A stretch of 64,000 nucleotides of DNA, taken from NCBI RefSeq assembly GCF_900474185.1, contig NZ_UCNW01000008.1, forward strand, positions 558,001 through 622,000. The letters are read 5' to 3'. The stretch comes from Synechococcus sp. UW69. GTDB lineage: Bacteria > Cyanobacteriota > Cyanobacteriia > PCC-6307 > Cyanobiaceae. The position numbers were made by a program, and so were the translations under genes. This document shows positions 1 through 64,000 of the stretch, in pieces (within the stretch, counting starts at the first letter, position 1; every line of letters starts with the position of its first letter). Under the pieces are notes generated by a model, which saw only the letters and a list, made by a program, of their open reading frames with translations, ran no database searches and was not told the origin of the DNA.

Positions 1-1333
1 CCGGCATGCCGAAACCCATGGTGCCGAGACCAGCACTGCTGATCCAGCCGCGGGGACCATTGCGTAGGTACTGGGCGGCCCACATCTGATGCTGCCCCAC
101 ATCCGTGGTGACGATGGCATTTGGAGCCAGGTCGCGAACAGCCAGCAGCACCTCCTGGGGATACAGGGGACCCTCCGCAGGAGGAACGGTGAGTGGATAG
201 GTCTGTTTCCACTCGGCAATGCGCGCAAGCCAGGGAGCGGTGCGTGGTTGCACCTGCTGTTGCAGGCTCAGCTCCACCAACCGCGCCACGCTCAGGCCCA
301 GATCACCCAGCACCGCCACCTCAGGACGACGGGTCTTGCCAATCTCAGCCGGATCAATCTCAAAGTGGATCACCTGGGCCCGAGGGGCAAAGGTATCGAG
401 CTTGCCGGTGACCCGATCATCAAAGCGGGCGCCGACGGCAATCAGAAGATCGCATTCGGTGACGGCGAAATTGGCGTAGGCCGTACCGTGCATTCCGAGC
501 ATCCCTACGGATAAGGAGTCGTTCTCATCGAAGACACCCTTGCCCATCAAGGTGCTGGTTACGGGGATCTGGAAGCGCTCTGCGATGACGCGAAGGCTGT
601 CGTGAGCACCAGCAGAGATCGCACCACCCCCCACGTACAGCAGGGGGCGCTCCGCCTCCATGATCAGCTCAAGAGCTGACAGGATCGGCTCATCCCGCGG
701 TGGCTGCGGCTTGCGAAAGCCCTGGGGAACAATCGACCCAGGCTCAACGGGCACATAGTCGAACATCTCCTGACCGACATCCTTCGGGACGTCGATCAGG
801 ACCGGACCCGGACGACCACTCGCTGCGATCAGAAAGGCCTGGGCAACGATGGACGCAAGATCGGCTGGATCCCGCACCACCCAGGAATGCTTCACGATCG
901 GCAGGGTGATGCCAAAGATGTCGGTCTCCTGGAAGGCATCGGTGCCGATCGCCGGACGGGGCACCTGACCGGTGATCACCACCATGGGCACCGAGTCCAT
1001 CTGGGCGGTGGCGATGCCAGTCACCAAGTTGGTGGCACCGGGACCGGATGTGCCAAAGCAAACGCCCACCTTGCCGGTGGCGCGGGCATAGGCATCGGCA
1101 GCATGGGTTCCAGCCTGCTCATGTCGCACCAGGATGTGCTTGACCCACCCCTCGCTCTCGGCGATATGGAGAGCGTCGTAAATGGGAAGAATCGCCCCGC
1201 CGGGGTAGCCGAAGATCGTGTCGACGCCGTGACGTCGCAGTGCATCCATAAGGGCTGTGGCCCCGGACATTCTCTGCCCACCGTTACCGGCCTGCTGCCC
1301 AGTGACGGCCGAGGACGCGGAGGTGAGAGTCAC
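1..1333 (-). CDS. ilvB: acetolactate synthase large subunit (partial, cut by left edge)
   Basis: Thiamine-diphosphate enzyme that condenses two pyruvates to acetolactate, or pyruvate with 2-oxobutyrate, in branched-chain amino acid synthesis. Reading the minus strand from GTG 1333 gives about 444 residues with no stop before the window edge. The early motif [12 protein letters not shown], the ThDP-activating glutamate in [15 protein letters not shown], and the central [10 protein letters not shown] and [10 protein letters not shown] blocks are typical of catalytic AHAS subunits. The C-terminal ThDP-binding part lies outside the window. An in-frame TGA sits five codons upstream of the GTG; ATG 1270 is an alternative start just before the conserved domain. 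Confidence 0.95.
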
Positions 1334-1389
1334 AGGGGCGACAGGTCAATGACCCTCAAGATTAAGGGCCGGAAGCGCCCCTGGCTCAA

Positions 1390-2565
1390 TCAGAGCAATC
1401 CGAGGGCATGAAGCGGCCCTTGACCACTGATCAACTCGAGCAGAAAAGCCGAAAAACCAACCATTGCCAGACGGCCGTTCCAGACTTCTGAACTGTTGTT
1501 CCAACCCCATTCCCACTTCTCCTGGGGATACAGCTTCACCTTGGTGGGCAGTTCCGCCGCCGCATCCAGGCTCACTTCAGGACCCTTCAGGCTGGTCGCC
1601 ACGAGATCAGCCAGCCCTTCGATGAAGGGAACATAGGTATCGAGAGCCCGCACGCGGCGGAAATTCACCACACCAGCTTCAGTGGCCAACTCCCGGTATT
1701 CGATATCGATTTCCTCGAGCGTCTCGATGTGTTCGCTGACGAAGCTGATCGGCACCACCACGAGATCATTGGTCTTGGCTTTGCCTAATTCTTCAAGCGC
1801 CTCCTCCGTGTAGGGCTTCAGCCATTCAACCGGGCCCACACGGCTTTGATAGGCCAGGGTGAAGGGGTTGTCGTGGCCCATCTGAACGGACAGTTCCTTC
1901 ATGATCAAACCCGTGCAGGCTTCGATCTCTTTTTGATAGGGGTCGCCAGCCTCTTCCACGTAGCTCTTCGGCACACCGTGGGCGCTGAAGAACACATGGG
2001 CTTTGCCGGGATCATCGCTATTGCGGACTTCTTCAGCGATCAGCTCGGCCATAGCTTTCACATAGCCCGGGTGATCGAACCAACTGCGGATGCAGCGAAT
2101 CGGCAGCTTCTCAAAGGAGGGATCTGCCTGGCGCAGGCGCTGCAGCTCACGGAAACTGGAGCCACTCGTGCTGATCGAGAAGTGGGGATAGAGGGGGAGC
2201 ACCACCACCTCATCCATGCCGTCAGCCTTGATGTCCGCTACAGCGGATTCCGTGAACGGGTGCCAGTAGCGCATGGCCACATAGCTGGTGGCATCGATAC
2301 CGCGCTGCCGCAACATGCTCTGAAGTTCTCGGGCCTGCTGCTCTGTGATCCGGCGCAGCGGTGATCCGCCACCGATGGAGCGATAGGCCTCCTGCGACTT
2401 GCCACTGCGCAGGGTGCTGATCAACCAGGCCAGTGGCTTCTGCAGCGCCGGGCTAGGCAGCCGAATGATCTCAGGATCGGCGAACAGGTTGTAGAGGAAA
2501 GGCCCAACATCCTGGATACGCTCCGGGCCACCCAAGTTCAACAGGACGACACCGACGCGAGACAT
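1390..2565 (-). CDS. hemH: ferrochelatase with C-terminal chlorophyll-binding-like helix
   Basis: Inserts Fe(II) into protoporphyrin IX, the last step of heme synthesis. The protein has 391 residues. It begins [11 protein letters not shown], and the catalytic histidine lies in [18 protein letters not shown]. The last ~40 residues form a hydrophobic segment carrying [12 protein letters not shown], the signature of the light-harvesting/HLIP family; cyanobacterial and plastid ferrochelatases are known to carry this extension. The tail probably anchors the enzyme to thylakoids or regulates it by pigment binding (known of the family, not shown here). It is divergent from the recombinase gene, with starts under 75 bp apart. 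Confidence 0.97.
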
Positions 2566-2637
2566 ACCGAGCAGAACGGTTTTAGGGGGTTGAGCGTAGC
2601 GGCCATCGACGCGATCCTTGACGTCGACGACACATTT

Positions 2638-3789
2638 ATGGAGCTCAAAAGTGCGCTGGAGACCGCCAATGCGCAGCTGGCGGAACGGGGGACACGACTG
2701 CGCATCGAACAGCGGGGTCGACGGCTGAACCTGCGCGGGGCTCTGCCTCTACGCGGGGATCCGAACCGCAGCAGCTTGCAACGGATCAGTCTGGGGCTGA
2801 CGGCAGATCCAGCCGGGCTGAGTCAAGCCCTCAGCACCGCAGCCCTAGTGCAACTGCAATTGGAGCAGCGCAGTTTTGATTGGACGCTCTGGTCGGCCCC
2901 AACGTCAAGCAAAGCCAAGAGCCAATCCATTGGAATTCAGGCCGCACTCAAGAGCTTCGAAACAGCATTTTTTACCGACCCGCGTCGACGTCGCTCCCCA
3001 GCGAGCAGCCGCACCACCTGGACAAGCGCCTATCTGCCCTACCTGCGGCGCCTGGCCCATCAGAGCGGTAATCAGCAGCTGGAGCCAGCGCTACTGATGC
3101 AGACGTTGACCAGCTACGACGACGGCAGCCGCAGCCGCCAGCAGTGCGCCACGGCCCTGGCGGCCCTTGCCCGGCATCTGGAGCTGCCCTTACCGGAGGA
3201 CTGGCGCCAAGAGGCCGGCGGCTATGGCCTGCACCGGGCCCGCTTCCGCCAACTGCCCACCGACCCACAGATCCTGGAGGCCGCAGGCCGCATTCCCAAT
3301 CCCCAGTGGCGCCTGGCCTATGCCTTGATGGCCACCTACGGCCTGCGCAACCACGAGGTGTTCTTCTGCGATTGCTCCTCCCTGGCACCGGGTGGCGATC
3401 AGGTGTTGCGGGTGCTGCCGACCACCAAAACCGGTGAACACCAGAGTTGGCCATTCCACCCCGACTGGGTCGAACGCTTCGGCCTGCAGGAGCTGGCGGA
3501 GAATCCGGCCGCCCTGCCGGCGATCCAGACCGATCTGCGCCGCACCACCCTGCAGCAGGTGGGACGGCGTGTGAGTGAACAGTTCCGCCGCTATGACCTG
3601 CCGATTACGCCCTACGACCTGCGCCATGCCTGGGCCGTGCGCACCATCCATGTCGGCCTGCCGGACACCGTCGCCGCCAGGATGATGGGCCACTCGGTGG
3701 CGATCCACACCCGCACCTATCACCACTGGATCACCCGGCGTGACCAGCAGCAGGCGGTGGATGCAGCCCTCGCCCGTCAACCGGCCTGA
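2638..3789 (+). CDS. solitary tyrosine recombinase / phage-integrase family protein
   Basis: 383 residues from ATG 2638; a TTG at 2590 would add 16 residues. The C-terminal half has the tyrosine-recombinase set: Arg in YGLRNHEVF, Lys in TTKTGEH, the box [11 protein letters not shown] in MMGHSVAIH, and the candidate nucleophile Tyr in TRTYHHW. The usual first His of the HxxR box is Tyr here (YDLR), a substitution also seen in some active members. No phage genes, attachment repeats or tRNA are nearby and composition matches the neighbours, so this looks like a resident recombinase-like gene rather than part of an active element. Its role is unknown. Confidence 0.85.
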
Positions 3790-3814
3790 CCACACACCTG
3801 ACTGAATTAAGACG

Positions 3815-4447
3815 ATGACGTCGTTTCTAAGGCCACTGGCCTACCGCTACCGCTGGATCTACGACGCGGTAACGGCGGTGTCATCCCTGAGTGTGGGAGG
3901 GGTGGACCGCCTGCGGGGTCTAGGGCTTGATGCCTTGCAAGCCCAGCTCAAGCCCGGAGCTGCAGTGCTTGATCTCTGCTGCGGCAGCGGCGAAGCAGCA
4001 GCTCCTTGGCTGGCGGCAGGCTATGCCGTGACCGGCCTGGATATCTCTCCTCGCGCCCTGGATCTCGCTGCCCAACGGCACCCAGGCCTACGGAGAGTGG
4101 AGGGGCTGGCCGAAGATCCGCCGCTGGCCGATGGCAGCTTCAACGCGATCCAGATGAGCGTGGCCCTGCACGAATTTCCCCGCAGCGATCGGGAGCAGGT
4201 GCTGCGCAGTGCCCTGCGGCTGCTGAAACCCGGCGGCTGGTTGGTGGTGGTGGATCTGCACCCGGCTGGGCCCTGGCTGAAGCTCCCCCAACAACTGTTT
4301 TGCGCCCTGTTTGAAACCGACACCGCTACCGCCATGCTGGAAGACGACCTCCCCGCTCAACTGGAGCAACTTGGGTTCAGCGGAGTGACCCAGGAGCTGC
4401 TGGCGGGACGGGCCCTGCAGCGCATCACCGCCACTCGCCCTCGATAA
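3815..4447 (+). CDS. class I SAM-dependent methyltransferase
   Basis: 210 residues with a Rossmann methyltransferase core. Motif I is VLDLCCGSGEAA, motif II acidic GLDISPRALDLA, followed by MSVALHEFP and LLKPGGWLVVVDLHP. The layout is that of the UbiE/COQ5-like small-molecule methyltransferases (Methyltransf_11/25 group). The substrate cannot be read from the sequence. It lies 25 bp after the recombinase gene and 23 bp before cobO on the same strand, so it may be cotranscribed. A link to cobalamin or quinone metabolism would be inference from position only. Confidence 0.88.
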   Translation: MTSFLRPLAYRYRWIYDAVTAVSSLSVGGVDRLRGLGLDALQAQLKPGAAVLDLCCGSGEAAAPWLAAGYAVTGLDISPRALDLAAQRHPGLRRVEGLAEDPPLADGSFNAIQMSVALHEFPRSDREQVLRSALRLLKPGGWLVVVDLHPAGPWLKLPQQLFCALFETDTATAMLEDDLPAQLEQLGFSGVTQELLAGRALQRITATRPR

Positions 4448-4470
4448 GTTCCAATCAACACCCCCCTTCC

Positions 4471-5136
4471 ATGAGCAACCACGACCTCGATCAATCCGCC
4501 GCGGAACTGGGCATGGGGGGCAAACTCGCCCCCGAAGCGGACGACGCCGGCTATCGCAAACGGATGGAACGGCGGCAACAGGTGCAGAAACAGCGGGTGG
4601 AGGAGCGAAACAAGGAAAAAGGCTTGGTGCTGGTGTTCACCGGCCAGGGCAAGGGCAAAACCACCGCGGGCCTGGGGCTGGTGCTGCGCACCTTGGGCCA
4701 TGGGGAACGGGTGGCAATTGTTCAGTTCATCAAGGGGGGCTGGGAGCCCGGCGAGGCGCGGGCGCTGAAAAGCTTCGGCGAACAGGTGAGCTGGCATGCC
4801 CTCGGGGAGGGCTTCACCTGGGAGACGCAGGACCGGGAGCGGGATCAACAGCTGGTGGAGGCGGCTTGGCAGACAGCCCTCGGCTATCTCCGCGATGCCA
4901 GCGTGAAACTGGTGCTGCTTGATGAGCTCAATGTTGCCCTGAAGCTCGGCTACATCGAGGCCGACTCCGTGATTGCAGGATTGAACGAACGACCGGAGCT
5001 CACCCACGTGGCGGTGACCGGCCGTGGAGCACCGGCAGCACTAGTGGAGCGAGCCGATCTAGTGACCGAGATGACCCTGGTGCACCACCCCTTCCGCGAG
5101 CAGGGGGTGAAGGCCCAGGCGGGCATCGAGTTTTGA
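4471..5136 (+). CDS. cobO: cob(I)yrinic acid a,c-diamide adenosyltransferase
   Basis: CobO/BtuR family enzyme that transfers the adenosyl group of ATP to reduced corrinoids in adenosylcobalamin synthesis. 221 residues. The N-terminal ~50 residues are charged and helical; next comes the P-loop VFTGQGKGKTTAGLGL, then VQFIKGGWEPGEARAL and the Walker B-like LVLLDELNVALKLGY, all standard for the family. Length is normal. The window also encodes CobK (28.2-29.0 kb), consistent with de novo B12 (pseudocobalamin) synthesis in this lineage. Confidence 0.95.
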   Translation: MSNHDLDQSAAELGMGGKLAPEADDAGYRKRMERRQQVQKQRVEERNKEKGLVLVFTGQGKGKTTAGLGLVLRTLGHGERVAIVQFIKGGWEPGEARALKSFGEQVSWHALGEGFTWETQDRERDQQLVEAAWQTALGYLRDASVKLVLLDELNVALKLGYIEADSVIAGLNERPELTHVAVTGRGAPAALVERADLVTEMTLVHHPFREQGVKAQAGIEF

Positions 5137-5137
5137 A

Positions 5138-5151
5138 GGGCTGTTCAGCCC
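5138..5151. terminator. short GC hairpin between convergent genes
   Basis: GGGCT-GTTC-AGCCC forms a 5-bp stem with a 4-base loop in the 18-bp gap between the convergent stops of cobO and the small gene at 5155. There is no T-run on either strand, so intrinsic termination is doubtful. Confidence 0.3.
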
Positions 5152-5154
5152 ACC

Positions 5155-5349
5155 TCAGGCCGCTTCAGCAGCCTCGAGATCGTCCTGCAGACAACGGGTG
5201 GCCGCGATGAGCACGGAGAGTCCACTCACCAACAGGGCGCGATGCACCACGGGTTCCCGCCAGCAGTCGGGATCATGGCTGGCTCGTTCCAGAGCCGAGA
5301 GGGTGAGACGGGCCATCACACCGCTCTGGGTGGCATCGGTCTCTGGCAT
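5155..5349 (-). CDS. small conserved-looking hypothetical protein
   Basis: 64 residues from ATG 5349, a soluble helical protein beginning MPETDATQSGVMARL and ending with an acidic-alanine tail (DDLEAAEAA). The frame stays open upstream to 5445, but that part overlaps the pyrH promoter region and is basic and unlike the rest. I do not recognise a family. It fills the gap between convergent cobO and divergent pyrH, and the helical, non-repetitive composition argues for a real gene. Confidence 0.55.
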   Translation of the reverse strand: MPETDATQSGVMARLTLSALERASHDPDCWREPVVHRALLVSGLSVLIAATRCLQDDLEAAEAA

Positions 5350-5432
5350 CAAGCGGCCGCAGTTCACCCATCCAAGCGGCGATCTGAGGACTGTGCCAGT
5401 GCTTGCTACTGTCAGAAGGATCTGGACCGTTG

Positions 5433-6146
5433 ATGACCTACACACGCGTCCTGCTGAAACTCAGCGGCGAAGCTCTGATGGGATCTCAGGGCTACGGAAT
5501 TGACCCCGCCATTGTTCAGTCAATCGCTTCCGACGTCGCCAAGGTGGTTGCCAATGGCACTCAGTTGGCCATTGTCGTGGGCGGTGGCAACATTTTCCGC
5601 GGGCTCAAGGGTTCTGCAGCAGGCATGGAACGGGCCACAGCCGACTATGTCGGCATGTTGGCCACGGTGATGAATGCCATCACCCTCCAAGACGGCCTAG
5701 AGAGAGCCGGCGTGCCCACCAGGGTGCAGACCGCCATCGCCATGCAGGAAGTGGCGGAGCCCTACATCCGCCGTAAAGCCATCCGGCACCTAGAAAAAAA
5801 CCGGGTGGTGGTGTTCGGCGCGGGTTGCGGCAATCCTTTCTTCACCACCGACACCACAGCCGCCCTCAGGGCTGCTGAGATCAACGCCGATGTGGTGTTC
5901 AAAGCCACCAAAGTGGATGGGGTCTACGACAAAGATCCTGCCAAACATGCCGATGCCGTTAAACACGAGCACCTCAACTATCAGGATGTGCTTAGCGGTG
6001 AACTTGGCGTAATGGACAGCACAGCCATCGCCCTCTGCAAAGACAACAACATCCCGATTGTTGTTTTCAACCTGTTCGAACCTGGCAACATCGGCAGAGC
6101 CGTGGCCGGGGAACCGATCGGGTCCCGCATCGGCGCCCCCGCCTAA
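5433..6146 (+). CDS. pyrH: uridylate (UMP) kinase
   Basis: Phosphorylates UMP to UDP in pyrimidine nucleotide synthesis; bacterial hexameric amino-acid-kinase fold. 237 residues. KLSGEALMG at the N-terminus, [25 protein letters not shown] and VDGVYDKDP are diagnostic. ATG 5433 is chosen because AGAAGGA lies 12 bases upstream and the product then matches the family length; an upstream in-frame TTG (5403) is unlikely. Followed 41 bp later by frr, the usual pyrH-frr pair. Confidence 0.97.
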
Positions 6147-6187
6147 CAACACACCCCCCAGCACGCACGCCTCCACCCCCAGCAACC

Positions 6188-6736
6188 ATGTCGACCCAGG
6201 ACCTCGAAGCCAGCATGCGCAAGTCGTTGGAGGCCACCCAGCGCAACTTCAACACCATCCGCACCGGCAGGGCCAATTCCTCGCTTCTGGATCGAATCAG
6301 CGTGGAGTATTACGGCGCCGAAACTCCGCTGAAATCGCTTGCCACCCTGTCGACACCGGATTCACAAACGATCCAGATCCAACCGTTCGACATCAGCGCC
6401 CTCGCCTCGATCGAGAAGGCAATCGCCATGAGTGAACTTGGCTTCACTCCCAACAACGACGGCAAAATCATCCGGATCAACGTGCCGCCCCTCACAGAGG
6501 AGCGCCGCAAGGAGTTCTGCAAGCTGGCGTCCAAGTACGCCGAGGAAGGCAAGGTGGCCCTGCGCAATCTGCGGCGCGACGCGATCGACAAGATCAAGAA
6601 GCAGGAGAAGGATGGAGACTTCTCTGAAGACCAGAGCCGCGATGAGCAGGACAGCGTTCAGAAAACGCTCGACAAGTTCATCAGCGAACTTGAGAAGCAC
6701 CTGGCCACCAAGGAAGCCGACATCCTCAAGGTGTGA
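6188..6736 (+). CDS. frr: ribosome recycling factor
   Basis: Splits post-termination ribosomes together with EF-G. 182 residues, the normal length. It has the conserved [13 protein letters not shown] block near residue 30, followed by the LTEERRKEF region and [12 protein letters not shown]. It is downstream of pyrH, and its stop codon overlaps the GTG start of the FAD reductase gene (GTGTGA), so translation of the two is probably coupled. Confidence 0.97.
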
Positions 6737-7878
6737 GCAACGGAGTGGATCGGACCCGCGATGTTCTGATCATCGGGTCCGGTGCAGCCGGTGGTGCCGC
6801 AGCGGCCCATCTAGCGGCAGCTGGTCATGACGTGCTGGTGCTGGAGCGCGACGACGAGCCAAGGATCAAACCCTGCGGTGGTGGTATGGCTGCTTCGGTG
6901 CAGGAGTGGTTCCCGTTTTCCCTGGAACCCGCGGTGGAACAGGTGATCCGCCGCGTTGACTTCAGTTGGTGCCTGAAAGATCCGGTGGTGGCTGAGCTGC
7001 CGGGGGATGCGCCGTTCTGGATCGTGCGCCGGGAAACGCTGGATCAACTACTCGCGGATCAGGCGATTAAGGCTGGAGCCGAACGCCTTACAGGCGTTGA
7101 GGTCAATGACATCCGTCGTCATGAAGACGTCTGGCACGTAACGGCAACCAATGGTCGCCGTTGGAACGCTCGGGCCGTGGTGATCGCCGATGGTTCTGGC
7201 TCGCCCTGGCCCCAACGACTCAGTCTTGGTGCCAAACAACCCCAGATGGCCAGCACCATGTCTGTACGGCTGGAGGGGCAAGGCAACCTGGCCGATGGAA
7301 CCACCCGCTTTGAATTCGGCCTGGTGAAGCAGGGCTTTGCCTGGGCATTCCCAATTGCCGGTGGCGTGAACATTGGCGTGGGCAGCTTCATCGGCAGGCA
7401 GGACGCTGACCCAGAGCAGGTGCTGGCTCAGTTGCTGCCGGATCTGGGCTTCGCTGCCGATGCTGGCATTCGTCAGCGCGGCCAACTGCGGGTGTGGAAC
7501 GGCCATCACCGCCTCGATGGCGACGGCATTGTTGTGGTGGGCGATGCAGCCTCACTATCCGACCCCTTTTTGGCGGAAGGCCTGCGCCCGGCGTTAATGA
7601 GTGGCTGCGAAGCAGCACGGCATCTGAGCCATTGGCTCAACGGGGAGAGCAAGGATCTGCGGGGCTACAGCCGCGCCATGCGGGAGCGCTGGGGGGAGTC
7701 GATGGCTTGGGGCCGGCGCATTTCACAGGTTTTTTACAGATTTCCAGGAGTGGGCTATCAACTCGGCATCAAGCGGCCGACAGCACCACAAAGGATCGCT
7801 CAAATACTCTCCGGGGAGATGGGCTATGGAGACATCGCCCAACGGGTGATTAAACGGCTACTTCTGCAGCGCAACTAG
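6733..7878 (+). CDS. geranylgeranyl reductase-family FAD-dependent oxidoreductase
   Basis: 381 residues from a GTG that overlaps the frr stop by 4 bp. An N-terminal FAD-binding Rossmann motif ([16 protein letters not shown], then LVLERDDEP) is followed by KPCGGG and, near residue 270, [16 protein letters not shown], the second FAD contact. This is the pattern of the ChlP/geranylgeranyl-reductase group, which saturates isoprenoid double bonds. It may be a ChlP paralogue; whether the substrate is a chlorophyll side chain, a lipid or a quinone cannot be told. It converges on the photolyase gene with a 4-bp overlap of the 3' ends. Confidence 0.88.
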
Positions 7879-9353
7879 AGACCGAGGCTGAGCTGCTGGC
7901 TGCCGTTGTCGGGTTGCTGAGGTTTGCGCCGGCGGCGGGTGGTTACCGGTTTTAAGCCCGCCTTGCGGGAGCCATGCTTACGCTGAATCGCATCGGCATG
8001 GCGCTCAAAACCGGCTGAGCGGCGAATCTCCCAGATCCGGTCTTTGGCCTGCTGCATCGATGCGGTCACATCCACGATCGGGCACGGCCTGCCGCCGCCG
8101 AGCATCCAGGGCTCATGGATGTGAATCGTGGGCACGTCCTTCAGTTCCGGGCACCACTGCCGGATGAACAGCCCCTGCGGGTCGTGGTCCACGCCCTGCT
8201 TGATCGGGTTGTAGATCCGAATCGTGTTGATCGAGGTGCTGCCCGACTGCATCTGGCACTGGCTCCAGTGAATCCCCGGTTCGTAATCAACAAACTGGCG
8301 CGCCAGATGCAGGCCACTGTCCCGCCAGGGAAGCCAGAGGTTGTAGCTGGCAAACGACATCAACATCGCCCGCATGCGGAAATTGATCCAGCCGTGGGCC
8401 CGCAGAGCGCGCATGCAGGCATCGACAAAAGGAACACCGGTGCGGCCTTCCCTCCAGGCCGTCAAACGCTCGGCATCCGCCTCGCGAATGCCCCGCATGA
8501 ACGGATGGAAATCGCTGAATTCAATCGCCGGTTGATCCTCCAGCTTTTGGATGAAGTGGCAGTGCCAGTGCAGCCGTGATTCAAAGCTGCTGACGCCGCG
8601 GCCGCTATGGCTGCGGCTGGTCTGCAGCACCTCCCGCATCGAAAGGCAGCCCCAGGTGAGATACGTCGACAGGCGCGAACAACCCGTGAACGCCGTGTTG
8701 GGACTCGACATGGCCCGTTGATAGCGCGGCGCTCGGTGCTGCAGAAAATCGCTCAACTCCCCCAGGCCAAAGCTCCGTCCGCCGTGCTGACGCTGCGGAC
8801 ACCGATCCGAAAGCAGGTCTGAACAGGGGCGCTCGGGGATCACGCCGGGATCAATGCCCTCCAGTGGTTGCAACGTGGCCGGAGCTGAAGTGATCGGCTC
8901 CGCCATCTGCGCCTCCCAGCGCTTGGCCCAGCCATTGCGGCTGCGCATCCGGCGCATCACGCCGAACTGCGGAATTTCACTCCACTGAATGCCGTTCGCT
9001 CGTGCCCAGACCCCCACACGTTTGTCGCGCTGATAGGACCAGCCGTTACCGGTTTCCTCATGGCTCCACAGCCCATCGATGCCGAACTGGCGCCGGGCCC
9101 GCTCCAGCACCTGCACCACTTCACCTGAGCGCACCACCAACGGTTGGCCCAAATCCGTCAGGGCCTGGCGCAACTCCAGCAGGGACTCTCGACAGAAGAG
9201 CCACTGCCGCTCGGAGGCATCGGGCTGTTGCCACCAGTCCGGCTCCACCACATACAACGGCAGCACCAGCCCCCGCTCCGCAGCAGCCGTCAAGGGCCGG
9301 TGATCAACGATGCGCAGATCACGCTTGAACCAAACGATCTGCAGCGCTGCCAT
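7875..9353 (-). CDS. cryptochrome/photolyase family protein
   Basis: 492 residues. The N-terminal alpha/beta domain opens with [16 protein letters not shown], typical of DNA photolyases. The C-terminal helical FAD domain contains TSFxSRLSTYL-like sequence, [10 protein letters not shown] and [15 protein letters not shown] followed by the asparagine-containing NTIRIYNP. The lysine- and arginine-rich end (TRRRRKPQQ) may aid DNA binding. It could repair cyclobutane dimers in blue light or act as a cryptochrome-like sensor; these are not separable by eye, so no symbol is given. Confidence 0.9.
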
Positions 9354-9406
9354 TCACTGCAATTCAAGGAAGCCGGTTCTAGTGGATCCGGCCCTTCATC
9401 CAACGT

Positions 9407-10807
9407 TCAATCCACCGCCATCTCGATCACGTCGCTGAAGCGAGTTTTCACCGTGTTGCGGAAACCGACCACATCCAAACGGCGCGTCATCAATGCAGCT
9501 CCCAGGAAACAGACCATCTGCAGGGCAAACACACCGCTATAAGCACCGAACAGATCCCCGCCATTCCAGGCCCGGAACAAGGTGAGCAGCCCGCCGCCAC
9601 TGATGGTGGCCAGGCCGCAGGAATAGGCATAGCCCGCACCCCAGATGCCAAGAAGAAAGCCCGTGCGCCCGGGTTGCACAAAACTGAACATCAAGGTGAG
9701 GCAGGCATTCATGCACACCCCAAGCGACAAACCAAACAAGGCAACAGCAGCCCGCAACAGGGGGATCGACTGCTCAGCCCCGGCCCACAAGATCAGCATC
9801 AAGGCCAGTGCGGCCAGCACCGCACCCACCCGGGCGGTGCGGATGTTGCCGACGCGCTCAATCAACCAGAAACCACTGACCCCCAAGCCACCGAAGAAGC
9901 CCAGTGCGATCAATACATTCAGCGATGTGGTGGCGCAGACACTCATGCCAAAGACAGCGGCGCCGTAGGGCTCAAGCACCGCATCGTTGAGGAACATGCT
10001 GAAGGTGAACAGGCAGAGCACTCCGAGGAAACGACCGGCCTGGGGGATGGACCGCAGTTTCAAGAGCAATTGGGGCAAGGCCAACCGCTGTGGAACATCG
10101 GGGGGGGGCGACCCCACAGGCGCCATCAAGCCTGTGATGCGGCGTTCCACGCCGAACACCGACGCCACCCCCAGCCCCAGCAGCACCAACGGCGTCACCA
10201 ACGACAACCGCTGCAGTCCAGCCAGAACAGCAGTGCGGCTGGCATCGGCCGCGCAGGCACTGCCGAACACCTGATTCACCAGAACACTTCCCAGCAACAC
10301 CCCCATAAGACGCATCCCCCACACCACCGACAGCACCCTCGGCCGCTCGGCTTCCGTGGTGCGATCAGCGATCAAGGCCGAAAACGCTGTTCCACCAGCG
10401 GCAATGGCCGTGCCAATCGCCACAAACACGAGGATCAGCAGGCCAATCAGCAGCCCATTGAGCTCACCGCCGGAGGCCTCCATGCTGGTGGCCAACCGCA
10501 GCACCAGCTGACAGGCCACACCGAACAACAAAGCAATCGCCAACGAGCTGATGACGATGAAAGGCGTACGCCGCAGCCGGCTGGGGGGGATCCGATCAGA
10601 GCGATGGCCGAACCAGGCGCGGGTGAACCCCATCAGCTGCTGACCACCTACGGCCAAGGCCGCCAGCACCGCCGGCAACTGGATGTCTTGAATCAGGAGA
10701 CGGTTCAGCAGGCCAAGGATCAGGACACCAAGAATCCCAAGACTGAGCTGGAACAAGCCCAGTTGCAAAGCCAGACGCAGGGGATGGCTTTGCAACGAGC
10801 CAAACAA
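9407..10807 (-). CDS. PucC/BCD-family MFS transporter
   Basis: 466 residues, about 12 hydrophobic segments. The opening block (LQLGLFQLSLGILGVLILGLLNR), GFTRAWFGHRSD and RRTPFIVISS match the PucC/LhaA (bacteriochlorophyll delivery) branch of the major facilitator superfamily. Cyanobacterial members are thought to help assemble or deliver pigment to chlorophyll proteins; this is family knowledge and the substrate here is unproven. Located on the minus strand between the photolyase and the cyclic-nucleotide-binding gene. Confidence 0.9.
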   Translation of the reverse strand: MFGSLQSHPLRLALQLGLFQLSLGILGVLILGLLNRLLIQDIQLPAVLAALAVGGQQLMGFTRAWFGHRSDRIPPSRLRRTPFIVISSLAIALLFGVACQLVLRLATSMEASGGELNGLLIGLLILVFVAIGTAIAAGGTAFSALIADRTTEAERPRVLSVVWGMRLMGVLLGSVLVNQVFGSACAADASRTAVLAGLQRLSLVTPLVLLGLGVASVFGVERRITGLMAPVGSPPPDVPQRLALPQLLLKLRSIPQAGRFLGVLCLFTFSMFLNDAVLEPYGAAVFGMSVCATTSLNVLIALGFFGGLGVSGFWLIERVGNIRTARVGAVLAALALMLILWAGAEQSIPLLRAAVALFGLSLGVCMNACLTLMFSFVQPGRTGFLLGIWGAGYAYSCGLATISGGGLLTLFRAWNGGDLFGAYSGVFALQMVCFLGAALMTRRLDVVGFRNTVKTRFSDVIEMAVD

Positions 10808-10853
10808 AAACTTGCAGGATTATGCCCTTTTCGCATAAAAAGCGGCCCGGAGC

Positions 10854-11237
10854 TCATCCGTCGGCCAACTTGATGTCCCGCAAACGGGCATCGATCGACG
10901 CGAGAAGCTGCACCGCAAACATCGGTGTCTCCTGAACCGCAAACAGAAACTTGTCGCGGTTCATGGCAATCAGCCGGCAATCACTGGTGGCCGTGGCTGT
11001 GCTCAGACGCTCATGGTCCTCTATCACGAGGGCACCTGCGCCAAAAACATGGCCAACAGGGATGTCTTCATGCCCTTCATGGCCTGTCGAATCGATCCAG
11101 GTGAGACGCACGGATCCTTCCAATAACCCATACATGCAGGTTCCGGTTTCCCCAGTGCGAAACAGAATCTGCCCCTGCTTCAGATGGATCACTTCGGCCT
11201 TGCTTGCCAAAGCGCGCATGGTGTCTAGCGCATGCAT
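10854..11237 (-). CDS. stand-alone cyclic-nucleotide-binding domain protein
   Basis: 127 residues that make up one cNMP-binding beta-roll (CRP N-terminal type): GQILFRTGETGTCMYGLLEGSVRL, then the phosphate-cassette-like FGAGALVIEDHERLSTATA, and DCRLIAMNRDKF. The usual arginine of the cAMP cassette (RSA) is not evident; the place reads RLSTA. It ends after the C-helix with no helix-turn-helix, so it is not a complete CRP-type regulator. It might sense a nucleotide and act on a partner protein. Binding of any ligand is unproven. Confidence 0.8.
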   Translation of the reverse strand: MHALDTMRALASKAEVIHLKQGQILFRTGETGTCMYGLLEGSVRLTWIDSTGHEGHEDIPVGHVFGAGALVIEDHERLSTATATSDCRLIAMNRDKFLFAVQETPMFAVQLLASIDARLRDIKLADG

Positions 11238-11276
11238 TGGAATGAATCGTTGACCGAAAAATCAAACGTGAATGAA

Positions 11277-11301
11277 AGGAGAAGCGATGCAAGCTTCTCC
11301 T
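11277..11301 (-). terminator. 9-bp hairpin downstream of transaldolase
   Basis: AGGAGAAGC (11277-11285) and GCTTCTCCT (11293-11301) are perfect complements around a 7-base loop, 37 bp past the transaldolase stop on the minus strand. The following minus-strand bases are TTTCATTC, a weak T-tract, so it is a probable but imperfect intrinsic terminator. Confidence 0.5.
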
Positions 11302-11337
11302 CAGCAACAGATCAGACGACGGACTTAGACGGCGAAC

Positions 11338-12510
11338 TCAGACGGAGGTCAGTGCCAGAGCAGCGCCAAAGCCTTGGCGCACGTCTTCCTGGGAGATCAA
11401 ACCATCATGATCTTGATCCAGCGCATCGAAGATGGCATCACTACCAAGCCATTCATCGCGGGTAATCGACCCATCACCGTTCATGTCGTTGAGCATGAAG
11501 ATCTCGGAGACAGCGTGGCGGAAGGCGGAGCCACCCTCCAGTTCAGCAAGACGATGGGCCAGCTGATGCTCCAGGGTTTCAATCGCCTTGCTGAAACCTT
11601 TGATGCCCTCAGTGAGTTTGTCGGTGGCCATCCGGTCGTCATGCATCAACGCATCGAACTTGGCGCGATCAACGTGGATCTTGTCCTCACCCCCGCTGGA
11701 ATGGGCCGCATCCAACTTCTGGGTTAGGGCTGCATCACTTTCGCGGAGCTGATCCAGCAACTTGGGTGAAATCGTGAGCAGATCACAACCGGCCAGCTCC
11801 GTGATCTCATCGATGTTGCGGAAGCTCGCCCCCATCACCTCCGTGCTGTAGCCGTGGGTCTTGTAGTAGTTAAAAATCCGAGTCACAGAAATCACCCCGG
11901 GATCTTCCGGCCCGGGGTAAGAATCGCGCCCGGTTTCAGCCTTGTACCAATCCAGGATACGCCCGACGAAGGGGGAAATCAGGGTGACGCCAGCTTCAGC
12001 GCAGGCCACCGCCTGCCCGAAGCCAAACAGCAAGGTGAGATTGCAGTGAATCCCCTCTTTTTCCAGCACCTCGGCAGCTTTGATGCCTTCCCAGGTGGAG
12101 GCGATTTTGATCAAAACGCGATCGTTGCTGATGCCGGCATCGTTGTACAAACGAATCAACTTGCGCCCTTTTTCAATCGTGGCGTCGGTATCGAAACTCA
12201 AGCGAGCATCCACCTCCGTTGACACACGACGGGGAACGATCTTGAGAATCTCCTTACCGAAGATCACACTGATTTCATCCAGGGCTTCCCGCACCACGTC
12301 TTCCACCGGTGCATCGCTGCCCATCAGCTTGCGCGACGACCGCAAAGCCTCATCAATCAGGCTCTGATAGGCCGGAATCTGGGCGGCCGCAAGGATTAGT
12401 GACGGGTTGGTGGTGGCATCCCGAGGGGTGAACTTACGGATCGCCTCCAGATCACCCGTGTCGGCAACGACCACGGTCATTTGTGAAAGCTGATCGAGCA
12501 GGCTGGCCAT
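11338..12510 (-). CDS. tal: transaldolase with C-terminal EF-hand pair
   Basis: Transfers a dihydroxyacetone unit in the pentose-phosphate/Calvin network. Residues 1 to about 325 are a TalB-type barrel: [10 protein letters not shown], catalytic lysine in [28 protein letters not shown] and [12 protein letters not shown]. The last ~55 residues add two EF-hand loops: residues 342-353 (D-x-N-x-D-G-x-I-x-x-x-E, canonical) and 365-376 (D-x-D-x-D-G-x-I-x-x-x-D, with Asp at position 12). Ordinary transaldolases end near residue 320-330, so this is a fusion and not a read-through artefact. It suggests calcium binding on a central carbon enzyme. Confidence 0.95.
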
Positions 12511-12558
12511 GATGTACGACGGCTCTATACCCGTAACGTAGCGGCGCTTTTTGATGCG

Positions 12559-14364
12559 TCAGCTGTTCAAAAGCTTGTTCAATTCAGCAGGTTTTGAGGG
12601 TGCAATGCGCTCCACAACCAGCAGGGCATCAATGATTTGTTTGGCGACCGGAACGGCCACGGTGGATCCATAGGCGTTTTCACCTTGGGGCTCATCCACC
12701 ACCACAAACACCACATAACGGGGATCCTCAATCGGCAAGGTCGCCACAAAACTGCAGATTTTCGCGCCTGGGAGATAAATCCCATTCAGGGCTTTTTGGG
12801 CCGTCCCTGTTTTGCCACCAATCCGATACCCGGGTGTTTTCACACCTTTGCCACTACCAAGATCCACCACCGACTCCATCCACTGGAGCACCGTGCGAGT
12901 GACCTCTGGCTTCAGCAGCTGCTGACCACTCGGTGCCGCCGCCGGAGCCAAAGCATCACCCGAGCGAAATCCGCGAGTGATATGAGGGCTGATCAACTTG
13001 CCGCCGTTGGCCAACATCGCGTGAAGCTGCACCAGCTTGAGCGGAGTGAGTGAAAAACCCTGGCCAAATGCCGTTGTGGCCGGCTCAATCGGTTGGCTAG
13101 TGAACTGCTGCTTGCTCTTGAGTTGGCCGGCCACCGCACCAGGGAGGTCGGTGTCAGGACGCTGATTGATACCGAGCCGCTGCATCCAGTTCCAGTAGGC
13201 GTCATCGTTAAGACGGCTCATGGCCTGGACCATGCCGACATTGCTCGACACCTGCAGCACGGTGGCGAAATCCACCAGGCCATTGGCCCGCTTGTCGTGG
13301 TTAAAAATCGGCCAACCACCAATGGTGAGCTGGCCGACGTCATTCACCCGATCCGTCGGCTCGATGGCGCCATCCTGGAGCGCCAGAGCCAGATTGATCG
13401 GCTTGAACGTTGATCCCGGTTCGTAGAGATCCTGAACGGACCATTCCCGAAACCGCCCGGTGGGGAAATCCCAGTAACGATTGGGGTCATACGTGGGTGT
13501 CGATGCCAGCACCAACAGCTCACCATTGGTGGCATCCATCACGATCGCGGCGCCCTTTTGCGCTTTCCACTTCGTGACCTGCTCAGCCAGGGCGGTCATA
13601 GCCACCTGCTGGAGCCTGGAATCCAGCGTCAACTGCAAACGCAAGTCGTCGCCGTAGAAGGCCCCCGGGGAGAGATTGGCCGGCAAAGGGGTGCCATCGG
13701 CTCCTCGACGGAGATATCGGGTCTGCTCATGACGGGCCAGATCGCCATCACGGCTCTGCTCAAGGCCCGCTTGGGGTTGCCGCTCAACATTGAGGAAACC
13801 GACAACATTGGCGAACAACGATGCCTGGGGATAAACGCGCTGGGGATAGGGCTCCAGATCCAGGCCACTGATTCCGAGAGCACCGATGCGATCAGCGGTC
13901 TCAGGAGCAAGCTCTTCGGCAAGTTTGATCCCGGACGCCTGCGTTCCCATCGCTTCTAGAAGCTCGGACGCGGGGCGGGCCAACGGATCAGCCAACACCG
14001 CTGCGACATCCTCAACAGGGCGGACAGCATTGGGGGCATCTCCAGGCATGTTGAAGTAACGGGGATGGGCCCAAAGCCGAAATCGCTTTTCATCCATTGC
14101 GACCAGGCGGCCGGTGCGATCGACGATCGGGCGCCGCTGCCCCAGAGGCTGGGTGCGCTGCGTCTGCAGTTGACGGGCACGCTGCTCCAAGGCTGGAGCT
14201 TGCACCAACTGCAGCCATGCCATGCGACCGATCAGGCCCAGCAGCCCTGCCGCCAAAATCCAGAAAATGATCAACAACCGCTTCGGCGGAACCTGCGTCA
14301 GAGGAACAACCCGTGCGCGGGAACGTCGCGAACGAACAGGTCGACCCCCTGACAACCGCGTCAT
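12559..14364 (-). CDS. ftsI: peptidoglycan D,D-transpeptidase FtsI / penicillin-binding protein 2
   Basis: Class B PBP that cross-links septal peptidoglycan. 601 residues. A basic cytoplasmic start is followed by one membrane anchor (residues ~28-50), a PBP dimerisation domain, and a transpeptidase domain with the three active-site motifs: SxxK at Ser318 (EPGSTFKP), SxN in VSSNVG, and KTG in GGKTGTAQKA. Its start overlaps the stop of the FtsL-like gene by one base, the usual ftsL-ftsI order. Confidence 0.95.
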   Translation of the reverse strand: MTRLSGGRPVRSRRSRARVVPLTQVPPKRLLIIFWILAAGLLGLIGRMAWLQLVQAPALEQRARQLQTQRTQPLGQRRPIVDRTGRLVAMDEKRFRLWAHPRYFNMPGDAPNAVRPVEDVAAVLADPLARPASELLEAMGTQASGIKLAEELAPETADRIGALGISGLDLEPYPQRVYPQASLFANVVGFLNVERQPQAGLEQSRDGDLARHEQTRYLRRGADGTPLPANLSPGAFYGDDLRLQLTLDSRLQQVAMTALAEQVTKWKAQKGAAIVMDATNGELLVLASTPTYDPNRYWDFPTGRFREWSVQDLYEPGSTFKPINLALALQDGAIEPTDRVNDVGQLTIGGWPIFNHDKRANGLVDFATVLQVSSNVGMVQAMSRLNDDAYWNWMQRLGINQRPDTDLPGAVAGQLKSKQQFTSQPIEPATTAFGQGFSLTPLKLVQLHAMLANGGKLISPHITRGFRSGDALAPAAAPSGQQLLKPEVTRTVLQWMESVVDLGSGKGVKTPGYRIGGKTGTAQKALNGIYLPGAKICSFVATLPIEDPRYVVFVVVDEPQGENAYGSTVAVPVAKQIIDALLVVERIAPSKPAELNKLLNS

Positions 14365-14852
14365 CAGTAGCCCGACCGAATGGGCTGATCTCCCAGCTCC
14401 TGAAACGAAACCATCGGAGAGGGAGTGGTCGGCTGGAGCGAATGCAGAGCGGGGCGATCGAGATGCACCAGGTTGGCCACCTGGGTGGGCACAAGAGTGT
14501 TCGGTTGTTGGGAACGTTGCAGCAGGTGCTGTTCCATAACAGCAGTTGATTCCGTCAATCGGTGCGCCTGGGTGTTGGTCGCCTCCAGAAGGCGGAAAGC
14601 CAGGGTCCAGCGATGCTGCCAGTGCAACGTCAGGCCCGCCAGAACAGCAACCGCCGCGATCAACCCCAGCAGAGTGCCGTCCATCAAGCGATGGAGTCCC
14701 CCCAGGAGAGGGGATCGTCGTGCAATCCGTCCAGAGGACAGGGACCCTTGAATCAGCTCAAATGCTGTGGTCGATGCACGCTGTTCCGGAGCGGCAACCA
14801 CCGGGATCACAGGCGAATAGGCCAGTGAACCACCTGTGGAAAGGCGGGGCAA
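14364..14852 (-). CDS. FtsL-like single-pass membrane protein
   Basis: 162 residues from TTG 14852 (GTG 14810 is an alternative). There is a disordered N-terminus of ~55 residues, one transmembrane helix (GTLLGLIAAVAVLAGLTLHW), then a short periplasmic helical stretch rich in Leu/Gln and a proline-rich end. Position directly before ftsI with a 1-bp overlap, type II topology and the helical periplasmic part fit FtsL, a poorly conserved divisome protein. The assignment rests on topology and synteny, not on a sequence motif. Confidence 0.7.
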   Translation of the reverse strand: MPRLSTGGSLAYSPVIPVVAAPEQRASTTAFELIQGSLSSGRIARRSPLLGGLHRLMDGTLLGLIAAVAVLAGLTLHWQHRWTLAFRLLEATNTQAHRLTESTAVMEQHLLQRSQQPNTLVPTQVANLVHLDRPALHSLQPTTPSPMVSFQELGDQPIRSGY

Positions 14853-14855
14853 GGC

Positions 14856-16118
14856 TCAGAGCAGCAACAGATTCAGGAACGTGACTGCATTCCAAAGGCC
14901 ATGCATCAGCACTGACGGCCACAGCCGTCCGCTGCGGAGCCGCACCAACCCCAGCCCAACCCCGAGCACGGTGAGGGGTGCCAGCTCTCCAACACTGATA
15001 TGGGCCATGGCAAACAACAGGCCACTGAGCAAGACACCCGCAAGGGGGCCAAGCCGGGCTGCCAGAACTGGGAGCAGAGCACCGCGAAAAATGGTCTCTT
15101 CGAACAGCGGAGCCAGCACAACGGCTGTCAGAGCGAGCAAGCCGAGAGCAATCGGATCATGGCTGCCCAGCACCAACTCCAGCAGCGGGTTGCTCCCCCC
15201 TGGATCCCCCACCAAGCGCACGAGTAACCATCCCGTGAGCATCACCAGGGGGGTCACCATCAACCAACCCGCCACTGCATCCAGCAGAGCGGAGAGCAAA
15301 GGCCGCAGCCGCCACTGCATCCAGCCCGATGGTGGCGCACTCTGCTTCGGCAGGGCCCGCAACTGCCGCCAGAGGATCAGCAGGCTTGGCAGAGCCATCA
15401 CGCCGTAGTTGATCACCACGCCCACGGCTTCACGGCGGGGACTGGCGAGCCCGGCCGTGAGTGCACCGACCAAGGGGAACGCCACCAATGGGACGCCAAC
15501 GGCACTGATGACGACAAAGCCTCCCGCCACCAGAAGGGCCATATCGATCAAAGTCAGGTCCGGCCCCTGAACCGCTGGCCAGGCCATCAGACGGCCCCGC
15601 ACCAACCGCCAGGCCTGGCCGATCAGCAGCAGACCACCGATCAGGGCGGTCACCAGGGGCAGCACCGTGCTGAACGCCAAACGCAACGCCGCTTGGCCCG
15701 CCGCTGCACCATCAATGCAGAGCCCCGGATCAGACGTGCTGACTTCGCACCGCAGCTGCTGGAGCAGGGGATCTTCGGGTTCGCTTTCACGGTCTGCAGA
15801 GGCAGGAGTCTGGCCCTGCAAGAGCAGGAGCATCCGTTGCTGCCGCTCACTGCGATCCTCGGATGAAATCCCCTCCAGGGCTTTGAGCAGCGCATCCCGC
15901 GGCGACTCCCCCAGCAAGACTTCTCTCAACGAGGACGGCACCGCTGGCTCCGCCAGGAGCGTCAGCTCCTGCTGCTGAAGGCTCAGGGCCGGAGCCACCG
16001 ATGGTCTGGACAAACTGTCAACCAAGCCCGACAGCCAGATAAAACCGGCCAGGGCCAGTGATAGGGCCGCCAGAAGCCCCTTCCAGCGCGGGGAAACCGG
16101 TCGTGGGGAACTGGGCAC
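14856..16118 (-). CDS. CPBP-family intramembrane metalloprotease
   Basis: 420 residues from GTG 16118. An N-terminal membrane anchor and a soluble region of ~100 residues precede a multi-pass membrane domain. The C-terminal third holds the CPBP (ABI/CAAX protease-like) motifs: FEETIFRGALLP, then AMAHIS, then LMHGLWNAVTFL, giving the two glutamates, arginine and histidines expected for activity. Family members process prenylated or membrane substrates or confer bacteriocin immunity; the role here is unknown. The soluble N-terminal part is an addition to the minimal family. It is the first gene of the ftsL-ftsI run. Confidence 0.88.
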   Translation of the reverse strand: MPSSPRPVSPRWKGLLAALSLALAGFIWLSGLVDSLSRPSVAPALSLQQQELTLLAEPAVPSSLREVLLGESPRDALLKALEGISSEDRSERQQRMLLLLQGQTPASADRESEPEDPLLQQLRCEVSTSDPGLCIDGAAAGQAALRLAFSTVLPLVTALIGGLLLIGQAWRLVRGRLMAWPAVQGPDLTLIDMALLVAGGFVVISAVGVPLVAFPLVGALTAGLASPRREAVGVVINYGVMALPSLLILWRQLRALPKQSAPPSGWMQWRLRPLLSALLDAVAGWLMVTPLVMLTGWLLVRLVGDPGGSNPLLELVLGSHDPIALGLLALTAVVLAPLFEETIFRGALLPVLAARLGPLAGVLLSGLLFAMAHISVGELAPLTVLGVGLGLVRLRSGRLWPSVLMHGLWNAVTFLNLLLL

Positions 16119-16199
16119 CAGCTGGCGTCAACTCCCCACGATTGTCCCCCCGAAAGGCCGTTTCCATACGATGGCCGCGCCCTGACGCTGCGCTGAACC

Positions 16200-17528
16200 G
16201 TGCCCCTTCGTCTTCTTTTGGTCCGCCACGGTCTCAGCAGTTTCAACAAGGAGCGGCGCATCCAGGGTCGGGATGATCTTTCGAACCTCAGTGATGAGGG
16301 TCATGAACAGGCAAGGGCCCTGGGCCGCTCGCTGCAGGAGGTGAGCTTCCACGCCATCTACAGCTCGCCGTTGCAACGGGCTGCCGCCACAACCGCAAGC
16401 CTGCTGGAGGCTCATGCCGGTCAGGCACCGGATGTTCTGCTCGATGACGGCCTGCTGGAAGTGGATCTGGAACCCTGGTCCGGTCAAACCATCGATGAGC
16501 TCATCGAAGGGTCACCAGAGGCTTACAGCATCTGGAAACAGCAACCGATGAGGTTGGAACTTCAACGTCGGGACGGTTCGTCTTACAAGCCCCTGGCGGA
16601 GCTGATGGAGCAGGCACGTGGATTCATCACCAACCTGCTGCAGCGCCATCCCGTCGATGGCAATGACACGGTGCTGGTGGTGGCCCACAACGCCATCCTG
16701 CGCTGCCTGATGCTGGTGTTGCTTGGAGAACCAGACAATGGTTTTCGACGGCTCCGCGTCGACAACACCTCCCTCTCGATCTTCAACCTCCATCCCGGCG
16801 TTGATCGCCCCCAGGTGCAGATCGAATGCCTGAACAGCACCACACACCTGCAACCTCTGCCGGAGAAGGGCAAGAACGCCAGGCTGATCCTGGTGCGGCA
16901 CGGCGAGACCGACTGGAACAAGGCAGGCCGCTTCCAGGGACAAATCGACATTCCGCTTAACAGCAACGGTCGCCGTCAAGCCGCGGCCGCCCGCGATTTC
17001 CTCAAAGACATCCCCATCGATCGGGCCTGGAGCAGCACCCTGTCGCGGCCAACGGAAACGGCCCAGATCATTCTCGAGGCGCATCCCGATGTGCCCTTGA
17101 CCCAAATCGATGGACTGGTGGAGATCGGACACGGACTGTGGGAAGGCAAGCTCGAATCCGAGATCAGAGACGGCTGGTCGGAGCTTCTGGACACCTGGAA
17201 GCGTGCTCCAGAAACCGTGCAGATGCCTGAGGGGGAAACCATCCAGGACGTGTGGGCCCGTTCCGTCCGGAGCTGGGGAGAGATCGCTGGTGAGCTGAAG
17301 CCTGAGGAAACGGTGCTGGTGGTGGCCCACGACGCCGTCAACAAGACAATTCTGTGCGACCTGCTTGGCCTAACTCCGGCCGACATCTGGGCCGTCAAAC
17401 AGGGCAACGGTGGCGTCACGGTGGTCGACATTGCCGCCGATCCAGGCCAGCCTGCAGTGGTGACCTGCCTCAACCTCACCTCCCATTTCGGAAGCGTGAT
17501 TGACCGAACGGCAGCAGGCGCTCTCTGA
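16200..17528 (+). CDS. tandem histidine-phosphatase (phosphoglycerate mutase-like) protein
   Basis: 442 residues from GTG 16200, made of two complete histidine-phosphatase domains. Domain 1 (~1-215) has LVRHGLSSFN with catalytic His10 and VVAHNAIL. Domain 2 (~226-442) has LVRHGETDWN with His234 and VVAHDAVN. Both also keep the acidic residue in LLEVDLEPWSG and LVEIGHGLWEG, so both sites look active. Single-domain relatives include phosphoserine phosphatases and cofactor-dependent mutases; the substrate is uncertain. The downstream dihydroorotase-like gene starts 5 bp after its stop. Confidence 0.9.
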   Translation: MPLRLLLVRHGLSSFNKERRIQGRDDLSNLSDEGHEQARALGRSLQEVSFHAIYSSPLQRAAATTASLLEAHAGQAPDVLLDDGLLEVDLEPWSGQTIDELIEGSPEAYSIWKQQPMRLELQRRDGSSYKPLAELMEQARGFITNLLQRHPVDGNDTVLVVAHNAILRCLMLVLLGEPDNGFRRLRVDNTSLSIFNLHPGVDRPQVQIECLNSTTHLQPLPEKGKNARLILVRHGETDWNKAGRFQGQIDIPLNSNGRRQAAAARDFLKDIPIDRAWSSTLSRPTETAQIILEAHPDVPLTQIDGLVEIGHGLWEGKLESEIRDGWSELLDTWKRAPETVQMPEGETIQDVWARSVRSWGEIAGELKPEETVLVVAHDAVNKTILCDLLGLTPADIWAVKQGNGGVTVVDIAADPGQPAVVTCLNLTSHFGSVIDRTAAGAL

Positions 17529-17532
17529 CGTC

Positions 17533-18798
17533 ATGAACGACACCTTGCTGCTGGATCCGGTGCGCATCCTGCGTGGCCCCGGACACACGGTTCAGCTCGG
17601 TGCAGTTCTGATCGATCAGGGGGTGCTGGTCGGCTTTGACGACGACGCCCGGCAGCAGGCCCTGGGCCTGGGCATCAAGGCCAGCCCAGCATCGGATCAA
17701 CTGGTCGCCCCCTGCCTTGTTGATCCCCATTCCATCCTTGAGACCCCCTTCAGTGGGGACCAGGAAACAGCCGTGAGCCTGCGGCACTGTGCCGCCGCAG
17801 GGGGCTACGGCCAGATTGCCCTGCTTCCCCGCAGCAACAACTGGCGCGATTGCCCGGAGCAGCTCCAGGGATTCAGCCTCGATCAGAATCAAGCAGCAAC
17901 GGTTCGCCTGCACCTTTGGGGAGGCTTCAGCCGGGGCGGCAAGGCAGATGAACTTGCCCCCCATGGCGATCTGCTCGAACACGGTGCCATCGGGCTGGCA
18001 GACGATGTCGCCATGGTTCCAACCCCGTTGCTGGAACGGGGACTGCTGCTCGGAGAGATGGGGGGATGCCCAGTGCTCGTGGCACCCCGCGATCCCGCAC
18101 TGCAGGGGGAGGGTCTGGTGCGGGAAGGCGTGGAAACACTGCGGGCCGGATGGCCAGCGGATCCGATCACCAGCGAGACCCTTCCGCTCAGCCAGTTGCT
18201 GTTGCTGCATCAACGCCATCCGGAACGACAACTGCGACTCATGAATCTGTCCACGGCAGCAGCGGTTGTTCAACTCGCCAGCTGCGAGTTCCCTCCCCTG
18301 AGCAGCGTGAGCTGGTGGCATCTCCTGAACGACCGCAGCATGCTGGCCAGCAGCGATCCAGGCTGGCGCGTCTGCCCCTCCCTCGGGGGTCCGGAGGATC
18401 GTGACCAGTTGATCCAGGCCGTTCAACAGCGAATCATTACTGCCGTGGCTGTCCATGCTGTGCCTCTGGATGCCGAGGACATGCTGTTGCCGGGTGACCA
18501 GCGTCCGGCAGGCCTCAGCGGCCACCATCTGGTGCTGCCAGCGCTTTGGAAGGCTCTGGTGCAATCGGGCCGCTGGACCGTTGAAGATCTTTGGCAAGCC
18601 CTCAGCTTTGGGCCGTCGGCCCTGATCGATCAGCCCCCTGAACAGCTTGAGCAGGGCAGCCGGCGCTGGCTGCTGTTCGATCCCGAGCAACGCTGGTCGG
18701 TCGAGAGAAGCACGCCTGGAGCTCCGCGCGCTGCCAACATTCCCTGGCTGGGACGTGAACTTCAGGGCAGTGTTGTGGCCTGCGGACTCAGTTGCTGA
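17533..18798 (+). CDS. dihydroorotase-like protein lacking metal ligands
   Basis: 421 residues from ATG 17533. The fold resembles the amidohydrolase/dihydroorotase family: N-terminal beta sandwich, then APCLVDPHSIL where active enzymes have DPHVHF (the metal-binding HxH). Here only His66 remains and the second His is Ile. The later ligands are not recognisable either. It is probably a non-catalytic relative, comparable to inactive DHOases that support aspartate transcarbamoylase in other bacteria (inference). It is separated by 4 bp from the tandem phosphatase, so cotranscription is likely. Confidence 0.75.
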   Translation: MNDTLLLDPVRILRGPGHTVQLGAVLIDQGVLVGFDDDARQQALGLGIKASPASDQLVAPCLVDPHSILETPFSGDQETAVSLRHCAAAGGYGQIALLPRSNNWRDCPEQLQGFSLDQNQAATVRLHLWGGFSRGGKADELAPHGDLLEHGAIGLADDVAMVPTPLLERGLLLGEMGGCPVLVAPRDPALQGEGLVREGVETLRAGWPADPITSETLPLSQLLLLHQRHPERQLRLMNLSTAAAVVQLASCEFPPLSSVSWWHLLNDRSMLASSDPGWRVCPSLGGPEDRDQLIQAVQQRIITAVAVHAVPLDAEDMLLPGDQRPAGLSGHHLVLPALWKALVQSGRWTVEDLWQALSFGPSALIDQPPEQLEQGSRRWLLFDPEQRWSVERSTPGAPRAANIPWLGRELQGSVVACGLSC

Positions 18799-19480
18799 GC
18801 GGACCGATCCGCGCAGGCGGCCAGAAGCGGAAGACAGCACGCCCGATGATCTGATCGTCGGGCAGGAACGGCCCCCCGGGCCAACGACGTGCATCCTGGC
18901 TGTTGCGACGGTTGTCACCCAAAACGACAACGTTGCCTTCGGGGACGACGGCATACAGACCTTTGCAGCCGATCATTCCATCGCGATCCGAACAGAAGTT
19001 GGTGACGTAAGGCTCTTTGAAGGCTGTGCCGTTGATGCTCACAGCGCCACGACTGTTGACCTCAACAACATCGCCAGGAACACCGACCACCCGTTTAATC
19101 CAGGCCTCACATTCGGGGTAGCGCTGCACCAGGACCCGATCGACAACCCAACTGATGCCTGGGAAGGTGACGATGCCGCACTTCAGTGGATTCGGTTGCC
19201 CCGACTCCAGTTTCCAGACGGGATCAAACGCACTTGGGGAATTGAACACGACGATCTCACCACGCTGGGGAGGGCGGGACCGATACGAAAGTTTCTCAAC
19301 GATCAACTTGTCGCCAACCTGCAGGCCAGGAAGCATCGATCCCGATGGGATGTAACGCGCTTCAAAGGCGAATTGCCGAAGCAAGAGATACAGCGAGACC
19401 GTGAACAGAAACGGGGCCCAGAACTCCCAAATCGCGCTCACTCTGCCCTTCACATCAGAAGGCCCTTTCTCCGCGTTCAA
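18788..19480 (-). CDS. lepB: signal peptidase I
   Basis: Membrane serine protease that removes signal peptides of Sec/Tat exports. About 230 residues if started at TTG 19480 (GTG 19453 and GTG 19441 are alternatives). The frame stays open to 19684, but that part overlaps the opposite gene and is not LepB-like. One N-terminal membrane helix (FWAPFLFTVSLYLLL), catalytic Ser in PSGSMLP, catalytic Lys in IKRVVGVPGD, and the C-terminal GDNRRNSQDARRW box are all present. The 3' end overlaps the opposite gene by 11 bp. Confidence 0.93.
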   Translation of the reverse strand: MNAEKGPSDVKGRVSAIWEFWAPFLFTVSLYLLLRQFAFEARYIPSGSMLPGLQVGDKLIVEKLSYRSRPPQRGEIVVFNSPSAFDPVWKLESGQPNPLKCGIVTFPGISWVVDRVLVQRYPECEAWIKRVVGVPGDVVEVNSRGAVSINGTAFKEPYVTNFCSDRDGMIGCKGLYAVVPEGNVVVLGDNRRNSQDARRWPGGPFLPDDQIIGRAVFRFWPPARIGPLSN

Positions 19481-19531
19481 TGTGGGCAGGCTCAATCTTT
19501 CGACCCACGATAGGGGGAGCCTGCAGGCCCC

Positions 19532-21037
19532 ATGATCCGTCCACGCTGGCAAGCACTCAAGCCCCATCGAGGCCTGCTCAGCTGGCGCCGGTGGGACCAG
19601 GCCATTGCCGTCATCGCCGCAATCAATCTCAGCTGGGTCGCTCTTGACCTCACCTACATCCCCCTGCGCACGTTCTGGCTTCAACGCAATCTTTATCCGG
19701 TTCCATCGCTGCCCCTGGTGGTCCCTCTGCCCTGGCTACCGGACATCACCCCACTTCTGGACCCCTTAAAGGGCATCGAACCCCATCGCGACACAGAGGC
19801 TTATCTCAAGGCATACAGCGCCCTGGATCAAGCACTCCTGAAAAACGGTTCGCGCACACCTGAAAGCAGCGATCTGCTGAAGCAGCAGGCGGCTCTAACC
19901 ACGGGGCTAATGGACAGCAACCCGTTCATCAGTTCAGGCAATGCCGGTGCGCTTGAGAAATTCAAGAACCGACTCCGAGCACGCACCGGCCTGGAATCAG
20001 CTCGCGCATCGGCCAACCTTCTACTGAGCCCCGAGCATCTCGAGAAATCCCCCTGGAGCCAGGAGCGTCAGTTCTGGAGCCAGCAGATCGTGCCCCTGGT
20101 GGAAAGCAATTACTGGCGAAGCATCGACGAAAACGGACGCCCCAGCGATCTGAGCTGGCGCATCGACACTCCGTTTCAACTCCTGTTCCTCCTCGACATC
20201 CTTCTGCGGACCCTGCGCCTGAAACAGCGCTACCCCGCGATCCGCTGGCGCGACGCCCTGTTACGTCGCTGGATCGACCTGCCACTGCTGCTTCCATTTG
20301 CGCGCTGGCTCAGGGTGATCCCTGTCACAGAGCGCCTTTGCGGAGCAGGGCTGCTGCAATTGGAACCTCTTCGTGCGGTCATCAGCCGCGGCGTGGTGGC
20401 CCTGTTGGCGGTGGAACTGTTTGAGGTCATCGCCATCCGACTCGTCGACACACTCCAGCAATTGATCCGATCTCCGCAATTGCCAGAGAGGGTGCGGGGA
20501 CTGTGCAGTTACCAAAGCAGTGATCTAAATGATGAGCGGGAGGTGGTCGAGCTGCTGCGGTTATGGGTGCCACTGCTGCTGACCCGTGTTGGCCCAGCCA
20601 TGCGCCCGCAACTGCAAGGCTTGATCAGCCATCTGGTGCAGCAGAGTTTGGACCGGAACGTGGTGCCTGACGCCTTACGGCGGCTCCCCGGACTGCAAAA
20701 CGCCGAATCGGAATTCAGCCGCCAGATGGCGGAAAGCATGGTGACCTCCGTCCTCGACCTCTCGAAGGGAGCCGGCAACCGCATCGGTCAGCGCGACCCT
20801 GTCCTCGAATCCCTGGGATCAGAGGCCCTCGATCGACTGTGGGAGGAACTTGCACACATGCTGGAACAAGGCCCTGTATTGACTCGAAGTCAGGATTTGC
20901 TCGTGGCCCTGCTGGAAGACATCAAACGATCGAGCTTCCGCCAAATCCGTGACCAAGGAGATGTCGATGCTCTGATCAGCGAATTGGATGGATTGAATTT
21001 CAGCCCTGGAGCGTCGACTCCCAGAGATCAGGCTTAA
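19532..21037 (+). CDS. unknown multi-pass membrane protein with voltage-sensor-like segment
   Basis: 501 residues; no family recognised with confidence. A hydrophobic helix lies at 24-46, then a soluble helical region, then at 213-268 a run that reads like S2-S3-S4 of ion-channel sensors: LFLLDILLRTLRL, a WIDLPLLLPF segment, and RWLRVIPVTERL. A further hydrophobic helix follows at 286-305. The C-terminal 190 residues are helical and soluble. No pore-loop filter (GYG-like) is visible, so a conventional channel is not supported. It is divergent from lepB. Confidence 0.8.
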   Translation: MIRPRWQALKPHRGLLSWRRWDQAIAVIAAINLSWVALDLTYIPLRTFWLQRNLYPVPSLPLVVPLPWLPDITPLLDPLKGIEPHRDTEAYLKAYSALDQALLKNGSRTPESSDLLKQQAALTTGLMDSNPFISSGNAGALEKFKNRLRARTGLESARASANLLLSPEHLEKSPWSQERQFWSQQIVPLVESNYWRSIDENGRPSDLSWRIDTPFQLLFLLDILLRTLRLKQRYPAIRWRDALLRRWIDLPLLLPFARWLRVIPVTERLCGAGLLQLEPLRAVISRGVVALLAVELFEVIAIRLVDTLQQLIRSPQLPERVRGLCSYQSSDLNDEREVVELLRLWVPLLLTRVGPAMRPQLQGLISHLVQQSLDRNVVPDALRRLPGLQNAESEFSRQMAESMVTSVLDLSKGAGNRIGQRDPVLESLGSEALDRLWEELAHMLEQGPVLTRSQDLLVALLEDIKRSSFRQIRDQGDVDALISELDGLNFSPGASTPRDQA

Positions 21038-21362
21038 AGCCGATCAGAAACGTGGAGGAATCCACCACCACAAAAGGGCGTTTGATCAGTTTTCCGTCGG
21101 CAGCCAGAGCATCAAGAGCCTCGTCATCGGTGAGGGCCTTCACCGATGCAGCTCCCATGGCTCGATAGCTCTGGCCACTGGTGTTGAACAACAGCTTCCG
21201 CTCACCAAAACATTGATAAGCCGCCGACAGCAGCTCCCTAGACGGTGGGTTCAGGGTGATGTCGTGGACGTCGTGGGCGATTCCTCGCTCAGACAGCCAT
21301 GCCAACGCCTTCCGACAGGTGCTGCAGCGGTTGTAGCTGTAGACCTGGAGAATTCCCGCCAA
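21000..21362 (-). CDS. Spx/MgsR (ArsC-like) family protein
   Basis: 120 residues with a thioredoxin-like ArsC fold. The N-terminal CxxC redox pair is in YNRCSTCRKALAWL, followed by YxxHDVHDITLNPPS, and the family's conserved KRPFVVVD near residue 93. Arsenate reductases of this fold and Spx-type RNA-polymerase regulators are close relatives; CxxC rather than a lone Cys fits the Spx/YffB side. Its 3' end overlaps the opposite gene by 38 bp. It is 3 bp downstream of the ferredoxin gene, so the two may be cotranscribed. Confidence 0.85.
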   Translation of the reverse strand: MAGILQVYSYNRCSTCRKALAWLSERGIAHDVHDITLNPPSRELLSAAYQCFGERKLLFNTSGQSYRAMGAASVKALTDDEALDALAADGKLIKRPFVVVDSSTFLIGFKPDLWESTLQG

Positions 21363-21365
21363 GAC

Positions 21366-21743
21366 TCAGCGGCCAAACAGGGATTTGATCGCACCAACGA
21401 GGCTGTTGGAGCCGCGGCCAACACCTTCGGCCGGACGGGTGCGAACCGTCACATCACCGTTCACAGTGGTGCGGCAGCTCAAGCGGAAGTTCGCAGGCCG
21501 GTCAGCCAGGTACACCTCTTCCACGTCGCTGCGGGGTGAAAGGTTGCCCTGACCTTCAACCACCTCCATCACACAGGTGCCGCACTGACCAACGCCACTG
21601 CAGTTGTTGAGGTTGTTGAGGCTCTTGTAGGGGTTGATCCCTGCATCAAGTGCAGCTTTTCGCAGATTCGCGCCCTCGATGCAGCCAACCTGCTGGTCTT
21701 CCTGCTCGAATCGGATGGTGGGCACAGTTTCGGCGAATCTCAA
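21366..21743 (-). CDS. [2Fe-2S] ferredoxin-like protein
   Basis: About 125 residues (TTG 21743 chosen; TTG 21764 and GTG 21725 are in frame). A beta-grasp domain begins PTIRFEQEDQQVGC. The cluster ligands are in NNCSGVGQCGTC (C-x5-C-x2-C) with the fourth in FRLSCRTTVNG. The spacing differs from photosynthetic PetF (C-x4-C-x2-C), and the C-terminal basic tail (IKSLFGR) is extra. It belongs with the adrenodoxin-like or unusual plant-type ferredoxins of cyanobacteria. The electron partner is unknown. Confidence 0.85.
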   Translation of the reverse strand: MRFAETVPTIRFEQEDQQVGCIEGANLRKAALDAGINPYKSLNNLNNCSGVGQCGTCVMEVVEGQGNLSPRSDVEEVYLADRPANFRLSCRTTVNGDVTVRTRPAEGVGRGSNSLVGAIKSLFGR

Positions 21744-21794
21744 TGCGCACCAACCTACAAGCAACTGGCCGAATCAAGCGGACCTTTTCTGAGA

Positions 21795-22304
21795 TCAGTT
21801 GGCCGCTTTGATACAGAAATCCAGTAATGGCTGGACCGCATCGATGTCGCGCCAACCATCAATCGACACAACTCCTCCTTGCAGCGTGCGGTATGTCCTG
21901 AAAAATTCAGCGACCTCCTCAAGCTGTGATGCCGCAATCTGGCGAATGCTACGGATCTCGTCTTGACGGGGATCCGCATCGGGAACACACAAGATCTTCC
22001 CGTCGTAGACATCCAGGTCATACAGATCCAAAACCCCGATAGGGCGGGCCTTGATCAGACAGCCCGCAAAAGTGGGCTCGGCCATGATGACCATGGCATC
22101 AAGGGGAGATCCATCGTCCGCCTGCGTGTTGGGAATGAAGCCGTAATCGAACGGGTAACGCACCGAGGAGTGCATCACCCTGTCCAGCACCATGACGCCA
22201 GCCTCAGCCAGATATTCGTATTTATTTCTGCTTCCTGCCGGAATCTCCACGATGAGATTCACCAATCCTTGCGAAGGAGACGGGGGGAGCTGATGGAGAT
22301 CCAT
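21795..22304 (-). CDS. divergent family I inorganic pyrophosphatase-like protein
   Basis: 169 residues, family I fold: VNLIVEIPAGSRNKYEY, SVRYPFDYGFIPNT, DDGSPLDAMVIM. The catalytic signature DGDPxD reads DGSPLD (Ser66 in place of the key Asp), and the usual YK pair reads YR (Tyr138-Arg139). Other positions (Glu20, Lys28, Glu30, Arg42-type) are present. A second gene with every signature residue lies at 39530. This copy may be weakly active, altered in substrate, or regulatory; that is inference. N-terminal sequence fits ATG 22304 as the start. Confidence 0.85.
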   Translation of the reverse strand: MDLHQLPPSPSQGLVNLIVEIPAGSRNKYEYLAEAGVMVLDRVMHSSVRYPFDYGFIPNTQADDGSPLDAMVIMAEPTFAGCLIKARPIGVLDLYDLDVYDGKILCVPDADPRQDEIRSIRQIAASQLEEVAEFFRTYRTLQGGVVSIDGWRDIDAVQPLLDFCIKAAN

Positions 22305-22506
22305 TCCGATGCGAGGCGGTTGGGATCAGTCGCGGAGAGGAGAAGGGTCGATCCGTGATCACAGCCACCAAAGGAGCACTGAAGCTGACAACAGCAATCA
22401 GCAGTCCAGTTAAGGCCGTCAAAGAGGCGCTACGACTAAACGGCTCATCCGTCTCAGACGACGCGATGGCGTCATCGCCAGACGGGAGGAAAGCATCTGA
22501 GGCCAT
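22222..22506 (-). CDS. possible small single-pass membrane protein
   Basis: 94 residues from ATG 22506 with one clear transmembrane segment (SLTALTGLLIAVVSFSAPL, then VAVITDRPF). The C-terminal half is Pro/Ser/Arg-rich and overlaps the first 83 bp of the pyrophosphatase-like gene in another frame. The membrane segment looks non-random and otherwise nothing would occupy this stretch, but the long overlap lowers confidence. Confidence 0.4.
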   Translation of the reverse strand: MASDAFLPSGDDAIASSETDEPFSRSASLTALTGLLIAVVSFSAPLVAVITDRPFSSPRLIPTASHRNGSPSAPPVSFARIGESHRGDSGRKQK

Positions 22507-22593
22507 AGAACGGGGAGTCACAAGGGCTCCCTCTTCTCATCACAACGTTGATCAATTCATTCTGTCACTGCCCAAAGACAGATGCATGGATCA

Positions 22594-22998
22594 TTAAGCA
22601 GCTGGACGATCTTGCTGGTCGAGACGTGCACTTAGATCAGAAGGGGGCTGCACGCTGCCTTCGAGATGGGTGCGAATCAGACGGAGCTCTTCAAGGATTG
22701 ATCCCAGAATCTGTTGCGTCGCCGTTGACGGAGAATTCAACACCTCAACAGTGACTTCCTTGATGCGCAGAACGTCCTTGGCGAAGCGTGCAACTTCGTT
22801 GGGATGGAACATCAGCGGATCTTTCTGATCGCTGCGGTATTCCGGATTCAGCTTGCGGGGATTGAAGGGAGGATTGAGGTTGCGAGGGTCTGTGTTGGTG
22901 TAGCGATAGACCGATGCGCGAGAACGATTGAGAGATTTCTGAACGTCGTCAATGCCCACCAAGGCCTCAGGTTGCGCGGAAGCTTGGGCTGAATCCAT
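22594..22998 (-). CDS. hypothetical protein with putative HTH
   Basis: 134 residues from ATG 22998 (TTG/ATG options extend to 23058). The N-terminal stretch IDDVQKSLNRSRASVYRYTN reads like a helix-turn-helix in which SRASVYRY would be the recognition helix. A conserved-looking proline/asparagine-rich block follows (RNLNPPFNPRKLNPEYR), then a helical C-terminus (ILGSILEELRLIRTHLE) that could dimerise. I do not recognise a named family; a DNA-binding role is inference. Confidence 0.7.
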   Translation of the reverse strand: MDSAQASAQPEALVGIDDVQKSLNRSRASVYRYTNTDPRNLNPPFNPRKLNPEYRSDQKDPLMFHPNEVARFAKDVLRIKEVTVEVLNSPSTATQQILGSILEELRLIRTHLEGSVQPPSDLSARLDQQDRPAA

Positions 22999-23205
22999 GG
23001 AAAGTTCTGCCTGTTGTTGAACGTGTGACGCCACAGATTCAACGGACCGAGGAAACATGAGACGGGCCTAGGACAGGCTGGAATGAGCTGGACGGTAGCA
23101 GCCGAGACTCAGGGCGCACAGTGGAATCCCAGCAAAACGGACACTTCTGCGATCGGCATGCTTCCGGAGCGGTGATAGCTTCCAAATCTCGTTTTCTTGC
23201 GATCG

Positions 23206-24987
23206 ATGCGCGTCTCCCGCCTGCTGCTGGTGACGCTTCGGGATGTTCCCGCCGAAGCGGAGATCACCTCGCATCAGTTGCTTCTGCGTGCTGGGTACAT
23301 CCGTCGCATTGGATCAGGGATTTACGCCTATCTACCTCTGATGTGGAGGGTGCTTCAAAAAATCACAGCCGTGGTGCGTGAGGAGATGAACCGCGCCGGC
23401 GCCCAGGAGACCCTGCTTCCACAGCTGCACCCTGCAGAGCTCTGGCAGAAAAGCGGTCGCTGGCAGGGCTACACAGCTGGCGAGGGAATCATGTTTCACC
23501 TCGAAGACCGGCAAGGCAGAGAGCTGGGGCTTGGACCAACCCACGAAGAAGTCATCACGAACCTGGCAGGTGAGCTGTTGAGGTCGTACCGGCAGCTTCC
23601 GGTGAACCTTTATCAAATCCAGACCAAATTCCGAGACGAGATCCGTCCTCGCTTCGGTCTGATGCGAGGTCGAGAATTCATCATGAAAGACGCCTACTCC
23701 TTTCATGCCAGCGAAGCGGACCTTCGCGAGACCTACGGGTTGATGGATCAGGCCTATCGCCGCATTTTTGAACGTTGCGGACTCGATGCCGTCCCTGTCG
23801 ATGCCGACAGCGGAGCGATCGGAGGTGCTGCCTCCCAGGAGTTCATGGTGACGGCGGATGCCGGGGAAGACCTGATCCTGATCAGCGATGACGGGCAATA
23901 CGCGGCCAATCAGGAGAAGGCTGTTTCGATTGCCCCAGCGGCATCGCCCCTACCCGAAGGCCCTGAGGAGTGCATCCCGACCCCTGGCTTGGGGAGCATC
24001 GAGAGCCTCTGCGACGCCAAAGGCTGGGATCCAAGCCAAGTGGTGAAGGTGCTGCTTTGTGTGGCGGCCTTGGACGACGACACGCTCCAACCCCTGCTGA
24101 TCAGCCTTCGTGGTGACCAGGACCTGAACCCCACCAAAGTCGTCAACGCCGTCAGCGGCATCCTGGGCAAGGGCGTCCTCGATTGCCGTTCGATCACGCC
24201 AGACGACCAAAACCGCCAACAAATCGATCCAATCCCCTTCGGATCCATCGGGCCTGACTTGTCCGATGACGTCCTGCAGGGAGCGAAGACCTGGGAGCCA
24301 ACCTTCCTGCGTCTGGCAGACGAAACAGCCCTTGAGTTGGGCCATTTTGTCTGTGGTGCCAATACGCCTGATCAGCACCGTTTCAACACCAGCTGGGCCG
24401 CCCTCAAGCAACAGCCAACAAGGTTGGATCTGCGCAATGCAAGGGCGGGCGACGCCTGTCGACACAACCCGGAATCACGGCTGACTGAAAAACGTGGCAT
24501 CGAAGTCGGCCACATTTTTCAGTTGGGCCGGAAATATTCCGAAGCCATGGATAGTCGCTTCACCAACGAGAACGGCAAGACCGAAACGTTCTGGATGGGT
24601 TGCTATGGGATCGGCGTTTCCAGGCTGGCGCAGGCTGCCGTCGAACAGCATCACGATGACGGTGGCATCTGCTGGCCACCCACAATCGCCCCATTCGAAG
24701 CGATTGTGGTCGTCGCCAACATCCAGGACGAGACCCAGGCCCAGCTGGGGGAAACGCTCTATGAGCAACTTCAGAAGGCAGGGGTCGACGTGCTCATCGA
24801 CGACCGAAAGGAACGAGCGGGCGTCAAATTCAAAGACGCGGATTTGATCGGTATTCCCTGGCGGATCGTGGTGGGACGGGACGCAACCGATGGCGTCGTT
24901 GAGCTTGTTCAGCGCAGCAACCGAGAGGTACAGAAGCTTCCCCACGCAGAGGCCTTGTCTTGCCTGATCAAGGCACTCCACCCCTAA
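23206..24987 (+). CDS. proS: prolyl-tRNA synthetase
   Basis: Class II synthetase that charges tRNA-Pro. 593 residues, the bacterial (type 1) length with the editing insertion between motifs 2 and 3. Visible blocks: RRIGSGIYAYLPL, LGPTHEEVIT, motif 2 FRDEIRPRFGLMRGREFIMKDAYSFH in two parts, the editing domain (residues ~230-400), GHIFQLGRKYSEAM and motif 3 GCYGIGVSRL. ATG 23206 starts directly at MRVSRLLLVTLRD; an upstream TTG at 23197 is less likely. Confidence 0.97.
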   Translation: MRVSRLLLVTLRDVPAEAEITSHQLLLRAGYIRRIGSGIYAYLPLMWRVLQKITAVVREEMNRAGAQETLLPQLHPAELWQKSGRWQGYTAGEGIMFHLEDRQGRELGLGPTHEEVITNLAGELLRSYRQLPVNLYQIQTKFRDEIRPRFGLMRGREFIMKDAYSFHASEADLRETYGLMDQAYRRIFERCGLDAVPVDADSGAIGGAASQEFMVTADAGEDLILISDDGQYAANQEKAVSIAPAASPLPEGPEECIPTPGLGSIESLCDAKGWDPSQVVKVLLCVAALDDDTLQPLLISLRGDQDLNPTKVVNAVSGILGKGVLDCRSITPDDQNRQQIDPIPFGSIGPDLSDDVLQGAKTWEPTFLRLADETALELGHFVCGANTPDQHRFNTSWAALKQQPTRLDLRNARAGDACRHNPESRLTEKRGIEVGHIFQLGRKYSEAMDSRFTNENGKTETFWMGCYGIGVSRLAQAAVEQHHDDGGICWPPTIAPFEAIVVVANIQDETQAQLGETLYEQLQKAGVDVLIDDRKERAGVKFKDADLIGIPWRIVVGRDATDGVVELVQRSNREVQKLPHAEALSCLIKALHP

Positions 24988-25011
24988 AGTCAGCAGATTC
25001 TCAAGGGTTTC

Positions 25012-25437
25012 ATGCTCTCCGCACTGACACGCCTGCTTCGCCCCTTGAGCCGGGCTGCTGTAGCCCTCGGCCTGGGCTTATGCCTTTTTCTAACCGCCTG
25101 CAGTGGTGATGCTGAAGCCCGTTTGAGCGGCAATTACGTGGAAGACACCGTGGCGGTCTCCCGCACGTTGCGAACGGTGATCGACCTGCCCCAGGACGAT
25201 CCAACCCACGCCGAAGCCGAAGCGGACGCTCGGTCACTGATCAACGACTACATGTCCCGCTACCGGCCTCAGCCGCGCGTGAACGGACTCAGCTCCTTCA
25301 CAACAATGCAGACCGCACTGAACTCTCTGGCGGGTCACTACACCTCCTATGCCAACCGTCCCCTTCCTGAGGCACTCCATGACCGGATCGCCAAGGAATT
25401 AAGCAAAGCCGAGAAGTCTGTGGTCCGGGGCAGCTGA
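25012..25437 (+). CDS. psb27: photosystem II assembly lipoprotein Psb27
   Basis: 141 residues. The signal peptide ends in a lipobox (FLTACSG, Cys30), so the mature protein is lipid-anchored on the lumenal side of the thylakoid. The mature part is the four-helix Psb27 domain: LSGNYVEDTVAVSRTL, DPTHAEAEADARSLINDYMSRYR, TMQTALNSLAGHYTSY, and a helical end. Psb27 binds CP43 during assembly and repair of PSII before the manganese cluster forms. It lies 24 bp after proS and may share its transcript. Confidence 0.95.
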   Translation: MLSALTRLLRPLSRAAVALGLGLCLFLTACSGDAEARLSGNYVEDTVAVSRTLRTVIDLPQDDPTHAEAEADARSLINDYMSRYRPQPRVNGLSSFTTMQTALNSLAGHYTSYANRPLPEALHDRIAKELSKAEKSVVRGS

Positions 25438-25524
25438 GCCCCTGGACACACGCTTTGACGAGGCCACCCGAGATCTGAGATACTCGCGGATTGTGCAGAT
25501 CTGCGGCTTCGGGCCGCCGTGTTC

Positions 25525-26838
25525 TTGGCCAACGTTGTCGTCATCGGAGCGCAGTGGGGTGACGAGGGAAAAGGAAAGATCACCGATCTCCTCAGCCGCT
25601 CGGCCGATGTGGTGGTGCGCTATCAGGGTGGTGTGAATGCAGGCCACACGATCGTCGTTGACGAACGTGTCCTGAAATTGCACCTCATTCCCTCTGGAAT
25701 CCTCTATCCCGACACGATCTGCCTGATTGGGTCAGGAACGGTCGTGGATCCCAAGGTGATGCTTGGTGAGCTCGACATGCTCATCGCCAATGACATCGAT
25801 ATTTCGGGCCTGCGCTTGGCATCCACGGCTCACGTGACGATGCCGTACCACCGCCTGCTCGATCAGGCCATGGAGAAGCAACGCGGAGCGCGTCGGATCG
25901 GAACAACTGGCCGCGGAATCGGCCCCACCTATGCGGACAAGTCGCAGCGCAGCGGCATCCGCGTGATCGACCTGCTGGACGAACAACGGCTGAGGGAACG
26001 CCTTGAGGGGCCTCTGCAGGAAAAGAACGAACTTCTTGAAACCATCTACGGCGTTGCTCCTCTGAACGCCGAGGATGTCATCAAGGAATATCTGGAATAC
26101 GGGAAGCGCCTCGCACCCCACGTTGTGGAGTGCACCCAGGCCATTCACCAGGCTGCCAGGGATCGCAAAAACATCCTGTTCGAAGGAGCCCAGGGCACGC
26201 TGTTGGACCTGGACCATGGCACCTACCCCTACGTCACCTCGTCCAATCCCGTCTCCGGAGGGGCCTGCATCGGTGCGGGCGTCGGTCCGACTCTGATTGA
26301 CCGTGTTATCGGCGTCGCCAAGGCCTACACCACCCGTGTGGGTGAGGGCCCCTTCCCAACGGAACTGAGCGGGAGCCTGAATGATCAGCTCACCGAACGC
26401 GGTGGGGAATTCGGAACCACCACTGGCCGGCGGCGGCGCTGCGGTTGGTTTGACGGTGTGATCGGTCGCTATGCCGTGCAGGTGAACGGCTTGGACTGTC
26501 TGGCCGTGACCAAGCTGGATGTTCTGGATGAACTCGACGAGATCCAGGTTTGCGTGGCCTATGAGCTCAACGGCGAGCGGATCGAGCACTTCCCTAGCAG
26601 TGCCGAGGACTTCGCCCAGTGCAAGCCCATCTTCAAAACACTGCCTGGCTGGCAATGCTCAACCGAGGAATGCCGCAGTCTTGAGGATCTCCCCAAACCG
26701 GCCATGGATTACCTGCGCTTCCTCGCGGATTTGATGGAAGTGCCGATCGCCATCGTCTCGCTTGGTGCCAGCCGTGATCAGACCATCGTTGTGGAAGATC
26801 CGATCCATGGCCCGAAACGCGCGTTGTTGAGCGCCTGA
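25525..26838 (+). CDS. purA: adenylosuccinate synthetase
   Basis: GTP-dependent conversion of IMP and aspartate to adenylosuccinate, first step to AMP. 437 residues. It starts [17 protein letters not shown] (P-loop), with [47 protein letters not shown] and [17 protein letters not shown] 25525 gives the usual family start; GTG 25519 two codons upstream is equally possible. No ATG is available nearby. Confidence 0.97.
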
Positions 26839-26879
26839 GCCTCTGAGGTTCATACTTCGGGGCTGTCTTCACAGCACCG

Positions 26880-27893
26880 ATGTCGCCTGAGACCCGTTTC
26901 CCCAGCACCTGCAATCTCGATGTCGTTGGCATCGGCAACGCGATCGTGGACGTTCTGGTTCAGACGGACGACAGCTTCATCTCTGACAACGGCCTCCAGA
27001 AAGGAGGCATGGCGTTAATCGATGAACAACAGGCCGAGACCCTCTACAAGGCGAGCGGTCCTGGCCTTGAGACCTCCGGTGGATCTGTCGCCAACACCAT
27101 GGTCGGGATCGCCCAGCTCGGCGGTCGCGCTGGTTTCATCGGTCGTGTCCGTGACGACCAGCTCGGCACCATTTTCAGCCACGACATCCGAGCCGTTGGT
27201 GCACGCTTTGAAACCCCAGCCGCCACCAGCGGAGCCACAACAGCGCGCTGCCTGATTTACGTCACGCCCGACGCGGAGCGGACCATGTGCACCTTCCTGG
27301 GAGCCTCCACCCAGCTGGAGCCGGAGGATCTCGATCTGTCGATGGTCAAGCAGGCCAAGGTGCTCTATCTGGAGGGGTACCTCTGGGACAGCCCAGCCGC
27401 CAAGCGAGCCTTCATCGCCGCCGCAGAAGCCTGCCGAGAATCAGGAGGACAAGTGGCCCTCTCCCTATCGGATGGCTTCTGCGTGGATCGGCATAGGGAG
27501 AGTTTCCTCGAGCTGGTCAATGGCCATGTGGATGTGCTGTTCGCCAACGATGTCGAGATTCAGTCGCTCTACGAAACCGAGGATTTCGATCAGGCCCTCG
27601 ACCGGGTCCGCGGCTGCTGCTCGGTGATCGCGATCACCCGTGGAGCCCAGGGATCCGTCGTGCTGAGTGGAGACGAACGCTGGGATATCGGCATCTTCGG
27701 CCTGGGCGACCTGGTGGACACCACAGGAGCAGGCGACCTCTATGCCGGGGGATTCCTGCATGCCTTCACCCAGGGCGAGTCCCTCGAACGCTGTGGTCAG
27801 CTCGGTGCTCTCTGCGCTGGTCAAATCGTGACGCAACTGGGGGCACGCTCCCAGGTCTCCCTCAAGCAGCTGGCGGCGACGCATCTGAACTGA
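26880..27893 (+). CDS. PfkB-family sugar/nucleoside kinase (adenosine kinase-like)
   Basis: 337 residues of the ribokinase fold. The substrate-side motif is GGSVANTMVGIAQLGG with GFIGRVRDDQLG. The C-terminal signature DTTGAGDLYAGGFLHA contains the catalytic Asp of the anion hole. The N-terminal VVGIGNAIVDVLV and GMALIDE resemble adenosine kinase-like and fructokinase-like proteins of cyanobacteria and proteobacteria. The substrate (adenosine, fructose or another sugar) cannot be decided by eye. The gene follows purA by 41 bp; shared purine metabolism is possible. Its 3' end overlaps cutA by 32 bp. Confidence 0.9.
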   Translation: MSPETRFPSTCNLDVVGIGNAIVDVLVQTDDSFISDNGLQKGGMALIDEQQAETLYKASGPGLETSGGSVANTMVGIAQLGGRAGFIGRVRDDQLGTIFSHDIRAVGARFETPAATSGATTARCLIYVTPDAERTMCTFLGASTQLEPEDLDLSMVKQAKVLYLEGYLWDSPAAKRAFIAAAEACRESGGQVALSLSDGFCVDRHRESFLELVNGHVDVLFANDVEIQSLYETEDFDQALDRVRGCCSVIAITRGAQGSVVLSGDERWDIGIFGLGDLVDTTGAGDLYAGGFLHAFTQGESLERCGQLGALCAGQIVTQLGARSQVSLKQLAATHLN

Positions 27894-28212
27894 GCTCAGC
27901 CAGGGCCCAAGCCCCATAGGCCGGTGAAGCCGTCACCGGCCAGCTCAACCACTCGGGTGTGTCATAGCTGTGCAGTTCTGACACAGCCAAGCGAACCGCC
28001 TCCAGATGCTGGGCGGAGGTCTTCATCAGCAGTTGGACCTCATCAGAATGCTCCAGCGCCCCCTCCCAGCGGTAGAAAGACTGAACGGGGTGAATGGAGA
28101 CACACGCCACAAGATGGCGCTCCAGCAAGACCTCAGCCAGCTGTTGGGCGCGCTCGGCGTCCGCTTCCGTGGTGAGGGCAAGCACCATCCCACTCGCTTC
28201 AATCTCGCTCAA
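27862..28212 (-). CDS. cutA: CutA-type divalent-ion tolerance protein
   Basis: 116 residues forming the compact CutA1 ferredoxin-like fold that trimerises like PII proteins. Signature blocks are LALTTEADAERAQQLAEVLLERHLVACV, SFYRWEGALEHSDEVQLLMKT (both split here only for reading) and DTPEWLSWPV. CutA was linked to copper tolerance in E. coli; its physiological role in cyanobacteria is unclear. It overlaps the kinase gene at the 3' end and the cobK 3' end by 14 bp, which suggests cotranscription after cobK. Confidence 0.92.
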   Translation of the reverse strand: MSEIEASGMVLALTTEADAERAQQLAEVLLERHLVACVSIHPVQSFYRWEGALEHSDEVQLLMKTSAQHLEAVRLAVSELHSYDTPEWLSWPVTASPAYGAWALAELSSDASPPAA

Positions 28213-28990
28213 GCCGATCCAAAAGGCTGCTTACATCCTCGACACAAGCCATGCCATCGGGGGGGGATGGACGGCGCAACAGCACCAAGTTCAGCCCCAG
28301 CTCTGTTGTGAGTTGATGCCAGAGCTGTTCCGTCACACCACCAGACTGGCGGCACAACACCACGCTGATGCCCCAGCGTTGGCAGAGGGCTCGTTCGATC
28401 GCCCCCGGCACCTCCCCCTGCAGGGGACGCACCACGGCGAGGTGATCCGGAGCCAAACCCGCCCGCAGGGCTGCGCGCAATCCATCAGGGGACGGAAGTG
28501 CACGGCCATAGGGGATGGCCCCAGCGCGGCGTACAGCAGCAGCCATCGCCGGAAGATGGCGACCCCCAATAGCCAGCAGCAGGTGCTGGCCCTGGAACGG
28601 CTGCACTGCCAATGCCTTGGCATCAGCCACCAGGGAGGCAGCTCCAAGCGGTTCGCGGCGACGCTCATAACGCAGCAGCGGTTGGTCCACCGAAGCACAG
28701 GCGGTGATCAGGGAATGGCTGATCTGAGCTGCAAAGGGATGCGTGGCATCCACCACCCAACGAAAAGGCCCGGCCTGGTGCAGAGCGTCAATGATTCCGC
28801 CAACACCTTGCAGGGCACCGATCGAGATCCGCTCAAGCGGCAGTCCCGCGTAAGCCTTCGCCGCACTTGAGGTCACCACGCTCACGCTCACACGCCAATT
28901 GCAGCGGGAGAGCTCCTGCACCAAGCGCGGCCCCTCACCGGTTCCAGCCAGCAACAGGACACGACGCTGGTCATTCGCGGGCCCTTGCAT
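28199..28990 (-). CDS. cobK: precorrin-6A reductase (CobK/CbiJ)
   Basis: NADPH-dependent reductase of corrin-ring synthesis. 263 residues from ATG 28990; the frame is open to 29059, but ATG 28990 is followed within ten residues by the conserved VLLLAGTGEGPRL. Other family features are VVDATHPFAAQISH, YERR near residue 110, AIGGRHLP, GRALPSPDG and a final CRQSGGVTEQLWH. It is divergent from ssb (29 bp between starts) and overlaps cutA. Confidence 0.93.
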   Translation of the reverse strand: MQGPANDQRRVLLLAGTGEGPRLVQELSRCNWRVSVSVVTSSAAKAYAGLPLERISIGALQGVGGIIDALHQAGPFRWVVDATHPFAAQISHSLITACASVDQPLLRYERRREPLGAASLVADAKALAVQPFQGQHLLLAIGGRHLPAMAAAVRRAGAIPYGRALPSPDGLRAALRAGLAPDHLAVVRPLQGEVPGAIERALCQRWGISVVLCRQSGGVTEQLWHQLTTELGLNLVLLRRPSPPDGMACVEDVSSLLDRLERD

Positions 28991-29019
28991 CAGGATGTGC
29001 GCCGACACCAGCTCAAGCC

Positions 29020-29478
29020 ATGAACCATTGCGTGCTCGAAGTGGAGGTGATCGACGCACCGACGGTTCGATACACCCAAGACAACCAGACTCCCATTGCG
29101 GAGATGGCCGTGCGCTTTGACCCCCTGCGGGAGGGTGATCCGCCAGGCGAATTGAAGGTGGTTGGCTGGGGCAACCTGGCCCAGGAGCTACAGAACCGTG
29201 TGCAGACAGGGCAGCGGCTGCTGATTGAAGGCCGGCTGCGGATGAACACCATGCCCCGAGGCGATGGCATGAAGGAGAAACGGGCTGAATTCACCCTGGC
29301 TCGGCTCCATCCGATCGGCGCTTCAGCCACGGGTGCTCCCCCCGCCGGCAACCCCTCAGCCCCGGCCCCAGTCCGACAGGCCCCCGCAGCTGCGGCGACG
29401 AAAGTGGCGAAAGAGCCAGAACCAGCCAGCTGGAATGCTGCGCCCCTGGTTCCCGACACCGACGACATTCCGTTCTGA
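29020..29478 (+). CDS. ssb: single-stranded DNA-binding protein
   Basis: 152 residues from ATG 29020. An OB-fold (MNHCVLEVEVIDAPTVRYTQ, IAEMAVRFDP, VVGWGNLAQELQ, LLIEGRLRM) covers residues 1-105; an Ala/Pro-rich linker follows. The acidic tip DTDDIPF is the typical SSB interaction tail for repair and replication partners. The OB domain is somewhat divergent from E. coli SSB, as is common for one of the cyanobacterial paralogues. A longer upstream reading frame overlapping cobK is not coding. Confidence 0.92.
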   Translation: MNHCVLEVEVIDAPTVRYTQDNQTPIAEMAVRFDPLREGDPPGELKVVGWGNLAQELQNRVQTGQRLLIEGRLRMNTMPRGDGMKEKRAEFTLARLHPIGASATGAPPAGNPSAPAPVRQAPAAAATKVAKEPEPASWNAAPLVPDTDDIPF

Positions 29479-29507
29479 ATCAGAGGATGTTCTCGGTTCG
29501 GAGCGGT

Positions 29508-29696
29508 TCAACGATCGGCTTCGTCCTGCAGCTCTGAAGCTCGGGTGATCAGTTGCCCGAGCTCTCGCTCGAGGGCCGCCAGGTCAAGCCGGAGCTCGGG
29601 CCAACGGCCGCCATCAATCTGCTGCAACAACCAGCTGCGATCGCGATCGAGCTGCTGGAGCAGATCGTCCATGCCGGTCGACGATGGATCAGGCAT
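29508..29696 (-). CDS. small coiled-coil-like hypothetical protein
   Basis: 62 residues (or 54 from ATG 29672). It is almost wholly helical and charged: MDDLLQQLDRDRSWLLQQI, a GGRWPELR turn, then LDLAALERELGQLITRASEL. Heptad-like leucines suggest a helical hairpin. It lies alone between ssb and the DUF2854 gene in opposite orientation. No known family; the non-random helix pattern supports coding. Confidence 0.55.
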   Translation of the reverse strand: MPDPSSTGMDDLLQQLDRDRSWLLQQIDGGRWPELRLDLAALERELGQLITRASELQDEADR

Positions 29697-29765
29697 CTAG
29701 CTCGAGGCAGTGGATCTCCATCCTGATGGCCTAGAGGTCAAAATGACGATCAAGCCAAGGCCTTC

Positions 29766-30308
29766 ATGAAGGATTTCTTCTCCCCCGGCAGCCTCGTCAC
29801 CATCGCCGGAGGCGTGCTGACAGTGATCGGTGCCACCGCTTACGCGACGGGAAGCGCCAACCTCAGCCTGCCCACAATTTTCTATGGAATTCCCATCTTG
29901 TTGGGGGGACTGGCCCTGAAATCCTCGGAGCTGCCACCCGCTATCCGGGTGACACCCATCAAGACCTTTCAAAAAGAACGGGAAGCAGCAGCCCCTGAAC
30001 TGGGCAAGCTTCTCGGGGATGTGACGCGCTGGCGCTACGGCCAGAAGGCCCATCTGGAGTCGTCACTCGAAGCGCTCAAGCTCTGGGATGAGGACACCCC
30101 GCCGCAGTTGGAGGAGATCGAAGAGCTGCATTCCGACGCTGGCTATGGCCTTCGGCTGCGTTTTCTGCTTGGAGCCGTTCCCCTCGAACGCTGGCAAGAG
30201 CGGCAGGAGCGTCTCGGGCGTTTCTTCGCGAAGGGAATGCGAGCGGAACTCAAGGAACTGGATGAGCAGCGGTTGGATGTTGTTCTGCTTCCCGCGGGTG
30301 AGGCATAA
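29766..30308 (+). CDS. DUF2854 membrane protein
   Basis: 180 residues. The N-terminus has two membrane helices (SLVTIAGGVLTVIGATAYATG and IFYGIPILLGGLALKSSEL), followed by a soluble helical domain containing LGDVTRWRYGQKAHLE. This is the DUF2854 family of cyanobacteria and plastids. Its function is unknown; plastid relatives are membrane proteins. The argB start follows 4 bp after its stop, so it heads a three-gene operon with argB and the DUF3153 gene. Confidence 0.88.
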   Translation: MKDFFSPGSLVTIAGGVLTVIGATAYATGSANLSLPTIFYGIPILLGGLALKSSELPPAIRVTPIKTFQKEREAAAPELGKLLGDVTRWRYGQKAHLESSLEALKLWDEDTPPQLEEIEELHSDAGYGLRLRFLLGAVPLERWQERQERLGRFFAKGMRAELKELDEQRLDVVLLPAGEA

Positions 30309-30311
30309 GCC

Positions 30312-31193
30312 ATGGCCCAGTCAACCCAGAACAACGATGACGCCCTCAGGGTGTCGGTGCTCAGCGAAGCCCTTCCTTATATCCAGCGTTTCGCCGGACG
30401 GCGCATCGTGATCAAGTACGGCGGAGCGGCCATGGCCCATTCCGAACTGCGTGCTGCCGTCTTTCGCGATCTGGCTCTGCTTGCCTGTGTTGGGGTCCAA
30501 CCCGTCGTGGTTCATGGCGGCGGGCCGGAAATCAACCAGTGGCTGCAGCGTCTGGAAATTCCAGCCGAATTCCGCGACGGATTGCGCGTCACTGACGCCG
30601 ACACCATGGATGTGGTGGAGATGGTGCTGGTGGGTCGCGTCAACAAACAGATCGTGAATGGGCTCAATCAGCTCGGCACCCGTGCCGTTGGCTTGAGCGG
30701 AAGTGACGGAAGCCTGGTCGAGGCTCGCCCCTGGGGGGATGGCAGCCATGGGCTGGTGGGAGACGTTGCCCGCGTCAATCCCGATGTGCTGGAACCGCTG
30801 CTGGAGAAGGGCTACGTGCCCGTCATTTCCAGCGTTGCCGCAACCCCCGATGACGGGCGCGCCCACAACATCAATGCCGACACAGTGGCGGGAGAACTGG
30901 CGGCGGCCCTGGAGGCCGAAAAACTGATCCTGCTGACCGACACCCCCGGCATCCTCAAGGACCGAAACGATGCTGACTCCTTGATCCGCAAACTGCGCCT
31001 CTCAGAGGCGAGACAATTGATCGAAGACGGCGTCGTCGCAGGTGGCATGACCCCAAAAACGGAATGCTGCATCCGCGCCTTGGCGCAAGGCGTGGCAGCC
31101 GCCCACATCATTGACGGCAGGGTTCCCCACGCCCTGTTGCTCGAAGTCTTTACGGACGCTGGCATCGGCACCATGGTTGTGGGACGCGGCTGA
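30312..31193 (+). CDS. argB: acetylglutamate kinase
   Basis: Phosphorylates N-acetylglutamate, the controlling step of arginine synthesis and the target of PII in cyanobacteria. 293 residues. [52 protein letters not shown] and [16 protein letters not shown] are all diagnostic. The N-terminal helix and the arginine-site region near the C-terminus are present, consistent with an arginine-inhibited hexamer. It sits between DUF2854 (4 bp) and DUF3153 (4 bp). Confidence 0.97.
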
Positions 31194-31196
31194 AGG

Positions 31197-32255
31197 GTGA
31201 GCGAAAAAGACTCAGGACTGGACCTTTCCGAAGCGGAAGCAGCCCTCGAGCGTGGGGACTATGGACAGTGCCTGGATCTGCTCCTCCCCCTAGCGGAAAG
31301 CCACCCGCCCAACAGTCCCGAGGGGCCCCGGCTGCGTTACTTGATGATCACCGCCTGGATGGGGCAGGGGCAGGACGACAAGGCCATCGCCACCTGTCGT
31401 CTGCTCAGTCGCTGCCGAGATCCCAAGTTGCGCCAGCAAGCGCAACAACTACTCGAGATTCTCGAGGCCCCCAGCCTGGATCGTCCGGAACGCTGGTCGA
31501 TGACGATGCCGCAACTGGAGATGAATGCCTCCGGCAGCGGGCAGCCGAGCACCATGCGACGGCGGCGCTCCCGGCGCCCCGAACCACCGCCTCCGCCACC
31601 GACGGGGCCGACGCGACCACCGGCGGCAGGATTCGCCGTGCTGGTCCTGGCAGTTCTGCTGGGGATCACTCTGCTGTTGAGTGGCTGCGTAAGGATCCAG
31701 GCCGATCTCGAGCTTCGCGGTCCGGATCGACTGGCCCTCACCTGGGACGTGCAGAGCACCCAGGAACGCTCCCTGCCCTGGCAAGACCAGTTTGAACGCG
31801 ATTTGGAACGGGAGGTGTCCGGGCTGAAGATCAAGCAGTCGGGGCCTGGACACCAGCACATCAGTAGCGGCATTGCGTCATCGCATGATCTGGCGCAACA
31901 GATGGCCGCTGTGGTTGAGGTGGCTGGCCGCGCGGCAGGAATCTCTCTCCCTGCACCGGTGCTCAAGCTCGAGGAACGCAACTGGCTGCTGGGGGTGCAG
32001 CAGCACTTGCAACTGATCGTCGACCTCAGCGATTTGCCCGAGATTCCTGGGCTGGACCTGCATCTAAGCCTCAACCATGGGCGGATTCAAAGCACAGCGC
32101 ATTCCGGAACAACCACCGAGATCAACTGGCGGGGCTGGCGCTGGAATCCTCTCGGCCTTGGTGGGCTGGTGATTCTGATGCTGCTGACGTGCAGCATGCT
32201 CCTGCAGGTCGTGCGGCGGAAGCTGGGCTTTGGCTTCCCGGAACTGCCCTCTTGA
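31197..32255 (+). CDS. DUF3153 protein with N-terminal helical-repeat extension
   Basis: 352 residues from GTG 31197. Residues 1-95 are TPR-like helices (AEAALERGDYGQCLDLLLP). A basic, polyproline linker follows (~119-143), then a membrane/lipobox-like segment VLLGITLLLSGCVRIQADL (Cys164). A DUF3153-type domain comes next, and a C-terminal membrane helix (GGLVILMLLTCSMLLQVV). In many DUF3153 proteins the lipobox sits at the N-terminus; here it is internal, so either it is a plain transmembrane helix or a second start is used. The function is unknown. Confidence 0.82.
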   Translation: MSEKDSGLDLSEAEAALERGDYGQCLDLLLPLAESHPPNSPEGPRLRYLMITAWMGQGQDDKAIATCRLLSRCRDPKLRQQAQQLLEILEAPSLDRPERWSMTMPQLEMNASGSGQPSTMRRRRSRRPEPPPPPPTGPTRPPAAGFAVLVLAVLLGITLLLSGCVRIQADLELRGPDRLALTWDVQSTQERSLPWQDQFERDLEREVSGLKIKQSGPGHQHISSGIASSHDLAQQMAAVVEVAGRAAGISLPAPVLKLEERNWLLGVQQHLQLIVDLSDLPEIPGLDLHLSLNHGRIQSTAHSGTTTEINWRGWRWNPLGLGGLVILMLLTCSMLLQVVRRKLGFGFPELPS

Positions 32256-34502
32256 TCAAAGCTGCTGCGGATCAGGATCCACGGTGAGCGCCACACCCCT
32301 GGGCAAGCCCTCCCAAAGGTCCTGCCCGGGAGGCAACGGAAGAGAGGAGCCCGACGGTCCATGCAAGAGCAGCTGCCATCGGCTCCGTCCTGCCACGCGG
32401 GCGACCGGAGCAGGGGCAGGCCCCAGCAGCCACCAACTCTGGCTCTGACACATCGGCCGGATCCGCTCAGCAAGCACCGCTGCCGCCGTTGCTGTTTTGC
32501 TGGGGGAATCTCCAGACAGACGCAACAGACAAGCGCGACTGAAGGGCACCAAGCCGGCCTCCTTCCGAAGAGCCACTTCCTGAGCAAGGAACGCCTCATA
32601 ACGTCCATCCACCAGGTGTTGGATCACCGGATGCTCCGGGGTGTACGTCTGGACCAGCACCTGTCCCGGTCGCTCGCCCCGGCCAGCTCGGCCCGCCAAC
32701 TGCAACAACAACTGCAGCGCCTGCTCACCTGCGCGGAGGTCGGGGCGATGCAGAAGCCCATCCGCCGCGAGCACCGCCGCCAGGGTGACCCGCGGCAGAT
32801 CCATACCCTTGGCCAGCATCTGCGTTCCGATCAAGACATCCGCCTCCCCGGCGGCAAAGCGGTCCAGCAAGCGTCGATGACCATCACGCCCCCCGGTGGA
32901 GTCCCGATCGAAACGGAGCAAGCGAAGGCCTTCAAGTTCCTGGGAAAGGAGTTCCAAGACCTTCTGCGTCCCCGCTCCAAAGGGCTTGAATGCCGTGGAA
33001 CCACAGTGACTGCAGCGGCTCTCCAGCTCCTCACGATGGTCACACCAATGGCATCGCAGCCACTGGCGTCCACCTTGTCCACGGTGGACGGTGAGAGCCA
33101 CATCGCAATGGGGGCACATCACCACCTCGCCGCAACTGCGGCAGCTCAAAAAAGGGCTGTATCCCCGACGTGGCACCAAAACCACCGCCTGTTCGCCCTG
33201 CTCCGGCAGCGCCGCAAGACGGTCCATCAAGGCACGACTCACCAGACGTTTGTGCCCTTCAGCCAGCTCATGGCGCATGTCAATCACATGCACGGGAGGT
33301 AGGGCCTGCCGCGAAATGCGCTGGGTCAAACGCACCAAGGTCAAGGCACCATCGGAGCCAGATTGAACCCAACTCTCAAGCGACGGTGTGGCACTGCCCA
33401 GCACAAGCCGTGCTTTTTGCATCACGACCCGATCCAAGGCCAAGTCGCGGGCGTGATAGCAGGGCATCGGAGCGTCTTGCTTGTAGGAGCTGTCGTGCTC
33501 CTCATCAAGAACGATCAATCCAAGCGGCTTCAGAGGAACAAACACGGCGGAGCGAGTTCCAACAACCACCAATGGCTGTTCCGCGGAAAGACAGCGGCGC
33601 CAGGTCCGGACCCGCTCAGCGTCACCACAACCGCTGTGGTATTCAACGACGCGCGAGCCGAAGCGTTTACGGCAGCGATCGACGAGTTGGGGAATCAAAC
33701 CGATCTCGGGGGTCAGCAACAAGACATGGCGGCCCCGCTCCAGCTCCTGGGCCGCGAGTTGGAGGTACACCTCGGTCTTGCCGGAACCCGTAATTCCCCA
33801 CAGCAACAGCCCACGCCCGGGAGAAAGCTGTTGGTAGGCATCGACCACGGCATGCTGCTCAGCGGTCAAGGCCTGGGGATGCTCCCGGAGATCAGCACCC
33901 CCAGCGACCTTGTCCTCCGCCAGCCGACGCTCACGCACCAGGTAACCCTGTTGAACCAGGGGGGGCAGCAAATGAGCACCAAATCCACTAGCCACAAGAT
34001 CCCGTTGCCAGACGCCACCGCCTTGGGCCTTCAACCAAGCCAGAAGTTCCCGCTGGCGGGGGCTGGGTTGATCAGCGTCATCGAGGGGATCACAGCCCTG
34101 CACCCACCACATCTGACGTCCTCCCGCCAGCGAGCGCTGACCGGCCTGACCAATCCATCCCGCCGGCAGAGCCGCCTTCAACGTGCGAAAGGCGCTCAGG
34201 TGGCAGCGGTCCGCCACCCCCTCCAACCAGCCGTACCAATCAGGGTCAACAGCAGCCCGCTGTAGGAGTGCTTCCACCGGCTGCAGTTCTGGGGGTTCAT
34301 CCGCTCCCCACTCCCGCTGCGCGACCACCAACCCATGCATGGCACGACCTCTCAGGCGCACCCGCACCAGGTCTCCTGGCATCAATCCCATGGACGGATC
34401 AGCGGAGTAGGTGAAGGACCGCCCCTCACGCCCGGCCTCAAGCCAGACATCAACGCAGCGCCTTGGATGCGACAGGACCTTGCAAACTTCGGAAGACTTC
34501 AT
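32256..34502 (-). CDS. priA: primosomal protein N' (replication restart helicase)
   Basis: 3'-5' DNA helicase that reloads the replisome at stalled forks. 748 residues from ATG 34502. An N-terminal DNA-binding domain is followed by helicase motif I (LWGITGSGKTEVYL), motif II DEEHDSSYKQ, and GSATPSLES. The zinc region has paired cysteines (CRSCGEVVMCPHC; CHWCDHREELESRCSHCG), then GTQMLAKGMDLP and the QLAGRAGRGERPG arginine-finger region. The frame is open to 34631, but the added residues are not PriA-like. The 3' end abuts the DUF3153 gene. Confidence 0.96.
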   Translation of the reverse strand: MKSSEVCKVLSHPRRCVDVWLEAGREGRSFTYSADPSMGLMPGDLVRVRLRGRAMHGLVVAQREWGADEPPELQPVEALLQRAAVDPDWYGWLEGVADRCHLSAFRTLKAALPAGWIGQAGQRSLAGGRQMWWVQGCDPLDDADQPSPRQRELLAWLKAQGGGVWQRDLVASGFGAHLLPPLVQQGYLVRERRLAEDKVAGGADLREHPQALTAEQHAVVDAYQQLSPGRGLLLWGITGSGKTEVYLQLAAQELERGRHVLLLTPEIGLIPQLVDRCRKRFGSRVVEYHSGCGDAERVRTWRRCLSAEQPLVVVGTRSAVFVPLKPLGLIVLDEEHDSSYKQDAPMPCYHARDLALDRVVMQKARLVLGSATPSLESWVQSGSDGALTLVRLTQRISRQALPPVHVIDMRHELAEGHKRLVSRALMDRLAALPEQGEQAVVLVPRRGYSPFLSCRSCGEVVMCPHCDVALTVHRGQGGRQWLRCHWCDHREELESRCSHCGSTAFKPFGAGTQKVLELLSQELEGLRLLRFDRDSTGGRDGHRRLLDRFAAGEADVLIGTQMLAKGMDLPRVTLAAVLAADGLLHRPDLRAGEQALQLLLQLAGRAGRGERPGQVLVQTYTPEHPVIQHLVDGRYEAFLAQEVALRKEAGLVPFSRACLLRLSGDSPSKTATAAAVLAERIRPMCQSQSWWLLGPAPAPVARVAGRSRWQLLLHGPSGSSLPLPPGQDLWEGLPRGVALTVDPDPQQL

Positions 34503-34806
34503 TAACGTGAACAGGTTGGTCGTTTTCTGCCAACCCTGCGCTCGATCCAGAGGGAAGACACAGAGTCTGAAGTCAAGGTCTTGTCCTTGCCACTTTGACC
34601 GGTCTGAGACCACCCCGGGCAGCACAGACAATTAGTCCAAGCGTTTCGTCGACTCGCGGACACCACCATCAGCCCATGATCTCCGTCTCAGCGTCAGCTG
34701 CGTCGTTCTCTTCCGTTGTGACAGAAGATCAGGCTTTTTGGGCCTGAGCCCTTGGTGTGATGTTGCCGCTTTTGCGTCCCCCCTTCATCCGACTTCGACT
34801 TTCACC
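34503..34806. promoter_or_regulatory. divergent intergenic region between priA and rpoD
   Basis: 304 bp with no convincing gene. It must hold the rpoD promoter and, on the other strand, the priA promoter. Pyrimidine-rich stretches occur near 34700-34800, but I could not place a firm -10/-35 pair. No tRNA or terminator is seen. Confidence 0.5.
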
Positions 34807-36180
34807 ATGACCCCAGCTGCCACCAAAGCTGCCAAGCCGGACATCGTTCTTCTGGCCAATGCTGACGGCACAGTGAAGGAAGTCTCGAGCAAAGAATCCA
34901 AAAAAGCCCCCGCGCGCCGCCGAGCCAGCAAGTCAAGCGCGAAGGACCTGAGCGCCGCGGCAGATGAACTGCTCGCAGCAGCGGATCAGGCCAAGTCTTC
35001 CGGAACAACGAAGAAAGCAGCAGCCAAAACCGCCAAGGCAAAAACCACCACAAAGACCACAAAGAAAGCAGCAACCGCCAAGAAGACCACCACCAAGGCA
35101 TCAACAGCTAAAAAATCGACCGCCAAGGCAGCTACAGCTCAACCAACAGCTGAAGAGAAGGCCAAAACAGCCGCTGCCGAGAAGGAAGCCAAGGCCAAAG
35201 CCCTGGCGAGCATCAAAATCGGCCCCAAAGGCGTTTACACCGAAGACTCCATTCGGGTCTATCTGCAGGAAATCGGACGGATCCGCCTTCTGCGTCCCGA
35301 CGAAGAGATCGAACTCGCTCGCAAAATCGCGGATCTCCTCTACCTCGAAGAGCTGGCGTCTCAATTTGAAAGCGACAACGGCCGGGAACCCGACAAAAAA
35401 GAGTGGGCCGCGTTGGTTGAGATGCCGCTCATCCGCTTCCGCCGTCGCTTAATGCTGGGCCGACGAGCCAAGGAAAAAATGGTGCAATCCAACTTGCGCC
35501 TCGTTGTCTCGATTGCCAAGAAGTACATGAATCGGGGCCTGAGTTTTCAGGATCTGATTCAGGAGGGCAGCCTTGGCCTGATTCGAGCAGCTGAAAAGTT
35601 CGACCACGAAAAGGGCTACAAGTTCTCTACCTACGCCACCTGGTGGATTCGTCAGGCAATCACGCGAGCCATCGCGGACCAGAGCCGGACCATTCGCCTA
35701 CCGGTTCACCTCTACGAAACGATCTCCAGGATCAAGAAAACCACCAAGGTTCTCTCCCAGGAATTCGGTCGTAAGCCAACGGAAGAGGAAATCGCTGAAT
35801 CGATGGAAATGACCATCGAGAAACTGCGGTTCATCGCCAAGAGTGCCCAGCTGCCGATCTCGCTCGAGACCCCCATCGGCAAAGAAGAGGATTCCCGTCT
35901 GGGCGATTTCATCGAAGCAGACATCGAGAACCCCGAACAAGACGTCGCCAAGAACCTGCTACGTGAAGACCTCGAGGGAGTTTTGGCAACCCTCAGCCCC
36001 CGCGAGCGCGATGTGCTTCGACTCCGCTACGGATTGGACGACGGACGCATGAAAACCCTTGAGGAAATCGGCCAGATTTTCGACGTGACCCGCGAAAGGA
36101 TCCGTCAGATCGAAGCCAAGGCCCTGCGCAAGCTGCGCCATCCCAACCGCAATGGGGTGCTCAAGGAATACATCAAGTAG
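34807..36180 (+). CDS. rpoD: primary (group 1) sigma-70 factor with histone-H1-like N-terminal tail
   Basis: 457 residues from ATG 34807. Residues ~143-457 hold sigma regions 1.2 to 4.2: [16 protein letters not shown]; 2.2-2.4 ([32 protein letters not shown]); region 3; and 4.2 with the helix-turn-helix ([20 protein letters not shown]). The end [13 protein letters not shown] is a primary-sigma type. Residues ~66-134 are almost entirely Lys/Ala/Thr in short repeats ([11 protein letters not shown]-like), resembling histone H1 tails; such a tail is unusual for sigma factors. A candidate small RNA lies downstream. Confidence 0.96.
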
Positions 36181-36264
36181 GTCACGAACCCGAGGCTGTC
36201 ATCGAACAGTCTTGGGAGTAATACATAAGTACATTCCCCCTAGCTCAAAGCCCCGATGGGCTCC

Positions 36265-36342
36265 TATAACGATCTTGAGGGAATTGAGACGCCCTCCTCA
36301 CACGGAAGAGATCAAACCTCAGTCTGAGACTGGGGTTTTCCT
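36265..36342 (+). ncRNA. candidate small RNA downstream of rpoD
   Basis: A TATAAC -10 hexamer (36265-36270) precedes a short unit expected to start near 36277. A 5' hairpin (GAGGG/CCCTC, 36277-36296) is followed by an unpaired purine-rich linker and a strong terminator hairpin ending about 36339. The linker starts with CCTCCTCACAC (36293-36303), one base off the ACTCCTCACAC motif that defines the cyanobacterial RNA Yfr1, and the size (~65 nt) and hairpin-linker-terminator order are similar. Identity with Yfr1 is not established because the first motif base differs and part of the motif could pair. No clear -35 is seen. Confidence 0.5.
36314..36339 (+). terminator. intrinsic terminator
   Basis: CCTCAGTC (36317-36324), loop TGA, GACTGGGG (36328-36335) with one G-T pair, extended by AAA/TTT pairs, then a T4 run and CTTT. 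It is a well-formed rho-independent terminator for the plus strand and could end the candidate RNA or the rpoD transcript. Confidence 0.8.
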
Positions 36343-36378
36343 TTGGGAGAAAATAAAAATTCGGTGCATCAGTGTGGA

Positions 36379-36846
36379 TTACGAAGGGCTTTCGAAGGTC
36401 TCCGTAAATTCCTGAAAGGCACGCTTCAAGCGCTCCACCGGTGTCTCCTCAAGAGGACATTCCTGACGCGTCTCCAAGGCATAGGCCTGAAGCAGACGTG
36501 GATCGGGCTCAAGCACAGAGGCGACTGCCGCCTTGAACAGCACAAGGTTGTGCTGGGACGTAAGCCCCGCCAGATAAGGCTGAAGCACCCAGCTCAGCTG
36601 ACCATCCTCCGGGGGTTTTACAGCCGAGCGAACCAGACGCGGCCGGAGCAACTGATAGGCGTGATCACCATCACGATCGGTGGTGTGCCGAAGCCGCGCC
36701 ATCAAGACGTCACCACTGCACAACAGGATCAAACGAATGCATCCCTCGGCCACCAAGGGGAGCATGGTCTCCTGCTCCTGGGGTTCAGGGGCAACCGAGC
36801 CGATCGCTCCCACCTGACGAACGCCATTCACAACGGGGCCTGGCAT
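36379..36846 (-). CDS. conserved-looking hypothetical protein
   Basis: 155 residues from ATG 36846 (GTG 36864 also in frame). A mixed alpha/beta protein with blocks GCIRLILLCSGDVLMARLRH, DRDGDHAYQLLRPRLV and SWVLQPYLAGLTSQHNLVLFKAAV, and an acidic C-terminus. No family is recognised and no membrane segment is seen. It sits alone between rpoD and hemC on the opposite strand. The composition is coding-like. Confidence 0.7.
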   Translation of the reverse strand: MPGPVVNGVRQVGAIGSVAPEPQEQETMLPLVAEGCIRLILLCSGDVLMARLRHTTDRDGDHAYQLLRPRLVRSAVKPPEDGQLSWVLQPYLAGLTSQHNLVLFKAAVASVLEPDPRLLQAYALETRQECPLEETPVERLKRAFQEFTETFESPS

Positions 36847-36984
36847 GAGGGTCCTACGCGGCACACGAATGTTACGCGTTCTTCACATAGGCGGCCTTCT
36901 CTTTCGAAGCTTCACAACCTCAAGGCTGCCAATCAATTGAGACCTGCCCAAAAGCGTAGGCTGGGCGGCTGATTCGCCTTGTAC

Positions 36985-37938
36985 ATGGCCCTCACCGAAC
37001 TGCGCATCGCCTCACGACGCAGCCAGCTGGCCATGGTGCAGACCAATTGGGTCAAAGCGGAACTGGAAAAAGCGCATCCAGGCTTAAAAATCACCGTGGA
37101 AGCCATGGCGACCCAGGGCGACAAAATCCTGGACGTTGCCCTGGCCAAGATCGGCGACAAAGGCCTGTTCACGAAAGAACTGGAAGCCCAGATGTTGGTG
37201 GATCGTGCGGACATCGCCGTCCACTCCCTGAAAGACCTTCCCACCAACCTTCCTGAGGGGCTGATGCTCGGCATCATCACCGAGCGGGAAGACCCGGCTG
37301 ACGCACTTGTCGTGAATGCCAAAAACCAGGCCTACAAGCTCGACACGCTTCCTGAAGGATCTGTGGTGGGAACCAGCTCCCTGCGGCGCCTGGCCCAGCT
37401 GCGTCACCACTACCCCCACCTGATCTTCAAGGACGTGCGGGGGAACGTGATCACCCGGCTGGAGAAGCTGGACAGCGGCGATTACGACTGCCTGATCCTC
37501 GCTGCAGCAGGTCTTGGCCGCCTGGGCTTTGCCGATCGGATCCACCAACTGATCCCCGGCGACATCTCCCTGCACGCCGTTGGCCAGGGAGCACTGGGCA
37601 TTGAATGCGTGGAGGGCAAGCCTGAAGTTATGGAGGCAATCAAGGTGCTGGAGCACATGCCCACCTCCCAGCGCTGCCTGGCCGAACGCGCTTTTCTGCG
37701 GGAACTGGAGGGCGGCTGTCAGGTTCCCATCGGCGTGAACACCCGCTTCGAAGGCGATCAACTGATCCTCATCGGCATGGTGGCCAGCCTCGACGGCAAA
37801 CGCTTGATCCGCGACCAAGCCAGCGGCCCCGCCAGCGACCCCGAGGCCATCGGCCTCTCCCTCGCCCACACCCTCAAAGATCAGGGCGCAGGAGAGATCC
37901 TTAAAGAGATCTTCGACACCGTTCGCCCCGAAGCCTGA
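36985..37938 (+). CDS. hemC: hydroxymethylbilane synthase (porphobilinogen deaminase)
   Basis: Polymerises four porphobilinogens into hydroxymethylbilane in heme/chlorophyll synthesis. 317 residues from ATG 36985. [43 protein letters not shown] (read in two parts), [21 protein letters not shown], and the cofactor cysteine in [12 protein letters not shown] are present. Length is normal. It converges on the L,D-transpeptidase gene with no gap. Confidence 0.97.
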
Positions 37939-38478
37939 TCAACTGCGAATCTCAAGGCGTGTTCCCACATCCACGGCTTCAAACAGCTGCCGGATGTGGC
38001 TGTTGAGCATGCGCACGCAGCCAAGGCTCACGGCAGCACGGATCTGAACCCAATGCGGCCACGCCGTTCCATGGATTCCAAATTCGCCGCGCCCATTGCG
38101 GTGAAAAGCCATGTAGCGATCGCCGATGGGGCTGCTGGGTCCGCGTAACTCGCGCCGCTGGCCCGACTTGTTCGTCACATAGATGGGATCAACTTTCTTG
38201 GTGAGAATGGCGAACTCCCCCTTGGGGGTGGGCGTCTTGGGATCTCCGATCGCTACCGGCCACGATCCAAGCCGCTGGCCACCCCGGACAAGAGAGATCT
38301 GTCGCTTGCTGAGGTCGAGAACGATGCGCGACTCCCGCGGAACACGCTGCAAAGCCACTTCAGCGGCGTCAGCGGAAAGCGACGGCAGCAGGGATCCAGC
38401 CAACACACCGCCCAAGAGCACTGGAAACAACGACCACTTCATGAGACGCGCAAGACCCATTGGTCTCAACGTATTCAT
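37939..38478 (-). CDS. L,D-transpeptidase (YkuD family)
   Basis: 179 residues. An N-terminal signal peptide (basic start, then FPVLLGGVLAGSLLPS and an SADAAE cleavage zone) directs it to the periplasm; Met13 (38442) may be the true start. The YkuD domain follows: DLSKRQISLVRGGQ, PTPKGEFAI, FGIHGTAWPHW and the active-site SLGCVRM (His...Cys...Arg). It would form 3-3 peptidoglycan cross-links or attach proteins to the wall. It is one of few genes here with clear envelope function besides ftsI. Confidence 0.93.
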   Translation of the reverse strand: MNTLRPMGLARLMKWSLFPVLLGGVLAGSLLPSLSADAAEVALQRVPRESRIVLDLSKRQISLVRGGQRLGSWPVAIGDPKTPTPKGEFAILTKKVDPIYVTNKSGQRRELRGPSSPIGDRYMAFHRNGRGEFGIHGTAWPHWVQIRAAVSLGCVRMLNSHIRQLFEAVDVGTRLEIRS

Positions 38479-38536
38479 CGCTGCGCGAAAAAACCGCAGT
38501 GCCCAGTGACCAAGCCAATCTCTTCAGATTCTTTTC

Positions 38537-38554
38537 GGTCTCAAGCGTGAGACC
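38537..38554. repeat. perfect inverted repeat in divergent promoter region
   Basis: GGTCTCA-AGCG-TGAGACC, a 7-bp perfect inverted repeat between the starts of the L,D-transpeptidase and the PhyH-like gene. GGTCTCAA recurs at 38462-38469 just inside the transpeptidase gene. It lacks a T-run, so an operator or 5'-UTR hairpin is more likely than a terminator. Confidence 0.4.
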
Positions 38555-38593
38555 TGCGATCCAGCGGTACTCTTCTCCAACCCTCTTTCCTGC

Positions 38594-39472
38594 GTGTTGA
38601 CCTCCACGGCGATCGCACCGGCACGGCCAACCCTTCTCGAAGGCAATGCCCTCAGCCAGGAGGTCCAGTCGATCAGTTTTCGCTTCTCCGACCTCCTCAG
38701 CAACCGCAGAACCTTCCTTGCCGCTGCCTGGACGCTGCGTCGACGGGGGATCATTTGCCTACGGGAAGCCGCAACTCCTGAACTGATCGCATCGATCAAC
38801 AGGGATGTTGGCGAGCTGCTCGAAGAAATCGAATCAGGAAATCACGGTCGCCTCGCCTCCCTGGCCTATCTCAATCTTCCCGATCACCGTGTGCTGAAGG
38901 GCTACAACCAGTTCCGCGATGCGGATCGGGCCGTCATCAACTACCGGGTCAAACGCCCCGATGGCCGCAGCGGCAGCGATGCGGGAATGATCGACATCTT
39001 TCATCCCGAGCGCCTCTCAGAAAGCCTGAACTCCAGCATCCGAGAGTGTCTTCAGGAATCCATGATTCAGAGGTTGCTTCTGGCAAGCAGCTTCAATCGT
39101 CTGCGGGTGAAGTGCCGCAATCTCTACATCAACAGGGGTGTTCAGGACACGCGCAGCTACCACTGCGATGGACGCTCCCTGAAGTTCAAATCCTTCGTTT
39201 ACCTCAGTGATGTGCAATCGCTGGCCGATGGGCCCTATTGCTTTGTGCCCAAGTCCCAACGCCGACGACGGCTCTGGTGGCGCAATGCCAGCTACAACAA
39301 ACGCCACGGTCTGGGACCATTTGAATTCAGTCAGCTGCAAGGGGCTGAAGCCATCGCCTTGTATGCCAAGGCAGGAGACATGGTGCTCTCATCGCAGCGC
39401 GGCGCCCACTGCGGTCACCCGCAACACCCCCAGGCACGCCGTGCCGTCCTGGTGAACATGTTCCAGCGCTGA
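38594..39472 (+). CDS. PhyH-like Fe(II)/2-oxoglutarate dioxygenase
   Basis: 292 residues from GTG 38594. The C-terminal half has the double-stranded beta-helix markers: HxD in SYHCDGRS (His190, Asp192), the strand FKSFVYLSDV, DGPYCFVPKSQ, then GDMVLSSQRGAHCG (His272) and the 2-oxoglutarate arginine in RRAVLVNMFQR. This is the pattern of phytanoyl-CoA dioxygenase-like hydroxylases. The substrate is unknown; roles in lipid, pigment or natural-product hydroxylation are all possible. It is divergent from the L,D-transpeptidase. Confidence 0.78.
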   Translation: MLTSTAIAPARPTLLEGNALSQEVQSISFRFSDLLSNRRTFLAAAWTLRRRGIICLREAATPELIASINRDVGELLEEIESGNHGRLASLAYLNLPDHRVLKGYNQFRDADRAVINYRVKRPDGRSGSDAGMIDIFHPERLSESLNSSIRECLQESMIQRLLLASSFNRLRVKCRNLYINRGVQDTRSYHCDGRSLKFKSFVYLSDVQSLADGPYCFVPKSQRRRRLWWRNASYNKRHGLGPFEFSQLQGAEAIALYAKAGDMVLSSQRGAHCGHPQHPQARRAVLVNMFQR

Positions 39473-39478
39473 GACATG

Positions 39479-39503
39479 AAAAAAGGCGGGGAAATCCCCC
39501 GCC
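39479..39503 (-). terminator. intrinsic terminator of ppa
   Basis: On the minus strand GGCGGGG pairs with CCCCGCC around a short loop and is followed by six T residues (39479-39484 on the plus strand read A6). It lies 27 bp past the ppa stop and is a textbook rho-independent terminator. Confidence 0.85.
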
Positions 39504-39529
39504 CGATCACCAGCCGAAAACTGGCTTGT

Positions 39530-40117
39530 TCAGTCCACCAGCTTGGGATCGATCTCAGCCATATAACGGGCCTCACAGCTCTTGATGATCTCAATGGCTT
39601 TTTCGGTTCCAAAGAAACCGTTCACAGTGCAGGTGCCAGGCTTCTTCAGATCCTTGTAGTGCTCCCAGTAATAGGTGGTCTCTTTCTTCCAGTGATCACC
39701 GAGATCTTCCCAGCTCTTGATGTGATCCATGCGCTTGTCATCAGCAAGAACAGCGATCACCTTGTCGTCAACTTCGCCACCGTCGTCGAAAGTCATGATC
39801 CCGATGATGCGGGCTTCCACAATCGAACCAGGAATCAAGGGCTCAGTGACACCAACAATCTCGATGTCGAGAGGATCACCGTCTTCATCCCAGGTGCGGG
39901 GAATGCATCCGTAGGCGAAGGGGTAAGCCAGAGAGGAGTAACCGACGCGGTCAAGCTTGAGATGGCCTGTTTCAGTGATCAGCTCGTACTTGTTGATCGT
40001 GTTGGAGTTGAGCTCCACGATCGTGTTGAGACGAAGTTCGGCTTCATCAGCGAAGGCCGGCAGCACGTGCAGCAGGTTGGGCATGCTGCGGCTGGGTGCC
40101 TGATCGAGGTTGGCCAT
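39530..40117 (-). CDS. ppa: inorganic pyrophosphatase (family I)
   Basis: Hydrolyses pyrophosphate to phosphate, driving biosynthesis. 195 residues. All key residues are visible: LNSNTINKYELI, LDRVGYSSLAYPFAYGCIPRT (two parts), DEDGDPLDIEI (the DxDxxD triad), DDKVIAVLADDKR, and the EHYKDLKKPGT loop with the Tyr-Lys pair. The N-terminal ~25 residues are the cyanobacterial extension. It contrasts with the altered copy at 21795. An intrinsic terminator follows. Confidence 0.96.
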   Translation of the reverse strand: MANLDQAPSRSMPNLLHVLPAFADEAELRLNTIVELNSNTINKYELITETGHLKLDRVGYSSLAYPFAYGCIPRTWDEDGDPLDIEIVGVTEPLIPGSIVEARIIGIMTFDDGGEVDDKVIAVLADDKRMDHIKSWEDLGDHWKKETTYYWEHYKDLKKPGTCTVNGFFGTEKAIEIIKSCEARYMAEIDPKLVD

Positions 40118-40164
40118 AAACGGCGATGGACAGCGCGGCGCATCCTACGGGCCGCCTCGGCCAA

Positions 40165-41688
40165 TCAAACCTGTAGAGGCTGGGACGCCTGGTGCAAGCG
40201 ATCAAGTTTGCTCTCCAAGTAGCCAAGGAAGGCTTCGGTGCTCAAGGGGCGACCGCTGACTTTTTCAACCAATTGCTCCGCATTCACACTGCGTCCCAGC
40301 GGGTGCACATGCTCACGGAGCCAATCCAATAGGGGCGAAACATCACCGCGATGGACATGATCTTCTGGAGCACCGATGGCCTCCGTCATCGCTTCACTCA
40401 ATTGCGCACTAATCAGGTGCCCCAACAGGTACGACGGGAAATAGCCAAACAGGCCTTCGCTCCAATGCACATCCTGAAGACATCCCTCCGCATCATTCAT
40501 GGGGCGAACCCCCAAGAGCTCCCCATAACGCGTGTTCCACTCGCCGGGAAGATCCTTCACAGCCAAGCCCTTCTCGAGCAATGCGATCTCGAGATCAGTG
40601 CGGATCAGGATGTGTAAGCCGTAGCTGAGTTCATCAGCTTCAACGCGGTTCAAGCCGGGCGAGATGGGATTCATGGCCTGCCACATGTCCTGGGCACAGG
40701 TGAAGGGAGCTCCAGCCTGAGCAAAACGAGTCCACCACTGCTCCGCGAACGGACGACTCCGGGCAACGCGGTTCTCCCAGAACAACGACTGACTTTCATG
40801 AACGGCCATCGAGGTGGCCTGACCCAGCGGCCAGGCAAACCACTGATGGCTCTGGTCCGGGAGCCCTTGTTCATAGAGGGAGTGTCCCCATTCATGGGCG
40901 GTGGCCAGGAAGCACGACAACGGCTGACCGGGCACCACACGCGTGGTGATCCTGTAATCCGCCGGTCCCAACGTGATGGAGAAGGGGTGGGGAGAGCGGG
41001 CCATACAGGTGATGGCGGAGTTGCGGCCCCAGGCCTGCAGGAGCCCGTCACAGAGATGCTGCTGGCTTGACTCCTCGAGATCCCAGTCCGCTGATCGTGG
41101 GCGTGGGCGGGTGGATGCCTGAGCGACCAATTGCGGCAACCGTTGCCTTAACGGAGCAAACAGAGCCTCGAGACGCTCAAGCCGAAGGTCCGGTTCGAAG
41201 GGTTGAGCCAGGGTTTCCCAGCACGATCGAAGCTCGTCCAGCTGGTTGGCCTGCTCCTGGCGCAGGTCAATCAACGTCTGAAGCGCCGGTGCAAAAAGAC
41301 TGAAATCAGACGCTGCTCGAGCCTGCTGCCACAGGTTGTACCCCTTGGCTTTGGCCGTCGCCAATGCAGCGACCAGGGCTGGATCGAGAGCCTGCTGCCT
41401 GCACAGGTCCTGCTCCAGCAAATCCAAATTGCGGCCCTGCTCGGGGCATCGTTCACCGGAGTTCCAATGCTCACGAGCTACGGCCAGCAGATCCGCATAG
41501 ACCGCGGAGCTCTGACGTGCATGAAGCTGGGTCGCCAGAAGCGTGAGCTGCTCACCTCGCCAGGGTGCACCACCAGAGGGCATGCGGGTGTTCTGGTCCC
41601 AATACAGGGTGCTCTGAATCGAACCCAGCAGCTGTGTTTCACGCAAATGGGCTCCTAGCTGCCCCCAAGCCATTGCGGCAGAAGCCAT
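40165..41688 (-). CDS. M32-family metallocarboxypeptidase
   Basis: 507 residues. The zinc-binding HExxH motif is in ATAHEWGHSLYEQG, and the third ligand region is MAVHESQSLFWEN. DDEVR-like segments DYRITTRVV and the C-terminal LLGHLISAQLSEAM, GDVSPLLDWLREHVHPLG and YLESKL match thermostable carboxypeptidase 1 (Taq-type). It is a broad-specificity cytosolic enzyme that trims C-terminal residues from peptides. Located 47 bp upstream of ppa on the same strand. Confidence 0.94.
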   Translation of the reverse strand: MASAAMAWGQLGAHLRETQLLGSIQSTLYWDQNTRMPSGGAPWRGEQLTLLATQLHARQSSAVYADLLAVAREHWNSGERCPEQGRNLDLLEQDLCRQQALDPALVAALATAKAKGYNLWQQARAASDFSLFAPALQTLIDLRQEQANQLDELRSCWETLAQPFEPDLRLERLEALFAPLRQRLPQLVAQASTRPRPRSADWDLEESSQQHLCDGLLQAWGRNSAITCMARSPHPFSITLGPADYRITTRVVPGQPLSCFLATAHEWGHSLYEQGLPDQSHQWFAWPLGQATSMAVHESQSLFWENRVARSRPFAEQWWTRFAQAGAPFTCAQDMWQAMNPISPGLNRVEADELSYGLHILIRTDLEIALLEKGLAVKDLPGEWNTRYGELLGVRPMNDAEGCLQDVHWSEGLFGYFPSYLLGHLISAQLSEAMTEAIGAPEDHVHRGDVSPLLDWLREHVHPLGRSVNAEQLVEKVSGRPLSTEAFLGYLESKLDRLHQASQPLQV

Positions 41689-41780
41689 CTCGCTCTCCTT
41701 TCAATCAATTTAACGACTCTGGGGGTGGCATCGAAGCTGCGATGCAGGGCATGGTGTAGCAGTTCAGTCTTCCTGCATCG

Positions 41781-41879
41781 ATGCGCCGACTGATGCTGCG
41801 CGCAGCCTTTGGGCTCGCCCTTCCCATGGCTCTTTGGCCGCTCAAACTGATCTATCGACAGCCGTCGACCATCCAGTAA
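41781..41879 (+). CDS. possible 32-residue membrane peptide
   Basis: From ATG 41781: MRRLMLRAAFGLALPMALW continuing PLKLIYRQPSTIQ. Two basic residues, a hydrophobic helix and a basic polar end look like a small membrane protein. It lies alone in the gap between the divergent M32 peptidase and the opposite-strand DCC gene. No ribosome-binding site was firmly identified. It could also be chance. Confidence 0.35.
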   Translation: MRRLMLRAAFGLALPMALWPLKLIYRQPSTIQ

Positions 41880-41884
41880 GCCGG

Positions 41885-42292
41885 TCAGTTCAAGTCACAT
41901 CGGCCTCGGCACAGGGTCTCCAAATCCGCTCGCCCCGTGATCTGAAGCCGCCGGGACGCCCAAATCCCATAGATCCAATCGACCACGCCGCCGATCAACG
42001 GCCAGCGGGTCGGTGCGTACAGCCACCCCAGACCAATCAGGCGGTACGCCTCGCGGAAGACGGCCACATCCCGGAGCACCTCACCGGAGCCCGCAATGGC
42101 ATGAATGCGGCCCATGGCCAACCGGTAGCTGATGCCGGCATGGGCCTCAGGGTCGTAATCCGCAGCATCGATATCGACAAATTCCAGCCGGCCCAGAGAG
42201 TCACGCCGCTGCAGAAAACGAACTTCACGAACGCACAACGGACAGCCCCCGTCAAAAAGCAGCGTCAGTTCGGGGGCAGAGGGACTGGCCAT
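41885..42292 (-). CDS. DCC-family (DUF393) thiol-disulfide oxidoreductase-like protein
   Basis: 135 residues from ATG 42292. The family's N-terminal motif is LLFDGGCPLCVREVRFL (DxxCxxC). FVDIDAADYDPEAHAGIS follows, and HAIAGSGEVLRDVAVFREAYRLIG lies mid-protein. The C-terminal WPLIGGVVDWIYGIWA region is typical too. DCC proteins are thioredoxin-fold proteins of unknown redox partner. It is transcribed away from the YjbQ gene, 52 bp apart. Confidence 0.85.
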   Translation of the reverse strand: MASPSAPELTLLFDGGCPLCVREVRFLQRRDSLGRLEFVDIDAADYDPEAHAGISYRLAMGRIHAIAGSGEVLRDVAVFREAYRLIGLGWLYAPTRWPLIGGVVDWIYGIWASRRLQITGRADLETLCRGRCDLN

Positions 42293-42344
42293 TGGGTCAG
42301 ACGGAGCTGAAGCACGCAAAGTAAGAAGAGAACGCTGGAGAGCG

Positions 42345-42962
42345 GTGGGAGTTCAGCAGATCCTGCATCAGATCTCAGTCCAAACCCCTGGGAAGGGCTT
42401 CACCCGCCTGGACGGTCGGTTGAACACCTGGATCCGCAACACAGGCCTTGACCAGGGCGTACTGCACCTCACGTGCCTGCACACGAGCGCAAGCCTCACG
42501 ATCAACGAGAACGCTGATCCACGGGTGCTGCAAGACCTTGAGGCATGGATGGCGGATGCCGTTCCGGAACACCGCCGGTATCTCCATGACGACGAAGGAG
42601 CGGATGACATGCCGGCCCATATCCGAACAGCACTCACCAGCCAGACCCTCAGCCTGAGCGTCAGTGGTGGACAGCTGTTGCTGGGCACCTGGCAAGCCGT
42701 GTACCTCTGGGAGCACCGCAGCGCTGCTCACAACAGAACGATCGCCTGCCACCTTTTCGGCGAACCATCCAGCGTCACGGCACCTCGTCCCACGACGCAG
42801 AACGCCTCAGCCAAGCCTCAAACCCTGTTGAGTCTTCGCAATGCGGAACGGATCAATCAAGCCATTCAGGTACGACATGACCCCAATGCCTGGGAAACAG
42901 ACAACGGCATCGATACAGACACCGATCTGATGATTGATCGATTGCATGACTTAAGCGATTGA
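42345..42962 (+). CDS. YjbQ (UPF0047) family protein with C-terminal extension
   Basis: 205 residues from GTG 42345. The UPF0047 core (residues 1-145) includes CLHTSASLTINENADP and a QAVYLWEHR segment. Some YjbQ proteins are described as having weak thiamine-phosphate synthase activity; the true role is unclear. About 60 residues beyond the core are polar and probably disordered; usual members are ~135-150 long. The next small gene starts 11 bp after the stop (or overlaps it if TTG 42959 is used). Confidence 0.88.
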   Translation: MGVQQILHQISVQTPGKGFTRLDGRLNTWIRNTGLDQGVLHLTCLHTSASLTINENADPRVLQDLEAWMADAVPEHRRYLHDDEGADDMPAHIRTALTSQTLSLSVSGGQLLLGTWQAVYLWEHRSAAHNRTIACHLFGEPSSVTAPRPTTQNASAKPQTLLSLRNAERINQAIQVRHDPNAWETDNGIDTDTDLMIDRLHDLSD

Positions 42963-42973
42963 GGATCAGCTCC

Positions 42974-43183
42974 ATGACATTCGGACAGGTTCGTCGGATT
43001 GTTGTCATCAGCGTTTTGATCGTCCTGTTCTGGGTTTGGATCGATCCAGCGTTTGGGGTCGTACTCGGAATCATTTCTATGGCGGTGCTGAGCGTTGCCA
43101 ACCTCCATCCCAAGCCGCGTTGGGTCCGAAAATTTTGGGCTTATTGCATTGATCTGGGGCAGCACGACAGAGAGCTCCCTTAG
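42974..43183 (+). CDS. small two-helix membrane protein
   Basis: 69 residues from ATG 42974 (TTG 42959 is an overlapping alternative). A basic N-terminus precedes helices IVVISVLIVLFWVWIDP and FGVVLGIISMAVLSVANL, then a basic Trp-rich end (KPRWVRKFWAYC). No known family. Its position between YjbQ and the pterin dehydratase on the same strand suggests an operon. Confidence 0.65.
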   Translation: MTFGQVRRIVVISVLIVLFWVWIDPAFGVVLGIISMAVLSVANLHPKPRWVRKFWAYCIDLGQHDRELP

Positions 43184-43226
43184 GGGCCACGATCCGGCCA
43201 CGATGGAGGGGTGAATCAGAGATCGC

Positions 43227-43517
43227 ATGCCGATGGAACGTCTCGACGCCACCCAGATGTCGGCGCTCGCCACAGAACTACCCAACTGGAGAGTGCAGGG
43301 GGAACGGCTGCACCGCGATCTGCAATTCAAGAGCTTCGTGGAGGCGTTTGGATTCATGGCACAGGTGGCCCTCCTGGCCGAATCCAAAAATCACCATCCG
43401 AACTGGAGCAATGTCTACAACCGCGTGTCGATCGATCTAACCACCCATGATCTCGGTGGCCTCAGCAGGCTCGATGTGGAACTGGCCACCGCAATCGACG
43501 GACTGTTGCCAGCATGA
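43227..43517 (+). CDS. pterin-4a-carbinolamine dehydratase
   Basis: 96 residues. The family motif is [19 protein letters not shown] (E-x-x-x-HHP), and [17 protein letters not shown] completes it. In animals and some bacteria the enzyme recycles the tetrahydrobiopterin product of aromatic hydroxylases; cyanobacteria often have the gene without an obvious phenylalanine hydroxylase, and a molybdopterin or folate-related role has been proposed. It lies 19 bp upstream of the CobW gene. Confidence 0.93.
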
Positions 43518-43536
43518 GTGCTGAGGGTCCTTGCGC

Positions 43537-44631
43537 ATGACCACTGCACCAGCCACCTCCAACGTCCCCGTCACCATTCTCAGCGGCTTCCTCGGAGCAG
43601 GGAAGACCACGCTGCTGAACCACATCCTGACCAATCAGCAGGGGGTGAAGACTGCGGTGCTGGTGAACGAATTCGGCGAAATCGGAATCGACAACGATCT
43701 GATCGTCACCACCGATGAAGACATGGTGGAGCTAAGCAACGGTTGCATCTGCTGCTCGATCAACGACGAACTGATGGAGGCAGTGGAACGGGTCATGGAA
43801 CGCCCTGAACCTCTCGACTACATCGTCGTCGAAACCACTGGTCTGGCCGATCCCCTGCCGGTTGCGATGACTTTTCTCGGCAGTGAACTGCGCGATCAGA
43901 CCCGCCTTGATTCGATCATCACGTTGATCGATGCAGAAAACTTCGATGAAGTCGTGCTCGAGACGGAAGTTGGCCGAGCCCAGGTGATTTATGGCGACAT
44001 CCTGCTGCTGAACAAGTGTGATCTCGTCTCCGAAGAGCGGCTTGAGGCCGTTGAGCAGAAACTCAGAGACGTCAAGAACGATGCCCGCATCCTGCGATCG
44101 GTGAAAGGGGATGTCCCCCTGGCCTTGCTGCTCAGTGTCGGCCTGTTCGAATCCGACAAGGTGAGTGCCCCCGCCGAGGATCCGAGCCTGAATCACAGCG
44201 ACCACGAGCACGACCACGACCACGGTCACGAACACGGGCACGACCATGGGCACGGGCACAATCATCACCACGACCACAGCCATCACCATGACCACAGCCA
44301 TGGTGATCACGCGGACCATCAGGCGATCGAGGGATTCACCTCCGTGTCGTTCCAGAGTGATGGACCTTTCTCCTTGCGCAAGTTCCAGAACTTCCTCGAC
44401 AACCAAATGCCCCAGGAGGTGTTCAGAGCCAAGGGAATCCTCTGGTTCAACGAAAGCGAACGACGCCATGTGTTCCATCTGGCAGGCAAACGGTTTTCGA
44501 TCGACGACACCGACTGGACCGGTGATCGCAAGAACCAATTGGTGCTGATTGGCCGTGACATCGACCACAAGACCCTGCGGGAGCAACTCCAGGCTTGTGT
44601 GGCACCTGATGCGGGAAAAGGTTTCAGCTGA
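43537..44631 (+). CDS. CobW/COG0523 GTPase with histidine-rich metal-binding stretch
   Basis: 364 residues from ATG 43537 (TTG 43531 possible). The G domain has Walker A LSGFLGAGKTTLLNHI (17-25), the metal-binding GCICCS (Cys70, Cys72, Cys73), ETTGLADPLP and LNKCDLV. Residues ~220-262 are about half histidine with Asp/Gly/Glu. A CobW C-terminal domain follows (GFTSVSFQSDGPFSL, GILWFNESERRHVFHLAGKR). Such proteins are metallochaperones; His-rich ones are mostly zinc-linked. It may serve zinc supply. No zur box is seen. Confidence 0.93.
   Translation: MTTAPATSNVPVTILSGFLGAGKTTLLNHILTNQQGVKTAVLVNEFGEIGIDNDLIVTTDEDMVELSNGCICCSINDELMEAVERVMERPEPLDYIVVETTGLADPLPVAMTFLGSELRDQTRLDSIITLIDAENFDEVVLETEVGRAQVIYGDILLLNKCDLVSEERLEAVEQKLRDVKNDARILRSVKGDVPLALLLSVGLFESDKVSAPAEDPSLNHSDHEHDHDHGHEHGHDHGHGHNHHHDHSHHHDHSHGDHADHQAIEGFTSVSFQSDGPFSLRKFQNFLDNQMPQEVFRAKGILWFNESERRHVFHLAGKRFSIDDTDWTGDRKNQLVLIGRDIDHKTLREQLQACVAPDAGKGFS
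44194..44322 (+). repeat. in-frame histidine-rich repeat in the CobW gene
   Basis: A run of CAC/CAT codons alternating with GAC, GGC/GGT and GAG makes imperfect 6-base repeats (His-Asp, His-Gly, His-Glu). The histidine codons vary between CAC and CAT, so the repeat is kept at protein level and not as a simple DNA microsatellite. Confidence 0.85.
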
Positions 44632-44669
44632 TTCAGCAGAACCCATGAATGCTGCTTATTGTGCGTGCC

Positions 44670-44831
44670 ATGGAAGACACCTCAATGGTCGAACCCTTGT
44701 TGCTCGGAACAGTCTTTGTTCTTGCAAGTTTGTTGTTGTGGCTTCTGGCTGACTCCGATGACGACAACGGTGGAGGCGGCCTGCGACAGCCTGTCCTTGT
44801 ACCGATTCCTGTCCGTCATCACCAACGCTGA
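44670..44831 (+). CDS. small membrane protein
   Basis: 53 residues from ATG 44670 (or from Met at 44685). One membrane helix (EPLLLGTVFVLASLLLWLLA) precedes an acidic-glycine turn (DSDDDNGGGG) and a valine/proline end finishing RHHQR. A strong terminator follows 22 bp later, as for a genuine gene end. The function is unknown. Confidence 0.65.
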   Translation: MEDTSMVEPLLLGTVFVLASLLLWLLADSDDDNGGGGLRQPVLVPIPVRHHQR

Positions 44832-44853
44832 ACACGTCGACAGCTCTCACTTA

Positions 44854-44880
44854 ATCCCCCACTGAGATGGGGGATTTTTT
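44854..44880 (+). terminator. intrinsic terminator
   Basis: ATCCCCCA (44854-44861), loop CTGAGA, TGGGGGAT (44868-44875) followed by five more T residues. A perfect 8-bp stem with T-run on the plus strand, ending the CobW/small protein transcript. Confidence 0.9.
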
Positions 44881-44918
44881 ATGGCAATGCGCGGCCACCG
44901 GTACGGCCGCTCCTCGGC

Positions 44919-45986
44919 TCAGCTCACGTCGGCATGCGGAAGCAACGTGACTCTGGCCCCATCCCGGAACGTGAGCCGGCAACGGGTTTGTGGAGGATGC
45001 TCCTGATCAATCGGACAGTGGGCACGCACCAATACATCGGCGATTCGGATTCGGTATTCCCATGCATCGCCCAGAAATTCACGCCCCAGAACACTGGCCT
45101 CTCCTTCGGCATCAGCGATGACATTGATGTCGTGAGGGTCTACCAGAACACAACAATCACCGGATGCTCGGCGGTCTGCCAACACCATGGGCTTCGCTTC
45201 ATCCAGATCGCCCAGCAGACAGGACAACTGCCCTCGCTCCCGCGACTGAACGGGAATCAAGTTGCGTTGAAGCACGAAGGACCCCACAAACGGCGTCGCC
45301 GGTGATCGCACAATGTCTTGTGGAGAGGCGCATTGATGCAAAACGCCATCCCTCATGACAGCGACGCGATCGCAGATCGCCAAGGCTTCTCCCGGATCAT
45401 GGGTGACGATCACGCCGCTGGCGCCACAGGCGTCCAGCACAGAAGCGAGCTCACTTCGCAGTCGCAGCCTCACCTCCACATCCAGACTGGAGAAGGGCTC
45501 ATCCAGGAGCACAACCCTTGGAGCTGGGGCCAGGGCTCGCGCCAAGGCCAGCCGTTGACGCTGACCACCGGACAGCTGGTGCGGATAGCGCTGCTCCAAT
45601 CCATGCAACCCCAGCAACTCAAACAGCCAGGCCACCCGCTCAGGGTTGGGGTGCCGCTGGGGCAGACCAAAACTGGCGTTCTGCCAGGCATTCAGATGAG
45701 GAAACAGCGCATAGTCCTGAAAGACCATGCCAACACCCCTGCGTTCTGGCTCCATCCATGCCCCTTCCCCAGCCACGGTGCGCTGGGCCAGCTTCACCGT
45801 GCCCCGCTGAGGGCGTTCAAAGCCAGCAATCAAGCGCAGCAGGGTGGTTTTACCGCAACCGGAGGGGCCGAGTAAACCCAGCAGCTCCCCTTGCGCCACT
45901 TGAAGATCGACCCCCTGAAGGGTCCAGCCCTCGGAAGCATTGCCGTAGCAATGCCAGACACCGTTCAACTCAACCGTCGGCTCCAT
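44919..45986 (-). CDS. futC: iron(III)-type ABC transporter ATP-binding protein
   Basis: 355 residues from ATG 45986; the frame stays open to 46232 but the extra part is Ser/Arg-rich and not ABC-like. Walker A GPSGCGKTTLL (40-50), Q-loop FQDYALFPHL, signature LSGGQRQRLALARAL, Walker B VVLLDEPFSSLD, and the switch His in VIVTHD. The C-terminal ~130 residues are a TOBE-type regulatory domain as in FbpC/FutC ferric transporters. It is divergent from the two-domain permease, which together form the membrane part of one transporter. The fut assignment is by similarity. Confidence 0.9.
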   Translation of the reverse strand: MEPTVELNGVWHCYGNASEGWTLQGVDLQVAQGELLGLLGPSGCGKTTLLRLIAGFERPQRGTVKLAQRTVAGEGAWMEPERRGVGMVFQDYALFPHLNAWQNASFGLPQRHPNPERVAWLFELLGLHGLEQRYPHQLSGGQRQRLALARALAPAPRVVLLDEPFSSLDVEVRLRLRSELASVLDACGASGVIVTHDPGEALAICDRVAVMRDGVLHQCASPQDIVRSPATPFVGSFVLQRNLIPVQSRERGQLSCLLGDLDEAKPMVLADRRASGDCCVLVDPHDINVIADAEGEASVLGREFLGDAWEYRIRIADVLVRAHCPIDQEHPPQTRCRLTFRDGARVTLLPHADVS

Positions 45987-46232
45987 CGGGAGCAGCTGTT
46001 CCACAGATCCAAGCAGCTTGGGAACGGACAGAGCATATGAGTGTGCCAAATGATCGATCCTGGCGTGCGTTTTGCACGTCCTGGGCTGACCAACCATCAA
46101 CGCCTTGTCCGCCAACGGACGCACTGATCGCTGGGATGAATGGTTTGCTGATCGTCTGCCTGACCCACCCCCTTTATCGCCAGACTCATTCCAGGGCAAT
46201 GTCGCAACGACGGTGTCCGGCCCATCGCTCAA

Positions 46233-47801
46233 TTGACGTTGCTGACCAACCGGATTGTTCCAAGCCCGAGCCGGCTGGCCCTCTTTCTGATCGCTTCGAT
46301 CACAGCCCTGATTGCCATCTGGCCGGTGCTGACGTTGGTGCAGGAGGCCATCAAAACCCTGCAGAGCGGCTTCACCGATCTTGGCCCCGATGGGATGCGC
46401 CAGGTGCTGGGCACGATCAAGCTGCTCCTAGGAACAGCCACATTGGGCACCGTGCTGGGCACGACCAATGGATGGCTGCTGTGCAACTGCCGTTTTCCTG
46501 GCCGCCAATGGCTGCGGATTGCCCAGCTGATTCCGCTTGCAACACCGGCCTATCTGCTCTCAGCAACACTGATCGATCTGGGGAGTCGCCACAGCTGGAC
46601 CATTCACGGCATGGGCTGGGGCATCACTGTCATGGCCTTGACGACCTACCCCTATGTGTTTCTGCTGAGCACAGAAAATTTCTCCGTCAGCGGCCGGCGT
46701 CAGCTGGAGGCGTGTCGCAGCCTGGGGGTCGGCCCGTGGTCAGCCTTCGGTCGCGTTGCCTTGCCGATCGCTCTTCCCGCGATCGGGGCCGGTGTCGCCC
46801 TGATGGGGATGGAAGTTGTCAATGAGCTCGGTGCTGTTCAGCTCCTCGGGATACCAAGCCTCTCCGCAGGCATCCTCGAAACCTGGCAATCCGACGGCAA
46901 TCCTTCTGGAGCCATCAGCTTGGCCTTGATCACGTTGGTGATCGTGCTGGGTTTGGTGATCTGTGAACGCAGCCTGCGCAGCCGCAGTCGGCGCTGGTGT
47001 GATGGGGTAGCCGGTGGAGATTCAACGGCCTGGCCCCTGAATGGAACACGGGCAGTGGTGGCTCAACTGCTGGCGATCATCCCTCCTGTGTTGAGCCTGG
47101 GAACCCCACTGCTGTGGGCCGCCACAAACCTGGATCAGCTCCAAAACGGCTGGAACGACGATCTGATCAGCCTGAGTGGGCGCAGTCTCCTACTGGCCCT
47201 GGCTGCCGCCGTTATGGCGGTTGCGGCAGCTCTGGTGCTGGCCATCGCCAAACGCTGGTCTGATGCCCGATGGCTGAAAAGCCTCACCTTCCTGGCGGGA
47301 ACGGGCTACGCAATCCCCGGCACCGTTCTGGCTCTAGCCCTGCTGCTCACCGGAGCCCCCTGGCAGGTCGCCCCGTTGCTTCTGCTCCTATGGGGATACA
47401 GCGTCCGTTTTCTGGCAGTAGCAAAAGGGGGGTTAGACGCTGCACTCGAGCGGATCAGCCCAAGCCTCGATGAAGCGGCCACGGGGATGGGTTCCCCGTG
47501 GCAAAGCGTGCTCCAACGGGTGCACTTGCCTCTGCTGCGCGGGCCTATCACCGTCGGCTTGTTGCTGGTCTTTGTCGACACAGTGAAAGAGCTTCCCCTC
47601 ACCTTTGCCCTGCGGCCGTTCGACTTCGACACCCTCTCAGTGCGGGTGTTCCAATACGCCGGCGATGAACGGTTGGCCGAAGCACTGTTGCCGGCCCTGA
47701 TGATCCTCGTGCTGGGGCTGATCGCCGCAATGGCTCTGGTGCCGACGCTGGATCACGCCTCCAGCAGGGACGGGTCGTCATCCCCGCAGCAACCTCTCTG
47801 A
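46233..47801 (+). CDS. futB: iron(III)-type ABC transporter permease (fused two-domain)
   Basis: 522 residues from TTG 46233; no ATG is near. Roughly twelve hydrophobic helices in two homologous halves, each with an EAA loop: EACRSLGVGPWSAFGRVALPIALPAIG (two parts) in the first and DEAATGMGSPWQSVLQRVHLPLL in the second. This fused form is typical of FbpB/FutB permeases for ferric iron. The periplasmic binding protein (FutA/IdiA) is not in the window. The end overlaps the opposite metallophosphoesterase gene by 24 bp. Confidence 0.9.
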   Translation: MTLLTNRIVPSPSRLALFLIASITALIAIWPVLTLVQEAIKTLQSGFTDLGPDGMRQVLGTIKLLLGTATLGTVLGTTNGWLLCNCRFPGRQWLRIAQLIPLATPAYLLSATLIDLGSRHSWTIHGMGWGITVMALTTYPYVFLLSTENFSVSGRRQLEACRSLGVGPWSAFGRVALPIALPAIGAGVALMGMEVVNELGAVQLLGIPSLSAGILETWQSDGNPSGAISLALITLVIVLGLVICERSLRSRSRRWCDGVAGGDSTAWPLNGTRAVVAQLLAIIPPVLSLGTPLLWAATNLDQLQNGWNDDLISLSGRSLLLALAAAVMAVAAALVLAIAKRWSDARWLKSLTFLAGTGYAIPGTVLALALLLTGAPWQVAPLLLLLWGYSVRFLAVAKGGLDAALERISPSLDEAATGMGSPWQSVLQRVHLPLLRGPITVGLLLVFVDTVKELPLTFALRPFDFDTLSVRVFQYAGDERLAEALLPALMILVLGLIAAMALVPTLDHASSRDGSSSPQQPL

Positions 47802-48770
47802 GGAATTGCGCTGGAGCTCCCCGGCACGGGTGTTGAGACGGAGAGGGAGTGTCGACCAGGACAGCGGCTGTCCCGTTGAAACGGCATAGGTGGTTTCTTT
47901 GATGTCACCCCTCAACCCATCCATCTCCAACAACGTGAAGGTCTGCTGAGCTGAAGTTCCACCGTCCAGCAAGCGCCGGGGGCCACTGCCCAGCGCTCCG
48001 AGCTGGATGAGATCGAGCTGGCCACGGCGACCGGAGAACCAAGCGTGATGGTGACCACTGATGTAGCCCTGCACTCCGGCGTTCTCCATCAGGGCCTGGA
48101 GCGCGCTCCCCCGGTCCAATACCTCACCAGGGCGATCCTTACCCTGACCAACACCGACCAGGGGCAGATGACCAACCACGAACCGTGCACGAGCGGTTTG
48201 TGCCTTCGTACTGGCCAACTGTTGTTGTGCCCAAACCAGCTGGTCCTCAGGAACACGGGCTGAGCTGGCATCCCAGACCAGCCAGAAGATCCCGTCCTGC
48301 AGCACCGTGTAACGAAATGGGAACTGAGAGGCATCCACAAACGCCAATCCCAAGCGTGAACGGATCGGGGTCCAGAACCGGGAAACAGCGGCACGATCAG
48401 CCGGAAAACCCGGTGAACCGTCATGGTTCCCGATCGCCGGCAGCAGCGGGATGCCGGCCGTCTGAAGCAGCCGTAGAACCGACGTTTCGAACCCCCGCCA
48501 CATCGCATCGAGCTGCAGCCCCGTGAGGCCTCGCATCTGGCCCGCGACCATGTCCCCTGCACACACGACCAGATCCGGCTGAAGGGCAATCAGCTGGTCC
48601 AGCCCCTGATGAACGGCAGGGATGTAGCTGGTGGCTCCATAACTGCTGTTGAGATCACTGATCAAGCCGACACGTAGCGCCGCCCGCCTGGCAGCGCTCA
48701 AGGGCAGGGCCACGGCACTGAGACCGGTGCCAAGCACCAGCTGCAGCATCCGGCGACGACTCAGCACCAC
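47778..48770 (-). CDS. secreted metallophosphoesterase, Tat-type signal
   Basis: 330 residues from GTG 48770. The N-terminus SRRRMLQLVLGTGLSAVALPL has a twin-arginine-like basic motif and hydrophobic core ending near an ALA-type site. The calcineurin-like domain has GLISDLNSSYG (D-x-N in place of the usual D-x-H), VVCAGDMVAG, AIGNHDGSPG, VGHLPLV and SGHHHAWFSG. It may hydrolyse phosphoesters in the periplasm. The last gene of a coupled minus-strand operon. Confidence 0.87.
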   Translation of the reverse strand: MVLSRRRMLQLVLGTGLSAVALPLSAARRAALRVGLISDLNSSYGATSYIPAVHQGLDQLIALQPDLVVCAGDMVAGQMRGLTGLQLDAMWRGFETSVLRLLQTAGIPLLPAIGNHDGSPGFPADRAAVSRFWTPIRSRLGLAFVDASQFPFRYTVLQDGIFWLVWDASSARVPEDQLVWAQQQLASTKAQTARARFVVGHLPLVGVGQGKDRPGEVLDRGSALQALMENAGVQGYISGHHHAWFSGRRGQLDLIQLGALGSGPRRLLDGGTSAQQTFTLLEMDGLRGDIKETTYAVSTGQPLSWSTLPLRLNTRAGELQRNSSERLLRG

Positions 48771-48783
48771 AACAGCCAGGGGG

Positions 48784-49698
48784 TCAGCATGAACGTTTCA
48801 AACGTTGCTCCACCAGCCGATCCGCCACAAGTGCCGCGCTGGCAACAACATCCGCAAGGGTGGACAAGAGCCGATAACTGAGCACGACGGCCAGCAACTG
48901 CGCTTCCGGCACGGCAGGACCCAACCGAAGCAACAAGGTGGCTTCAAAGACCCCCAGACCACCAGGGGCACCGGGGACCACCAGCCCAACGGCATAGGCC
49001 AGTCCAAATGCTGCGAGCCAGGTGAATGGCGCCGGGCTGCGAATGCCAAAGGCCTGCACGCTGCACCAGAACCCGGCAAAGCGGCAGAGCACAAACAGCA
49101 GCTGAAGCGTGAGTGGCCACCAGGGGTAGCCGCCGCGACCGCTCCCCTCACTCTCCAGTGGCCCGCCGCCAGCGGACTGCAACTGCGCCGCCTTCGAACG
49201 CTCCAGCCGACGCAGGAGCGGCTCCCGCCACCGCGGAATCATCAGGAGCGCTGGCAAGGGAGCGAGCAGTGCGAGGCCCTGCTGCCATCCACCAGCAACC
49301 ACAACAAGAACGGAAGCCGCCACGATCAGGAGCGGATCAAGAATCACACCGGCCAGGGCCGGTCCACCGCCAATCACCGGGCGCAGCACCCGGACCCGCT
49401 CCACCAGATGCCAGATTCCACCTGGCAGGTACTTCAGCAGGTTGCTGCGCACAAACAGCGGCACCACCGCGAGGCCTTGGGGAGGGTGCTTCAACCAGAC
49501 CAGCAGGTCGCGCCAGGCCAGACCATTGATCAGGATGCTGAGCCAAGTCAGGCCCAGACCCAACAACAGCCACCACCAACCATTGGCCACCAGGCTCAGC
49601 TGGCGAAGCTGGTCAGCCTGCTGGGCCATGGCCACAGCGATGAAGACCAGGCTGGCCAGCGTGATCCAGAGCTTGGGTTGGCGAAGGATTTTGCCCAT
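48784..49698 (-). CDS. UPF0104 / lysylphosphatidylglycerol-synthase-like membrane protein
   Basis: 304 residues, about eight membrane helices. Conserved features of the LPG_synthase_TM (UPF0104) family are RSNLLKYLPGGIWHL, RVRVLRPVIGG and the glycine-rich VVPGAPGGLGVFEATLLLRLG. These proteins act as flippase-like partners in lipid or glycan modification; the soluble aminoacyl transferase domain of MprF is absent here. The start overlaps the larC stop by one base. Confidence 0.88.
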   Translation of the reverse strand: MGKILRQPKLWITLASLVFIAVAMAQQADQLRQLSLVANGWWWLLLGLGLTWLSILINGLAWRDLLVWLKHPPQGLAVVPLFVRSNLLKYLPGGIWHLVERVRVLRPVIGGGPALAGVILDPLLIVAASVLVVVAGGWQQGLALLAPLPALLMIPRWREPLLRRLERSKAAQLQSAGGGPLESEGSGRGGYPWWPLTLQLLFVLCRFAGFWCSVQAFGIRSPAPFTWLAAFGLAYAVGLVVPGAPGGLGVFEATLLLRLGPAVPEAQLLAVVLSYRLLSTLADVVASAALVADRLVEQRLKRSC

Positions 49699-50906
49699 CA
49701 GATCCAGTCTTCCGTGCTGACAAACGGTGCAGCAGCTGCGGCAGCCCTCAGCTCATCAAGACCACACCCAGTGCTGGCCTGAAGAGCCTCCAGGGCATCA
49801 GCTTCGGCTTTGACAGTGCAACGACCATCCGGGCGTCGCACTTGTTTGGCGGCGAGGGGACCCCAGGGGGTGTCGAGCACACCATGGCGCCTCGGTAACA
49901 CCCAGCGTCCCTGGCGCCGCTCCCGCAAACCAATGCTGCTGCCAGCACTGAGCCAAAGCCGGCGCATCTCGTCGGCATCACCATCCCGCACCAACGCAGT
50001 GATGGCCTGACCACTGCGGCCCTTTTTCATCAACAACGGCTGCACCGCCACATCAATCGCCCCCGCATCTCGCAACCGATTGGCCAATGCAGCAACCTCC
50101 TCAGGGGTGGCGTCATCAATCCAGGCTTCCTGAACGACCAGCGACTCCCAGCGGGGACCTGCAACTGCATCCACCGACGGAGTGTTGAGCACCAAGCGCA
50201 CCAGGTTGGGGCGATCCAGCTGGCGATGGCCGAGGCCAACGCCGATTTTTTCGGCCACCAGAACATCAGGGGCCACAAAGCGATCCGCCAGCACCGACAC
50301 CAAGGCCAGACCCGTGGGCGTCACCAATTCCCCCGTGGGCAGGTCACCACCCTGTAGAAGCGGAATGCGGTGACGACGCGCCAGTTCAAGCACTGCAGGA
50401 ACGGGGACGGGCAACAGGCCATGGGCTGTTGACACCGTCCCGCTCCCGGCAGGCAACGGGGAACAGACCACCTCTGCCGGGTTGAGATCTTGCATCGCGG
50501 CACAGACCCCCACCACATCCACAAGGGCATCGATGGCCCCCACTTCATGGAAGTGAATGGCCTCCGCCGAGGTCCCATGCACCGTGGCTTCGGCTTCCGC
50601 CAGGCGGGTGAATACGGCAAGAACGGTTTGCTTCAGCGATGGAGCCAAGGCAGCTGCATGGATCTGATCGCGGATCTCCGACCACTGGCGGTGGGGAGGC
50701 TGATCCTCGAGCCCCTGCACATCAACGCGGATCCCCCGCAGTCCGCCGCTGCGCGCCTCGTGCTGGGTGAGGCGGTAGCGCCCTGCCAAACCGAGGGCCG
50801 CCAGGGGTGACTCCACAACGGCCTGATCCACACCGAGATCCAACAGGGCGGCAAGGAGCATGTCCCCCGCCAAACCCGTTGGCGCATCAATCCAGAGCGC
50901 GCTCAT
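49698..50906 (-). CDS. larC: LarC-type nickel-pincer cofactor biosynthesis protein
   Basis: 402 residues. The N-terminal signature is DAPTGLAGDMLLAALLDLGV, followed by IHFHEVGAIDALVDVVG, GSGTVSTAHGLLPVPVPA and a PTGELVTPTG site; the C-terminal ferredoxin-like region holds LVVQEAWIDDATPEEVAAL. LarC adds nickel to the pyridinium dithiocarboxylic mononucleotide cofactor of LarA-type racemases and epimerases. LarB, LarE and LarA are not in the window. Start and stop overlap both neighbours (ATGA and 1 bp), showing tight operon coupling. Confidence 0.9.
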   Translation of the reverse strand: MSALWIDAPTGLAGDMLLAALLDLGVDQAVVESPLAALGLAGRYRLTQHEARSGGLRGIRVDVQGLEDQPPHRQWSEIRDQIHAAALAPSLKQTVLAVFTRLAEAEATVHGTSAEAIHFHEVGAIDALVDVVGVCAAMQDLNPAEVVCSPLPAGSGTVSTAHGLLPVPVPAVLELARRHRIPLLQGGDLPTGELVTPTGLALVSVLADRFVAPDVLVAEKIGVGLGHRQLDRPNLVRLVLNTPSVDAVAGPRWESLVVQEAWIDDATPEEVAALANRLRDAGAIDVAVQPLLMKKGRSGQAITALVRDGDADEMRRLWLSAGSSIGLRERRQGRWVLPRRHGVLDTPWGPLAAKQVRRPDGRCTVKAEADALEALQASTGCGLDELRAAAAAAPFVSTEDWI

Positions 50907-51550
50907 CGCCCCAGACGCGGGGCCGCCTCCAACAGCGCAACCGCCTCACGGTCAAGCGCCTGACGCTGCTGACGCAGTTGCTGCTCGATCTCCCGACGGG
51001 CCCGACGCTGCTCCCGCTGAGCGGTGGCAACGTCATGGCCGGACAGTCCCCAGAGCCGTCCCAGCAAAGCGCGGTCATCTGCACCACCACGGGCCTGACC
51101 GAAGACCACGGTCTCCGCCGCGATGCCGGCCTGGAGCACCCGGCTCCAACGCCGCAGATCCTCGAGAGGCATCCGAACACTATCCGGCACGGTGAACTCA
51201 GTGGCACCACTGCTGCGCAGCCCAGCACGCACACAGGCAAGGGTTCCAACCAGCACCTGCTGCACCGGAAGTTGCTCCTCTTCCGCAATCAGGACATGGC
51301 CCGCCTCATGCACCGCAATCCGACGCAGACGCTCCTGACCACCGGGCAAGGCTTCCGCCAGGATGTGGCCACCCATGCCCTGCCAGGTGGCGGCATCAAC
51401 ACTGAGGGTGACCAGAGCACCCCCGACAGCCACCACAATCCAAGCGGAGGACAGACCCAAGGCAGGGCCAAAGGCTCCGAGAACGGTGATGCCGACAACA
51501 GCGACACCAGCGCGCAATACCCCCGTGGAGCCCTGCCCCTCCTCCGCCAT
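50903..51550 (-). CDS. M41 (FtsH-like) peptidase domain without AAA ATPase
   Basis: 215 residues. Two hydrophobic helices lie near residues 12-50. The zinc motif HEAGH (81-85, IAVHEAGHVLIAEEE) and the distal Asp in GIAAETVVFGQARGGADD match the FtsH protease domain, where the third ligand lies in a TTGASND segment after AAEE. No Walker A/B or SRH sequence is present, so this is not a full FtsH. Coiled-coil-like Arg/Gln helices end the protein. The substrate is unknown; the coupled larC operon is its only context. Confidence 0.8.
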   Translation of the reverse strand: MAEEGQGSTGVLRAGVAVVGITVLGAFGPALGLSSAWIVVAVGGALVTLSVDAATWQGMGGHILAEALPGGQERLRRIAVHEAGHVLIAEEEQLPVQQVLVGTLACVRAGLRSSGATEFTVPDSVRMPLEDLRRWSRVLQAGIAAETVVFGQARGGADDRALLGRLWGLSGHDVATAQREQRRARREIEQQLRQQRQALDREAVALLEAAPRLGR

Positions 51551-52170
51551 CAGCTCCGAACGCGGGAGGTGGCACGACCGCGACCTCCCTTGGATTTGCC
51601 ACCACGCGTCGGCATTGGTGCAATCACCTCGTGCTGTTCCAGATGAAGTTCCTGTCCCTGCCGGCGCAGGTCGAGGCTGACGAAGTGGCGCAGGTTTTCC
51701 AGGGGAAGCTCGCCCTTGATCTGGAGCTTGAAGGGGAGCGGCCGGTGGCCGTCAGCCCGGGCCTGCTGCCGCACCTTCACCACCATTTCGCCGGTCTCGG
51801 GCTTGGTGAAGATCAACTCCCCTCTGATGGAGAAGTAGTCGTCTCCCTCGGGCAAGGTATCTGAGGCATCCGCTTGCTCCGGCGAAAGAGTGCTGGGTTC
51901 CCAGACACCAGCAATCTGAAGATGGAGATGATCACTTTCGCGGCTTCTGGGGTACACCACCCAGAGGTGCGGTTGATCCAAGGGCAGATGCCGCCGGATC
52001 AGGGTGAGCACTCGACCGAGCACAACGGTTTCCAGGGGGACCCCCTGGGCATCGGTCAACGTGCCGCGGGTGAGTTGGTCGGGATCGGTAGGGGCGTAGG
52101 TGCCCCGAACGAGACCGATGGCCCGGTACTGCAACGGCTCTGTGACCGGGGGAATCGGATGGGCGCGCAT
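51550..52170 (-). CDS. hypothetical protein of the M41/larC operon
   Basis: 206 residues from ATG 52170 (upstream GTG/TTG at 52194 also in frame). A beta-rich N-terminal half (LQYRAIGLVRGTYAPTD, LETVVLGRVLTLIRRHL, HLWVVYPRS) and a second domain (IRGELIFTKPETGEMVVKVR, PFKLQIKGELPLE) precede a short basic tail (GGKSKGGRGRATS) that could bind nucleic acid. No family name is recognised. The stop overlaps the M41 start by one base. Confidence 0.8.
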   Translation of the reverse strand: MRAHPIPPVTEPLQYRAIGLVRGTYAPTDPDQLTRGTLTDAQGVPLETVVLGRVLTLIRRHLPLDQPHLWVVYPRSRESDHLHLQIAGVWEPSTLSPEQADASDTLPEGDDYFSIRGELIFTKPETGEMVVKVRQQARADGHRPLPFKLQIKGELPLENLRHFVSLDLRRQGQELHLEQHEVIAPMPTRGGKSKGGRGRATSRVRS

Positions 52171-52263
52171 TGATCCAGATCCGGGCGGAGTCAAAAGCCC
52201 TTGTCAAGACTGTAGCCAGCCCACCGCAATCCCCTCAGACTGAAATAGCTGATTCGTGATCGG

Positions 52264-53076
52264 ATGCAGAGCCCGCGCCGGATCCTGTTGCTGCTGGTGT
52301 CCATGGTTGGGGCTGCACTGGTCGGTTGGATCACTGCTGCCTCCATGGCCCCTGAAACCAGCGCCAGCGGAAGTCGTCTGGCTGAAGATCCTCAGGTCGA
52401 ATCGCTGATGCAGCAACTCCAGCTCCAGGAGGAGCTCAGCGAGGCAGAACGTGTTCTCCTTCTGGAACGTTTGATTGCTCTGGAACGCCTTCAGGAAGCC
52501 GAAGTGGCGCTGCAACCGTGGATCACGGCTCGTTCCACCCCCCGCGAACTCAGCTTGTTCAAAGCGGAGCTGCAACGCCTCAATGGCCAGCCCGAGGCAG
52601 CCCGACGCAGCCTCAATCAATTGATGCGCTTGCATCCGAATGATCCGCAGGTTTTGCAATTGCTGGTGCTGCTGGATCAGCAGCGGGGACGCCAAATTCA
52701 GGCCACGACTGAACTCACCACCCGTTTCAAGGGCCTGGAACCGGGACAACGTCTGGAGATCGGTCTGCTTCTTGCCGATCTCTTACGTCAAAGCGGATCC
52801 CACCAGGAAGCGGTCAACCTGTATCGCCAACTGGCTTCAGAGGAGCCGAGCAACACAAGGCCCTTGCTGGCCCTTGCGCTGTTGCAGCAGGACCAAGGCC
52901 ACACAAAGGATGTTGAAGCTCTGCTGAAGCAGGCCCGCCAACGGCGGGATTCAAACGGACAGATCGATCCATCGATCGATGTTCTGGCAGGACGGCTCGG
53001 ATTGAGCGCTGCACGCAATGCCGCCTCGGAACAACCTGGTCCTACGGCGATTCGGGCTGATTCTGGAAGGCCTTGA
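52264..53076 (+). CDS. membrane-anchored TPR protein
   Basis: 270 residues. One N-terminal membrane helix (ILLLLVSMVGAALVGWITAA) is followed by helical repeats of TPR type: LQEAEVALQPWIT, GQPEAARRSLNQLMRLHPND, SGSHQEAVNLYRQLASEEPSN and GHTKDVEALLKQAR. It is likely a scaffold on the outer face of the cytoplasmic or thylakoid membrane. No known name. The 3' end overlaps the opposite small secreted protein gene by 35 bp. Confidence 0.82.
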   Translation: MQSPRRILLLLVSMVGAALVGWITAASMAPETSASGSRLAEDPQVESLMQQLQLQEELSEAERVLLLERLIALERLQEAEVALQPWITARSTPRELSLFKAELQRLNGQPEAARRSLNQLMRLHPNDPQVLQLLVLLDQQRGRQIQATTELTTRFKGLEPGQRLEIGLLLADLLRQSGSHQEAVNLYRQLASEEPSNTRPLLALALLQQDQGHTKDVEALLKQARQRRDSNGQIDPSIDVLAGRLGLSAARNAASEQPGPTAIRADSGRP

Positions 53077-53326
53077 GGGCCTCATCAATGGCATCGGAAG
53101 GTGGCGTGGCGTCATCCATGGCCGTCGACCTCCGGATCCTGTTCATCAGATCCATGGGGTTAGCGGCGTCGAGAACGGAGCCGTTGTCATTGGTGTTTCC
53201 GTAAATCTCTCGTTCTTCGCGGTTCTGATAAGGCGCATCCACCTGGGCGTTTGCGCCAACAGGGATGGTCGCTGCGATCAGGCAGGGCAGAACAAGTTGT
53301 GCGACAGCCGCAAGACGGGAGGACAT
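53042..53326 (-). CDS. small secreted hypothetical protein
   Basis: 94 residues from ATG 53326. A signal peptide (MSSRLAAVAQLVLPCLIAA, ending TIPVGANA) precedes a short acidic mature part with YQNREEREIYGN and NPMDLMNRIRRSTAM, and a helical end. An upstream reading frame to 53419 lies within the xth promoter region. It is exported, of unknown function, and divergent from xth with starts 56 bp apart. Confidence 0.7.
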   Translation of the reverse strand: MSSRLAAVAQLVLPCLIAATIPVGANAQVDAPYQNREEREIYGNTNDNGSVLDAANPMDLMNRIRRSTAMDDATPPSDAIDEALKAFQNQPESP

Positions 53327-53381
53327 CAGCGGATTTCGGGGTGGGCTGATGCTAAGGGTCTTTTTCACCACCGGATCAACC

Positions 53382-54212
53382 GTGCAGATCGCCACCTGGA
53401 ACGTGAATTCCGTTCGCACGCGACTAGATCAGGTGCTCAGTTGGCTGGAGAACGAGCAACCGGATCTTCTTTGTCTGCAGGAAACCAAGGTTGATGACCC
53501 GCTGTTTCCTTTGCAGGACTTCAAATCTGCTGGCTGGCACGTGCACATCCATGGCCAGAAGGCTTACAACGGCGTCGCCCTGATCAGCCGCGACCCCTTG
53601 GAGGATGTGCGCTGCGGATTCGTTGGGGAGCTCCCTGACGAGGCTGAAGCTGCGGATCTCGGCGAACAGAAACGCGTGATCAGCGCACTGCTGAATGGCG
53701 TCCGCGTGCTCAACCTCTATGTGCCGAATGGATCAAGCCTGAAATCAGAGAAATATCCCTACAAACTGACCTGGCTTGGTTGCCTCAAGCGTTACCTCGA
53801 GGCCCAGCAGGAGCGCGGCGAACCGCTGTGCATGGTCGGTGACTTCAACATCGGGCTTGAAGCACGCGACCTTCCCGACCCCGACCGACAAACCGGCGGC
53901 ATCATGGCCAGCGATGCTGAACGCAGTGCTCTTCGTGCCGCCCTTGGTGAGCGTCTTCAGGACGTGTTCAGGGTCTTCGAGCCAGATTCCGGCCACTGGA
54001 GCTGGTGGGATTACCGCAGCGGCGCCTGGGACCGGGACCGCGGCTGGCGCATTGATCACATTTATCTCTGCGAGGAACTGCTGGGGCTCGCCCGGAGCTG
54101 CATCATTCACAAAGGCATGCGCGGCAACGTGCAACCCAGTGACCACGCACCGGTCAGCGTTGACCTCGATTGGCCTCCATCCGATGACGACAACGATGAC
54201 CTGCTGTTCTGA
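53382..54212 (+). CDS. xth: exodeoxyribonuclease III
   Basis: AP endonuclease and 3'-exonuclease of base-excision repair. 276 residues from GTG 53382; ATG 53349 would add an unlikely hydrophobic start. IATWNVNSVRTRL, LCLQETKVDD (catalytic Glu), GDFNIGLEARD, RIDHIYLCEEL and SDHAPVSVDL are diagnostic of the ExoIII branch. The acidic tail (PSDDDNDDLLF) is an addition. It converges on glcD with a 6-bp gap. Confidence 0.95.
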   Translation: MQIATWNVNSVRTRLDQVLSWLENEQPDLLCLQETKVDDPLFPLQDFKSAGWHVHIHGQKAYNGVALISRDPLEDVRCGFVGELPDEAEAADLGEQKRVISALLNGVRVLNLYVPNGSSLKSEKYPYKLTWLGCLKRYLEAQQERGEPLCMVGDFNIGLEARDLPDPDRQTGGIMASDAERSALRAALGERLQDVFRVFEPDSGHWSWWDYRSGAWDRDRGWRIDHIYLCEELLGLARSCIIHKGMRGNVQPSDHAPVSVDLDWPPSDDDNDDLLF

Positions 54213-54218
54213 TGGCCG

Positions 54219-55670
54219 TCAGTAGAGCTCCACGCCTGCTGGCAGCGTGACCATGCGTTTGGCCGATTCCCCACAGGTGCGCGGCGTGGGCAGCACCTTG
54301 CCGGGATTGGCGCGGTTGTCGGGGTCGAAGGCAGAGCGCAACAGACCCATCGTCTCCAGATCATCCGGGCCGAACATCCAGTCGAGATAACAACGCTTGT
54401 CGGCCCCGACACCATGCTCACCGCTGATGCTGCCCCCGGCGTCGAGACACACCCGCAGGATGGCGGCACCGAGTTCCTTCACGCTCCGCTCCACATCGGG
54501 CTGATCCAGGGAATACAGGATCAATGGATGAAGGTTGCCATCACCCGCATGGAAAACATTGGCCACGGGCAGGCCGTGCTCCTGGCTGAGCCGTTCAATC
54601 GCGGCAAGCACCGACGGAAGGCTGCTGCGAGGCACCACACCGTCTTGCACGTAGTAGGTGGGCGTGATTTTGCCGACCGCTGAAAAGGCAGATTTACGCC
54701 CTTTCCAGAGCACAGCGCACTCCGTGGGGTCCTGGGCCCGACGCAGGCCACGGGCCCCCGCTGCCCGACACAGCTCATCGGCACGTTCTGCTGATGCCTG
54801 AACCTCAGCGTCCTGGCCATCCAGCTCAATCAACAGCACCGCTGCAGCGTCACGGGGGTACTCGTCGTAACCGAAAAAATCGTTCACGGCGTTGATGGTG
54901 ACGTTATCCATGATTTCCATCCCGGCCGGCAGCAAACCGCTCGCGGTCACAGATCGCACCGCTTCCCCCGCAGCTTCCATCGTGGCGAAATCCGCCAACA
55001 GCACGTTCACGCACTCCGGCGCCCGGAGCAGGCGCAGGGTGATGGCCGTCGCGATGCCCAGCGTCCCTTCACTGCCGATGAAGGCACCACGTAGATCCAA
55101 CTCGCAGGATTCCGCCAGCCCGTTTCCCAGCTGGGTGGTTGTTCCGTCGGGCAACACCACCTCAAGCCCCAGCACGTGGTTGCTGGTCACGCCGTACTTG
55201 AGGCAGTGCACCCCTCCTGAATTTTCTGCCACGTTGCCGCCAATGCTGCAGACCACCTGACTGGACGGATCCGGGGCGTAATAGAACCCGTCACCCGCCA
55301 CAGCCCGCGTCACCCAGCTGTTGATGACCCCAGGCTGAACCTTGACCCGTTGATTGGCTAAATCAAGCTCGAGCACCCGACGCATCCGACTGGTAACCAC
55401 CAAGAGCGCTTGCTGATCCACCAGCGCTCCCCCCGAAAGGCCGGTACCGCTGCCGCGAGCCACGAATGGGACACCGTGTTGATGGCAGCACCGCAGGACG
55501 GCGGAGACCTGATCGGTGGTTTCTGGCAGCACCGCAAGGGGTGGGCAATGACGCTCAAGCGTCAGTCCGTCACAGTCGTAACTCAGCAGTTCCTGACGCT
55601 TCGCCACGATGGCCCGAGGGGGCAGACAGCGGCGCAGATCCCTCTCCAGAACTGACCAGTCGTGGCTCAC
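54219..55670 (-). CDS. glcD: glycolate oxidase subunit GlcD (FAD-linked)
   Basis: 483 residues from GTG 55670 (TTG 55691 is an alternative). The FAD_binding_4 domain has VPFVARGSGTGLSGGAL and NVAENSGGVHCLKYGVT; the FAD-oxidase C-terminal domain has NVFHAGDGNLHPLILY and GSISGEHGVGADKR. In cyanobacteria this enzyme oxidises photorespiratory glycolate to glyoxylate, so it links to Rubisco oxygenation. A D-lactate role cannot be excluded. The glcE and glcF partners are not in the window. Confidence 0.93.
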   Translation of the reverse strand: MSHDWSVLERDLRRCLPPRAIVAKRQELLSYDCDGLTLERHCPPLAVLPETTDQVSAVLRCCHQHGVPFVARGSGTGLSGGALVDQQALLVVTSRMRRVLELDLANQRVKVQPGVINSWVTRAVAGDGFYYAPDPSSQVVCSIGGNVAENSGGVHCLKYGVTSNHVLGLEVVLPDGTTTQLGNGLAESCELDLRGAFIGSEGTLGIATAITLRLLRAPECVNVLLADFATMEAAGEAVRSVTASGLLPAGMEIMDNVTINAVNDFFGYDEYPRDAAAVLLIELDGQDAEVQASAERADELCRAAGARGLRRAQDPTECAVLWKGRKSAFSAVGKITPTYYVQDGVVPRSSLPSVLAAIERLSQEHGLPVANVFHAGDGNLHPLILYSLDQPDVERSVKELGAAILRVCLDAGGSISGEHGVGADKRCYLDWMFGPDDLETMGLLRSAFDPDNRANPGKVLPTPRTCGESAKRMVTLPAGVELY

Positions 55671-55806
55671 AGCGATCTCGATCTGACCCAAGACTACGCA
55701 TCAAAAAGCTTGCGAAGTGGGCAATTAAGAAACACAGCAAACAGAACTGGACGTTCCTGAGTCAGGATGTTGCACGGTTTGCATCAGCCCTTTGGCGTCG
55801 GTTCCA

Positions 55807-57108
55807 GTGACAGCTCCCGCGTTGAACACCAGCCAGTCCGAAGCCATCTTCGGAGCAGCACAGGCCCTGATGCCCGGAGGCGTCAGCTCCCCTGTGCGGG
55901 CGTTCAAGTCGGTCGGCGGTCAGCCGATCGTCTTCGATCGGGTCAAGGGTCCCTACGCCTGGGACGTGGATGGGAATAAATACATCGACTACATCGGCAG
56001 CTGGGGGCCTGCTATCTGCGGCCACGCCCACCCCGAGGTGATCGCAGCACTGCAGGAGGCGGTCGAGAAGGGCACCAGCTTCGGAGCTCCTTGTGCCCTG
56101 GAGAACACCCTGGCCGAGATGGTGATCGACGCTGTTCCCAGCGTTGAGATGGTGCGGTTTGTCAACAGCGGTACGGAAGCCTGCATGGCTGTGCTGCGAC
56201 TGATGCGCGCCTACACCGGCCGCGACAAGGTGATCAAGTTCGAGGGCTGCTACCACGGCCATGCGGACATGTTCCTGGTAAAGGCTGGTTCCGGAGTGGC
56301 AACCCTTGGGCTGCCCGATTCTCCAGGTGTGCCCCGCAGCACCACCGCCAACACCCTGACGGCTCCATACAACGATCTAGAGGCCGTTAAAGCTCTGTTT
56401 GCCGAGAACCCCGACGCCATCTCTGGCGTCATTCTCGAGCCGATCGTCGGCAACGCTGGTTTCATTCAGCCGGAACCGGGCTTCCTCGAGGGGCTACGCG
56501 AACTCACCAAGGAGAACGGAGCTCTGCTCGTGTTCGACGAAGTGATGACGGGATTCCGGATCAGCTACGGCGGCGCCCAAGCCCATTTCGGTGTCACCCC
56601 AGACCTCACAACCATGGGCAAGGTGATTGGTGGTGGTCTGCCCGTTGGCGCCTATGGCGGCCGCGCCGACATCATGGGAATGGTGGCGCCTGCAGGCCCG
56701 ATGTATCAGGCCGGAACCCTCAGCGGTAATCCCTTGGCGATGACTGCAGGTATCAAGACCCTTGAATTGCTCAAGCAGCCCGGTACCTACGACAAGCTGA
56801 CCGCCACCACCCAGAAGCTCGTGGCGGGCATCAAGGAAGCAGCACAGGCCGCCGGCGTGCCGATTACAACCGCCAGCGTCAGCGCCATGTTCGGCTTCTT
56901 CCTCTGCGAAGGCCCTGTGCGTAACTTCGAGGAAGCCAAGGCCACGGATTCGGAACGGTTCGGCAGGCTGCACCGCGCCATGCTCGAGCGGGGCGTCTAT
57001 CTCGCACCTTCCGCCTTCGAAGCCGGCTTCACCTCCCTGGCGCACTCCGACGCCGACATCGAAGCCACGATCAATGCCTTCCGCGAAAGCTTCGCGGCTG
57101 TGGCCTGA
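55807..57108 (+). CDS. hemL: glutamate-1-semialdehyde 2,1-aminomutase
   Basis: PLP enzyme that makes 5-aminolevulinate from glutamate semialdehyde, the committed C5 step to heme and chlorophyll. 433 residues from GTG 55807. [61 protein letters not shown] and the PLP lysine in [17 protein letters not shown] are all visible. A TTG at 55792 could add five residues. The third heme/chlorophyll gene in this window with hemH and hemC. Confidence 0.97.
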
Positions 57109-57118
57109 TCCCGCCGTG

Positions 57119-57583
57119 ATGGCCTCAGCACCTCCTCCCCCTCCACTGGTCTGCACCATCCAGACCGTGGAGAGCCGGTGGTCAGGCCAACCCATTCCTG
57201 GCATTCGTCAGCTTGAACAACAGCAATTCCAGATTGATCGGGGTGGTGGCAAACCCAGCATCGATCCGGCCACGGTGATCGAGAGCAGGCTCACACCTCT
57301 GGTGGAACGATTCAGCAGTTCCGGTGTTGAGCAGATTGAACGCTCAGGGATGACCTATCACTGGTCCTACGAAGCACCCTTGGGTCCTCTCCAATTCAGC
57401 AATGGCGGGGGATCAACAAGCCCAGCCCGCGACAGTCGTGTCGCCGTGAGCGGCGATCTGATTATCGACGTGCAAAACGGTTTCAAACTCAGTCAGCAAT
57501 CCCGCCTAACCCAATCCGGTGGGACACAAACCCTGAGCAGCCTTCTTGAAACAGCCCATGGCTCCTGCCACGAACAACGCTGA
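57119..57583 (+). CDS. hypothetical protein
   Basis: 154 residues from ATG 57119, just after hemL. A proline-rich start (APPPPPLVCTIQ) leads into a beta/alpha part (IPGIRQLEQQQFQIDRGG, TVIESRLTPLVERFSSSG) and a polar Ser/Gly-rich end. No known family. It overlaps the cdd start by 26 bp in another frame, which suggests cotranslation with cdd. Confidence 0.6.
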   Translation: MASAPPPPPLVCTIQTVESRWSGQPIPGIRQLEQQQFQIDRGGGKPSIDPATVIESRLTPLVERFSSSGVEQIERSGMTYHWSYEAPLGPLQFSNGGGSTSPARDSRVAVSGDLIIDVQNGFKLSQQSRLTQSGGTQTLSSLLETAHGSCHEQR

Positions 57584-57980
57584 GGCGCTTCTGGTGCAGG
57601 CTCGGCAAGCCGCCAAGCGTGCCCATTGCCCTTATTCGAACTTCCATGTGGGTGCCGCCGTGCGGTGCGAAGACGGGAGCGTGATCGACGGCTGCAACGT
57701 TGAAAACGCCAGCTATGGACTGAGCATCTGCGCGGAGCGCGTTGCGCTGTTTACTGCCATCAGCCTGGGCAAACGACCAATTGCACTGGCCGTGAGCTGT
57801 ATCGATGCCCAGACCGATGCCTTGCCTAACTCACGCATGCCATGCGGCGCTTGCCGCCAGGTGATGCAAGAACTCCTTCCGAGCGATGCCTATGTCAGCA
57901 TCGACGGGGTTGGCACCATGCAGCTTGACCAACTTCTCCCAGCACCATTTCAGCTTGGCGCGCCAAACAGCAATCGATAA
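57558..57980 (+). CDS. cdd: cytidine deaminase
   Basis: Deaminates cytidine and deoxycytidine in pyrimidine salvage. 140 residues from ATG 57558, the small tetrameric type. CPYSNFHVGAAV, CNVENASYGLSICAERVALF (catalytic Cys-Ala-Glu) and MPCGACRQVMQE (zinc cysteines) are present. The C-terminal part is divergent and ends just before an AT-rich gap, beyond which lies a nucleoside salvage pair on the other strand. Confidence 0.93.
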   Translation: MAPATNNAEALLVQARQAAKRAHCPYSNFHVGAAVRCEDGSVIDGCNVENASYGLSICAERVALFTAISLGKRPIALAVSCIDAQTDALPNSRMPCGACRQVMQELLPSDAYVSIDGVGTMQLDQLLPAPFQLGAPNSNR

Positions 57981-58217
57981 TTACAAAAATAAATTCGAAT
58001 CAATTGATCAACAGGGCAACATTTTGATCAAGATCATTACCTATACAACTAAGCCTCGCACAGTCGAATCAAAAGACACATGAAAACACCTCAAACAAAA
58101 TTTCATCGCTCCCGCCAGCACCACAATAAGCTCCTAGAAAAACAATATTTCTATTAATTTTTACCATCCAGCCCAAAAAGAAAACACAGAACTACGCTGT
58201 TGATTCGCAGACAAAAA
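57981..58217. other. AT-rich intergenic stretch with two TTGATCAA palindromes
   Basis: 237 bp visibly richer in A/T than the rest of the window and without a convincing gene. TTGATCAA occurs at 58004-58011 and 58024-58031, exactly 20 bp apart. It separates convergent 3' ends (cdd and the deoxyribosyltransferase), so a promoter function is not expected unless an unrecognised RNA is present. The composition shift may mark a region border. Confidence 0.5.
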
Positions 58218-58685
58218 TCAAGAGTGAGCCCAGCGTGCCAAAGCTTTCTGAGGATCACTAATTTCAGACAAGTCGCTATAAACGTACTGCGGCCATTCAA
58301 CCTCTGGAAGGCCTGCAAATAACATCAAATTGAGTGGATATTCTTCCGAATCCGTACAGCGACGGAAGTCATCCCGAAACAGGAATGTTGGCTTACCAAG
58401 AGCAATCGCGGCACCAAGTTCCACCATCACCCCTTCATCAGGTGGCGTTCCATTCACGATCGCGAATAGGGCATCAGCATCACGCACATCCTGCAAGTCC
58501 CGCTGTGCAACGCGATAGGCCCAACCGGGTTCCGCCAAATTCACCTGACCATTTCGCGCAAAGGGCTCCCACACCTCTAACCTCAGGGCCTCCAACGCCC
58601 CGATGAACTCTGGCAACAACAGCCGCTTCCACTGGGCGGAAAAGCCGTAAGGAGACGCCAAATAAATCGTACGCAAGGACGTCAT
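58218..58685 (-). CDS. nucleoside 2-deoxyribosyltransferase
   Basis: 155 residues from ATG 58685 (GTG 58688 also in frame). YLASPYGFSAQWKR, DLQDVRDADALFAIVNGTPPDEGVMVELGAA (read in parts) and GKPTFLFRDDFRRCTDSEEYPLN are hallmarks of the NDT family, with the nucleophile glutamate in VMVELG. The enzyme exchanges bases on 2'-deoxyribonucleosides. The ATG overlaps the phosphoribosyltransferase stop by one base (TGATG), so the two are coupled. Confidence 0.92.
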   Translation of the reverse strand: MTSLRTIYLASPYGFSAQWKRLLLPEFIGALEALRLEVWEPFARNGQVNLAEPGWAYRVAQRDLQDVRDADALFAIVNGTPPDEGVMVELGAAIALGKPTFLFRDDFRRCTDSEEYPLNLMLFAGLPEVEWPQYVYSDLSEISDPQKALARWAHS

Positions 58686-59077
58686 CACAGCCCACGCGAG
58701 GAGCGATAGGCCTGCTCATCCGCACGAGCCTTTTCGAGGTTTTCCCAGGGGAACACCACCCATTCCGACGACTCTGCAACCACGGCTGCCGTCCACCAGT
58801 TAGGACAGCTCTTGCTAACCCACACGGCAAAGGATGCCTGAGGCACCTGAGTCTTCAACACCTTCAACGTGCGCCCGGTTTCATAGACATCATCCACAAT
58901 CAACGCCGATTGTTCTGGTGATGACAGCATGGGGCGATCCATGGCATGGCTCAGTGCAACCGCGAGGCAAAGCCCCCCTCTAGGGACCCCGTAAACCCCG
59001 GTCACCGCTGAATTTGCAAACCGTGAAGCCAACAGCTGCACAGCCTGATCAAACTGGGCCCAGCTAAGGATCTGCAT
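58685..59077 (-). CDS. purine/nucleobase phosphoribosyltransferase family protein
   Basis: 130 residues from ATG 59077 (ATG 59095 also in frame). The PRPP-binding signature is SALIVDDVYETGRTL, and GVYGVPRGGLCLAVAL supplies the N-terminal loop; the end is WVVFPWENLEKAR. The WVVFPWE close matches xanthine/guanine phosphoribosyltransferase relatives. It would join a free base to PRPP. It is directly upstream of, and coupled to, the deoxyribosyltransferase, suggesting nucleobase salvage. Confidence 0.9.
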   Translation of the reverse strand: MQILSWAQFDQAVQLLASRFANSAVTGVYGVPRGGLCLAVALSHAMDRPMLSSPEQSALIVDDVYETGRTLKVLKTQVPQASFAVWVSKSCPNWWTAAVVAESSEWVVFPWENLEKARADEQAYRSSRGL

Positions 59078-59112
59078 AGCCGGAGAATGGCACATCAACG
59101 CTGTAATGCACT

Positions 59113-59373
59113 TTGAGCCGAGACGTCCCCCCCCAGGAGCAAACCCGCAAATGGTTTCGCAGCCATCTGCTGAACCGGGAGCTGGAATTGCAGGAGCTCT
59201 ATGACCTGCCGCAAGGAGAACTTGATCTTCTGATGGCCGAAACCGCAGAGATCCGCTCGGACACAGAAAACCGATCCCGCAGTCACGGCCGCTGGTGCAC
59301 AGCGGGCTATGTGCTGGAACTCGCCCGGATCATTGACGGGCGACGGGCCCGAGATCATGACACTTTCAGGTAA
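59113..59373 (+). CDS. small hypothetical protein
   Basis: 86 residues from TTG 59113, with a start 36 bp from that of the divergent phosphoribosyltransferase. Helical and charged: RKWFRSHLLNRELELQELYDL, LDLLMAETAEIRSDTENRSRSHGRW (two parts), YVLELARIIDGRRARD. No family is recognised; codon use and the compact helical pattern favour a real gene. Confidence 0.6.
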   Translation: MSRDVPPQEQTRKWFRSHLLNRELELQELYDLPQGELDLLMAETAEIRSDTENRSRSHGRWCTAGYVLELARIIDGRRARDHDTFR

Positions 59374-59446
59374 ATCATTCGATCATGCCGTGAACGATGA
59401 CTCTGACCACCAAGTTGAGATGCAGGACTACAACCACCATTCAGGC

Positions 59447-60442
59447 TTACGAGCCATCTCTAAACATCAACAACGAATCCCGAGCATTTTCAATAAATCC
59501 AAGCCATGACCGACGAAATTTAAAATCACCACGAAGCAATTTCAGCACTCTTTTCTGATAGCTGACCTTATGTGGGTCAGAAGCAAGCAGTTGCTGCGTC
59601 GCCCTAATCTCTCGATCAATCGTGCGATGCCGATACACCTTTTGGATCTTCACAACGCTTTCGCGAAGCTCTTGTTTGGCCGCCTCTGGGTCACCATCAA
59701 CATTGTCCCGAAGATGATTCAACATGGACCGATCCAACGACATGCAGTAGGGGTCGATCTGCTCGGGCATGGAATCGAGAACATTTAATAGGAATGCCAC
59801 ACGAGCATGACGGCTTGGGAAATCCATCGAATCATTATCCGCATTTAGATTCACCTGCTTACGCCCTGAACTCTGTGCAAGAGTTCGCTTAACCACACCG
59901 CCTTCTTTCAACAGGAGATCATCCAGACCTCGGAGGTAGTAGTGCTGAACAGGAAATTGTTGACCCTGGCCAACACCAAGGCAACGACCGGATCCATGGG
60001 TGTTAGATGCATGAAGACGAAGCCGCTTGAGTGCAGATGTTTTGACGATTGATTTCACCTGGGGGAAAACAAAAAATCTCTTTTGAGCAGACTCAAAGAA
60101 ATCATCATCCATGGATGCTGTCAGTCTCCATGGCATCAGGAGAGATTCAATATTTTCCTCTTCAAGGAATCGGAACAAACCTGGATGCAAGTATTCATCA
60201 GCATCAATAACAGCAACATAATCCTCTCGGATCAGATCCTGAACACTGGAAATCTTTTGCCCTTCAGACTCATGGAATTGAATCTCATTTTTTGCGAATA
60301 TCTCTCTGCACAATGGCGCCGCTCCTGGAGCAATCACAGGATAAAAAGCGTCAACACCAAGGCGACGATGATGATCAATAAAAGACTGCAAGTAGGGAGC
60401 CTCGCCATCAAAGACACGAACCGCGATGGCGTAACTACCCAC
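59447..60442 (-). CDS. family 2/92-type glycosyltransferase-like protein
   Basis: 331 residues. The N-terminal domain resembles Glyco_tranf_2_4: AIAVRVFDGEAPYLQSFIDHHRRLGVD (two parts) and the metal-binding DAD in VAVIDADEYLHP (80-82). A helical C-terminus of ~130 residues follows. The gene is noticeably more A/T-rich than its neighbours, a sign of possible transfer. It may modify a surface polysaccharide; acceptor and donor are unknown. No other glycan genes adjoin it. Confidence 0.8.
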   Translation of the reverse strand: MGSYAIAVRVFDGEAPYLQSFIDHHRRLGVDAFYPVIAPGAAPLCREIFAKNEIQFHESEGQKISSVQDLIREDYVAVIDADEYLHPGLFRFLEEENIESLLMPWRLTASMDDDFFESAQKRFFVFPQVKSIVKTSALKRLRLHASNTHGSGRCLGVGQGQQFPVQHYYLRGLDDLLLKEGGVVKRTLAQSSGRKQVNLNADNDSMDFPSRHARVAFLLNVLDSMPEQIDPYCMSLDRSMLNHLRDNVDGDPEAAKQELRESVVKIQKVYRHRTIDREIRATQQLLASDPHKVSYQKRVLKLLRGDFKFRRSWLGFIENARDSLLMFRDGS

Positions 60443-60699
60443 TAAAACAAAGAAATTTAATTCAAATTACCACAACATGTCCCTTGAAAACATGTTGCCC
60501 TCAAGGGCTTGCGTCATGGAATCCAAGCCTGCCTGCATCAAGAGACACTCCTGGGGATCCCCGCAGCCATGCAACCAATCTCCACGAGTGGGGCCGTGAA
60601 TCAACATGCTTTTGTTAGTGCAGGCATGATCGTTGCAATACATCCCAAGCCATTCGTCGGCTTTGGATCAACTCAACATCAGGCCCTGCATCCTTCTGA
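60443..60699. other. intergenic region with inverted and direct repeats
   Basis: 257 bp upstream of the glycosyltransferase and downstream of yajQ. It contains CCCTTGA/TCAAGGG (60481-60487/60501-60507) and AACATGT twice (60474-60480, 60489-60495). An open frame on the plus strand here has no coding character. I see no RNA gene. Confidence 0.45.
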
Positions 60700-61197
60700 T
60701 CAGCGATAGTTCTCAAACTGTAGAGGTACATCAAGTTCATCTTCTTTGCTCTTTACAAGTTGAATAGCAGCCTGAAGATCGTCCTTATTCTTACCCGTGA
60801 TCCGCACACTTTCACCCTGGATTGCAGCCGTCACCTTCTTCAGTTCGTCACGCACCATCTTGCTTAGTTTTTTAGCAATCTCCTGACTAAGGCCCTTACG
60901 CAGCTTCACCACCTGCTTCACCCGATTTCCCCCCGCCGTTTCAGGAGTTTGAAAATCAAATATTTTGAGTGAAAGGTTGCGTTTGGTCGCTTTGGTTCGA
61001 AGCACATCCTCCACAGCTTGAAGCGTCATATCACTGGCTGTGGTGATCACCAGCTCTGTCTCTTCCAGATCAATCTCAGTGTTGGAATCCTTGAGGTCAT
61101 AACGGTTGCCCACATCGCGACGCACCTGATCGAGGGTGTTCACCAGCTCCTGACGGTCAAAGTCAGAGACCACGTCGAAGGAATACGTACTGGCCAT
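60700..61197 (-). CDS. YajQ-family nucleotide-binding protein
   Basis: 165 residues from ATG 61197. STYSFDVVSDFDRQELVNTLDQ, DLKDSNTEIDLEE, NLSLKIFDFQTPE, GLSQEIAKKLSKMVRDE and VRITGKNKDDLQAAIQLVK match the YajQ family of two ferredoxin-like domains. Some members bind cyclic di-GMP and act as transcription co-regulators; whether this one does is unknown. Length is normal. Confidence 0.95.
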   Translation of the reverse strand: MASTYSFDVVSDFDRQELVNTLDQVRRDVGNRYDLKDSNTEIDLEETELVITTASDMTLQAVEDVLRTKATKRNLSLKIFDFQTPETAGGNRVKQVVKLRKGLSQEIAKKLSKMVRDELKKVTAAIQGESVRITGKNKDDLQAAIQLVKSKEDELDVPLQFENYR

Positions 61198-61296
61198 GTC
61201 GCGAGCGTGTCGATCCTCCAGCTTAGAAAGCCACCGCCCCCTTCAAGGTTGCAGTCATCCAAGGCCCGTTATGGTCGCCAGACCTGATCGAAATCG

Positions 61297-61713
61297 ATGA
61301 CTCCTGCGTTTGCCTGGGCCCTCTGTCTGATGGGAGGAGTCGTGATGGTGAGCATCGTGCTTACCGGCGCCGGAAGGGCCAAAGCAGACTTCACCATGGC
61401 TGATCTGCAGGCACCACGGGCGATGTTTGAGCGGCTGCCCGCTTTCGGTCAGCGCGCGGTCTGGGCACAGGAGAACAGCTGGGAAGCACTAACTCTGGGG
61501 GCCCCTGCGATGCTGTTGTGTCTGATCAGTGGTGTCAGCAGCACCAGTGCGATCGCTGCAGCGTGGATCTGGCCAGGCATCCGTTTCGTCTATCTGTTCG
61601 CCTACGTCGGCAATGTGCCTCCCCTTAGGGGACTGTGTTGGGCGACTGGAGTGACGGCCGTCGGCGTCTGCTACGTCGAGGGGCTACGGGCCGTGATCAG
61701 CGCCGCTGGCTGA
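61297..61713 (+). CDS. MAPEG-family membrane protein
   Basis: 138 residues, four membrane helices. The conserved MAPEG block is AVWAQENSWEALTLGAPAMLL, with upstream LQAPRAMFERLPAFGQRA and a later WPGIRFVYLFAYVGNVPPLRG. MAPEG proteins include glutathione-linked transferases and eicosanoid enzymes; bacterial members are mostly of unknown role. It abuts the 3' end of the DprA-like gene. Confidence 0.9.
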   Translation: MTPAFAWALCLMGGVVMVSIVLTGAGRAKADFTMADLQAPRAMFERLPAFGQRAVWAQENSWEALTLGAPAMLLCLISGVSSTSAIAAAWIWPGIRFVYLFAYVGNVPPLRGLCWATGVTAVGVCYVEGLRAVISAAG

Positions 61714-62250
61714 TCAGTCGAAATACAGAAGGCTCACCACCTTGCCCATATCTTCTGCGGTTCGAGCACTGGCCAGCAGCGTTTCACTGTCGTGAAAGGC
61801 CAGGCAGATCAATTGATCACAGCGGTTGATGATCTCCTGATTGCACAAACTGCTGGCCATCGGCAAAGGCAGATCGTCCTGCTCGGGCTTATCAACAAGG
61901 TGCAGCACACGATCCAGGAGATCTCTGATTTCAGGCACCTGCCTATCGAGGCTCTGGGGCAACAGCACGGTGAGCTTGGAAGGATCAACTTCAAGACACC
62001 CTCGAATCACGGCAGCATTCACACCCTGTGATCCTGATGTCACCAAGGAATGGCCTTCCTGAACGAGAGAGCGTGCCACCAACTCGATCAGATGAACCGC
62101 AACAACGGGGACATGGCGGCTACCAAGGATGGCGATCCTTCGCTGACTTTTGTCCTGCAACAGTGCAAGTTCCTGCGCCAGGGTGTCAACCCGATCGAGA
62201 GCTGGCAGATCCAGTGACTGACCCAAGGAAAACCCGCCGCCTGATTTCAT
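61714..62250 (-). CDS. DprA/LOG-like Rossmann-fold protein
   Basis: 178 residues. A charged helical N-terminus precedes a nucleotide-binding-like core (RRIAILGSRHVPVVAVHLIEL, SLVTSGSQGVNAAVIRGCL), a KLTVLLPQSLDRQ strand, and a final segment with INRCDQLICLAFHDSETL. The pattern fits the SLOG/DprA-related Rossmann fold. It lacks the full DprA length (~360), so a role in recombination is not shown. It lies 13 bp downstream of the BioD/DRTGG gene. Confidence 0.78.
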   Translation of the reverse strand: MKSGGGFSLGQSLDLPALDRVDTLAQELALLQDKSQRRIAILGSRHVPVVAVHLIELVARSLVQEGHSLVTSGSQGVNAAVIRGCLEVDPSKLTVLLPQSLDRQVPEIRDLLDRVLHLVDKPEQDDLPLPMASSLCNQEIINRCDQLICLAFHDSETLLASARTAEDMGKVVSLLYFD

Positions 62251-62266
62251 CGGAAGCTAGCAACCA

Positions 62267-63364
62267 TCAGGCGTGTTGAACCGTCAGATTCAATGCACTG
62301 AAGAGCTGATCCAGCTTGCAGTGCTCTTCCACAAGACGGAAGGCATAGGTCGCCTTCACAGCTTCATGCAGCCGCACATGTCCGAAGGCCTGCTCAATCA
62401 CTTCCACCGTGGCGAGCGTGTCGTGCTCCACCTTGAGGAGGGGCACATCCAGCTCTTCAGCGCGGTTGATCAATTGAGGGAGAGGTTCCCCCGCTCCAGT
62501 CAGGATCAGGCACTGGGTTGAAGCCTCCAGAGCAGCCAGCTGGATATCAGTGCGATCCGCACCCGTGACGACAGCCATGTTGCGTCGTTTGCGGAAGAAC
62601 TCCATGGCTGAATTCACATTCATCGCGCCAATACTCAGGGTTTCCACCAGCAGTTCTTGCCGTTCTGGGCAGCAAATCACCCGCGCATTCAGCCGTCTTA
62701 CCAACTCACCGACGGTGACGCTGCGCAGCAATGGGGAACGCGGCATGACCCCGAACACCTGCAAGCCCAGGCCCTGCAAGGCAGGAACCACCTGACGCTC
62801 CAAGCTCTCGACCTCCTCGGGGGTGACAGCATTCAGGACGACACCGACCAGGCGATCTCCAAGGGTCTGCTTGGCCGCCAGAAGAGCATCCACGCTGCGA
62901 CTGTCCTGCCACAGGTGCACCAGCACGACCTTGGCATCAAGACCTGTCGCCAATTGCGGCAGGCTGAGGCCATACAGCAGCCCCTCCTGCAGGCTTCCCG
63001 CGCACTCCAAAAGGGTGAGTCCTTCGCCGGCCTCTATTTGCTGCCGGAGTTCATCGAAACCTTCGCCTGCATCCAGCTCGCCCAGGCCAAGGCGCTGGGC
63101 AGCTGTTGTCGGAGACAGCAGATGCATCGATGGAATCAGACGCTCCGACGGCAGATTCAGCGTTTCACCAACAAAGCGAACGTCATCGTCGATGAGGGGT
63201 TCCGGCAACGGCCCCTGGTTTGGATCCCAATCCAGGCTGGTGGCCAAGGGCTTTCCAAAGCGGATCTGCTGTCCGGCTCGCGCAAGCTGCTGGGCAATTC
63301 CCAGAACTAGGGCCGACTTCCCACTGAACGGCTCGCACGATCCGATCAACAGTGTCGTTCCCAT
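62267..63364 (-). CDS. BioD-like / DRTGG domain protein (phosphotransacetylase N-terminal type)
   Basis: 365 residues from ATG 63364. The N-terminal half is a P-loop domain (TTLLIGSCEPFSGKSALVLG; Walker A SCEPFSGKSA) with LVHLWQDSRSVDALLAAK. The second half is the DRTGG domain (GELVRRLNARVICCPE, NVNSAMEFFRKRRNMAVVTGADRTDIQLAAL in parts). This arrangement forms the N-terminal part of long phosphotransacetylases, but the catalytic PTA domain is missing. It may be a regulatory ATP- or nucleotide-binding protein. No acetate genes are nearby. Confidence 0.85.
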   Translation of the reverse strand: MGTTLLIGSCEPFSGKSALVLGIAQQLARAGQQIRFGKPLATSLDWDPNQGPLPEPLIDDDVRFVGETLNLPSERLIPSMHLLSPTTAAQRLGLGELDAGEGFDELRQQIEAGEGLTLLECAGSLQEGLLYGLSLPQLATGLDAKVVLVHLWQDSRSVDALLAAKQTLGDRLVGVVLNAVTPEEVESLERQVVPALQGLGLQVFGVMPRSPLLRSVTVGELVRRLNARVICCPERQELLVETLSIGAMNVNSAMEFFRKRRNMAVVTGADRTDIQLAALEASTQCLILTGAGEPLPQLINRAEELDVPLLKVEHDTLATVEVIEQAFGHVRLHEAVKATYAFRLVEEHCKLDQLFSALNLTVQHA

Positions 63365-63390
63365 AGAGGTGATGCCTGTCATCAATGAAT

Positions 63391-63759
63391 CTAGGCCTGC
63401 TCAGGAGCATCACTGCGCTCAATCAACAGCCACTGCCAGAACCCATCGGGGAGGTCCGGCTCCGATCGCTGCGGATGAGAGCGATCCATCAGCCAGGCCA
63501 CCAGTTGATGAGTCACCAGAGAGAAATCAACATCCCCCTCTGTATGACCAGGAAAACGGAGTTCGCATTCCAGCCTCTCCAGGGGCGCAGCGACCCCGTT
63601 CCAGCGGAGTTCATAGGGGTATCCATCCATTCCGGCAACGGGACGCCGCCCCTCCAATTCACCGCGACGCAGGATCTGCAGGGCTGCGGCGAGATCCTGC
63701 TCACGACTGACACCACCGCAATAGGGAGCAAACAGAACCAGTTGGGCAGCATCTGACAC
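63391..63759 (-). CDS. EbsA-like hypothetical protein (tentative)
   Basis: 122 residues from GTG 63759. LVLFAPYCGGVSREQDLAAALQILRRGELEGRRPVAG (parts) resembles the N-terminus of EbsA, a cyanobacterial protein tied to type IV pilus function and biofilm self-suppression; the tail ERLECELRFPGH and HQLVAWLMD are consistent. The match is from memory of the family pattern and could be wrong. It is 26 bp upstream of the DRTGG gene on the same strand. Confidence 0.5.
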   Translation of the reverse strand: MSDAAQLVLFAPYCGGVSREQDLAAALQILRRGELEGRRPVAGMDGYPYELRWNGVAAPLERLECELRFPGHTEGDVDFSLVTHQLVAWLMDRSHPQRSEPDLPDGFWQWLLIERSDAPEQA

Positions 63760-63813
63760 AGCTGGTGTTGGGTTCCTGGTTCAGTCGATTCAAGGATGCC
63801 CCAAGCTGGCCCC

Positions 63814-64000
63814 ATGGCCCAGTCCCCCTTCCACGGCCGAACCATCGGCATCACAGGCGCGCGCGGAGCTCTGGGCGTAGCCCTCTCCCGTTGCTTTCGT
63901 GGCGCAGGCGCCCACGTGATCGGTTTCACGCACGGTGCGACACCTCCAGAGCAAACGGATGGCCCCCACCGCTGGGTGAGCTGGAGCTGCGGCAACGAAG
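63814..64000 (+). CDS. SDR-family oxidoreductase (partial, cut by right edge)
   Basis: 62 residues from ATG 63814 to the window end with no stop. GRTIGITGARGALGVALSRCFRGAGAHVIGF is the start of a Rossmann fold with the TGxxGxxG dinucleotide motif of short-chain dehydrogenases. The catalytic YxxxK region is outside the window, so substrate and exact class are unknown. Confidence 0.75.
   Translation, partial: MAQSPFHGRTIGITGARGALGVALSRCFRGAGAHVIGFTHGATPPEQTDGPHRWVSWSCGNE

Follow-up and report, generated by a model that had tools for sequence, protein, structure and literature searches.

A probable genus-specific small RNA near rpoD in Synechococcus sp. UW69, predicted to pair with porin ribosome-binding sites

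Introduction

Yfr1 is a small RNA (sRNA) of 54-69 nt with two stem-loops separated by 16-20 nt, and most of its homologues are located between guaB and trxA. Its exact motif is ACUCCUCACAC (PMC2190773, available passages). The motif is single-stranded between the stem-loops. Yfr1 represses porins in Prochlorococcus; in the E. coli GFP reporter system of PMC6778093 (available passages), a PMM1121 5'UTR reporter was down 4.7- and 3.8-fold with Yfr1. Yfr10 and the Yfr10-like RNAs are short cyanobacterial RNAs that carry the Yfr1 motif beside Yfr1, with the exact motif in a loop atop a stem, according to the passages available from PMC2518516 and PMC6778093; the latter reports one such RNA in Synechococcus WH8102. 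Here we describe a locus in a 64,000-nt stretch of the Synechococcus sp. UW69 genome (the window), for which a small RNA with a Yfr1-like motif had been predicted.

Results

A compact, conserved RNA gene between rpoD and hemC

The unit, termed type A, consists of a -10 box, a 5' hairpin, a 17-nt linker and a terminator (Table 1), and the RNA would be ~63 nt long (63-64 nt). The rpoD-type gene next to it is a main-type sigma factor gene, the stop codon of which lies 96 nt from the sRNA core. The original prediction had read a TATAAC -10, a 5' hairpin, a strong terminator and a unit of ~65 nt from this DNA, all of which are present in the sequence. It had also described an unpaired linker containing CCTCCTCACAC; the motif lies at the expected place, but its CCTC is paired in the 5' hairpin.

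Table 1. Features of the type A locus and its paralogues (positions in the window unless a locus is named)
Feature	Position	Strand	Remarks
rpoD-type sigma factor gene, upstream	34807..36180	+	sigma-70 regions 1.2, 2, 3, 4: Pfam PF00140, PF04542, PF04539, PF04545
AAGTAC upstream element, -50 to -45	36227..36232	+	exact in 25/27 loci, one change in the other two
-10 box TATAAC	36265..36270	+	TATAA in 26/27 loci, CATAA in 1/27
sRNA, type A	36277..36339	+	start inferred from -10 spacing and abrupt onset of conservation
5' hairpin GAGGG-AAUUGAGACG-CCCUC	36277..36296	+	invariant in type A loci; loop motif UUGAGAC at 36284-36290
CCTCCTCACAC, resembling the Yfr1 motif	36293..36303	+	half of the motif inside the 5' stem
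Linker CUCACACGGAAGAGAUC joining both stem-loops	36297..36313	+	CACAC..GGA common to type B
Proposed target-pairing stretch UCCUCACACGGAAGAG, nt 19-34	36295..36310	+	complementary to porin ribosome-binding sites
Intrinsic terminator	36314..36339	+	hairpin 36314-36338, then short T run; 11-pair helix, 94.3% of cells paired
DUF6561-like convergent neighbour	36379..36864	-	under the Pfam cut-off
hemC, porphobilinogen deaminase	36985..37938	+	present in 27/27 loci; conservation yardstick
Type B loci	L137:1286-1420; L069, L082, L088, L091, L092, L094, L099, L104, L110, L111, L118		

A DNA search of 59 genomes (the own genome and 58 relatives) detected 27 loci (L002-L028, the own locus included), all in the window's genus and each with 0-2 changes in a 36-nt core. 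Over these loci 32 of the 36 core columns are invariant, and any two cores are on average 98.8% identical; for comparison, identity across those loci is 54% at the fourfold hemC sites (6/85 invariant) and 34-38% in two promoter-spacer stretches. The conservation of the core far exceeds chance. A near-invariant core is what the check among related strains that came with the prediction had looked for, and together with the constant -10 spacing and the terminator it strongly supports the candidate small RNA. The unit possesses the attributes of an independent bacterial sRNA gene, namely its own promoter, its own terminator and a conserved transcript region. We infer transcription from these sequence features, and the segment most likely is an independently transcribed, trans-acting sRNA of a genus-specific family.

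In the terminator helix, both-sided changes were found in 5 of the 11 pairs. Across the whole structure 19 such both-sided cells were seen versus 6.9 in shuffles (0/500 as high), and the count of both-sided pairs alone was 5 versus 3.3, a value that 42 of 500 shuffles reached. The fold of the single sequence was not striking (z -1.79, equalled by 8/200 shuffles). CTCACACGGAAGAGATC comes after CCTC, and the CTC of CTCACACGGAAGAGATC can pair weakly with GAG, and the motif has a mean unpaired probability of 0.42 (Yfr1, 1.0). Opening nt 18-27, which frees CUCCUCACAC, costs 7.85 kcal/mol versus 0 in Yfr1; opening nt 21-30, which frees CUCACACGGA, costs 1.93 kcal/mol, and opening the pairing stretch UCCUCACACGGAAGAG costs 6.3 kcal/mol.

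Promoter and relation to rpoD

The -10 box precedes the core by 6 nt in 20 loci and by 7 nt in the other 7 (27/27), and a TTGACA-like -35 box is present in only 1 of the 27. The AAGTAC element is found at -49 to -51 across loci and is probably an activator site. By eye, it fits none of the NtcA, LexA and RpaB consensus sequences. The promoter would thus combine a strict -10 box with AAGTAC at -50 and lack a -35 box; transcription would begin at ~36277 and end at the intrinsic terminator; AAGTAC would place type A under separate control.

The distance between rpoD and the sRNA is 94-97 nt in ten loci (the own one included) and 49 nt in one. It is 193 nt in L026, 235 nt in L018, 629 nt in L016 and ~1.0-1.4 kb in L012, L014 and L028, and it reaches 7.2 kb in G023, 7.9 kb in G032 and 10.0 kb in G020. 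No rpoD was found within 6 kb in G019, or in the available stretch of six loci (L021-L025 and L027). These distances bear on the suggestion that the element belongs to the rpoD 3'UTR, such that the sRNA is part of the rpoD mRNA and the terminator is shared with the convergent gene. In the own genome the core follows the rpoD stop by only 96 nt; rpoD transcription probably continues into the terminator, and the sRNA may be cotranscribed with rpoD. However, in 10 of the 27 loci the distance to rpoD ranges from 193 nt to about 10 kb, and the -10 box keeps its place ahead of the core in every locus. Because the promoter is kept when the sRNA is 7-10 kb from rpoD, type A is not merely an rpoD 3'UTR, and as the sole explanation this reading is highly unlikely.

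The interval between rpoD and the sRNA is an insertion hotspot, with 7-10 kb in G020 (L242), G032 (L243) and G023 (L244) and >6 kb in G019 (L245). Of these intervals L243 and L245 were scanned; both contain resolvases (PF00239), and L243 also contains a VapE-like gene. In G014 the AAGTAC element is overlapped by the rpoD stop, and in other loci it looks as if the 3' end of rpoD had been partly duplicated, the pattern left when an element integrates into the 3' end of a gene.

Type A is separate from Yfr1

The single RF01116 match in the genome (68.7 bits; family cut-off, 38 bits) is on contig C11 at G000:C11:269972-270028, between genes that by eye are guaB-like and trxA-like. This is the true Yfr1 (locus L001), and it answers the proposed check for another Yfr1 in the genome. 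The same covariance model, also proposed as a check, found nothing at the gathering threshold in the window and nothing at E<=10 in positions 36100-36500. The orthologue reading was rejected on the missing covariance match and the presence of the true Yfr1 at another locus, and on these sequence grounds type A is an RNA separate from Yfr1.

The prediction had noted that the motif differs from that of Yfr1 in its first base, and this proved correct: C, not A, precedes CUCCUCACAC in 27/27 loci, giving CCUCCUCACAC where Yfr1 has the exact ACUCCUCACAC (PMC2190773, available passages). With half of the motif buried in the stem, unlike the single-stranded Yfr1 motif, and with a locus between rpoD and hemC rather than guaB and trxA, the proposed Yfr1 homology did not hold. 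The broader similarity held for the size class (63-64 nt) and for the layout of two stem-loops around a linker (17 nt), and failed for the covariance match, the locus and the exposure of the motif. The two RNAs also share the CUCCUCACAC string and a predicted target in porin ribosome-binding sites; the likeness may be a functional one, through pairing with porin leaders. Unlike Yfr1, type A extends its predicted pairing into GGAAGAG, and its strong matches are confined to one genus.

Type A and the Yfr10-like RNAs

An alternative is that type A is a true Yfr10-like RNA, which would act via CUCCUCAC on Yfr2-type RNAs and many mRNAs, its match to porins being incidental. CCUCCUCACAC is only one base off the Yfr1 motif, and a Yfr10-like RNA is already known from WH8102 (PMC6778093, available passages). 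This one difference is fixed, however: the exact motif of a Yfr10-like, non-Yfr1 RNA, ACUCCUCACAC, occurs in none of the 27 type A loci. In type A the near-motif has its CCUC as the 3' arm of the stem, whereas Yfr10-like RNAs, as described in the passages at hand, hold theirs in the loop, and exposing it carries the 7.85 kcal/mol cost given above. Moreover, type B, the nearest relative of type A (see below), lacks UCCU, and three other recurrent loci in the genus carry the exact motif. We consider it unlikely that type A is a Yfr10-like RNA.

ACTCCTCACAC was found at 85 places in 34 genomes of the genus, 76 of which were classed: 29 Yfr1-type, 26 L035-like, 12 L032-like and 9 other. The L035-like places come after a conserved TTCAGGAGTCTGTCC string. 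It is the L035 and L032 types, rather than type A, that fit the exact-motif Yfr10-like RNAs as described in the available passages of PMC6778093. A search with the 11-letter motif merges at least four conserved loci in one genome and calls for caution. CTCCTCACAC occurs 6 times in the own genome versus 4 times for the reversed control, and the Yfr2 pattern GTGTGNAGGAG gave 6 places, none of them Yfr2-like by eye.

L035 (G000:C9:104504) and 25 further places share a conserved TTCAGGAGT...CCCTGAAGAG..ACTCCTCACAC arrangement, which in the own genome is 3' of rplL. Two pairings are possible at L035, AGGAGT/ACTCCT and TTCAGG/CCTGAA, which are mutually exclusive and switch-like. L032 (G000:C8:249613) and 11 further places, in 12 genomes, represent another likely sRNA, with a GC-rich terminator after the exact ACTCCTCACAC. 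In other genera CTCCTCACAC with a terminator was observed at L076 (G151) and L077 (G296), by eye directly 3' of the end of a porin-like gene and of a cytochrome c6-like end, respectively.

A paralogous RNA at a second locus

The pattern TGAGACNCCCN{2,6}CACACGG was found at 37 places in 28/400 family genomes, none of them outside the window's genus, and its controls gave zero. These places comprise 26 type A loci and 11 loci of a second kind, type B, with the sequence GGGGCUUGAGACACCCCUCACACACGGA or near to it and a T run after 10 of the 11 (the exception is L104). A gene for a protein of ~83 aa starts 110-130 nt downstream of type B in the four loci read (L110, L118, L104 and L088), and in the own genome a diverged type B lies by the same gene (L137, ~1358-1420). 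Type B shares with type A the hairpin with the UUGAGAC loop, the CUCACAC..GGA linker and the terminator; it differs in its locus, in its upstream element (~GTCACA..GACA, with a NANANT-like -10) and in lacking CCUCCU. The original prediction had offered a paralogue among its readings; this holds in a different sense, as type B, encoded at a second locus, is a paralogue of type A and is not Yfr1.

Compared without gaps, type B of L091 and type A are identical in 24 of 30 letters, with compensatory changes at pair 1-20 (G-C to A-U) and pair 2-19 (A-U to G-C), a stem covariation taken from this ungapped pair only, as the A/B alignment shifts type B by one column. A small-ORF reading of the core, starting at the NTG of nt 8-10, was rejected on inspection: its stop is not conserved and the loop and linker lengths differ in type B. 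The NTG holds the sole variable base of nt 1-27.

Distribution within and beyond the genus

A model, R1, was built from the same 27 loci, so that only absence elsewhere is informative. It matched 27/400 family genomes at 73.8-96.6 bits, all of the window's genus, which amounts to 27 of the 34 genomes of the genus; among those at least 90% complete, type A is present in 17/19. Of the other two, G005 contains a degenerate copy (55.6 bits; -10 TGTAAA by eye, hairpin down to 3 pairs), and G007 gave no strong R1 match. Some match at E<=1 was obtained in 161/400 family genomes, with the best out-of-genus match, among the 366 genomes of other genera in the family, at 32.8 bits; nine weak out-of-genus places were inspected and rejected as members. 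In the class sample 12/388 genomes matched at E<=0.001, and these too belong without exception to the window's genus. The family and class runs used stricter filters, which weak relatives could escape.

The exact 19-mer was present in 13 records of named genomes, 12 cyanobacterial and one spirochaete MAG without the 5' arm. Phage-borne copies were rejected: five viral-contig pattern matches had no hairpin and terminator, and six phage records gave partial matches only (E >= 0.4). The abstracts and passages covered by a literature search describe no sRNA after rpoD in marine Synechococcus, and an earlier description is possible. The novel marine Synechococcus sRNAs of Gierga et al. 2012 may include type A, and Voigt et al. 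2014 may likewise already describe it.

Complementarity to porin leaders

TTCCGTGTGAG, the complement of the linker, occurs at 34 places in the genus, 26 of them the sRNA itself and 8 elsewhere; the reversed control occurs at 11. Four of the 8 non-self places (G011, G020, G023 and G026) are orthologous and lie immediately before porin start codons, preceding ATGAAGCT(T/C)TTCCAGCAACTGCTGGT; the protein that begins there has SLH and OprB porin domains. A search for porin-like genes covered 19 genomes of the window's genus plus 4 from the genus g57 and gave 104 matches; 79 leaders were used, and the others were excluded for a missing or unplaceable gene start. Among the 59 leaders from the 17 type A genomes, 37 have UGUGAGGA before the start, typically as UUUCCUGUGUGAGGA, and 22 are without it.

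With nt 18-36 of type A, all 37 UGUGAGGA leaders ranked in the best 1% against a background of 4118 window tiles, with a mean of -23.0 kcal/mol, a rank that shared Shine-Dalgarno letters inflate, as the background tiles are not leaders of other genes; the Yfr1 linker placed 1/37 leaders in the best 1% (mean -17.4 kcal/mol). UCCUCACACGGAAGAG and leader L247 of G020 form 16 consecutive pairs (-27.0 kcal/mol), and the own-genome leader L327 pairs with type A at -22.1 kcal/mol with one bulged U. On five chosen leaders, 0/1000 shuffled linkers did as well. After subtraction of opening costs, Yfr1 (-14.4) beats type A (-4.1) on the own L327, and type A is clearly ahead of Yfr1 only in leaders of other genomes (-15.8 vs -5.0 for L247 of G020; -12.7 vs -6.8 for L287 of G026). 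RNAduplex on whole RNAs, which models this case poorly, did not distinguish most leaders from the tiles; 299/1032 tiles did as well as the own L327. Type B also pairs with the own L327, at -19.4 kcal/mol for the own type B and -20.1 kcal/mol for that of G020.

In G005 and G007, where type A is degenerate or lost, the complementarity is retained in 4 of 5 leaders. In g57, which is without type A, 9 of 10 UGUGAGGA leaders, often with GGUGUGAGGA, were in the best 1% (mean -19.7). Because genomes without intact type A retain complementary leaders, the link between leader and sRNA is not a strict one.

Some porin leaders form a second class (L257 and similar ones such as L264, L289 and L250), which carries CUCUUGGUGUGAGAACC before the start and pairs differently; the own L257 pairs with type A at -18.8 kcal/mol.

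Discussion

From the sequence comparisons, type A probably acts in trans and uses UCCUCACACGGAAGAG to pair with SLH/OprB-type porin mRNAs at their ribosome-binding sites, blocking translation in the manner of Yfr1. The linker CUCACACGGAAG, including CUCACACGGA, would seed on the porin leader, and it would pair before the stem opens because the 5' stem ties up the UC of nt 19-20. The stem would then open and add this UC, and the ribosome-binding site would be blocked, by analogy with what Yfr1 does to PMM1121. The activator, the repression and the order of pairing are predicted steps of this model.

Pairing with porins leaves the near-invariance of the loop and the stem unexplained, and type B keeps the loop despite its altered stem pairs. 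Both observations would suit a protein-binding RNA whose contact is the UUGAGAC-loop hairpin and for which the porin-leader match is secondary. On the other hand, no partner protein is known, each genome has 1-2 copies, and the porin leaders account for the conservation of the linker, so we regard protein binding as the main role as quite unlikely and favour porin pairing. Tentatively, types A and B may be a pair of porin-regulating sRNAs that is specific to the genus, has not been described before and arose beside Yfr1, with the anti-Shine-Dalgarno end of type A locked in its stem; the pair would provide a second, separately controlled porin regulator; this is possible, though doubtful as a whole.

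Porins govern uptake in the streamlined marine picocyanobacteria and may bear on contact with phages. If true, a second, genus-specific sRNA pair on the porin leaders of the ancient Yfr1 would offer a direct view of how an sRNA network grows when convergent or duplicated regulators gather on a single target, and both RNA types, together with Yfr1 and the diverse leaders, would serve as natural variants for dissecting the functions of the parts.
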